A DNA stretch of 35,094 nt from Candidatus Nezhaarchaeota archaeon (GTDB lineage Archaea; Thermoproteota; Methanomethylicia; Nezhaarchaeales; B40-G2). Both the position numbers and the translations under genes were made by a program. Of the stretch, positions 1-35,094 are shown one piece after another. Location of the stretch: the NCBI GenBank assembly GCA_026413605.1, contig JAOAKM010000008.1, positions 1-35,094 of the forward strand, in the 5' to 3' direction. A model generated the notes under the pieces. The model was not told where the DNA came from, made no database searches, and was given only the letters and a program-made list of their open reading frames with translations. The first letter of the stretch is position 1. Each line of letters begins with the position of its first letter.

Positions 1-750
1 GGTATAGACAGGGTCAAGCTAACTGGCGGAGAGCCCCTCATTAGGAGGGACGTGGTAGACTTCGTCAGGACCGCCGCCTCCACTAGCGGTATAGCAGAGG
101 TCTCCATGACAACCAACGGCACCTTGCTGGCTAAGCTAGCATCTAGCTTAGCTAATGCCGGGCTTCGAAGAGTAAACGTGAACGTGCCGTCGTTAAGGCC
201 TGAGCGCTATCGCTTCATAACGGGCTGCGACCTATTAGACGAGGTCAAGGACGGTGTCAAGAAGGCAGCAGATGCAGGCCTAAACCCTGTTAAGCTAAAC
301 GTAGTGGTTTTAAGAGGTATTAATGAGGACGAGCTCCAGGACTTCATCGACTTCGCGTCCAGGGTCCAGGCCATCGTCCAGCTTATAGAGTTAGAGAGGC
401 TGGGTAGGGCGTCTTCAAGAGTCTACGACGAGCTCCATACGGATTTGTCGGGAGTAGATAAGTGGCTTGAGGAGCAAGCTTCAAAGATAGTGTTCAGAGG
501 GCTACATAATAGGCGTAGGTACGTCTTACCCAACGGGCAGGAGGTAGAAGTAGTTAGGCCCTTCCATGGGAAATTCTGCATGGGGTGCACGAGGCTGAGG
601 CTGACCGCCGATGGGAGGGTGAGGCCGTGTTTAATGAGGAGGGATAACGAGGTCCCAGTGCTCGATGAACTAAACGCGGGGAGGGTCGATAGAGTAGTCG
701 AGAAGCTTAGAGAGGCCCTTGAGCTAAGAGAGCCGTACTTCACCCAGTAG
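1..750 (+). CDS. moaA: MoaA, GTP 3',8-cyclase (molybdenum cofactor), 5'-truncated by window edge
   Basis: Radical SAM enzyme that, with MoaC, converts GTP to cyclic pyranopterin monophosphate, the first step of molybdopterin (Mo or W cofactor) synthesis. The reading frame is open from base 1, so the N-terminal CxxxCxxC cluster lies upstream of the window. The visible part starts at the radical SAM glycine motif (LTGGEPL, bases 22-42). It runs through the TTNG segment to the second, C-terminal Fe-S motif FCxxCxRLRLTADG near bases 570-615, with its third Cys in RPCL. That second cluster, which binds GTP, is diagnostic for MoaA over other radical SAM proteins. Its last 27 bases overlap the 3' end of the convergent L13e gene. 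Family assignment is secure. Confidence 0.93.
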   Translation, partial: GIDRVKLTGGEPLIRRDVVDFVRTAASTSGIAEVSMTTNGTLLAKLASSLANAGLRRVNVNVPSLRPERYRFITGCDLLDEVKDGVKKAADAGLNPVKLNVVVLRGINEDELQDFIDFASRVQAIVQLIELERLGRASSRVYDELHTDLSGVDKWLEEQASKIVFRGLHNRRRYVLPNGQEVEVVRPFHGKFCMGCTRLRLTADGRVRPCLMRRDNEVPVLDELNAGRVDRVVEKLREALELREPYFTQ

Positions 751-966
751 CTTAGTAAGCGCTTCGACGTTCTCGGGGTGAGTCGACCTCCTACGCTTAT
801 CTACGTAAAGGCCTAGCTCCCTAGCCTTCTCTACGCTAAGGCCTGCCTCCTTGAGCTCGCTTAAGCTAAACCCTCTCCCCTGTCTAGGCCTTACTACAGC
901 CTGGCCGCGGCTCACGTTCCTAGGTGTCCTGACAATCGCCTTAGGAAGCCCAGCCCCCTTAGACAT
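724..966 (-). CDS. rpl13e: 50S ribosomal protein L13e
   Basis: An 80-residue basic protein matching archaeal L13e, a large-subunit ribosomal protein with a patchy distribution among TACK archaea. Recognisable features are the RGRGFSLSELKEAGL segment (about residues 30-44), the VDKRRRS block, and the HPENVEAL helix near the C-terminus. The ATG at 966 begins five bases after the rfcL stop codon, so it is the last gene of an rfcS-rfcL-rpl13e transcript. Its C-terminus is encoded antisense to the end of moaA. Coupling of a ribosomal protein to the clamp loader is seen in the sequence; any joint regulation is inference. Confidence 0.85.
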   Translation of the reverse strand: MSKGAGLPKAIVRTPRNVSRGQAVVRPRQGRGFSLSELKEAGLSVEKARELGLYVDKRRRSTHPENVEALTKLLGEVRLS

Positions 967-971
967 GTGGA

Positions 972-2195
972 TTAGTCAGAGTACGAGAGGACTTTAACCA
1001 TTTCGTCAGTAAGCCCAAGCCACTTAGCTACCCCCTTACCCATTGGCGTACTCAACAGGACGCTTAAGAAGGGCAGTATCTCAGTCCTAGCCCCCCTCCT
1101 CGAGGTGTGGCACTTGGAGGCAATTAACGCTAATGCGGCCTCCCTCATCTCCCTAGACTTCTTCGTCTGCGACATCAACAATATCTTCCTAGGGAACTGG
1201 TACTTTACGAACTTGTACTTGCTCCTCCTAGCCATCGCCACCCCGGCAGTCATTAAGTCGAAGAAGTAGCGAAGTAGCTCCCAGCGCTGCTTGCGCTTGG
1301 CCATCCCTAAGTAGACGTCGGCCATGGAGAGGGCGTCGTAGGCCCTAGCTAGCTCTTCAGGGTCCTCGTACTGAAGCGGGAGGTTTTCGTGGATCCATTG
1401 AAGCAGCGTTTCATAGTCTATGAGGGAGCTAGATATCGCCTCCTTAGCCTCTTTGGCTGTTCTAGCCGCAAAGATCATTCTAAGCACGTCAAAGGTTCCA
1501 TACTGCCTATCGCGAGCCCTCAGGAACTCTACATCCTCGACTGTTAGAGAAGCGCGCCCCTGGGCTACTGCCTGTAGGTCGTTAATAGCCGACCTAACGT
1601 CCCCTTCTGACAGGTCGGCTATGATCTTGAGGGCCCTGTCGTCGGCCTTAACCCCCTCAGCTCGACATATCTTTCGTAGTAGAGGCACTATTTGCGTGGA
1701 CCTGACTTTGTTAAATCTTATCATTAGGCAGGCTTCGCGGAGGGCTCTGAGCTTAGGGTCCCAGGGGTCGTTGGCAGCCAGTACTACTGGTACCTTGCTC
1801 TCTTTAATTATGTCCATGACCGCCTCGACCCCCCCTACATCCTCGTCCTCCATGATGCCATCGACCTCGTCTACGAATATCAGGCGCCCGCGCTGTCCAA
1901 AAAGAGTCCCGTACTGTGAGGCTGGGCCTAGGGCTCGCCTAATGGCCTCCCCAGTCCTAACATCGCTGGCGTTCAGCTCAATGAGTTCAAGGCTGAGTTC
2001 TTGGGCAGCCACCTCGACAGTCACGGTTTTTCCAGTGCCAGGAGGGCCGTAGAGAAGGGCTGCTTGAGAGCCAGGCCTCCACTTCTTAAGCCAATCCACA
2101 AACTGCTGGACTGCGTCCTGGTTGCCTATTATGTCAGCGAGCCTCTTAGGCCTATACTTATCGATCCAGAGCGGCTGGCTTCTAGCTGAGCTCAA
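972..2195 (-). CDS. rfcL: Replication factor C large subunit (clamp loader)
   Basis: Large subunit of the archaeal clamp loader, which with four small subunits opens PCNA and loads it on primed DNA. It is a 407-residue AAA+ protein. Visible motifs are the N-terminal WIDKYRPKRL box, Walker A GPPGTGKT (about residues 49-56), and Walker B with DEVD (about residues 111-114). The lid and collar domains follow. The start is a TTG at 2195, placing IDKYRP near residue 12 as usual. The C-terminus ends in a helix-rich segment without the lysine-rich tail and PIP box (QxxLxxFF-like) found in many archaeal RfcL proteins. The gene follows rfcS after 13 bases and precedes rpl13e by five. Confidence 0.95.
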   Translation of the reverse strand: MSSARSQPLWIDKYRPKRLADIIGNQDAVQQFVDWLKKWRPGSQAALLYGPPGTGKTVTVEVAAQELSLELIELNASDVRTGEAIRRALGPASQYGTLFGQRGRLIFVDEVDGIMEDEDVGGVEAVMDIIKESKVPVVLAANDPWDPKLRALREACLMIRFNKVRSTQIVPLLRKICRAEGVKADDRALKIIADLSEGDVRSAINDLQAVAQGRASLTVEDVEFLRARDRQYGTFDVLRMIFAARTAKEAKEAISSSLIDYETLLQWIHENLPLQYEDPEELARAYDALSMADVYLGMAKRKQRWELLRYFFDLMTAGVAMARRSKYKFVKYQFPRKILLMSQTKKSREMREAALALIASKCHTSRRGARTEILPFLSVLLSTPMGKGVAKWLGLTDEMVKVLSYSD

Positions 2196-2208
2196 GGGGG
2201 TCCCCTAG

Positions 2209-3192
2209 CTAGGCCTTGGTCTGTCTTAACGCTAAGCCAAACTTGACTAGTTGAGCTAGTAAGCTCGATAGCTGAATGTCGTCGCTCGCCCCGTCTACTA
2301 GGCGGTGATCTATTTCCCCAACTAAGTTAGCCAGCTCAGCTTTAGCCTCCTCAGGTATCTTTAAGTTGAAGATCTCAGAGTGAACCTGCCTCACGATGTC
2401 AGGGCCGGAGAGCCCGTACTCCATCATTAGCTTGTAGAGGGTCCCTCGCGCCTCTAAGAACTTTCCCGCCAGGGCTTTCTCTACCATCTCGCGCACTTCT
2501 CTCGGAGTAGCTCTACCCACTACGCGGTACACAGCTCTCTCATCAACGGCGCTGCCCATGGCGGCAGCGGCCTGGAGGGCGTTAATAGCTTTGCGCAAAT
2601 CCCCACCAGAGACCTCCCAAAGGGCCTCAATACCATCCTTAGTTAACTTCACGCCCTCCTTCTCAGCTATAAACTTGACCCTATTTACAACGTCTTCCTT
2701 AGAGAGGAGGGAGAACCTGAACATAGCACACCTAGACTGTATGGGTTCAATAATCTTAGAGCTATAGTTAGCTATTAATAGGAACCTCGTCGTCCTCCAG
2801 AACATCTCCATGATCCTCCTAAGGCTCCACTGCGCCTCCGCGGTCATAGCGTCGCACTCGTCTAGGATAATTACCTTGAACGGCACGTCGCCCATTGACG
2901 CCGTTCTAGCGTAGCCCTTCACCCTCTCCCTTATCGTCTGGATCCCCCTCTCATCGCTCGCGTTGAGCTCCAGTACGTTCTGCCTCCAGTTCTCACCGTA
3001 CAGCTCGTAGACAAGACAGAGGGCTGCGGTCGTCTTCCCAGTCCCCGGGGGTCCGACGAAGAGAAGGTGTGGTATATTCTTCGCCTTAACAAATTGCTTA
3101 AGCCTCTCCACAGCCTCCTTCTGGTTGACAATGTCATTAAGCACGCGTGGGCGATACTTCTCAATCCATAGCTCCAGTGCTTCACTGCTCAA
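2209..3192 (-). CDS. rfcS: Replication factor C small subunit
   Basis: AAA+ ATPase forming the four small positions of the RFC pentamer. Motifs are WIEKYRPRVL at the N-terminus, Walker A GPPGTGKTT, Walker B with DECD, and the small-subunit hallmark SRC (in QSRCAMFRF) that acts as an arginine finger. I chose the TTG at 3192, giving 327 residues, the usual family length. It has GAGGGG a few bases upstream and puts the protein start just before the conserved box. The longer frame back to 3282 would add 30 hydrophobic residues foreign to this cytosolic family. It is the first gene of the rfcS-rfcL-rpl13e run, divergent from gins23. Confidence 0.93.
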   Translation of the reverse strand: MSSEALELWIEKYRPRVLNDIVNQKEAVERLKQFVKAKNIPHLLFVGPPGTGKTTAALCLVYELYGENWRQNVLELNASDERGIQTIRERVKGYARTASMGDVPFKVIILDECDAMTAEAQWSLRRIMEMFWRTTRFLLIANYSSKIIEPIQSRCAMFRFSLLSKEDVVNRVKFIAEKEGVKLTKDGIEALWEVSGGDLRKAINALQAAAAMGSAVDERAVYRVVGRATPREVREMVEKALAGKFLEARGTLYKLMMEYGLSGPDIVRQVHSEIFNLKIPEEAKAELANLVGEIDHRLVDGASDDIQLSSLLAQLVKFGLALRQTKA

Positions 3193-3234
3193 TGACAGCC
3201 CCTCTAAGACCAGGATAGTATGTAAGCAAGCTAA

Positions 3235-3248
3235 TAAGGCTAGCCTTA
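3235..3248. promoter_or_regulatory. 14-bp perfect palindrome in the rfcS/gins23 divergent promoter region
   Basis: TAAGGCTAGCCTTA reads identically on both strands. Its centre (3241/3242) is about 48 bases from the gins23 ATG and about 50 bases from the rfcS TTG, so it lies almost midway. Each flank continues into TATA-like sequence (CTTAAG at 3245-3250 for the plus strand; CCTTATTA for the minus strand), placing it at or next to both core promoters. This fits an operator or shared promoter element. No cognate regulator is known to me. Confidence 0.4.
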
Positions 3249-3288
3249 AGTAGTACGCCGCTGTACTGTTACCTGTAGCCATGTAACC

Positions 3289-3825
3289 ATGTCCGGGGCC
3301 TCTGTTAAGCGCTCAGCACTCCCCCTCCTTATTGAGGAGGTTAAAGTAGAGGTCACTAAGCCGCTCCCTGAGATTTTAGAAACCAGGCCCCTACACATGC
3401 TCCCCGTGGGGGCTATGATAGAGGTCCCTCGCTGGCTAGCCTCCATACTGGAGGAGGAGGGCTACGTTAAGGTGCTAAGCGACGTTAGCTTAGACCTACA
3501 GTGGCTATCTAAGCTCTCATGGAGAGAAGAGCGCTCACCTAGCCCCGTCGAGGTAGACGAGGCCCTCTACCCTAAGATAAGAGAGCTTCTAGAGCGCCTA
3601 GGAAGAGAGGCTTCTACAAGCATAGAGGCACACACAGCTAAGAAGCAGGCTGAGGTCAAGGTGCTAGATATAGTTAGATGTAGGCTACAGAAGATCGTCC
3701 AGGCAGCCGTGTCCCCCTCAGTACCTAAGGGGCTACTAGACAACTTAACCCCAGAGGAGAAGATGCTGTTTGAGAAACTTAGGTGGATAGTTGATGGGTG
3801 GACGTCTAAGATAAGGGCCGGCTGA
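3289..3825 (+). CDS. gins23: GINS complex subunit, Gins23 type
   Basis: Subunit of the archaeal GINS complex that joins MCM and the Cdc45/GAN homologue in the replicative helicase (CMG-like) assembly. The 178-residue protein has a short beta-rich B domain first (about residues 15-65, with LPVGAMIEVPRWLASIL matching the LPxWLA signature). A helical A domain follows, ending in LTPEEKMLFEKLRWIV. This B-then-A order defines Gins23 (Psf2/Psf3-like); Gins51 has the opposite order. It lies three bases upstream of mcm, an arrangement known from crenarchaea. The ATG at 3289 leaves a short leader after a TATA-like CTTAAG. Confidence 0.85.
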   Translation: MSGASVKRSALPLLIEEVKVEVTKPLPEILETRPLHMLPVGAMIEVPRWLASILEEEGYVKVLSDVSLDLQWLSKLSWREERSPSPVEVDEALYPKIRELLERLGREASTSIEAHTAKKQAEVKVLDIVRCRLQKIVQAAVSPSVPKGLLDNLTPEEKMLFEKLRWIVDGWTSKIRAG

Positions 3826-3828
3826 GGG

Positions 3829-5886
3829 GTGAAATTGGAGCTCGACGTTAGATCTGAGTTCGTGGAGTTCTACAAGACCTTCCGGGGGGAGAAGGGGGGG
3901 TTTAAGTACAGGGACAAGATAAGCGAGCTACCGCTCACCGGGGCCACGTCGCTAGTAGTAGACTTCGACGACTTACTATCTTTCAACTCCGACCTCGCAG
4001 CTCAACTAATAGACGCGCCCCGTTCAGTAATAGACGCGGCCTCGAGGGCCATCCTGGACGTCATGAGGGTGGAGAGCCCAGCCTACGCTGAGCGCGTTAA
4101 GCAGTTTCAAGCTAGATTCCGTAAGCTTCCAGAACTAACGTCTATTAGGAAGATAAGATCCCACCTCTTTAACCGCTTGGTAGCGGTTGAGGGCATCTTA
4201 ACTAGAGCCACCGGCGTAAAGCATAGGCTGACGGAGGCTGTGTTTAGGTGCCGGAGGTGCGATGAGCGCATTAGGGTGCCCCAGACTGAACGATACCTAG
4301 TTACTCCTACACAGTGCACAAACCCTGAGTGCGGCTCTAAGCCCGGCCCCTTCGACCTAGTCCTTGAGGAGAGCTCCTTCATAGACTGGCAGAGGCTAAC
4401 GATCCAAGAGAAGCCTGAGGAGCTCCCTCCAGGACAGCTGCCTCGTAGCATCGAGGCCATAGCCAGCGGGGACTTAGTTGATGCCGTGCGCCCAGGGGAT
4501 CGCGTAGTAGCAGTGGGCATATTAGAGTTCATTCACGAAAGCACCCCTCGTGGCAAGCTCACCTCCTTCTCATCGTTCTTAGACCTAAACTTCATAGAAG
4601 TCTCGGAGAAAGGGGTAGAGGAGGTAGAAATAACGCCGGAGGACGAGACGAAGATACGGGAGGCAGCCAAGGACCCATCGATCGTAGAGAAAGTGGTTAG
4701 ATCCATCGCCCCGTCGATATACGGCATGGACGAAGTGAAGGAGGCCATAGCCTACCTGCTCTTCGGAGGGGAGCCTAAGGTGCTTCCAGATGGCATGAGG
4801 ATTAGGGGTGATGTCCACGTCCTCTTAGTAGGCGACCCCGGCACGGCCAAGAGCCAGCTGCTTCAGTACGTGGCGAGGCTAGCCCCTAGGGGCATATATA
4901 CTTCAGGAAAAGGGTCTACGGCGGCAGGGCTAACCGCCACGGTGGTTCGTGATAAAGCGGTCGGAGACTTCTACTTAGAAGCTGGGGCCTTAGTGTTAGC
5001 CGACGGTGGGGTAGCGGCTATCGATGAGATCGACAAGATGCGGGCCGAGGACAGGATAGCGATACACGAGGCTATGGAGCAGCAGACCGTCAGCATAGCT
5101 AAGGCAGGGATAGTGGCTACGCTTAACGCTAGAACCTCGATACTAGCTGCCGCTAACCCGGCCTACGGGAGGTATGCTCCTCAAAGACCAGTGGCTGAGA
5201 ACATAAACCTCCCGGTCACGATACTATCGCGCTTCGACTTCATCTTCATCCTCACTGACAAGCCCGACCCAACGAAGGACGCAGAGAAGGCTGACTACGT
5301 ACTTAAGCTTAGATCTTCACCCACACCGGTGCTAAGCGTACCCTTCAGCCCTGACTTCCTTCGTAAGCACATCGCCTACGCTAGGCGCCACGTCCACCCG
5401 AAGCTATCGAGCGAGGCCATGGAGAAAATAAAATCCTTCTTCCTAGAGCTTAGAGCTAAAGGAGAGCCCCCGGACGCCCCCGTGCCAATAACGCTTCGCC
5501 AACTAGAGTCACTAGTCAGAGCGGCAGAAGCAAGAGCTAGAATAGCGCTCCGTGACATAGCCACTGTTGAGGATGCAGAGGCGGCCATAAGGCTGCTCCA
5601 AGCAATGTTGAGGCAGGTTGGCTACGATAGGGTATCGAAGTCCATAGACATAGACTTGATAATGGTCGGAAAGCCGAAGTCTCAGCAGGAGAGGTTCATT
5701 AAGCTAGTCGACGTAATCACTGAGCTTGAGCGCGAGGCAAGCGGAATGCCTGTGAGCAAGGAGGCCATTTTAAAGCGAGCTGAAGAAGAGGGCCTAGAGG
5801 GAGAGTTCGTCGAGAAGGCGCTGAGGCAGCTGATCAAGGAAGGTACGCTATATTCACCTCGCGATGGATACTATAAGCGCGCTTAG
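3829..5886 (+). CDS. mcm: MCM replicative DNA helicase
   Basis: Hexameric ATP-driven 3'-5' helicase that unwinds the replication fork. It is a 685-residue protein with an N-terminal DNA-binding region carrying a zinc site (CRRC near residue 141, then two Cys about 20 residues on in CTNPEC). The AAA+ core has the MCM-type Walker A GDPGTAKSQ (about residue 336), Walker B with DEIDKM (about 398), sensor 1 AAANP, and the SRFD arginine finger. A C-terminal winged helix closes the protein. No intein is present. The start is GTG at 3829, with a TTG six bases later as an alternative. The ribosome site GAGGGG lies unusually close to either. Confidence 0.96.
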   Translation: MKLELDVRSEFVEFYKTFRGEKGGFKYRDKISELPLTGATSLVVDFDDLLSFNSDLAAQLIDAPRSVIDAASRAILDVMRVESPAYAERVKQFQARFRKLPELTSIRKIRSHLFNRLVAVEGILTRATGVKHRLTEAVFRCRRCDERIRVPQTERYLVTPTQCTNPECGSKPGPFDLVLEESSFIDWQRLTIQEKPEELPPGQLPRSIEAIASGDLVDAVRPGDRVVAVGILEFIHESTPRGKLTSFSSFLDLNFIEVSEKGVEEVEITPEDETKIREAAKDPSIVEKVVRSIAPSIYGMDEVKEAIAYLLFGGEPKVLPDGMRIRGDVHVLLVGDPGTAKSQLLQYVARLAPRGIYTSGKGSTAAGLTATVVRDKAVGDFYLEAGALVLADGGVAAIDEIDKMRAEDRIAIHEAMEQQTVSIAKAGIVATLNARTSILAAANPAYGRYAPQRPVAENINLPVTILSRFDFIFILTDKPDPTKDAEKADYVLKLRSSPTPVLSVPFSPDFLRKHIAYARRHVHPKLSSEAMEKIKSFFLELRAKGEPPDAPVPITLRQLESLVRAAEARARIALRDIATVEDAEAAIRLLQAMLRQVGYDRVSKSIDIDLIMVGKPKSQQERFIKLVDVITELEREASGMPVSKEAILKRAEEEGLEGEFVEKALRQLIKEGTLYSPRDGYYKRA

Positions 5887-5943
5887 AAAAATGAGCCCTA
5901 GGCATAGGCCTAAGAATACCTGCTCTAGCAGGATCGTGGAGGT

Positions 5944-5960
5944 GGAGGTGCCTAGGCATA
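5944..5960 (+). promoter_or_regulatory. Strong ribosome binding site and ATA initiation codon of hel308
   Basis: GGAGGTG (5944-5950) is an exact complement of the conserved archaeal 16S rRNA 3' end. It is followed after seven bases by ATA (5958-5960), which begins the frame coding for the canonical Hel308 N-terminus. The same CCTAGGCATA decamer that covers the spacer and the ATA also occurs upstream at 5897-5906. Confidence 0.6.
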
Positions 5961-8102
5961 AAGGTAGACGAGCTCCACGAGCTCCCTATTGAGGCTAGAA
6001 AGTACCTGAGGGAGCAAGGTATCGAGGAGCTATACCCACCGCAGGTCGAGGCCGTTAAGAGGGGGCTGTTGAGGGGCGCACACCTAGTCTTAGCCGTACC
6101 TACTGCCGCCGGCAAGACCTTAGTCGGACTCATGTCCATGCTCAAGAAGACCATAGAAGGCCGTGGCAAGGCCCTGTACATGGTCCCCCTGAAGGCAATA
6201 GCTTCAGAGAAGTATGAAGAGTTCTCTAGCTTAGAGTCCCTAGGCTTAAAGGTAGCAGTGTCCACGGGTGACTACGATAGCAGCGACCCGTGGCTATCTA
6301 GGTACGACATAATCGTAGCGACTAACGAGAAGGTCGATAGCCTAATTAGGCATGGGGCGGGCTGGCTCGAAGACGTGGGCGTTGTCGTAGCTGATGAAAT
6401 ACACTTACTAGGTGATGCCTCACGCGGCCCAACGCTAGAAGTCGTGCTAGCTAGGCTTAAGAAAACGTGTCGCGAGGCTCAGTTCATCGCGCTGAGCGCC
6501 ACTATAAGGAATGCTAGAGAGATAGCTTCATGGCTAGGCGCTGAAGTTGTAGAGAGCTCGTGGAGACCGGTGCCCCTTAAGACGGGGGTCTACTTAGACG
6601 GCCGGGTACTCTTCAACGACGGTACAGTGCTCGAGGCCCCAATGCCTAAAGGCATAGACCCAGCCTCGGGGCTTGCCTATCAGGCAATTAGAGGCGGAGG
6701 CCAGGCGTTGGTATTTAATAACACTCGCCAGTCCTCAATAGCTTATGCTGAGCGCGTAAAAAGCCTAGTAGCCACTCAGCTAACCAGCGAAGAGAGGCGA
6801 AGGCTGAGGGAAGTAGCTGACGAAGTAGTAAGTGAAGGAGAATTAAATCGCATATCTCAGAAGCTAGCAGAGTGTATACGTGGAGGTACGGCGTTTCACC
6901 ACGCTGGGCTATCACCAGCCCATCGGAAAATAGTAGAGGGGGCGTTTAGGTCGCTCAGGCTACTAAAAGTGGTGTGCGCTACACCTACGCTAGCAGCAGG
7001 CGTTAACCTACCAGCGAGGAGGGTAATAGTGCAAGACTATAGGCGATATGACCCAAGCCTAGGCTACGGCCCCATACCCACCCTTGAGTTCCACCAGATG
7101 GCTGGCAGGGCTGGTAGGCCTCAGTTTGATGAGTACGGTGAGGCCATACTTATAGCGAAAACGAGGGATGAGGCCGAGGCCCTAATGGAAAACTACATAC
7201 AGGCTCAGCCTGAGAGGATATGGTCTAAGCTTGCTAGCGAGCCTGCCTTGAGAAGCCACGTCTTATCTTACATAGCCTCCCTCCCCTCAGCCAGCGAGGA
7301 GGGCTTAGCGTCACTTATTTCAAACACCTTCTACGCCCATCAGTACGGCTCAGCGACAGCCCTACCCTCTGTTAGGCGTGTGCTAAGCTTCCTTGAGCGT
7401 GAGGGGTTCATCGCCTCTACTTCGACCGGCTACATGGCCACCATGCTGGGCCTCCGCGTCTCTCAACTATACATAGATCCACTGTCGGCAGTAGTGTTGA
7501 GAGAAGGACTCTCCAAGAGGCCTTCAGCCACCCCCCTCAGTTACTTGCTACTAATGTGTAGCACGCCAGACGTGCCGAAGATATACCTTAGACGGGGTGA
7601 TCGAAAGCGCCTAGGGCCAGCCATAGATAGCGTTAGGCACGACGCGCTCATACCTCCACCAGACCCAGAAGAGGACCCGTACGGCTTCGAAGAGTACCTA
7701 GCCTCGCTCAAGACGGCCTTAATCCTCCACGACTGGATTGAGGAGGCGCCAGAGGACTTAATCATAGAGAAACATAACGTCGGGCCAGGCGATATTTACA
7801 GCTTGTCTCAAACCACTAAGTGGATCGCCTACTCTGCCCGTGAGCTGTGCCGTACGCTAGGCCTCACTTCTCATATTCAGCCTCTCTTCTTACTAGAAGA
7901 GCGGCTGAAGATAGGTTGCCGCGAAGAGCTACTAGAACTAACCAGGCTCGAGGGCATAGGGCGTGTTAGGGCTAGAGCACTCTTTAACGCTGGCTTTAAG
8001 AGCCTAGAGGATCTAGCCAAAGCTTCCCTCGACCAGTTGATAGCGATCCCTAGCATAGGGTTAGAGACGGCTAAGAGTATCTTAAGGCAGCTTGGGAAAT
8101 AA
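5958..8102 (+). CDS. hel308: Hel308/Hjm DNA repair helicase, apparent ATA start
   Basis: Superfamily 2 helicase acting at stalled forks and branched DNA. The 714-residue frame contains the Q motif YPPQ, Walker A VPTAAGKT, DEIH box, SATI, HHAGL, the QMAGRAGRPQFD motif VI, and a C-terminal helix-hairpin-helix (LEGIGRVRARALF). Between the in-frame stop at 5892 and a TTG at 6069 there is no ATG, GTG or TTG, yet the TTG start would delete the Q motif. Family N-termini begin M(K/R)VDEL, and the frame here reads ATA-KVDEL at 5958. A GGAGGTG ribosome site at 5944-5950 sits seven bases before that ATA. I therefore infer an ATA start. A one-base assembly error in the AAA at 5960-5962 is the alternative. 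Confidence 0.88.
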   Translation: MKVDELHELPIEARKYLREQGIEELYPPQVEAVKRGLLRGAHLVLAVPTAAGKTLVGLMSMLKKTIEGRGKALYMVPLKAIASEKYEEFSSLESLGLKVAVSTGDYDSSDPWLSRYDIIVATNEKVDSLIRHGAGWLEDVGVVVADEIHLLGDASRGPTLEVVLARLKKTCREAQFIALSATIRNAREIASWLGAEVVESSWRPVPLKTGVYLDGRVLFNDGTVLEAPMPKGIDPASGLAYQAIRGGGQALVFNNTRQSSIAYAERVKSLVATQLTSEERRRLREVADEVVSEGELNRISQKLAECIRGGTAFHHAGLSPAHRKIVEGAFRSLRLLKVVCATPTLAAGVNLPARRVIVQDYRRYDPSLGYGPIPTLEFHQMAGRAGRPQFDEYGEAILIAKTRDEAEALMENYIQAQPERIWSKLASEPALRSHVLSYIASLPSASEEGLASLISNTFYAHQYGSATALPSVRRVLSFLEREGFIASTSTGYMATMLGLRVSQLYIDPLSAVVLREGLSKRPSATPLSYLLLMCSTPDVPKIYLRRGDRKRLGPAIDSVRHDALIPPPDPEEDPYGFEEYLASLKTALILHDWIEEAPEDLIIEKHNVGPGDIYSLSQTTKWIAYSARELCRTLGLTSHIQPLFLLEERLKIGCREELLELTRLEGIGRVRARALFNAGFKSLEDLAKASLDQLIAIPSIGLETAKSILRQLGK

Positions 8103-8121
8103 GGGCAGCCTAGGTAAGCGT

Positions 8122-9477
8122 CTACAGTAAGCCCAGCTCCTTCTTAGTTAGCGACACCATCTGCCTAGCCAAATTGGGAGCTAGGCCTACGTAGCCCTCG
8201 AGGTCTGAGAGAGCCTCAAGGTCCTCCTTCGTGAGCACGGAGGTAATGTGAGGATCTTCGAGGAGCACCTCTAGTAGCGGGCGGCCTTCGGCCAAGCTCC
8301 TCATCGAGAGCCTCCTAAGCCTCTCGTGGGCCTCCCTTCTCGACATGCCCCTCTTAATGAGCTCCAGCATCACTGCTTCGCTCATTATGCGCCCCTGCGT
8401 CAAGTACAAGTTACGCCTCATGTTCTCAGGGTAGACCCTTAAGCCCTTCAGGACCTCCATCATGCCTAGCAGCATCTCGTCAATTATTATGCAGCTCATG
8501 GGTATTAGGAACCTCTCACTAGCACTATTAGTCAAGTCCCTCTCGTGCCAAAGAGGGACGTTCTCGTAAGCAACAGTCACTAGCCCCCTCATAACCTTGG
8601 CTAGGCTAGAGACCCTCTCGCAAACGATGGGGTTCTGTTTATGAGGCATCGTCGAGCTCCCCACCTGCGTCGGCCCAAAGCCCTCAGCAATCTCTAAGAT
8701 CTCAGGCCTCTGAAGATTACGCACCTCAGTCGCAAACTTATCTAGGCTACACGCGATGAGCGCCAGTAGCATTACTAGCTCAGCGTAACAGTCGCGCTGA
8801 ACTATCTGAGTAGAGATGTCTGCTGGCTTTAGCCCCAAGATCTCCATGGTCCTGCGCTGGACCTCCATGGCCATAGGCCCGAAGCTAGCCATGGAGCCCA
8901 CGGCCCCAGACATCTTGCCAACTAAAACCCTCTCCTTAACTTGACGTAGGCGCTCAATATGCCTCGCTACTTCGCGAAGCCATACGGCAAACTTAAAGCC
9001 CAGAGTGATCGGGGGGGCGTGTTGTCCATGCGTCCTCCCCACCATAATCAATTCAGCGTAACGCTCAGCAAGCTCAGATAAGACGCGGGCAAGGCTAAGT
9101 AGGCGATCCTCGATTATGCGGATGGCCTCCTTTAGCTGGAGGGCTGTCGCCGTGTCCTCTATGTCGTAGCTAGTAGCGCCAAAGTGAACGAAGCGGCCTA
9201 GGGGGCCGCAGGCCTCCTCGAGCGCCATAACCACTGCCATTAAGTCGTGCTTAATCTCAGCCTCGATCTCCTTAACCCTCTTGAGGCTTACGTACTTTAC
9301 GCTAGCCTTCGACGCAATCACGTCAGCGGCCTCTCGAGGAATTATGCCCAGCTCAGCCTGAGCCTGAGCTAAGGCGGCCTCGACGTCTAAGAACCTTTGA
9401 AGCCTCTCCTCCTCTTCGAAGATCTTCCTCATTTCAGGGCTTCCATAGCGCCCGGTGTCGATCGGTAGTATAGGCAT
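8122..9477 (-). CDS. purB: Adenylosuccinate lyase
   Basis: Catalyses two fumarate-releasing steps of purine synthesis: SAICAR to AICAR, and adenylosuccinate to AMP. The protein has the fumarase/aspartase superfamily signature SSTMPHKQNP (flexible catalytic loop serine), the HGQHA histidine segment, and the early RYGSPEM substrate-binding block. I chose the ATG at 9477 (451 residues). The TTG eight codons upstream would only add residues before the conserved PIDTGRYGSPEM start. It ends 19 bases from the convergent hel308 and has no other purine synthesis gene beside it, though a PRPP synthetase lies 5 kb away. Confidence 0.96.
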   Translation of the reverse strand: MPILPIDTGRYGSPEMRKIFEEEERLQRFLDVEAALAQAQAELGIIPREAADVIASKASVKYVSLKRVKEIEAEIKHDLMAVVMALEEACGPLGRFVHFGATSYDIEDTATALQLKEAIRIIEDRLLSLARVLSELAERYAELIMVGRTHGQHAPPITLGFKFAVWLREVARHIERLRQVKERVLVGKMSGAVGSMASFGPMAMEVQRRTMEILGLKPADISTQIVQRDCYAELVMLLALIACSLDKFATEVRNLQRPEILEIAEGFGPTQVGSSTMPHKQNPIVCERVSSLAKVMRGLVTVAYENVPLWHERDLTNSASERFLIPMSCIIIDEMLLGMMEVLKGLRVYPENMRRNLYLTQGRIMSEAVMLELIKRGMSRREAHERLRRLSMRSLAEGRPLLEVLLEDPHITSVLTKEDLEALSDLEGYVGLAPNLARQMVSLTKKELGLL

Positions 9478-9573
9478 ACCTAACCCCCTAAGACTAGGCA
9501 AAGAGCGATACTATTAACTCCTACTCTACCATCATTCTTACTGCCTCTACAGTAGCTAGGGCGAGGTGATTGA

Positions 9574-10641
9574 GTGGCCACAGGGATAGTATACGGCGAG
9601 GTTTTCCTTAAGCACGATACTGGGCGCGACCACGTAGAGCGAGCTGCTAGGCTCATCGCCGTGCTAAAGGCCTTGAAGAGGACCAGCCTAATTGAGAAGG
9701 CTAGGCTAAGGCTAATTAGGCCGACGATAGCCAGCTTATCAAAGCCGCTGTATGTGCACTCAAAGGAGCTAGTGGATAGGATCGTGGAGGCTAGCTCATC
9801 GACAGGCTACTACTACCTCGACTCTGATACTGTCGTGTCGCCGGGCTCTCTCGAAGCCGCCCTGGCTTCTATCGGCGGGGCGCTTAAGGCAGGGGATCTA
9901 GTCCTGGGTAGGAGGATACGTAACGCCTTCTGCCTCAATAGGCCGCCTGGTCACCACGCTACGCGCGATAAGGCCTCGGGCTTCTGCCTATTCAATAACG
10001 CCGCGATCCTCGCTGCCTACTTACTGCGCGATAAGGGGCTGAGGAGGGTGCTGATCGTGGACTGGGATGTACATCACGGCAACGGCACCCAGGACATCTT
10101 CTACTCAACTAGCTCGGTACTCTTCTTCTCGATTCATCAAGATGGGAGGACGCTCTACCCGGGCTCCGGCCACTTCGACGAAGTAGGCGTAGGTGAGGGG
10201 GAGGGCTTCAACGTAAACCTCCCACTACCTCCTGGTATTGGAGACGACGTATACTTAGAAGCGCTTCAGAGAGTCCTTCCATCTGTAGCTAAGGAGTACC
10301 GCCCCGACTTCATAATAGCCTCGGTCGGCTTCGATGCCCACTACAAAGACCCTCTGGGAGGGCTAAACCTCTCAGCCACCGGCTACTACCAAGTAGCCTC
10401 CCTAGTGGCTAACTTAGCCTCAGAACTCTGCGAAGGGAGGCTGATCTGTGTTCTCGAAGGAGGCTATAGCCTAAGACACACAGCTCGCTGCGCCGTAAAC
10501 ACCATAGCCGCCCTCGCTAACCACCCTCCTCCGTTCAATGAAGCTAGCACAAAAACCCCCCCAGCGGTGAGAGGCTATGTGGAGAGGCTACTTAGCCGGT
10601 TAACCTCATTCCTCTCAAAGTACTGGCCTAGCCTTAAATAG
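9574..10641 (+). CDS. Histone deacetylase-fold amidohydrolase
   Basis: Zinc-dependent deacetylase of the arginase/HDAC fold. Catalytic features are intact: paired His in RPPGHHAT (127-128), DWDVHHGNG with zinc ligands Asp165 and His167, GFDAH with the third ligand Asp254, and the transition-state Tyr in LEGGY (298). At 355 residues it matches archaeal and bacterial AcuC/acetylpolyamine amidohydrolase-like members. The substrate cannot be told from sequence: protein lysine (for example Alba), polyamine or another amide are all possible. The GTG start at 9574 is supported by GAGGTGAT four bases upstream. It is divergent from purB, with 96 bases between starts. Confidence 0.88.
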   Translation: MATGIVYGEVFLKHDTGRDHVERAARLIAVLKALKRTSLIEKARLRLIRPTIASLSKPLYVHSKELVDRIVEASSSTGYYYLDSDTVVSPGSLEAALASIGGALKAGDLVLGRRIRNAFCLNRPPGHHATRDKASGFCLFNNAAILAAYLLRDKGLRRVLIVDWDVHHGNGTQDIFYSTSSVLFFSIHQDGRTLYPGSGHFDEVGVGEGEGFNVNLPLPPGIGDDVYLEALQRVLPSVAKEYRPDFIIASVGFDAHYKDPLGGLNLSATGYYQVASLVANLASELCEGRLICVLEGGYSLRHTARCAVNTIAALANHPPPFNEASTKTPPAVRGYVERLLSRLTSFLSKYWPSLK

Positions 10642-10650
10642 GGAGCAGAG

Positions 10651-10658
10651 CTTTATAG
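10651..10658 (+). promoter_or_regulatory. TATA box of the Cas4-like gene
   Basis: CTTTATAG lies 36 bases before the TTG start at 10687. A start of transcription about 26 bases downstream would leave a leader of only about seven bases. The gene can therefore be transcribed apart from the upstream deacetylase gene. Confidence 0.45.
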
Positions 10659-10686
10659 AGGGCCTGCCTTATAATGAAGCTAGGGC

Positions 10687-11325
10687 TTGAAGGAGATCAT
10701 CGTAGGTAGAGATCTACGCAACTACCTACACTTAGTGCTAACCTCTAAGCATGTCAGGCGAGGAGGACAGGAGGTATATGTCCATGAGCTAGCGCAGTGC
10801 CGTAGACGCAGTCTCTTCGACGCGGCCAATGAGCAAGTAGCTAGCCTTAGGCGATGGCACCCTAGGCTAATGGTGGGAGAGCTAATACATCAAGGGGCTT
10901 TCCAAGCACTGGCTAAGATCTACAGCCCCTCCTCGCTTGCGTTCGAGAGAGAGTACAGTAAGGAGGTGGAGGGCTGGAAGATAACCGGCCACCCAGACGT
11001 AGTAATTTACGAAGAAGGCGCTCCATTAAAGGTAGTAGATATCAAGTACTCAACGAGGAAGGTAGAGAAGGTAGAGAAGCCATATGTCTGCCAGGTCTCC
11101 CTCTACCGCTGGCTCACCGACGCTAAATCCGCCTCGTTACTCTTCATAACCCCTAGCGATATTAGGGAGGTAGTCGTAGACGCTTCAATCGATGTGGCTA
11201 GCCACTTAAAGCGATGGCTAACCACCTACCCACTATGGGGGGCTGAGGAGTGTACGTGGTGTGAGTATCGTCATGCCTGCGGGCATAGCAAGAAGCAGGA
11301 GGTAGTCACTAACACTCTTTACTGA
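10687..11325 (+). CDS. Cas4-like Fe-S PD-(D/E)xK nuclease, not linked to CRISPR
   Basis: A 212-residue RecB-family nuclease with the Cas4 layout. One N-terminal Cys (38) and three C-terminal Cys (189, 192, 198) form the predicted 4Fe-4S site. Between them are the nuclease residues His68, Asp104 (in GHPD), Asp118 and Lys120 (in VVDIK), and QxxxY at 136-140. Cas4 enzymes process DNA ends and, in CRISPR loci, trim new spacers. No cas1, cas2 or repeat array is visible in 35 kb, so a solitary repair-type role is the more likely reading. It has its own TATA box and a TTG start. It could equally be named a RecB-like/DUF83 nuclease. Confidence 0.85.
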   Translation: MKEIIVGRDLRNYLHLVLTSKHVRRGGQEVYVHELAQCRRRSLFDAANEQVASLRRWHPRLMVGELIHQGAFQALAKIYSPSSLAFEREYSKEVEGWKITGHPDVVIYEEGAPLKVVDIKYSTRKVEKVEKPYVCQVSLYRWLTDAKSASLLFITPSDIREVVVDASIDVASHLKRWLTTYPLWGAEECTWCEYRHACGHSKKQEVVTNTLY

Positions 11326-11413
11326 GGGCGTCGGGCAGCCCTAAACAATGCACATGAAGTAGTTGAGCCCGGCATCAGGGGGTTATGGGGCCGCCGGGAT
11401 TTGAACCCGGGCT

Positions 11414-11432
11414 CTCTGGCCCAGCTATGGGA
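11414..11432 (-). other. tRNA-Pro intron 2 (19 nt, position 45/46 in the variable loop)
   Basis: CTGG (tRNA 40-43) pairs with CCAG inside the intron. Three-base bulges TG|T and AG|A lie on opposite strands, and a CCCA/TGGG hairpin lies within. The outer helix is weak, as in relaxed motifs. Removing exactly these 19 bases restores a five-base variable loop. Confidence 0.85.
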
Positions 11433-11440
11433 CACCAGCG

Positions 11441-11471
11441 CTCCGGGCCTCCTAGCTTGGTTGGGGAGACC
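11441..11471 (-). other. tRNA-Pro intron 1 (31 nt, position 37/38)
   Basis: Flanks form a textbook bulge-helix-bulge. A four-pair helix joins CTGG of the anticodon loop (32-35) with CCGG near the intron end. It is bounded by three-base bulges GG|G and AG|C, cut after the second base of each. The intron interior forms a GTCTCC/GGAGGC hairpin. Confidence 0.88.
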
Positions 11472-11537
11472 CCCCAGGCTGGCATCTTAATCCAAGCTAG
11501 ACGACGGCCCCAATAGCTCTTTGAGCTAAGGCCTAGT

Positions 11538-11547
11538 TAAAAATTTC
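11538..11547 (-). promoter_or_regulatory. TATA box of tRNA-Pro
   Basis: On the minus strand AAATTTTTAA lies about 30 bases before the tRNA 5' end. This is the right distance for transcription to begin a few bases upstream of the mature end. It is among the most AT-rich runs in this GC-rich region. Confidence 0.55.
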
Positions 11548-11623
11548 CTAGCCGCGATTAGCGCTAATTAAGCTGAGGGACTGCGCTGACCGATATCGTT
11601 GCTAAGGAGGCGGCGTAGCATAG

Positions 11624-12361
11624 TTATGCTAAATTTAAGATGTTTAGGAGCTCCTCGAGGAACTCCTTGCTAAGCATCCTCTTATAGCCTCTAAGAAGAG
11701 CAAAGACCTCCTCACAGCCAGCCTTAATACTTAGCTTCTTAGCGAGCCTAGGCCACTCCTGGCTCCTAATCATGAGGTACTGGATTATTGAGGAAAGGTT
11801 GCGAGGCCTGCGAGTTAGGCTAGAGCTCTCAAAGTCCACTATTACCGGGCCTTCAGAGGAGACTATGACGTGCCTCCCAGCCCTAGAGAGCTCACCGTGG
11901 TCTAGGCCAGCGGCGTCCAGTCCGTAGCACTGCGTCAAGAGAGAGGCTATGACAGACTTAACTCTACTAAGAGGCTCCCCCTCAACCTTAGTAAGCCACT
12001 CCTGGAGAGGTAGGCCCTCAATAAGTTCCATGACCAAGAAGTTCCTCGAAGACCTCAGTAGCTTCGGACCTACGCCTAGTTCATTGGCCCTCGCGAGCAT
12101 CGAGGCCTCGCCCTCAAGACTCTGCCTGTCAGCATCCACCCTCCTAATCTTAAGGACCGCCCTCCTCGACGAAACTACAGCCTCCACTACTATGCTTACA
12201 CAGCCCTTTCCCAGCACCTTAACGCCATCGATAACGACCCTACCGCGGTCTATAAGCTCCTCTACACCGATCCCCTCAGCCTCCTTCAGCCTAGCCTTTA
12301 CCTCTCCCTCCATCACCCTAGGGTAGCAGAGAACCTTGCTCCACTTAGCTACGTCTATCAA
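11624..12361 (-). CDS. COG2112-type RIO/Bud32-like protein kinase
   Basis: A predicted archaeal serine/threonine kinase of about 245 residues. The kinase core shows a glycine-rich loop (GKGCVS), the ATP-binding Lys in AVLKI, a conserved Glu (EGEASML), a hinge (VMELIEG), the catalytic-loop equivalent DHGELSRAGRH, and metal-binding DFE in place of DFG. DHGEL with RH is the pattern of COG2112 and differs from the HGD of Bud32 itself. An N-terminal stretch of about 40 residues precedes the core. I prefer the TTG at 12361, whose TTGA overlaps the cca stop with GAGG five bases upstream. An ATG at 12397 is possible but has no ribosome site. Substrate unknown. Confidence 0.8.
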   Translation of the reverse strand: MIDVAKWSKVLCYPRVMEGEVKARLKEAEGIGVEELIDRGRVVIDGVKVLGKGCVSIVVEAVVSSRRAVLKIRRVDADRQSLEGEASMLARANELGVGPKLLRSSRNFLVMELIEGLPLQEWLTKVEGEPLSRVKSVIASLLTQCYGLDAAGLDHGELSRAGRHVIVSSEGPVIVDFESSSLTRRPRNLSSIIQYLMIRSQEWPRLAKKLSIKAGCEEVFALLRGYKRMLSKEFLEELLNILNLA

Positions 12362-13791
12362 GTCCTCCTCAAGGCCTCCTCGTAGGCCCTTAACCATGGA
12401 GGACGGCCGTCTAGGAGCTCAGCTAAGTGTTCACGATAACCCTTAAGCCTAGTGGCCAAGCCCTCAACTTCCTCGTTAACCAGAACCTCCAGCGATGTGC
12501 CAGCCCCTTCTTGAATCAACCTCCCTAGTCTAGCTCTACGCCATAGTTTGCTCAATAACTCCTTGGCCTCAACGCACCGCCTCATAGAGTAGGAAACCCA
12601 CCTCCAGCCCTCTAGCCTAGGCCCCTTAAGGTCTCTCCCTAAGTGCTTCTTCAAGAAGCTATCTACGTAAGCGTCGTCTTGAAGAGGGGGGCCTATACGC
12701 TTCTCGAGGCTAGGCAGAGAGAGCGCTGGGAGCTCGAAGGTAACGATGGCTGTCGTGGCCTCGTCGCTCCACGCCGAGCTATCTAAGACCTCGAAGCCGT
12801 GCCCACTTAGCAAGGTCCTCAGCCCATCCATAGACTTGTACAGCTGGCCCCAGAGCACGTCAGGGGGCGTTCGTCGAATAGCTACCTTAAAGGCTAAGAG
12901 GTGGGTTCCGCGCTTTCTCAAGACCCCTACGAGCTCTCCTACTTCCTTAGGAGGAGGAGGGTAGAAGAAGAGCTCGCTAGGCTTCTTCAAGAAGAGCTTA
13001 GAGGCCATTACGAACTCAGCCATGCGCTGAAGAGAAAGTGCCGCGGCCACGTTACGCCTCGCGTCGACCGGGTCGATGACTACCATCGGCTCGCTAAATG
13101 CATTCAGTGCCTCCTCACTACTAGCGTAGTGGTGAGCAGGGTCGATGAAAACTTCGTGGGGGCTCCACTCCAAGGACCCCCTCAATACCTCCTCAAAGCT
13201 ACCATAGTGAAGAATGAGGAGCTCGCAGAGGTAGCCTGAGAAGCCTTGAACCTTAACCTCAGCCCCGTAGACCCCTATGCCCTTCATAAAGCCCTTAAGC
13301 AGCCTGACCTCGTCCCTAAGCTGATTAGTGAGCCTTGAGTTCACGAACTTCGTGTGGAATGGGGTACGGTCTACAGCAGTTACGTCCTCCTCGAGCCTCT
13401 CCAGCTTAAAGCACGGAACTAGGTCGAGCCGGTAGCCTTCGACGAAGGCCTGGACGTAGGGGTGCTCAGCGTAACTCTCAATAAACTCGCCTAGTGACGA
13501 GGCGGTCCTCCTAGCCACCTCCATGCCAAGCCCGCTTACCCCCTGACGCCCTAGGCTTCGAGGAAGCCTAATGAAGACGTCTAAGTCCCTATCCCCACTT
13601 ATCCATGTATCCTTGGCTATCGAGCCCTGTACCGATACTTCCACTTCGACCCCCAGCTCCTTCGCTACACGTTCAGCCTCCTGAACAGCCATACTAACAA
13701 CCCCCCACGTCCTAGCCCTCTCCTCTAAGCTAGGCCTGAGCTTAGCCAGCATGAGCTCTTTCAGCCTAGCCAATTGCTCCTCTGCGCCCAC
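12358..13791 (-). CDS. cca: Archaeal CCA-adding tRNA nucleotidyltransferase
   Basis: Class I nucleotidyltransferase that builds or repairs the 3' CCA of tRNAs, needed here because the local tRNA-Pro gene encodes no CCA. At 477 residues it has the archaeal size. The polymerase-beta-type active site appears as QGSIAKDTW followed by DRDLDVFI (catalytic Asp pair, about residues 67-69), with a third acidic position in RLDLVPCF. Tail-domain sequences fill the rest. The start is GTG at 13791. It is transcribed toward the kinase gene, which it overlaps by a TTGA junction, and is divergent from thpR with 72 bases between starts. Confidence 0.93.
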   Translation of the reverse strand: MGAEEQLARLKELMLAKLRPSLEERARTWGVVSMAVQEAERVAKELGVEVEVSVQGSIAKDTWISGDRDLDVFIRLPRSLGRQGVSGLGMEVARRTASSLGEFIESYAEHPYVQAFVEGYRLDLVPCFKLERLEEDVTAVDRTPFHTKFVNSRLTNQLRDEVRLLKGFMKGIGVYGAEVKVQGFSGYLCELLILHYGSFEEVLRGSLEWSPHEVFIDPAHHYASSEEALNAFSEPMVVIDPVDARRNVAAALSLQRMAEFVMASKLFLKKPSELFFYPPPPKEVGELVGVLRKRGTHLLAFKVAIRRTPPDVLWGQLYKSMDGLRTLLSGHGFEVLDSSAWSDEATTAIVTFELPALSLPSLEKRIGPPLQDDAYVDSFLKKHLGRDLKGPRLEGWRWVSYSMRRCVEAKELLSKLWRRARLGRLIQEGAGTSLEVLVNEEVEGLATRLKGYREHLAELLDGRPPWLRAYEEALRRT

Positions 13792-13863
13792 CTTGACTAC
13801 CTCAGCTTAGTGAGGCTTAAGTCTACGTCCAGCTACTTTAGTGTGGCGTTAGTCTTGGAGTGT

Positions 13864-14424
13864 GTGCGGTGCTTCATAGCAGTAGATATCGATCAACCGG
13901 AGCTAAGGACTAAGCTCCAAAAGCTTCAAAGGGAGCTAGGGTCCTTAAGATGCGACCTAAAGCTAGTAGAGCCCGAGAACATACATGTCACCCTGCGCTT
14001 CCTTGGCGAGGTTCCGAGGAGCTTAGTTGAGGAGGTGACCGAGGCCCTGGGGAGGCTGAAGGCAGAGCCCTTCCACTTACTGCTAAAAGGGCTAGGGGCG
14101 TTCCCATCCCTCTCGAGGCCTAGGGTAGTTTGGGTGGGGGTTAGTGAGGGTATGGATAAGCTGAGTGAGCTACACCATAGGGTCGAGGAGCTACTAAGGC
14201 CCCTAGGCTTTAAGCCTGAGCGTGAAGCCTTCACCCCTCACATAACGCTAGCTAGGGTGAAGGGGGCTAGGGGGCTACGGGATCTAGTCGACTTCATAAG
14301 TAAGCATAGGGAGGATGAGGTGGGGCTCATGATGGTTGAGGAGGTTAAGTTGAAGAGGAGTGTCCTCACCCCCAGCGGCCCAATATACTCGGACATCTTC
14401 ACCAAGAAGCTTAGCAGCGAGTGA
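13864..14424 (+). CDS. thpR: RNA 2',3'-cyclic phosphodiesterase (2'-5' RNA ligase family)
   Basis: 2H phosphoesterase that opens 2',3'-cyclic phosphates on RNA ends; some members ligate tRNA half-molecules in vitro. Both signature HxTx motifs are present: HVTL in the first half and HITL in the second. The GTG at 13864 gives the typical MRCFIAVDI beginning and 186 residues, the family length. The frame stays open 30 codons further upstream, but that part is not conserved. A TTG three codons upstream is also possible. It ends eight bases from the convergent PRPP synthetase gene. Its proximity to cca and an intron-bearing tRNA is suggestive but not proof of joint action. Confidence 0.92.
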   Translation: MRCFIAVDIDQPELRTKLQKLQRELGSLRCDLKLVEPENIHVTLRFLGEVPRSLVEEVTEALGRLKAEPFHLLLKGLGAFPSLSRPRVVWVGVSEGMDKLSELHHRVEELLRPLGFKPEREAFTPHITLARVKGARGLRDLVDFISKHREDEVGLMMVEEVKLKRSVLTPSGPIYSDIFTKKLSSE

Positions 14425-14432
14425 AGAGAGCC

Positions 14433-15320
14433 TTAGAGCTTTAGTAGCTTATTAAGCCCCTCCACTAAGGCAGGGGCTACTGAAACCCTGCTGAACTCGC
14501 TCTCCACCGAGTCGGTGCCCACGATCTCGTCTACGCCAGCCCTATACATACGCTCAAGAGAGCCGCTCACTAAGATAAGGTGGGTGCACGCAGCTACGAT
14601 GCGCCTAGCCCCCTGGGACTTAGCTATCGAGGCCGCGCTGGCAATAGTGCCCCCAGTACTTACTATATCGTCAACTATCACCACGTCCCTACCCTCAACT
14701 GGAAGCTCCTTCTTCTCCGTCCTAACCTCTCCAGTAGCCTTATCTCTCACCTTCTCTAAGTACCCATAGTCACCGCCAAGCAATTTGGCGACCGCCTCAG
14801 CCTCACGAGCTCTCTTACGATCAGGCGCGAGAACGAAGGGGCCCCTTAGCCCCCGAGAAGATAAGTAGCTAGCCAGCAGTGGCATGGCCGATACGTTGAT
14901 AGCTGGTATGTCGCTATGCTTTAAGAGGTCTTCACTGTGTATATCAACAGTCACTAGGCCTTGAGCCCCCGCTGCTGCTATTAGTCTTAGCACGAGCCTG
15001 CCGCTAACAGCCTCTCCTTCGAGGAAACGCTTATCCTGCCTAGAGTACGCTAAGTAAGGACAGACTGCAACTACGTTATTAGCCTCTAAGTCCCTGGCGG
15101 TGTTTACGAGTAGGAGCAGTTCAAATAGGTGCTTGTCTTGAGGCGAGTAGCATGATTGAACGATCACTACGTCCTCACCCTTGACGCTCCTTACGACCCT
15201 AATGTAGCTCTCACCGTCAGGAAAGGTCTTGGCCTCGGCTTCAGTAAGCTCTGCCTTAAGCTCACTGGCGATTCTCTTAGCTAAACCCCTAGAGGCGGGA
15301 CCAGCTATGACTAGCACCAC
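14433..15320 (-). CDS. prs: Ribose-phosphate pyrophosphokinase (PRPP synthetase)
   Basis: Makes PRPP from ribose 5-phosphate and ATP, feeding purine, pyrimidine, histidine and tryptophan synthesis. At 295 residues it is in the short archaeal range. Visible are the FPDGESYIRV segment, the SRQDKRF motif of the ATP-binding region, the VDIHSED metal site, and the PRPP loop VDDIVSTGGTIA near residue 215. Start codons GTG at 15320 and GTG at 15317 are adjacent and both plausible. It is divergent from the NrdG-like gene and convergent with thpR. Confidence 0.95.
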   Translation of the reverse strand: MVLVIAGPASRGLAKRIASELKAELTEAEAKTFPDGESYIRVVRSVKGEDVVIVQSCYSPQDKHLFELLLLVNTARDLEANNVVAVCPYLAYSRQDKRFLEGEAVSGRLVLRLIAAAGAQGLVTVDIHSEDLLKHSDIPAINVSAMPLLASYLSSRGLRGPFVLAPDRKRAREAEAVAKLLGGDYGYLEKVRDKATGEVRTEKKELPVEGRDVVIVDDIVSTGGTIASAASIAKSQGARRIVAACTHLILVSGSLERMYRAGVDEIVGTDSVESEFSRVSVAPALVEGLNKLLKL

Positions 15321-15388
15321 GTACAGCGCCCACTTTATCTAGGGCCCGGCTATCGACCTATAAGGCTTCTAGAGAGGCGGGCGTAAGC

Positions 15389-16144
15389 TTGCGCACAGTT
15401 AGGCTAGGAGGTATCCTAGGCCTCTCAACAGTAGACTGGCCTGGTAGGCCGTGTACCGTCGTGTTCTTCGCTGGCTGTAACTTCCGCTGCCCGTTCTGCC
15501 AGAACTCTACGCTCATACCCCTAGACTCAGGGGAGGTCGTAGACGTCGGGGCGGTTAAGGAGAGGTTAAGAGCCGGCTCAGTAATAGTAGACGCCGTTCA
15601 CATAACTGGAGGAGAACCTACGCTTCAACCGCTCGGCTTAGAGACCTTGTGTAGGGCAGCTAAGGAAGTGGGTATGGATGTAGGCATTAATACTAACGGC
15701 TCAAACCCCCACGTACTAGAGACCCTCCTCAAAGCTAATTTAGTCGACCACGTTGCCATCGACGTCAAGGCGCCGCTCGATTTAGTTAGCTATGCTAAGG
15801 CTACTGGGGTGGATGGCGACTGGGCCTTGAAGCAGGTTGAGAGGACCCTTAAGCTACTGGGCAGCTCTAAGGTAAAGCTCGAAGTCAGGACTACCGTGGT
15901 GCCAGGCTTAATAGATGAAGAAGAAGTAGTCTCTATAATCTCCCAGCTCCCAAGGTATGACTACTACGTCTTAAGCCAGTTCATACCCTCCGAGGCAGTC
16001 CTAGACCCCTCGCTTAGGAACACCCCAGCAACCCCCCGCGTAAAGCTAGTTGAGATAGCTAGAAAGGCCATACGCCGAGGAGCGGTCAACGTCTACATTA
16101 GGACGAGGGAAGCCGGGCTGGAGAAGATAAGTGGGGTTGAGTAG
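15389..16144 (+). CDS. NrdG-like radical SAM activating enzyme
   Basis: A 251-residue radical SAM protein of the archaeal anaerobic ribonucleotide reductase activase/pyruvate formate-lyase activase type. The 4Fe-4S motif is CNFRCPFC (Cys30, 34, 37), followed by QN and the SAM-binding GGEP (74-77). The opening LGGILGLSTVDWPG is characteristic of the NrdG-related group that activates class III ribonucleotide reductase. No nrdD or other glycyl-radical enzyme lies in the window, so the partner is unidentified. The start is TTG at 15389, with a TATA-like CTATAAGG at 15358-15365, close enough to suggest a nearly leaderless message. UPF0200 follows immediately. Confidence 0.85.
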   Translation: MRTVRLGGILGLSTVDWPGRPCTVVFFAGCNFRCPFCQNSTLIPLDSGEVVDVGAVKERLRAGSVIVDAVHITGGEPTLQPLGLETLCRAAKEVGMDVGINTNGSNPHVLETLLKANLVDHVAIDVKAPLDLVSYAKATGVDGDWALKQVERTLKLLGSSKVKLEVRTTVVPGLIDEEEVVSIISQLPRYDYYVLSQFIPSEAVLDPSLRNTPATPRVKLVEIARKAIRRGAVNVYIRTREAGLEKISGVE

Positions 16145-16145
16145 C

Positions 16146-16712
16146 TTGAGCTTAGCTATATGCGTCGCCGGCATGCCTGGCTCAGGGAAGAGTCTTGTAG
16201 CCGAGGTGGCCCGCGGCCTAGGGATAAAGGTAGTCTCCCTCGGGGACGTCGTTAGAAAGGAGGCTGAGAGAAGAGGGTTGCCCACAGACGGCAAGACGCT
16301 GGGCCAGCTCATGGTTAAGATAAGGGAGGAGCTAGGTAGCTCAGCGGTGGCAAAACTCAGCCTTAGGGAGCTGGAGGAGGGCGTGGACGTTGTAGTGTTT
16401 GAGGGGGTCAGAAGCCTAGCTGAAGTCAAGGCGTTTAAGAAGAGGTTTAAGAACACCGTGATAGTCGCAGTTCACGCGCCACCTCGATCAAGGCTAAAGA
16501 GGCTTAAGCTCAGGGGGCGTAGCGACGCCCCCTCTTCAGTGAGAGAGTTTAAGGAGAGGGATGAAAGAGAGCTTAAAGTAGGCTTAGGGGAAGTACTTGC
16601 GCTAGCGGACTACGTTGTCGTCAACGACTCTACGCTAAGGGTGGCGAAGCGTAGGGCTGAGGTGGTGCTCAAGAAGGTTCTTCGTCGAGGTGATGTGAGG
16701 TGGGGAAGGTAG
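16146..16712 (+). CDS. UPF0200 P-loop nucleoside/nucleotide kinase-like protein
   Basis: An uncharacterised archaeal family related to adenylate kinase and dephospho-CoA kinase. The Walker A is GMPGSGKS near residues 9-16. A nucleotide-kinase-type lid region is suggested by the RLKRLKLRGRSD arginines, and DYVVVND lies near the C-terminus. The TTG at 16146 gives 188 residues and the usual short lead-in SLAICVAG before the P-loop. Earlier GTG/TTG codons in frame overlap the NrdG-like gene and add nothing conserved. Its 3' end overlaps the start of the UPF0201 gene by 13 bases, so the two are co-translated. Substrate not known. Confidence 0.85.
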   Translation: MSLAICVAGMPGSGKSLVAEVARGLGIKVVSLGDVVRKEAERRGLPTDGKTLGQLMVKIREELGSSAVAKLSLRELEEGVDVVVFEGVRSLAEVKAFKKRFKNTVIVAVHAPPRSRLKRLKLRGRSDAPSSVREFKERDERELKVGLGEVLALADYVVVNDSTLRVAKRRAEVVLKKVLRRGDVRWGR

Positions 16713-17137
16713 AGGTAAAGACGCCGCTCTACCCAACAGAGGACGAGGAGAAGGTAAAGGTCGCTATTCAAAACCTACTAACACCAGGCGAGTGGAGGGT
16801 TGAGGAGGAGCAGGGTAAGAAATTTCTAGTAGCCTCGTCGAGTACGCTGACGTGTCTCAATAGGCTCAGAGAAAAGTTGAGGAGGCAGCGTACTCTAGAC
16901 GCAGCTCGCTACATGATGAAGAGGTTCTCCTCCGTGGAGGAGCTCGCCTTCTACCTTCATAAACAGGCTGCTTATGTTGGCTACGCTGTATTCTGCCTAC
17001 CTGAAGGAGAGTCGCCGCTGGGAGCTATTCAAGTGACTATTAAGGCTAGTGACTTAAAGAGGGTCTTAGACTGGCTAGCTCCACCGACAGTTAACGGTAG
17101 GCCTAGGTTTGAGGTGGACCTGCCAGAGGACCCCTAG
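16700..17137 (+). CDS. UPF0201 family protein (COG1325, predicted RNA-binding)
   Basis: A 145-residue archaeal conserved protein that comparative genomics has linked to RNA metabolism and the exosome, without a proven function. It shows an N-terminal KVEVKTPLYPTEDEEKV strand-helix, a middle helix rich in Arg (REKLRRQRTLDAARY), and a C-terminal VDLPEDP tail. The GTG at 16700 has an exact GAGGTGAT five bases upstream, inside the UPF0200 gene, which fixes the start. Its stop overlaps the RNase Z gene end by four bases on the opposite strand. Confidence 0.83.
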   Translation: MGKVEVKTPLYPTEDEEKVKVAIQNLLTPGEWRVEEEQGKKFLVASSSTLTCLNRLREKLRRQRTLDAARYMMKRFSSVEELAFYLHKQAAYVGYAVFCLPEGESPLGAIQVTIKASDLKRVLDWLAPPTVNGRPRFEVDLPEDP

Positions 17138-18060
17138 TCCTCATAAGCCAAACTTAAGCTGAGGAAGTCGTAGGCTACTTCTGCGTTTGGAAAGACTTCT
17201 TCAGCCTGCTTCTTGAGTATTGAAGCGTCTTGGTAGCGCGGGCTTATGTGTGTTAGTACCAACTTCTTAACTCCAGCAAGCTTAGCTACAGTGGCCGCCT
17301 GCCGGGCTGTTGAGTGCTTTTCCTCGATGGCCTTGTGCTCGAGCGAGTCGTCAAGGGTGGCCTCGTGAATTAAAAGGTCTGCTCCTCTAGCAAACTCAAC
17401 TAGGCTTTTAGAAAACCCTGTATCGCCGCTATAGACTATCTTCAGCCCCCTCCTAGGCGGCCCAAGCACTTCTTCAGGCTTAACGACCCTCCCATCTACT
17501 TCGACAGCCTTGCCCATTTGAAGAAGCTTCCATAAAGGCCCTCTAGGTACCCCCAGCTCAATAGCCCTCTCTGGGCTAAACCTCCCAGGCCTCTCGTCTT
17601 CAGCTAACATATAGGCGAGCGTAGGTACGGAGTGGTCCACAAATACAGCCTTCACCTTGTAGCCGTCGCCCTCGTAAACTACTCCCTCCCTTACTTCGTA
17701 CACCTCGACAGCATAGTGTAGCTTAAAGCATAAAGCTTCCTTAAAGGCCTCGACTAGTTTCGCTAGCCCACGGGGGCCGTATATTGGCAAGGGCTCCTCT
17801 CTACCCATTAACCCCATGGACTGAAGTAAGCCAGCTAAGCCTAGGACGTGGTCGCCGTGAAGGTGAGAGATGAAAATCCTCAGCTTCTTGACAAAGCCTA
17901 TCCCCGCTTTAAGTAACTGCCTCTGACAGCCTTCACCGCAATCAAATAGGAGGACCTCTCCTTTACGCTTAATAGCAATGCAAGATAGCCCACGCTCAGG
18001 AGTAGGTATGCTGCCGGACGTACCGAGGAACACTACTTCAATAGCGTCGCCCAGCTCCAT
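17134..18060 (-). CDS. rnz: Ribonuclease Z (tRNA 3' processing endonuclease)
   Basis: Metallo-beta-lactamase nuclease that removes tRNA 3' trailers, giving the end to which CCA is added. The zinc motif is SHLHGDH (near residues 65-71), followed by LAGLLQSMGLMGR, which is typical of RNase Z. YSGDTGFS and HEATL carry further ligands, and THISPRYQ lies near the C-terminus. The ATG at 18060 gives 308 residues, the normal short (RNase Z-S) length; a GTG one codon upstream is equivalent. It follows the MFS transporter gene after 12 bases, so it may share a message with it. Confidence 0.95.
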   Translation of the reverse strand: MELGDAIEVVFLGTSGSIPTPERGLSCIAIKRKGEVLLFDCGEGCQRQLLKAGIGFVKKLRIFISHLHGDHVLGLAGLLQSMGLMGREEPLPIYGPRGLAKLVEAFKEALCFKLHYAVEVYEVREGVVYEGDGYKVKAVFVDHSVPTLAYMLAEDERPGRFSPERAIELGVPRGPLWKLLQMGKAVEVDGRVVKPEEVLGPPRRGLKIVYSGDTGFSKSLVEFARGADLLIHEATLDDSLEHKAIEEKHSTARQAATVAKLAGVKKLVLTHISPRYQDASILKKQAEEVFPNAEVAYDFLSLSLAYED

Positions 18061-18072
18061 CACCCAGGGGGC

Positions 18073-19245
18073 CTAGTTTCTCAGTAAATTACGCGCAGTA
18101 AAATACGTTAAGATGCTAGCGGGTAGGGAGACCGTCATAATTGCTAGGGGGAAGAGTATGGCAGTATAGTAGCCATAAAATTCCGCCAGCCATCCAAAGA
18201 TATAGGGCACAAGCCCCGCGCCGAGGAAAAGCCCGGGCGATATCATTAAGCTGAGGAGGAGCCTAGTGCTGCCCTTAAATATGTCAGTAGTTAAGGCAAA
18301 GGCTACGGGGAAGAAGGCGTTGTGTGAGGCAGCCATTATTAAGAGCGAGAAAATGAAGAGGGCGCCGTAGGAAGAGGCTACTAACGTAGAGGCAGAGGCT
18401 AAGGTAATGGCTGTCGTCGACAAAAGCACCTTAAACCTGCCTATCTTATCCGATAGAAAGCCGCATAGCAACTGGCCGAGTACGCCAGCTAGTCTAGAGA
18501 GGCCGATGATGAAGGCCGCCAGAGCAGCCGGGAGCTTAAAGGACTCAGTAATGTATAGAGGCATCACCATCAGTAAGCCCGTTCCAGCCGCCATACACAT
18601 GTAAGTTACGAGAAAACTTATGAAAAACTTGGCTGAAAACCCTCGCGGCTTAGCTAGGCGTTCAGGTACGTTGCGCAGCTTAGGCCCTCCCTTAAGCTGA
18701 ACATAGAAGAAGAGGGCTAAGGGCGTTGAGAGGAGGGCCCAGTATGGAATGCTTAACTTCCACGGGAGGCCTGCCAATAATATAAACCCTGCGATTAGAG
18801 GGCCGGCGACCTGTCCTAAAGGAGCCCCTGTCTCATGTACCCCTAGGACCCTTCCCTTAATCGGAGGGGGAGAAAGGCTTGAAAGGAGGGAGATGGCTGA
18901 GGGTAAGTAAAGCCCTAGCCCAACCCCAGCTATGAAGAGGCTCACCGCTAACCACTCTGGGCCCGTTGAGGCCGTAGTTAAAATGAAGGAGGCCGTGGCT
19001 ATCGAGAGCGACAGCGCTATTACTACTTCGTCCCTTAAACCAAGAGTTAAGAGGCCTGAGGCCCCTAGTGAAGTGGCGTAACCCAATGATAGGACGCTTA
19101 TCATTAAGCCCGCCTGAAGCTCCGTAAGCTCAAGCTCAGCCTTAATAGCCGGTATTAAAGCCGGTACGAACATCCTGTAAGAGAAATTGAAGAACCAGGT
19201 AAGCCAGCAGGCTGCGAGCGCTACTTTAAGCTTCAACCCAACCAT
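18073..19245 (-). CDS. Major facilitator superfamily transporter
   Basis: A 390-residue integral membrane protein with about 12 hydrophobic segments and no signal peptide beyond the first helix (AACWLTWFFNFSYRMFVPAL). A conserved MFS pattern appears between helices 2 and 3 (GASGLLTLGLRDE region). The matching position of the second half reads GFLSDKIGRFKVL, the usual G-x-L-(S/A)-D-(K/R)-x-G-R-(K/R) loop, which supports the family strongly. The substrate cannot be inferred: no neighbour is a metabolic gene, and the downstream gene is RNase Z. The ATG at 19245 leads directly into the first membrane helix. Confidence 0.85.
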   Translation of the reverse strand: MVGLKLKVALAACWLTWFFNFSYRMFVPALIPAIKAELELTELQAGLMISVLSLGYATSLGASGLLTLGLRDEVVIALSLSIATASFILTTASTGPEWLAVSLFIAGVGLGLYLPSAISLLSSLSPPPIKGRVLGVHETGAPLGQVAGPLIAGFILLAGLPWKLSIPYWALLSTPLALFFYVQLKGGPKLRNVPERLAKPRGFSAKFFISFLVTYMCMAAGTGLLMVMPLYITESFKLPAALAAFIIGLSRLAGVLGQLLCGFLSDKIGRFKVLLSTTAITLASASTLVASSYGALFIFSLLIMAASHNAFFPVAFALTTDIFKGSTRLLLSLMISPGLFLGAGLVPYIFGWLAEFYGYYTAILFPLAIMTVSLPASILTYFTARNLLRN

Positions 19246-19303
19246 CCCATGCTGGGGTTAGAAGGCACTGCGCGTATTGTAGCGTATTGGCTTCATGGCT
19301 TCA

Positions 19304-20371
19304 TTAAGGCCTCTTCAACACTGTTATCCTCCTCGTAAGCGACTTATGCACCCTGATATCGTAGCGCTCAACTATCTCAAAGCCTGCGTGAAGCGCGCTC
19401 GTCTCTACGTCGATCCCAGAGGAGGCTCCGAGGCATAGGTACCTATTGCGCTTCAAAACCTCAACGGCTGATGTCAAGAAGTCTTCAAGTATTTCAGAGC
19501 ACTTCAGCCCATGGGTCGACGAGGCCCTACCGTAGGGTAGGTCAGTAGCTATGCAGTCAACGCCACGCGCAACAAGCTTCCTAGCATCCCCCAAGATTAG
19601 GTGCGCTTGGGCCTTGAGGGCCTTAATGTTAGCCAGGGCCCCCTTAACCATCATAGGGTCTAAGTCTATGCCCAGCGGAGTACATCCTATCAACGACGCT
19701 TCAATAAGTATGCTCCCGGTACCAGAAAAGGGGTCTAGGAGGACGTCCCCCCTACGCGCCCTAGATAAGTTAACATAGAGCCTGGAGAGCTTGGGCTCGA
19801 GGGCTGATGGGTGAAAGAAGGGCCTTCTCCTCGGCCTCCTTTCTTCAAAACACCTCCTCTTAGCCTCAGCCACTCTGATCCCTATCAAGAGTCTGTCTCC
19901 CACCACCAGCCCTCTAATCACTTCGTCTGGGGTCTTTAAGTCCACCTTGGCGCTAGGGCAGGCCTCCTTAATGATGGCTCCAATGGCCTTCTCAAGCTCC
20001 AGTGAATTAGCTACGCCATGGCCACGCGCCTTCGAGCTCACTCTAACGGCAAAGCTAGCTCCATTTAGCCACGACCAGTCTAAGCCCCTAACCACCTCCT
20101 TAGCCTCTTCCACACTAGCTATAGAGAAGGCTAGCTCTAAGCAGCCCTCCATTATCATGGACGACCTGTCAACTGCCTTAATACATGCCTCTAAGGGCGC
20201 CTCTACTATGACGTAGAAGGGCCCTTCGTCGACCAGCTTCCAAGACTCAGCCTCCGCCTCAAGTATCGCCCTAACCTCAGCCAACGGTATTAATTGATGC
20301 TCGCCAGAGAGAATAAAGAAGGCCCTTACAGCCTTTTGCCTCTCATGACACAGGCTCAAACACGATTCCAA
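19304..20371 (-). CDS. THUMP-domain tRNA guanosine-N2 methyltransferase (TrmG10-like)
   Basis: A predicted S-adenosylmethionine-dependent methyltransferase of the archaeal Trm11/TrmG10 group, which makes m2G or m2,2G at tRNA position 10. The N-terminal half is a THUMP-like RNA-binding region, ending about residue 165. The Rossmann half has motif I DPFSGTGSILIEA, DLDP, and catalytic motif IV TDLPYGRAS (group members usually read DPPYG, so Leu replaces the first Pro). Trm14-type G6 specificity cannot be excluded. The TTG start at 20371 has GAGG four bases upstream and lies inside the end of the upstream radical SAM gene (29-base overlap), implying translational coupling. Confidence 0.85.
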   Translation of the reverse strand: MESCLSLCHERQKAVRAFFILSGEHQLIPLAEVRAILEAEAESWKLVDEGPFYVIVEAPLEACIKAVDRSSMIMEGCLELAFSIASVEEAKEVVRGLDWSWLNGASFAVRVSSKARGHGVANSLELEKAIGAIIKEACPSAKVDLKTPDEVIRGLVVGDRLLIGIRVAEAKRRCFEERRPRRRPFFHPSALEPKLSRLYVNLSRARRGDVLLDPFSGTGSILIEASLIGCTPLGIDLDPMMVKGALANIKALKAQAHLILGDARKLVARGVDCIATDLPYGRASSTHGLKCSEILEDFLTSAVEVLKRNRYLCLGASSGIDVETSALHAGFEIVERYDIRVHKSLTRRITVLKRP

Positions 20372-21488
20372 GCTTCCTCGCCGTGTTATAAGCCTCCTCC
20401 ATTTCTCGGCTAGTGGGCCTCCTAGCTATGTCTGGGAACTTACTCGGCTCACGGGCAACAACGTGCTCCGGCCTGTATTGAGCCATTATGTTAACGAGGG
20501 CCCTAGGGAGGCTAGACGCCAGCCACTTGAGGAGGGGCTTAGTACAGCAATCTAGGTGGTTCGGCAGGACTAAGTGTCTTACTATTACGTCGCCGCTATC
20601 GTGAGCTATAAGGTGGTTCCTCTTCACTACCTCTAGGTACCTAGGGGCCTTTGACAGCCTCTCCGCGCAAGCATCACTGAAGTACTTAAAGTCCGGGAGC
20701 CATATATCGACCACGTCCTTAAGCAGCTCCATGGCCTCTGGGCTACAGTACATGTTGCTGTTCCATAGGATAGGGACGTTTACGTCCATGTACTTTAGCG
20801 ACTCAAGTATTACGTGTAGGTGTGGCGTAGGCTCTCCTCCGACATAGTTAATGTTCCTACAGCCCTCTCGCCTAAGCGTCGAGGCTATGGCTGCCAGCTT
20901 CCTAGCGTCTACCTCCACGCCGTTTAGAGGGTCAGTTGAAATATCCCAGTTCTGGCAGAACTGGCAGCGAAAGTTGCAGGAGGTGAAGAATATCGTGCCG
21001 CTGGGGACGAGGGGGGCTTCCTCTCCGAAGTGGTGAAACCACGTAGACACGCGGCTAGTACTATTTAGCTTACAGAACCCCAGCTCACCGGCAGTCCTAT
21101 CTACGCCGCAGCGCCTCTCACAGAAGGAGCACTTTTGAAGGAGGCGTTTGGCTATTTCCACTTTTAAGTCCAACAGGCTTACCTTAGGCCTAGGCGCCTC
21201 CTCAAGGCCGTAGCCCTCCTTGACCTTGCCCCAAAGCTCCACGTGCTCCTTCGACGCCTCGCGATGGAGCCGCCACAGCTCTTCGAGGGCCTCGCCACCT
21301 CGGTACTCAACGCCTACGCGCTTGCATATCAGGTACTTAGAGGGGCTCTTATTAGTCATGACGGCGTAGTACCAGCTAAGCCTCCTCCTAACTTCATCGT
21401 CCCTCCACACGTGGGCAGCATCTGGCCTAAGCAGTCTCCACAAGCTTAAGGTCCCAGTAACTCGCTGCTCTCGTCGTATAAAGCTCAC
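20343..21488 (-). CDS. COG1313 (PflX-like) radical SAM protein
   Basis: An uncharacterised radical SAM family distantly related to pyruvate formate-lyase activase. The 381-residue protein has a 110-residue N-terminal extension, then an auxiliary Cys set CSFCERRC...FC (120, 123, 127, 139). The SAM cluster is CNFRCQFC (171, 175, 178) and the SAM-binding segment is GGEPT. A run of late Cys/His residues (LDCC, MAQYRPEH) is typical of the family. No glycyl-radical substrate is nearby. The GTG start is at 21488. The gene overlaps the tRNA methyltransferase gene, so a shared role in RNA modification is possible but unproven. Confidence 0.83.
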   Translation of the reverse strand: MSFIRREQRVTGTLSLWRLLRPDAAHVWRDDEVRRRLSWYYAVMTNKSPSKYLICKRVGVEYRGGEALEELWRLHREASKEHVELWGKVKEGYGLEEAPRPKVSLLDLKVEIAKRLLQKCSFCERRCGVDRTAGELGFCKLNSTSRVSTWFHHFGEEAPLVPSGTIFFTSCNFRCQFCQNWDISTDPLNGVEVDARKLAAIASTLRREGCRNINYVGGEPTPHLHVILESLKYMDVNVPILWNSNMYCSPEAMELLKDVVDIWLPDFKYFSDACAERLSKAPRYLEVVKRNHLIAHDSGDVIVRHLVLPNHLDCCTKPLLKWLASSLPRALVNIMAQYRPEHVVAREPSKFPDIARRPTSREMEEAYNTARKLGIVFEPVS

Positions 21489-21519
21489 TCTATCCTTAGC
21501 GCTGACTTAAGCTGAGCTA

Positions 21520-21529
21520 GGTTTAAGTG
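21520..21529 (+). promoter_or_regulatory. TATA box of the zinc ribbon-GPN operon
   Basis: GGTTTAAGTG lies about 34 bases before the TTG at 21559, predicting an almost leaderless transcript. This agrees with the lack of a ribosome site before that TTG. Confidence 0.4.
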
Positions 21530-21558
21530 GAGCCGCGGCTCCCTAGCTACGACTTAGC

Positions 21559-21753
21559 TTGCCCACCTGCCCTGAGTGCGGTGGCGAGCTTAAGTTCGAT
21601 AGGTCGCACTATGCGTATGTTTGTAGGGCCTGCGGTCTCTCGCTAACTAGAGGGGAGTATGAGCGCGCTCAGACAGCCTCTAGGCGCAGTGAGGAAGACG
21701 AAGAGGAGAGTAGGCGTGAGTACTTGAAGTGGTGGCTTAGAAGCAAGAAGTAG
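21559..21753 (+). CDS. Small zinc-ribbon protein
   Basis: A 64-residue protein with a four-Cys zinc ribbon: CPEC at the N-terminus and CRAC about 15 residues later. The first Cys pair is followed by GGELKFDRSHYAYVC, as in TFIIB/TFS-like ribbons. The second half is a charged helix (EEDEEESRREYLKWWLRSKK). The TTG start puts the first knuckle at residues 4-7. It abuts the GPN GTPase gene and is transcribed with it from a TATA-like promoter. It probably binds nucleic acid or RNA polymerase; no function is established. Confidence 0.8.
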   Translation: MPTCPECGGELKFDRSHYAYVCRACGLSLTRGEYERAQTASRRSEEDEEESRREYLKWWLRSKK

Positions 21754-21762
21754 GTGGTGGCC

Positions 21763-22527
21763 GTGTTCTTTACCTTCGTCATAGGCACAGCCGGCTCTGG
21801 GAAGTCAACACTCATCCAAGCCCTCGCCGACTGGCTAGCGAGCCATGAGCTAGACGTGGCTACTGTTAACTTAGATCCAGCAGTGGTCTGGCTCCCGTAT
21901 GGGCCAGACGTAGACGTAAGGGACTACGTAAACATAGACGAGGTGATGAAGAAGTATAACCTAGGCCCCAATAGCGCCTTACTGGCGTGCGTAGACATGA
22001 CCGCGGCTTACGTAGAGCGCCTAAAGGAAGAGATAGCGGACATAAACGCTGATTACGTGCTAATCGATACCCCGGGCCAGTTAGAGCTCTTTGCCTTTAG
22101 GGGCTCTGGGCCGTACATCGCCTCTTCGCTGGGCGGGGAGAGGGCAGCCGTCCTCTTCCTCATAGACTCAGTGCTCGCTGAGAGGCCCTCAAGCCTAGTC
22201 TCACTTCTCCTTCTCGCTACCTCTGTAAGCTACAGGCTGCACAAACCTCAGCTTAACCTCCTCTCCAAAGTAGACCTTCTGCCGAAGAGAAGCGTAGAGA
22301 GGATATTGAGGTGGGTAGAAAACCCCCTCGACCTAATGTACTCCCTCTCAGAGGAGTTGATGGGGGTAGGTAGGGAAGTTAATCAGCGTATCTGTGAAGC
22401 TCTACACGATATAAACCCAAGCCTCCACCTATTACCAGTATCCGCTAAGACTGGGGAGGGCCTAGACGACCTCTTCTCGCAGCTTCAGTGGGTGTTTGGA
22501 GGTGGAGGCGAAGAGTACGGGCCTTAG
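21763..22527 (+). CDS. GPN-loop GTPase
   Basis: A dimeric GTPase of the Npa3/XAB1 (archaeal Pab0955) family. The eukaryotic members assemble and import RNA polymerase II; the archaeal role is open. Motifs are Walker A GTAGSGKST, switch I DPAV region, the defining Gly-Pro-Asn loop in NLGPNSAL, G3 DTPGQLE, G4 with SKVD, and G5 VSAKTGEG. The GTG at 21763 is preceded at proper spacing by AGGTGGT and begins FFTFVIGTAGSGKST, as the family usually does. A GTG three codons earlier, directly after the zinc ribbon stop, is also possible. About 254 residues, the usual length. Confidence 0.92.
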   Translation: MFFTFVIGTAGSGKSTLIQALADWLASHELDVATVNLDPAVVWLPYGPDVDVRDYVNIDEVMKKYNLGPNSALLACVDMTAAYVERLKEEIADINADYVLIDTPGQLELFAFRGSGPYIASSLGGERAAVLFLIDSVLAERPSSLVSLLLLATSVSYRLHKPQLNLLSKVDLLPKRSVERILRWVENPLDLMYSLSEELMGVGREVNQRICEALHDINPSLHLLPVSAKTGEGLDDLFSQLQWVFGGGGEEYGP

Positions 22528-22529
22528 CT

Positions 22530-23288
22530 TCACTGACCGGAGCGGTAGGGACAAGAGCAGCCTCGCTCAGCTGGAATAAGCGCTACGGCCTCCTCTAAGG
22601 ACAAATATACCTTGTGCTTAATGCTATCCATGACCCTAGCGACTTCTCCAGCTGTCACCATGCTCTGCATGCCCGCGGCCATGTTAGTAACTAGGCAGAG
22701 GACAGCGTAGCAAAGCCCTGCTTCACGGGCGAGGGCGGCCTCAGTGGCCACGGTCATACCTACCACGTCGCCTCCAAGCACTCTAATAGCCCTTATCTCA
22801 GCGGGGGTCTCAAAGCGAGGGCCCTCAGTACATGCATACACCCCTCCATCCCAAACCTCAAGCCCAGCCTTCTTAGAAGCCTCTATAAGTACTGTCCTTA
22901 GCTCAGGACAGAACGGCTCGCTCATATCTACATGAACAACCTTAGGTCCTTCGTAGAGGCTCGGAGGCCTAGACTTAGCTAAGTCTAGGAAGTCGCTAAC
23001 AACGACCGCCATCCCAGGGCGGATGTGCTCTCTTAGTGAGCCTACTGCTCCAGTCGCTAAGACCCTCTCCACCCCAAGCCTCTTGAGCGCTAAGACGTTA
23101 GCTCGGTAGTCCACCCTATGTGGAGGAACAGCGTGCGTAAAGCCATGCCTAGGCACGACCGCTACTTCTACCCCTCCTAATTTAGTTAGAGAAGTCTCTA
23201 CACTGCCGAATCGAGTAGATACTCTCACGTTCCTCCCACGCTTAGCTAACTCTTCAACCCCACTTCCTGCAATTATCCCTACCTTCAG
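22530..23288 (-). CDS. Methylthioadenosine/methylthioinosine phosphorylase family, apparent CTG start
   Basis: Purine nucleoside phosphorylase-family enzyme of 252 residues. It shows the phosphate-binding GSG, PRHGFTHAVPPHRVDYRAN, GAVGSL, TEGPRFETPAEI, and GMT-TEAALAREAG segments, plus a C-terminal CSC. Family members start M(K)xGIIxGSG. That segment is encoded here upstream of the first usable GTG (23228), and no ATG, GTG or TTG precedes it in frame. A CTG at 23288 gives (M)KVGIIAGSG, with GGAGGTGG seven bases upstream, so I infer a CTG start. The base-recognition segment is TNMAAG rather than TDYD, favouring a 6-oxopurine substrate. It overlaps the DUF373 gene by 35 bases. Confidence 0.87.
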   Translation of the reverse strand: MKVGIIAGSGVEELAKRGRNVRVSTRFGSVETSLTKLGGVEVAVVPRHGFTHAVPPHRVDYRANVLALKRLGVERVLATGAVGSLREHIRPGMAVVVSDFLDLAKSRPPSLYEGPKVVHVDMSEPFCPELRTVLIEASKKAGLEVWDGGVYACTEGPRFETPAEIRAIRVLGGDVVGMTVATEAALAREAGLCYAVLCLVTNMAAGMQSMVTAGEVARVMDSIKHKVYLSLEEAVALIPAERGCSCPYRSGQ

Positions 23289-24396
23289 CCCTCTTCCACC
23301 TCCTAATTAAAGCGAGGGCTACAAGGAGAGAGCTGTATACAGCTACAACTACCGTCGTCCATAAGAGGAGGGTTAGGGGTGTTTGAAGTGGGTTTAAGAG
23401 GAGGTCGGCTACCTGCCTAAGGAGTAGAGCGAGCAAGACGCAGAAGATAGCGCTTAGCACCTCACGGCTAATAGGCTTCCCCTCGAGGTACTTATCTATC
23501 CCGTGTCCAATCAGTAGCACTAAGAGGGAGGCCATAATCACGTCTACGTTGTATACCTTAGTTATGAAGGTGGGCACGTTAGGCAGCGCCAAGAAAGCTC
23601 CCACGAGCCGAGGCACCTCAGCTATCTCAAAGCCCCCCCGATCAGCTATGTAGGAGGCCACAGCGGATGAGCCCAAGTAGATGGCCACGCTCAGAATGAT
23701 TATGGCTATGAGGGTGCTCATGAAGACTATGGGGGACGAAGACCAAGAACTAGCCAGCGCTCTATCTATGGAGAAGCCCTTAACGATTAGCGCCAAGCCA
23801 ACAATGAAGAGCAGGGCCACTCCAGCATAGTGCGCAAGCCCTAAGCTAGCGAGAATACCAGTCGCCACTAAAAATATCCCAGGTATCCCGACGAGGTAGG
23901 CAGAGTACCTAGGGTCCTCCAAGACCCTTCTGACGTACTTAGCTAATAGTAGGTAGGTCTCCTCAACGCTCCTAGACTGCCTAACGATGATCCTCCTTAT
24001 CGACACTATGGGGAGCTTTGACTGAATTAGCGGTATGACGTGTTCGTCGGCTGCGCCATCACTAACCACCACCGCAGCGTCAGCTGAGTATGCCTTTAAA
24101 GCTTCGTCAAGCTCCCTTGCAATCTTCAGATCGGCCTTAAGCCCTCCCTCTAGCACCCCTGCGAGTGTAACAAGCTCGCAGCTCACCCCCTCCTCTCTAA
24201 GCTTGTCTAAGACTTGGATAGCGGCGAAGAGGGCGTTCACATCAGAGTCGTCTGGTGAGGCCAAAGCGAAGCGAGTAGCAGCCTCTAAGTTAGCCTGCCT
24301 CCCAATAATCGGGGTCTTGGCGTTAGCCACCCTGCCTATGTCGTCGTCCCTGTCTACGTAAATAACGAGCACGCGCTGTCCAGCCTCCCTACTCAA
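23254..24396 (-). CDS. DUF373 family integral membrane protein
   Basis: An archaeal conserved family (COG2237) of unknown function. The N-terminal soluble part (about 155 residues) opens with VLVIYVDRDDDIG, a strand followed by an acidic cluster. It continues through PIIGRQANLEAATRFALASPDDSDVNA and DGAADEHVIP, all hallmarks of DUF373. The C-terminal half has six or more hydrophobic membrane segments. I prefer the TTG at 24396, which has GGAGGGTGG five bases upstream and overlaps the coiled-coil gene stop by eight bases. The GTG at 24405 directly abuts that site. The gene is inside a four-gene run and overlaps the phosphorylase start. Confidence 0.85.
   Translation of the reverse strand: MSREAGQRVLVIYVDRDDDIGRVANAKTPIIGRQANLEAATRFALASPDDSDVNALFAAIQVLDKLREEGVSCELVTLAGVLEGGLKADLKIARELDEALKAYSADAAVVVSDGAADEHVIPLIQSKLPIVSIRRIIVRQSRSVEETYLLLAKYVRRVLEDPRYSAYLVGIPGIFLVATGILASLGLAHYAGVALLFIVGLALIVKGFSIDRALASSWSSSPIVFMSTLIAIIILSVAIYLGSSAVASYIADRGGFEIAEVPRLVGAFLALPNVPTFITKVYNVDVIMASLLVLLIGHGIDKYLEGKPISREVLSAIFCVLLALLLRQVADLLLNPLQTPLTLLLWTTVVVAVYSSLLVALALIRRWKRAEGRDNCRKWG
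23286..23303 (-). promoter_or_regulatory. Strong ribosome binding site and CTG initiation codon of the phosphorylase
   Basis: On the minus strand GGAGGTGG (23303-23296) is followed after seven bases by CTG (23288-23286). The spacing equals that of the hel308 ATA. The site lies inside the DUF373 coding sequence. Confidence 0.6.
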
Positions 24397-25165
24397 TGGG
24401 GCCACCCTCCCTGCTGACCATGGACTCCATAAGCACCTTCAGCTCCTCTAACGTTACCCTCCCCCCTTCTCTAAGCCTCTCTAGGGCCCTCTTAGCTACT
24501 TCCTCCCTCCTCCTAAACACCTCAGCTACTCTCTCAGCCTCCCTAGCCATCTTCTCCTCAAGACTCCTCTCTAACTCAGTCTTAAGCGCCCTGACCCCCT
24601 CCCTAGCCTTGCTTACATGTTCCTTAGCCTCCCCGAGCTCCTCCTCAACCCTCCTTAGCTCCTCTTTAACTCGAGAGCCCTCCTCTTTTAGACTACGTGC
24701 TCTCTCAAGGCCCTCCCTCAACTTAGCCTTGAGCTGCTCCACAACCCTCAGCTTTCCATAAGCCTCGCTCCTCAGCTCTCTAGCCCTCCTCCACGCCCTG
24801 AGCTGGCTGACAAGCTCGGCCATCCTATCGACAAGCTCTTTCTCTCCCCTTCGACTATGCGGGCGTGTCTGATATTTCCACTCGAGTTCCTTGAGCTCCC
24901 TCTGAATAAGCTCTTCGTCTGCTAGCCTAGCCTCCAGCTCCTTAGCTTGCTTAAGCAAATTAGAGGCCTCGTTCCTTAGCCTAGCCACTTCTCTCTTAGC
25001 TTCCTCAACCTGCTTCAAATAGGCAGCCCTCTCTCCACGTATCCTCCTCAGCTCTTCCTTCAGCTTCCTCAGCTCAAGTAGTTTTGATTCTAGGCGCCTC
25101 TTAGAGCGCTTAAGCTCCCCCTCGGCCTCCTTGAGCTGGCTGGCTAGCTTAGCTAAGCGATCCAT
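24389..25165 (-). CDS. COG1340 archaeal coiled-coil protein
   Basis: A 258-residue, highly charged, almost wholly helical protein with long heptad-like stretches of Leu, Glu, Lys and Arg. A break in the middle reads LEWKYQTRPHSRRGEKELVDRM, which matches the L-E-W-K-x-Q-T ... E-K-E-L-V motif of COG1340. The family is broadly conserved in archaea and has no proven function. A C-terminal GRVTLEELKVLME helix may be a small capping domain. No membrane segment or ATPase head is present, so it is not an SMC or Rad50. Start ATG at 25165, one base after the M24 peptidase stop. Confidence 0.82.
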   Translation of the reverse strand: MDRLAKLASQLKEAEGELKRSKRRLESKLLELRKLKEELRRIRGERAAYLKQVEEAKREVARLRNEASNLLKQAKELEARLADEELIQRELKELEWKYQTRPHSRRGEKELVDRMAELVSQLRAWRRARELRSEAYGKLRVVEQLKAKLREGLERARSLKEEGSRVKEELRRVEEELGEAKEHVSKAREGVRALKTELERSLEEKMAREAERVAEVFRRREEVAKRALERLREGGRVTLEELKVLMESMVSREGGPIE

Positions 25166-25166
25166 G

Positions 25167-26270
25167 CTAGAGCACCATTACCTCGCTTAAGGTGCTTAGC
25201 CTACGGGGCCCGTCCTTCGCGACAAGGTATACATCTTCTACTCTAACTCCACCCTGGCCCCTAAAGTAGAGGCCCGGCTCTAGCGTTACGACCATCCGAG
25301 GCCTTAGCCTGTACCTAGACTTGGGCGATAGTGCAGGGGCTTCGTGGACGCTTAGCCCTAGTCCATGGCCCACTCCGTGTATAAAGTATTTAGCCAGCCC
25401 CCTTCTCCTAAGTATATACCTAGTCTCTAGGTCAACGCTCCTCGCCTGGAGCCCAGGCTTTAGAAGTAGCTCAGCAGCCCTCTTAGCCTCTAAGACCGCC
25501 TCGATAGAGTCCTCTACCCAAGGCTTTGGGCTACCTACTACCACCGTCCTAGATATGTCTGAGCAGTATCCCTCAACCTTGACGCCAAAGTCTATGACTA
25601 CTGGTTCACCGCTCACCAATTTAGCTCCACCAGCGGGTCGGTGAGGCTGAGAGGAGCGCGGGCTACATGAGACGATGGGGTCGAAGGCGATGCCATCAGC
25701 CCCGGCCTTCCTAGCCTCAGCCTCCATTACTCCAGCGGTCTCCCGCTCGCTCACTCCGTTGATAAGGGCTTCCACACCTCTAAGTATACTTTTTTCAGCA
25801 GCCTCGACAGCCCTCCTTATTAGCGATACCTCTACTTCTTCCTTTACTTCCCTCAGCTCCTCAACTAAGCCTGAGGCATCGGTAAGGCGTCCAGGCCCCA
25901 GCCACTTTTCTAGCTCTAAGTAGGCCTTATGGCTTAAGTAGCCAGCCTCTACTCCAAGCCTTTCACGCCTAACCAGCTTCTCTAAGGCCTCCCTAATGCT
26001 CTTCCTTAACTCCCTAACCTCAATAGAGCCCCCCACTAGTTCCTCAGCCTCTTCCAAGTCTAACTTTGGCACTAGCAATACGGCGAGCCCGTCGACTGAG
26101 GCTAGGAAGTAGCATGTCCTTGGAGGGTAGCTTGCCGCAGGGAAGCCCGTCAAGTACTCAATGTTCTCAGGGACTGATGCCAAGAAGCAATCAAGCCCAC
26201 GCTTCTCTAGTTGCTTAAGCAACTTCTTAAGTCTCCTAGACCTGCCTCTCCGAGGCACAGGGTAACTCAT
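25167..26270 (-). CDS. pepQ: M24 family Xaa-Pro dipeptidase/aminopeptidase
   Basis: Metallopeptidase that cleaves next to proline. Its 367 residues comprise a creatinase-like N-terminal domain (about 1-135) and a pita-bread catalytic domain. All five metal ligands are visible: Asp in VIDFGVKVEGYCSD (two Asp), His in HGVGHGLGLSVHE, and two Glu in TLEPG and RVEDVYLV. The ATG is at 26270. It is the first gene of a tightly packed run (peptidase, coiled coil, DUF373, phosphorylase). The association with two uncharacterised families is more interesting than the peptidase itself. Confidence 0.93.
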   Translation of the reverse strand: MSYPVPRRGRSRRLKKLLKQLEKRGLDCFLASVPENIEYLTGFPAASYPPRTCYFLASVDGLAVLLVPKLDLEEAEELVGGSIEVRELRKSIREALEKLVRRERLGVEAGYLSHKAYLELEKWLGPGRLTDASGLVEELREVKEEVEVSLIRRAVEAAEKSILRGVEALINGVSERETAGVMEAEARKAGADGIAFDPIVSCSPRSSQPHRPAGGAKLVSGEPVVIDFGVKVEGYCSDISRTVVVGSPKPWVEDSIEAVLEAKRAAELLLKPGLQARSVDLETRYILRRRGLAKYFIHGVGHGLGLSVHEAPALSPKSRYRLRPRMVVTLEPGLYFRGQGGVRVEDVYLVAKDGPRRLSTLSEVMVL

Positions 26271-26350
26271 CCTCCCCTAGGCTAAGCGAGTTACGCTACT
26301 GGCGTAAGAGTTAAAGACCTATACGTAAAAGAGCGTGTCCCGAGCCTTAA

Positions 26351-26743
26351 ATGAGTGCCTGGCAAGGGAGAGATTTCAGGAGGCTTACAGGGGGCAAAGT
26401 AAGGCCCCACCGTGGAAAGCGGAAGTACGAAGTAGGCAGCTACCCAACTGAAACAGTAGTTGGTGAGAGTGAAAGTAGGGTAAGAGTAAGAGTAAGGGGG
26501 GGAGGCCTTAAGACGAGGCTAAAGGTAGCCTCCTTCGTAAACGTGAGCAACCCATCTACAGGCCGGACGGAGAGGCTTAGGATACTACAAGTAGTATCTA
26601 ACCCAGCTAGCGTCGACTACTCTAGGAGAGGAGTGCTTACGAAGGGCGCAATAGTAAAGACGGAGGCAGGCTTAGTTAAAATAACGTCCCGCCCAGGCCA
26701 AGATGGAGTAGTCAACGGGATACTTACTGAGCCGCAGCCCTAA
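26351..26743 (+). CDS. rps8e: 30S ribosomal protein S8e
   Basis: Archaeal/eukaryotic small-subunit ribosomal protein of 130 residues. It has the classic WQGRDFRRLTGGKVRPHRGKR opening, VRVRGGGLKTRL, FVNVSNP, and the SRPGQDGVVNGIL C-terminus. The ATG at 26351 follows an AT-rich CTATACGTAAAA (26319-26330) by about 20 bases, so the message may be leaderless. It is convergent with srp19, with a 20-base overlap of 3' coding ends. Confidence 0.96.
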   Translation: MSAWQGRDFRRLTGGKVRPHRGKRKYEVGSYPTETVVGESESRVRVRVRGGGLKTRLKVASFVNVSNPSTGRTERLRILQVVSNPASVDYSRRGVLTKGAIVKTEAGLVKITSRPGQDGVVNGILTEPQP

Positions 26744-27032
26744 TACTCTTCAATATGCTAGCCACCTTACTGAGCAGCTCACTCTTGCGCAGCTTCTTCT
26801 CCACCAAGATTAGGCCCTTATAGTCCCACCAGCACCTAGGATAGCGCACCCCCTCTACTACCTTGACTCCTAACCCTAGGCCTAGCTTCTTAATGGCCTC
26901 TAACACCTCCTCTAGCCTGGGCCTATCGACCGCCAGCTCCCTAGATACCCTCCTACCCTGTTTCCTAGTCTTAGACCTGTCGAAGTATACTAAGTAGAGG
27001 CGCTGCCAGCCACTCTCCTTCAACCTAGTCAC
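26724..27032 (-). CDS. srp19: Signal recognition particle protein SRP19
   Basis: Binds the tips of 7S RNA helices 6 and 8 so that SRP54 can join the particle. The 102-residue protein begins WQRLYLVYFDRSKTRKQGRR, with the conserved YFD-x-x-(K/R)-(S/T)-x-x-x-G-R-R pattern. It contains PRCWWDYKGLILVE and ends in a basic Ala-rich tail. The GTG at 27032 is about 26 bases downstream of a TATA-like CTTCTAAAGG, so it may be leaderless. A TTG three codons later has GGTGA five bases upstream and is an alternative. The SRP RNA gene is not in the window. Confidence 0.93.
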   Translation of the reverse strand: MTRLKESGWQRLYLVYFDRSKTRKQGRRVSRELAVDRPRLEEVLEAIKKLGLGLGVKVVEGVRYPRCWWDYKGLILVEKKLRKSELLSKVASILKSIRAAAQ

Positions 27033-27184
27033 CTATACGTCTACCTGTGCCCGCCTTTAGAAGTTGTCGCCCTGATCTAATCTGTGGCGCTAGGCTGGAG
27101 GAGGCTCCGGGGGGCGCGGAGCAATGACCACAAGGTACTTATACGACACGAGAAAAACACTACCTCGCCCCCGAGGATGATTAC

Positions 27185-27421
27185 TTGAGGAGACTCGGTA
27201 GGATACTTCACATACTGAAGAACGGCCTTCTACTAGTCAAGCTCCAAGACCCTAGGCCTCCCCTCATAGGCTCCAACGTGCTAAGTAGAGACGGGGAGGT
27301 CGTAGGAGTGGTGCGTGACGTAATAGGCAATGTATCTTCGCCCTACGTAGTAGTAAAACCGCTGAGGAAGCCCTCTAGAAAGCTAGTAGCTGAGCTATAC
27401 ATTGAGGATAGGTGTATGTAG
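27185..27421 (+). CDS. gar1: H/ACA RNP protein Gar1
   Basis: Core subunit of the archaeal H/ACA ribonucleoprotein, with Cbf5, Nop10 and L7Ae, that makes guide-directed pseudouridines and promotes product release. The 78-residue beta-barrel protein shows LGRILHILKNGLLLVKL, GSNVLSRDGEVVGVV, the DVIGNVSSPYVVVKP signature, and ELYI. TTG start at 27185, preceded by GAGGATGATT and by a TATA-like CTTATACG at 27138-27145. Its stop codon is one base before the TFB start, so gar1 and tfb share a transcript, a linkage seen in other archaea. Confidence 0.92.
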   Translation: MRRLGRILHILKNGLLLVKLQDPRPPLIGSNVLSRDGEVVGVVRDVIGNVSSPYVVVKPLRKPSRKLVAELYIEDRCM

Positions 27422-27422
27422 C

Positions 27423-28352
27423 ATGGAGACCCCTAGGTTAATGAGCGTGAGCGCTAAGTGCCCCGAGTGTGGTGGGGCGAGGCTAGTAAAGGACTACGAC
27501 AGGGCCGAGATGACCTGCCTCTGTTGCGGCCTCGTAATTAAGGAGAGACTAATCGACCCTGGGCCTGAGTGGAGGGCCTTTGACCTTGAGCAGCAAGATA
27601 AGCGAGCGAGGACAGGGGCCCCCCTAACCAGTACTATTCACGACAAGGGGCTTTCCACAGTAATCGACTGGACGAACCGTGATGCTTCAGGTAGAGGCCT
27701 AAGCCTATCAAAGAGGATCCAGGCCTACAAGCTTCGCAAATGGCAGCAGCGCAGCCGCCTATCTAGCGCCTCCGACCGCAACCTTGCCCACGCCCTATCT
27801 GAGCTAGAGAGGATGGCCTCCCAGCTCGGGTTGCCTAGGGGGGTGTGTGAAGAGGCCGCTGTTATATACAGGAAAATAGTGGAGGGGAGGCTGGTCAGGG
27901 GGAGGTCTATTGAGAGCATGGTAGCTGCCGCAATCTACATGGCGTGCCGTAAAGTTAAGTTGCCCAGAACTCTCGACGAAATTGCTAATGCCTCCCGAGT
28001 ATCGAAGAGGGACGTCGGAAGAAGCTACCGCTTCCTCCTACGCCTAACCTCAACCAAAGTACTGCCTACAGCCTCAATAAGTTATGTCCCTAGGCTCGTC
28101 TCAAAGCTAAAGCTGCCTAGTGAAGTACAGCTAGAAGCCATAAAGATACTTGAGAAAGCGGCTGAAGCAGGGCTAACCTCTGGCAGGGGGCCCATGGGGA
28201 TGGTGGCCGCTGCTATATACGTAGCCAGTGCCTTATTACAGTGCAAGTGTACTCAGAGAGACGTAGCTGCTTCCGCCAACGTCACTGAGGTTACTGTTAG
28301 GAACCGATACCAAGAGCTCTTGAAGAAGCTAGACTTCATAGTGATGATGTAG
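27423..28352 (+). CDS. tfb: Transcription initiation factor B (TFB)
   Basis: TFIIB homologue that bridges TBP-TATA and RNA polymerase and sets promoter direction through the BRE. It has 309 residues. The N-terminal zinc ribbon has CPEC (Cys13, 16) and CLCCG (Cys32, 35). The B-reader follows (GPEWRAF), then two cyclin-like repeats beginning near residues 120 and 220, each with an AAAIY segment (MVAAAIYMACR and MVAAAIYVASA). The ATG at 27423 is preceded by AGGTG within gar1. The frame remains open seven codons upstream, without conservation. Confidence 0.96.
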   Translation: METPRLMSVSAKCPECGGARLVKDYDRAEMTCLCCGLVIKERLIDPGPEWRAFDLEQQDKRARTGAPLTSTIHDKGLSTVIDWTNRDASGRGLSLSKRIQAYKLRKWQQRSRLSSASDRNLAHALSELERMASQLGLPRGVCEEAAVIYRKIVEGRLVRGRSIESMVAAAIYMACRKVKLPRTLDEIANASRVSKRDVGRSYRFLLRLTSTKVLPTASISYVPRLVSKLKLPSEVQLEAIKILEKAAEAGLTSGRGPMGMVAAAIYVASALLQCKCTQRDVAASANVTEVTVRNRYQELLKKLDFIVMM

Positions 28353-28424
28353 CGCGCGCCATCAATAGCCGCTATGCACTAGTTCCCTATGTATGAGGGC
28401 CATCTAAATATATAGGAGGGACCT

Positions 28425-28820
28425 TTGCATACATATCTTAGGTTCGCCGCTTTGTCCTCACTGAGTGAAGTCGAGGAGAGGGCCCTGAAGATCGTGAAGA
28501 ACTCAGGAGAAGTTTTACAGTGCGACCTATGGAAGGCACTTAACTTAAGCAGCCGCGAGGGCTCAAGAGTAGCAGCGAGGCTTGAGCGTAAAGGACTGGT
28601 AAGGAGGGAGCCCCTAGTCCACAATAAGCGTAGAACCTACAAAATAGTACTAGCAGGCCAGAGGACGAAGGTAACAGTCGACGGGGTGCTCTCCTGCCCA
28701 TGCTTCTCCTGCCTAGACATTGAGCGCTGTGCACCGGGCCGGCCAATTAACCCAGGTAAGTGCTTGGCATTAACCAAGTGGCTTCAGCAAGAGGCCGCCT
28801 CTATGGAGGCCTCCCATTGA
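28425..28820 (+). CDS. TFE-beta (RPC34/RPC39-like) transcription factor with Fe-S motif
   Basis: Winged-helix protein of 131 residues. It is followed by a Cys pattern C-x2-C-x5-C-x10-C (Cys93, 96, 102, 113) and KWLQ, the same layout as the C-terminal segment of RNA polymerase III subunit RPC39 and crenarchaeal TFE-beta, where it binds a 4Fe-4S cluster. TFE-beta pairs with TFE-alpha to help open promoter DNA. The winged helix spans about residues 12-75 (EVEERALKIV, LERKGLV, TYKIV). TTG start at 28425 with GGAGGG four bases upstream. It lies 72 bases after tfb, so three initiation-related functions are linked. Another winged-helix regulator with Fe-S is the alternative, less likely. Confidence 0.83.
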   Translation: MHTYLRFAALSSLSEVEERALKIVKNSGEVLQCDLWKALNLSSREGSRVAARLERKGLVRREPLVHNKRRTYKIVLAGQRTKVTVDGVLSCPCFSCLDIERCAPGRPINPGKCLALTKWLQQEAASMEASH

Positions 28821-29419
28821 GGCGTAGAGAGGAGAGGAGAGACCACTACTATCGTTTAGCGAAACGGCTTGGCTATAGGTCTAGGGCGGCGTTTAAGCTA
28901 AAGGAGGCCGCTCGTAGCCTAAACTTACTAAGGACAGGGGACGTGGTCGTAGACTTAGGAGCAGCCCCCGGCGGCTGGGTTCAGGTGGCTAGGGAGTTCG
29001 TAGGTGACAGGGGCTTCGTACTAGGGGTAGACATATCTCATATTAAGCCAATGCCGTGGAGTAACGTTAAGCTACTACGTATAGACGTGGAGCAGCCCGA
29101 AGCCCCTCAGGTAGTACTTAGCCACCTGCCTAGGAAGGCAGACGTCGTGCTGTCAGACCTTTCACCTAAACTCTCAGGTATATGGGAGCTAGACGTCGCT
29201 AGGCAGGCCTCGCTAGTCGACGCGGCCCTTAGGATCATCGACGCAGTTTTACGCAGAGGCGGGAGGGCGCTAATTAAGGTCTTTCAGGGGCCTGGCTTCG
29301 AAGAAGTATTGAGCAAGATTAGAGATAGGTTTGAGGCCGTGAAGCTAGTAAGGCCGAGGGCGACAAGGACTAGCAGCGCTGAGGTATATGTAGCCGCTCT
29401 CAACTATAAGTTGAGTTGA
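28817..29419 (+). CDS. rlmE: RlmE/FtsJ-type 2'-O-ribose methyltransferase
   Basis: Methylates a ribose in the 23S rRNA A-loop region (Um2552 by homology), or a tRNA position in the Trm7 branch. The 200-residue protein has the SAM motif VDLGAAPGGWVQVA and the catalytic K-D-K-E set: Lys in RAAFKL, Asp in LSDLSP, Lys in LIKVFQG, and Glu in SSAEVYV. The TTG at 28817 overlaps the TFE-beta stop as TTGA, with GGAGG upstream. The longer frame back to 28760 lies inside TFE-beta. It is joined to trm1 by another TTGA junction. Confidence 0.92.
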   Translation: MRRREERRDHYYRLAKRLGYRSRAAFKLKEAARSLNLLRTGDVVVDLGAAPGGWVQVAREFVGDRGFVLGVDISHIKPMPWSNVKLLRIDVEQPEAPQVVLSHLPRKADVVLSDLSPKLSGIWELDVARQASLVDAALRIIDAVLRRGGRALIKVFQGPGFEEVLSKIRDRFEAVKLVRPRATRTSSAEVYVAALNYKLS

Positions 29420-30615
29420 GCCAGCTCGACCTGACGCGACTGAAGAGGGTATCCGAGGGTAAAGTAGTAGTCCTTGTTCCCGATGAAGCCGAGCCTACGC
29501 GAAGCGTGTTCTACAACCCGGCGATGGAAATTAGCCGAGATATAGCTGTCTGCTGCATACGGGCCTACCAGGCAATTGAAGGCATAAAACAGCTCTCTAT
29601 AGCTGAGCCCCTGACAGCTAGCGGTGTGAGGGGAATTAGGTATGCCAAGGAAGTCAGAGGGGTTCGCGAAGTAGTATTAGGCGACGTAAACCCACTGGCA
29701 GTTAAGCTAGCCGTGATGAACGTAGAGCTAAACGGGCTCGGCGACGTTGCCACCGTGAGGCATGAAGAAGCCAACAGGCTACTAGCCTCTAGATCCTCTC
29801 CTAGTTTAAAGTTCGACGTGATCGACATAGACCCCTTCGGCTCCCCGGCCCCCTTCATTGAGGCCTCAATCAGAGCGCTGCGCGATAGAGGCCTACTGAT
29901 GTTAACTGCCACAGACACCCCTCCGCTCTGCGGGATCTACCCAAGCGTAGCTGAGAGGCGCTATGGGGTGAGGTCGCTTAAGGTAGAGTATTGCCACGAG
30001 CAGGCGTTAAGAATACTATTAGCCCACGTGGCCCTAAGTGCGCTTAAGCTAGACGCGTCAATTCAACCCCTCCTCTCATACGCTCTGAGACATCATTATA
30101 GAGTATGTGTAAAGATAAGAGCGGGGGCCACCGAGGCCGCTCACTGTTTAAAGAACTTAGGCACCCTCCTCCACTGCTTCGAGTGCGGCCATCGCGAAAT
30201 GCTTGCTAGCAGAGGCGTACAGTATGAGAGGTGCCCTATATGTGGAGCCAAGGCGCATAGTGCTTCACCCATATGGCGTGCCCAGCTTCTCGACAGCAAC
30301 TTTGTATCTAAGGTGCTTGATGAAGTAGTGCAGAGCGACTTTAAGCACAGGGGCTTCGAGGAGGCCTTTTTAAGGAGGCTTACTGAAGAGGCCGGGGCAC
30401 CGCCACTTTACTATACGCTCGACGAAGTATGCAGGAAGCTTAGGCGTCCTCAGCCGAAAATTAGCGAAGCGCTAAGTGTTCTTAGGAAGTGGGGCTTTGA
30501 AGCATGCCGCACCCACTTCCATCCTAAGGGGGTTAAGACCAACGCCCTCGTAACAGACCTCTACGCCGTAGTTAGGATGTTAACGAAGCATTGTGCCAGC
30601 CATAAAAGCAGCTAA
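29416..30615 (+). CDS. trm1: tRNA (guanine26-N2)-dimethyltransferase Trm1
   Basis: Makes m2,2G26 in tRNAs. The 399-residue protein carries the early substrate motif (FYNPAMEISRDIAV), a SAM fold with GDVNPLAV, and the catalytic DIDPFGSPAPF. A four-Cys zinc site CFECGH ... CPICG (about residues 254-275) and a winged-helix-like C-terminal domain follow. The TTG start at 29416 overlaps the rlmE stop as TTGA. Its last 36 bases overlap the convergent UbiA gene. G26 in the local tRNA-Pro is a possible substrate. Confidence 0.96.
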   Translation: MSQLDLTRLKRVSEGKVVVLVPDEAEPTRSVFYNPAMEISRDIAVCCIRAYQAIEGIKQLSIAEPLTASGVRGIRYAKEVRGVREVVLGDVNPLAVKLAVMNVELNGLGDVATVRHEEANRLLASRSSPSLKFDVIDIDPFGSPAPFIEASIRALRDRGLLMLTATDTPPLCGIYPSVAERRYGVRSLKVEYCHEQALRILLAHVALSALKLDASIQPLLSYALRHHYRVCVKIRAGATEAAHCLKNLGTLLHCFECGHREMLASRGVQYERCPICGAKAHSASPIWRAQLLDSNFVSKVLDEVVQSDFKHRGFEEAFLRRLTEEAGAPPLYYTLDEVCRKLRRPQPKISEALSVLRKWGFEACRTHFHPKGVKTNALVTDLYAVVRMLTKHCASHKSS

Positions 30616-31452
30616 GCCTATTAGCATCCACAACAGTACTTCGTGTTTAACCCTCCTAGCATTCTCAGCTGAAGGGTTCCTCACTAGCGCTAGCGCGCTC
30701 TTCACGAAGCCTATGTCACATATTACGACGAGCGGCAAGTAGTATACGCTAACGAAGCCGAGGAGCCAGGGGGCAATACTCATTGCCACAGCGGCTAGGA
30801 AGAAGAGTGAGGCTAACTTAGCTGCCGCGACCCTACCATAAACAGCCGCTACTGTCCTAATTCCCATGGAGGAGTCTCCGACTACGTCCACGATCCCCTT
30901 AGTAACCTCCCTGCCCATGTTAGCTGTGAAGGCTATCGATGCAAACAGAAGGAGGGAGGGATCTATGCCCCCTACAGCCATCCCTCCGTAGATGAAGGGG
31001 ATGGCTGTACAGAAGCTAACCATAATATTCCCAGGGATTCCCGTAGACTTACCCTTAGTCGCATAACCAATAGCGACCGCCACTGCTGTGGAGGACAGAG
31101 CTAAGCACTGAGGACAGGTTAAGGCTGAGGCCGCTAGCCCAATTAGGACTAGCGTTGAGGCGAGCGTTAAAGCCTCGCGGGGCTTAACTGCTCCGCTAGG
31201 TATAGGCCTGGCTGGGTCGTTAATTAAGTCTATCTCCCTATCATAATAGTCGTTAACTACCATGGCTGCTCCGCTAAGCGTAGAGCCAGTCACAAAGCTT
31301 AACACAGCCTCCTCGATGAGAGCTTCGCTCAGATGCCCCTTTACGGCTATTAACATGCCTACAATAACCGCAGCTCCCGTCATTAAGCTATTGATTGGCC
31401 TAACTATCCTCATTAAGCCTAGGGCTATGCTCCTCGAAGACCTTTTCAGCAA
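30580..31452 (-). CDS. UbiA prenyltransferase, likely digeranylgeranylglyceryl phosphate synthase
   Basis: Membrane enzyme of 290 residues with about eight hydrophobic helices. The first Asp-rich motif is NDYYDREID; the second, in the second half, reads DVVGDSSMG. LINDPARPIPSG is typical of archaeal geranylgeranylglyceryl phosphate geranylgeranyltransferases, which add the second isoprenoid chain to archaeal membrane lipids. Other UbiA members (quinone or haem prenyltransferases) cannot be fully excluded. The TTG at 31452 has GGAGGT six bases upstream. Convergent with trm1, overlapping its end. Confidence 0.86.
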   Translation of the reverse strand: MLKRSSRSIALGLMRIVRPINSLMTGAAVIVGMLIAVKGHLSEALIEEAVLSFVTGSTLSGAAMVVNDYYDREIDLINDPARPIPSGAVKPREALTLASTLVLIGLAASALTCPQCLALSSTAVAVAIGYATKGKSTGIPGNIMVSFCTAIPFIYGGMAVGGIDPSLLLFASIAFTANMGREVTKGIVDVVGDSSMGIRTVAAVYGRVAAAKLASLFFLAAVAMSIAPWLLGFVSVYYLPLVVICDIGFVKSALALVRNPSAENARRVKHEVLLWMLIGLAAFMAGTMLR

Positions 31453-31596
31453 TTAAATACCTCCCTCTAACAGGCATCCTTAGAGGCCGGCCTGTTCTTC
31501 TTAAGACCTCGCGCGCTACTTATTATTTAGGCTTAAGTAGAGGACTTGAGTAAAGGAGCCTCCTGTTACCGCCAAGCCAAAATAATGGGGAGAAAA

Positions 31597-31622
31597 TTTT
31601 TATAGCTCGTAACTTTTTGTTA
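31597..31622 (+). promoter_or_regulatory. TATA box and candidate operator of the dtxR-feoA-feoB operon
   Basis: TTTTTATAG (31597-31605) is placed for transcription to start near 31627, six bases before the ATG. Between them lies the inverted repeat TAAC-TTTTT-GTTA (31610-31622), followed directly by GGTTAG, so that TTAGGTTAG, a half-site of the bacterial DtxR consensus, spans 31620-31628. The position fits autorepression by the encoded regulator. The operator call is tentative. Confidence 0.4.
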
Positions 31623-31632
31623 GGTTAGTAAA

Positions 31633-32301
31633 ATGTTCCAAGAGGAATTGAGCGCTACCGTTGAGGAGTACTTAGAGCACATCTTTAAGCTCCAGGAGAA
31701 AATAGGAGCAGCTAAGACCGGGGACCTAGCAAAGCGCCTTGGAGTAGCGCCTAGCACAGTCACGAACGTCGTTAAGTGGATGGAGGAGAGGGGCTTCGTG
31801 GCACGCCAGCCTTATAGAGGAGTTAAGCTGACGGAAAAAGGGAGAAGGATAGCTATCCAGATAGTGCGTAAACATAGACTGGCGGAGCGGCTGCTTACAG
31901 ACTTGCTACGCATGAGTTGGGACAGGGCCCATGAAGCAGCTTGTAAGCTAGAACATGGACTAACCGAAGAGGTACTAGAGCTGCTAGAAGGGGCGCTGGG
32001 AGACCCTAAGACCTGCCCTCACGGAAACCCCCTCCCAACTAAGCGCGGGGAAATTATTGAGGAGGAGGCTACTTCTTTAATTAACCTAAACGTAGGCGAG
32101 AGGGGGGTTGTCGCGAAGATAGCGGAGGAGGACGAAGACCTACTAAAGTACTTAGGTAAGCTAAAGGTGTACCCAGGAGCGGCAGTAGAGGTCTTAGAGA
32201 GGGCGCCCCTCGACAACTTAGTCACTATAAGAGTAGGGAGGGAACGTCACACCCTAGGTAGACGGGCGGCCTCGGCCATCTACATTAGGCAGGCGAGGTA
32301 G
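31633..32301 (+). CDS. DtxR/MntR-family metal-dependent transcriptional regulator
   Basis: A 222-residue iron or manganese sensor. It has an N-terminal winged helix (VEEYLEHIFKLQ, then DLAKRLGVAPSTVTNVVKWM as recognition helix). The dimerisation/metal domain has HRLAERLL, CKLEHGLTEEV and the CPHGNPLP segment holding Cys/His ligands. A C-terminal SH3-like FeoA domain ends the protein (residues about 150-220). The full-length three-domain form resembles IdeR/DtxR. It is the first gene of an operon with feoA (six bases downstream) and feoB, so it almost certainly controls ferrous iron uptake. ATG at 31633. Confidence 0.92.
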   Translation: MFQEELSATVEEYLEHIFKLQEKIGAAKTGDLAKRLGVAPSTVTNVVKWMEERGFVARQPYRGVKLTEKGRRIAIQIVRKHRLAERLLTDLLRMSWDRAHEAACKLEHGLTEEVLELLEGALGDPKTCPHGNPLPTKRGEIIEEEATSLINLNVGERGVVAKIAEEDEDLLKYLGKLKVYPGAAVEVLERAPLDNLVTIRVGRERHTLGRRAASAIYIRQAR

Positions 32302-32307
32302 ATAGCC

Positions 32308-32598
32308 ATGGAGAGGAGGATAGTACCACTAACAGCCCTGAAGGAGGGGGAGGGGGGGATCATCGTCTCAGTGGCTACTGAGGGAGGTAAAGACCTGCAG
32401 GGGAGGGCTGTCGCCGCGAGGACTAGCCTTAGAAAGAGGCTTACGGAGATGGGACTGATCCCAGGGGCCAAGGTGGCCGTTGATAAGTCAGCCCCGTTCC
32501 ACGGCCCAGTGGTAGTTCTCGTTAAGGGCTCAAGGCTCATACTTGGCAGGGAGGTGGCTAAAAAGGTGCTAGTTGAAGTTGAGGAGCAGGGTGGCTAA
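32308..32598 (+). CDS. feoA: Ferrous iron transport protein FeoA
   Basis: A 96-residue cytosolic SH3-like protein that supports FeoB. It shows KRLTEMGLIPGAKVAV (the RLxxMGLxPGxxV family core), FHGPVVVLVKGSRLILGREVA, and a C-terminal VLVEVEE strand. It has an extra 30-residue lead with a glycine-rich insert (EGEGGIIV). The gene lies between the DtxR-type regulator and feoB and overlaps the FeoB start by eight bases. Confidence 0.9.
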   Translation: MERRIVPLTALKEGEGGIIVSVATEGGKDLQGRAVAARTSLRKRLTEMGLIPGAKVAVDKSAPFHGPVVVLVKGSRLILGREVAKKVLVEVEEQGG

Positions 32599-34540
32599 GA
32601 AGCTCCGCATAGCCCTAGCGGGGAACGCAAACGTTGGCAAGTCTGTAATCTTTAACTACTTGACCGGTCTACATCAACACATCGGCAACTGGCCTGGGAA
32701 GACGGTGGAGAAGGCTGAAGGGACGCTGTATTTTAAGGGATACGCAATAGACGTCGTCGACCTTCCTGGGATATACTCCTTCTCCACGTTCTCCATGGAG
32801 GAGGAGGTTTCAAGGGACTACATAGTTACTGATAAGCCAGACGTGGTGATAAACGTCGTAGACGCCTCCGCTTTAGAGCGAAACCTCTACTTCACGCTTC
32901 AGCTAATAGAGCTCGAGGCGCCCTTAGTGATAGCACTAAACCAGGTGGACGTAGCGAAGAAGAAGGGGATAGAGATAGACGTAGCGAGGCTAGAGGAAGC
33001 TCTAGGAGCACCTGTAATCCCAACGGTGGCGATAAGAGGTAGGGGGCTACATACCCTGCTGGAAAAGGCGATTCAAGTTGCCGAGGAAAAGAAGGCTAGG
33101 CGCGCCCCAATAAGGTTTGGAGAGGAGGTCGAGGAAAGGGTCGCCAAGCTGACGAAGGAGGCTGAGAGGCTGAGCCTCCGCTACCCGCCGAGGTACATAG
33201 CTATAAGGCTACTCGAAGGGGATGAAGCAATGGAGAGAGAGGTAGCAAGCCTAGACCCTAAGGTGGCCCTTTTCGCTAAAGAGCTTGCAATTGAGATCGA
33301 GAAGATTCACGGCCACCCATGCCACACAGTAATAGCGGCTGAGCGTTACGAGGCCGCTGGGCGCATAGCTAGAGAAGTACAGAGGCTCACACTGCCGGCG
33401 AAGCCAAGGCTCGAGGAGAGGCTCCACGACCTCACGACCCATAGAGTAGCAGGCTACTTAATAATGGCCTCCGTCTTGCTATCGTTATTCCACCTGATCT
33501 TCACCGTGGGCAGCTATGCCTCGGGGGCCTTGACGGAGCTCCTATACGGGGTAAAGCCCTTTCTCACCAACCTCTTAGGGGCAGGAGTTGCCGGAGAGCT
33601 AGCGTGGAACATCATGGAGGGGGTGATCGCCGTGGTAACCATCGCCCTGCCGTACATCATCCCACTCTACATAGCACTGTACTTCTTAGAAGACTCTGGC
33701 TACTTAGGTAGAGCTGCGTTCCTAATGGACAGCGTCATGCATAAAGTGGGGCTTCACGGGAAGGCCATCATTCCCCTGATACTAGGCTATGGATGCAGCG
33801 TCCCAGCCTGTCTAGGGTGCAGGATAATGGAGACACATAGGGAGAGGCTCCTAGCCATCTTCGTCACAACGCTAGTTCCATGCGCCGCCCGCACAGTCGT
33901 AATCTTAAGCCTAGTTGGCAGGTACCTAGGCACCTGGTGGGCGCTGGCGCTCTACGCATTTAACCTGGCAGTCGTCTTCACCCTCGGGAGGCTGGCGTTT
34001 AAGTCCCTCCCAGGTGAGCCTACCGCCCTCATCATGGAGATGCCAGACTACAAGTGGCCGCACCTAGTGACGGTCTTGAAGCAAACCTGGTTCAGAGTAC
34101 TGGAGTTCGCTAAGATCGCCCTCCCGCTGATGATCGTTGGGGGCCTAGCGCTTAGGCTTATGGAGGCGCTTAGCCTCCTCAAACAGGTAACAGAGGCGCT
34201 TAGCCCGATCACGGTTGCGTGGCTAGGGCTACCAGCAATAACAGGAGTGGCGATAGTGTTCGGGGTACTTAGGAAAGAGCTGGCGCTAGTCATGCTCGCA
34301 GAGCTTTTCGGGACGGCCGACTTCGCAGAGGTCCCTGGGTTTGGAGGCGTTCAGATGGTGGTCTTCACAGTCGTGATCATGTTCTACATCCCGTGTGTAG
34401 CGACAATAGCAGCCTTAGTTAAGGAGGTTGGGTGGAGGAGGGCCTTGCTGATAACGGCCTTCGAAGTGGCTTTCGCCATAGCGTTAGGGGGGCTGGCCTT
34501 TAGAGCCTTAGGGCCGTTGGCCCACATAGTAGGGCTCTAG
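32591..34540 (+). CDS. feoB: Ferrous iron transporter FeoB
   Basis: Fe(II) transporter of about 649 residues with an N-terminal G domain: G1 GNANVGKS, G3 DLPGIYSF, and G4 NQVD. A helical spacer follows, then a polytopic membrane part with about eight to ten helices. Membrane hallmarks are [22 protein letters not shown] and the VPCAARTVV segment, which carry the conserved Cys residues of the Gate motifs. I chose the GTG at 32591, which has GAGGAG four bases upstream and leads directly into the G domain. TTG codons at 32573 and 32579 are alternatives. It is shorter than many bacterial FeoB proteins but complete. Confidence 0.95.
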
Positions 34541-34601
34541 GCCTAGCGCTGGTCGAGAGCTACATATAGTCACAGGCCGTGCTAAGAAGACTGGGCGAGA
34601 A

Positions 34602-34610
34602 GCTTTAAAA
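34602..34610 (+). promoter_or_regulatory. TATA box of the small membrane protein gene
   Basis: GCTTTAAAA lies about 44 bases before the ATG at 34650, predicting transcription from about 34632 and a leader near 18 bases. It separates this gene from the feo operon. Confidence 0.5.
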
Positions 34611-34649
34611 TCACAGTGGCCCGGGTTCCTACAGGCTAGGTTATGTAGC

Positions 34650-35009
34650 ATGAGCTGGCACATATGGGTCTTAGGCTTAGCCATAGCGATCCTATCGGCA
34701 ATAGACGCCATAGCGTGGGGGCGAGCGATAGGAGAGGTAGGCGACCCACACTTCAGCGTGGGCTTTCTCTTTAAGCTCATCACCAACAAGTGGTACTTGC
34801 TGGCAATGTCGCTTGGCTTCGTAATATCTATGCTGGGTTACGCGGTAATGAGGGAGATGGGGGTGTTGATGGGGAGGTTCTTCATCTCACTGAGCATCGT
34901 GGCAATAGTGCTGGCGTGCACATTAGTGTTGAAGGAGCCCATCTCCCTAAGGGAGCTAGTGGGGATGCTGTTGATCATCGCGGGGGTCTTGATAATTGGG
35001 AAGATGTAG
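34650..35009 (+). CDS. Small four-helix membrane protein (drug/metabolite transporter-like)
   Basis: A 119-residue hydrophobic protein with four predicted membrane helices at about 5-24, 47-67, 74-94 and 101-117. The size and pattern, with a conserved-looking KEPISLRELVGMLLIIAGV last helix, match half-length members of the EamA/SMR drug and metabolite transporter superfamily. Such proteins would work as dimers. The membrane-embedded Glu of EmrE near residue 14 is not present (Ser16 and Asp19 lie there), so a multidrug pump is not supported. It has its own TATA box. No substrate can be inferred. The 85 bases after it hold no gene I can support. Confidence 0.72.
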   Translation: MSWHIWVLGLAIAILSAIDAIAWGRAIGEVGDPHFSVGFLFKLITNKWYLLAMSLGFVISMLGYAVMREMGVLMGRFFISLSIVAIVLACTLVLKEPISLRELVGMLLIIAGVLIIGKM

Positions 35010-35094
35010 GAGTGGCTTAAACATGCGGGGGCAGCCAACGGCCATTACGAGCCCTAGCTCAAGCTAGCATTGAGGGGCGCTGGATGGACGTTGC

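Follow-up and report, generated by a model that had tools for sequence, protein, structure and literature searches.

The window analyzed here is a whole stretch of 35,094 nucleotides on contig JAOAKM010000008.1 of a Candidatus Nezhaarchaeota archaeon. Its minus strand carries a gene for a nucleoside phosphorylase, directly upstream of which a gene for a DUF373 membrane protein is located (Table 1). DUF373 genes are also found near genes for S-methyl-5′-thioadenosine phosphorylase (MTAP) in many relatives.

The phosphorylase reaches 160.6 bits against PF01048 (gathering cut-off 25.1) and is therefore a member of the PNP/UDP phosphorylase superfamily; it is the one match to the family in the genome. 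With the S-methyl-5′-thioadenosine and thioinosine phosphorylases (TIGR01694 and PRK09136) it has the fold family, the GSG loop as well as the PRHG and GPRF motifs in common, but it scores under both curated cut-offs, just short of the MTAP model TIGR01694 (261.2 bits, curated cut-off 274.85) and also short of the thioinosine phosphorylase model PRK09136 (207, cut-off 223). The protein contains the residues EGPRFETPAE and TNMAAG, where GPRFSTRAE and TDYD are typical of MTAPs. These motif residues and the sub-threshold MTAP and MTIP scores suggest a 6-oxopurine as substrate, which would make the enzyme MTIP-like.

Read on the minus strand, the phosphorylase frame is bounded by a TAA (23309-23307), which is followed by TTA GGA GGT GGA AGA GGG CTG(23288-23286) AAG GTA GGG ATA ATT GCA GGA AGT GGG. 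Between this TAA and the conserved N-terminus KVGIIAGSG no ATG, GTG or TTG is present. The first standard start in frame is a GTG at 23228, which lies 20 codons downstream of the CTG and already behind the GSG loop. The alignment of the phosphorylase with the solved MTAP structures begins at about the residue after the proposed CTG start, so that with a start at 23228 both the first strand and the GSG loop would be lost. The CTG is located at a distance of seven bases from the Shine-Dalgarno (SD) sequence GGAGGTGG, and since the 16S rRNA of this genome has the 3′ end GGATCACCTCCT, GGAGGTGATC is the true SD target. On all of these points, i.e., the N-terminus encoded upstream of the GTG, the position of the CTG behind its SD and the loss of the GSG loop, the direct reading and the structural alignment agree with the preliminary description of this DNA. 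The CTG is one base from ATG, and a protein started there would have the N-terminus (M)KVGIIAGSGVEELAK.

Table 1. Features of the phosphorylase start, the hel308 ribosome site and the hairpin-insert loci. Positions refer to the window, except for rows with an L handle.
Feature	Position	Strand	Basis or remark
MTAP/MTIP-like nucleoside phosphorylase	22530..23288	minus	252 codons from CTG
First in-frame standard start (GTG) of the phosphorylase frame	23226..23228	minus	would remove the conserved GSG loop
DUF373 membrane protein gene	23254..24405	minus	PF04123
Proposed CTG start codon of the phosphorylase	23286..23288	minus	aligned with TTG of the sister genus; no standard start up to the conserved N-terminus
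Shine-Dalgarno sequence GGAGGTGG, seven bases 5′ of CTG	23296..23303	minus	complementary to 16S 3′ end
In-frame TAA, upstream bound of the phosphorylase frame	23307..23309	minus	direct sequence reading
Phosphorylase start region as assembled			GGGCTGAAG; TTG-bearing alternative GGGCTTGAAG
hel308 ribosome site, GGAGGTG + seven bases + ATA	5944..5960	plus	GGAGGTG 5944-5950, ATA 5958-5960
Hairpin-insert locus	L082, about 14371	minus	
Hairpin-insert locus	L076, about 3908	plus	
Further hairpin-insert loci (uS5, aIF5B, Cbf5, radical SAM gene)	L082/L076, L079/L075, L091/L115, L039/L128		

The sole close relative compared is G001, which belongs to another genus of the same family and whose phosphorylase shows 63% identity. 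Its start region reads GGTGGAAGCGGGC-TTG-AAG-ATA-GGT, that of the window GGTGGAAGAGGG-CTG-AAG-GTA-GGG, which places the CTG at the start position of its homologue. Codons 2-10 differ between the two genomes by five synonymous changes and one conservative V/I change, a pattern which indicates conservation at the protein level upstream of the GTG at 23228. In all 26 relatives with a scorable loop (32 loci in total) a standard start lies ahead of the GSG loop. The junction between the DUF373 gene and the phosphorylase gene is ...GGTGGAAGCGGGCTTGAAGATAGGTATAATAGCGGGTAGCGGG in G001 and ...GGTGGAAGAGGGCTGAAGGTAGGGATAATTGCAGGAAGTGGG in the window, which is one T shorter where the DUF373 stop and the phosphorylase start meet. 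In G001 the DUF373 protein ends with RWKRA∗, and its TGA stop overlaps the TTG start of the phosphorylase (TTGA). In the window, the DUF373 gene overlaps the phosphorylase by 34 bases, the CTG lies inside the final codons of the DUF373 frame, and the last ten of these codons (EGRDNCRKWG) are without counterpart in G001. The single missing T thus accounts for both the CTG start and the lengthening of the DUF373 gene with its overlap of 34 bases.

The aligned TTG in G001, the conserved N-terminus and the alignment with the MTAP structures support the CTG as the best reading of the phosphorylase start. It is very probable that the gene is translated from this CTG with the ordinary Met-initiator tRNA behind a near-perfect SD, one T having been lost relative to the sister genus; we infer initiation at the CTG, methionine as the first residue and a real deletion in this lineage. 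The loss of one T where the DUF373 stop and the phosphorylase TTG overlap would have changed TTG to CTG and extended DUF373 by ten codons. The near-perfect SD would put the CTG into the ribosomal P site, where it would be read by the ordinary initiator tRNA. Such a loss may have been tolerable since initiation at weak codons was already common in these archaea.

A second near-cognate start had been proposed in the window for hel308, at an ATA with the same ribosome-site geometry. The seven bases are as described, but counted from the GGAGG core the spacing is 10 bases for the phosphorylase and 9 for hel308, so whether the two spacings are identical is a matter of where the end of the SD is set. 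In G001, hel308 reads GTG GAG GTG CCT TCA ATA AAG in frame, whereas the window has GTG GAG GTG CCT AGGC ATA AAG, one base longer, which brings the GTGs out of frame and leaves ATA as the best-placed codon. Due to this one-base frame change and the in-frame GTG of G001, the ATA start of hel308 is plausible but weaker. In the region of the hel308 ribosome site (window 5896-5960), two copies of CCTAGGCATA lie 54 bases from each other and enclose a small hairpin (CCTGCTCTAGCAGG); this arrangement may be linked to the frame change.

The survey of near-cognate starts covered 779 kb of the own genome, 964 kb from the sister genus and two further genomes at 400 kb each, in a search for conserved genes with homology beginning upstream of every in-frame ATG, GTG and TTG. 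This wider scan of genome samples revealed further cases in essential genes. In the own genome, the clean ones besides the phosphorylase are eL34 at CTG and ABCE1 at ACG, both with ATG in G001, and uS9 at CTG in both genera. In G001, ACG starts were found for uS12, uL6, uS14 and a nucleotidyltransferase, which have ATG in the own genome, and for pantoate kinase (TTG in the own genome); CTG starts were found for uS9, LplA (ATG in the own genome), a DUF3303-like protein (GTG in the own genome) and a membrane protein (CTG/TTG). Weaker cases are hel308 at ATA in the own genome as well as an ABC ATPase at ACG and a further gene at CTG in G001. With the CTG of uS9 (L079:2645 and L115:2266, minus strand), one near-cognate start seems to have survived the separation of the two genera.

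For several of these genes a start further downstream would destroy the protein, since the distance to the next standard start is 33 of 54 codons in uS14, 42 of 91 in eL34 and 103 in ABCE1. The family models begin at the near-cognate codons (residue 3 at model position 3 of 54 in uS14, 3 at 3 in ABCE1 and 2 at 2 in eL34), and the length of uS14 is exactly that of its model. CoaBC of G001 was rejected as a CTG start, as a hairpin just upstream makes an intron more likely. The genes for citramalate synthase, TyrRS, a zinc-ribbon protein and an adenylate-kinase-like protein are without a standard start but also without a clean near-cognate codon and were excluded; ORFs within the 23S rRNA and upstream stretches conserved merely through an overlapping gene were discarded as well. 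In both genera, the citramalate-synthase-like gene (L081:9336 onward; L113, minus strand) has an SD ahead of an out-of-frame (T/G)TG, which could be due either to an intron or to a frameshift.

Among codons aligned with the standard start of a homologue near the N-terminus and preceded by an SD 7-11 bases from the GGAGG core, 17 of 19 were near-cognate by hand count, where about 18% would be expected (P about 1e-10); as the SD is part of this filter, it is not fully independent support, and one of the 17, CoaBC of G001, may reflect an intron. The 18% background is the share of near-cognates, including AAG and AGG, among other sense codons at aligned positions, and none of the 17 is AAG or AGG. 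The standard starts of the own genome comprise 140 TTG, 133 ATG and 70 GTG. An SD precedes 41% of the ATG, 61% of the TTG and 63% of the GTG starts (background 19%), and this higher frequency at weaker codons fits the idea of an SD compensating for a weak start. ATG accounts for less than half of the aligned starts, and about 1% of the testable genes start at ACG, CTG or, rarely, ATA, ATC or ATT.

The preliminary description had also proposed that this lineage tolerates unusual start codons behind a strong SD. The near-cognate starts of essential genes in both genera bear this out, but the tolerance is wider than the own lineage: in the same order, G002 shows two ACG starts (aconitase-X and one more) and one possible ATT; in the same class, a NusA-like gene of G009 starts at ATC; in the same phylum, S17e of G053 starts at ATA; and hel308 starts at ATA behind an SD in G016 and G018. 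A restriction to the family is thereby ruled out, with ACG and CTG predominating within it. A pattern search for uS14 in 300 genomes of the phylum gave ?TG in 22 of 25 matching genomes and ?CG in G001 as well as in candidate uS14 matches of two others. As a bacteriophage control, T4 was compared with RB49; this brought out the gene-60 split, which is known, and no near-cognate start among 105 genes, a number too small against roughly 1% to prove a difference in rate.

The missing T could be an assembly or consensus error, the true start then being a TTG that shares bases with the stop of DUF373, which is the arrangement in the sister genus. The layout of G001 with its TTGA overlap and the DUF373 end RWKRA∗ is one base away, one such error would explain the loss of both the TTG and this end, and the genome is an assembly of 147 contigs. 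However, when about 779 kb of the own genome were compared with G001 (about 964 kb; 175,647 residues aligned over 700 homologous stretches), no unexplained frameshift came to light in about 527 kb of aligned coding sequence, which limits errors to at most a few per Mb; the candidate frame breaks of the own genome were reduced to a scaffold gap, a tRNA-gene overlap and a paralogue pair sharing an alternative C-terminus. Per start codon, the frequency of near-cognate starts exceeds the prediction from this bound on indel errors several hundredfold, and most of the others are substitutions, which are free of the indel weakness. A sequencing error at the phosphorylase start is therefore possible but unlikely. 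It is even less probable that the gene is decaying or truncated, being started at the GTG at 23228 or not translated at all, with the N-terminus as a remnant. This GTG is indeed the first standard start, but its use would remove the first strand and GSG loop common to the solved MTAPs, the N-terminal codons are conserved at the protein level and the rest of the frame is intact at 63% identity. Moreover, ABCE1, uS14 and eL34 are in the same situation, and it is improbable that the cell could do without them.

A start codon made in the RNA, either when a bulge-helix-bulge intron is spliced out or through C-to-U editing (CTG to UUG, ACG to AUG), is about as improbable as decay of the gene, if slightly less so. 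CTG and ACG, the codons dominant in the family, are those which such editing could convert, but the ATA, ATC and ATT starts of other families are beyond it. Splicing of mRNA is likely in these genomes due to hairpin inserts in conserved protein genes of both; at the phosphorylase start, however, no hairpin insert relative to G001 was found in the bulge-helix-bulge test, but one base fewer instead. The genes for EF-2, uS5, aIF5B, Cbf5 and a radical SAM protein each contain a short insert with a hairpin, identically placed in the two genera and in most cases disrupting the frame. These inserts look like bulge-helix-bulge pre-mRNA introns; as of 2009, cbf5 alone had confirmed archaeal pre-mRNA splicing (PMC2738675). 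Splicing is a serious alternative where other genes of these genomes are broken, but the phosphorylase, lacking an insert, is no such case.

Discrimination against non-canonical starts by aIF1 is described for Sulfolobus in a statement cited within PMC6237735. In both family members, the own genome and G001, aIF1 is present and ordinary, which rules out an altered aIF1 as the cause and gives no hint of a special mechanism. An altered initiator tRNA finds no support in G001, where this tRNA is canonical with a CAU anticodon (AGCGGGG..CTCATAA..CCCCGCT). Based on the ordinary aIF1 and this tRNA, initiation by the ordinary machinery, anchored by the SD and with a relaxed choice of codon, is favoured over a new factor.

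Near-cognate starts are known in bacteria, e.g., ATT in infC of Escherichia coli, where they are isolated and often regulatory. The bacterial cases likewise combine a codon one base from ATG with an SD, whereas in these archaea about 1% of the testable loci start at ACG or CTG, and the genes concerned are ordinary essential ones. For archaea, a review names AUG, GUG and UUG as starts and only these three (PMC7531240). The SD-led initiation, the ordinary aIF1 and the canonical CAU initiator tRNA (of the sister genus) agree with this standard scheme, but CUG and ACG fall outside its set. In Methanosarcina mazei, Ribo-seq assigned CTG starts to about 5% of unannotated small ORFs (PMC11456600); CTG is thus likewise used in an archaeon, but the genes described here are conserved housekeeping genes, and ACG is used in addition. 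Full-text searches of an incomplete literature collection did not turn up any paper that describes ACG or CUG as the start of conserved archaeal genes.

It seems reasonably probable that this archaeal family, with weaker traces across the phylum, routinely starts essential genes (among them uS12, uS14, uL6, uS9, eL34 and ABCE1) at ACG or CUG while its aIF1 is ordinary and the initiator tRNA of the sister genus canonical, the codon identity being largely relaxed and the SD selecting the start. Common gene finders accept only ATG, GTG and TTG. With this restriction, ABCE1 and essential ribosomal proteins of these genomes would be cut short or missed, which would also distort marker-gene counts and trees. 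If initiation at ACG and CUG is confirmed, archaeal start selection would be looser than the AUG/GUG/UUG rule of the reviews. These archaea would then offer a system with an eIF1-type fidelity factor and SD-led positioning in which start selection could be studied, and a direct measure of how much codon identity an SD can replace.
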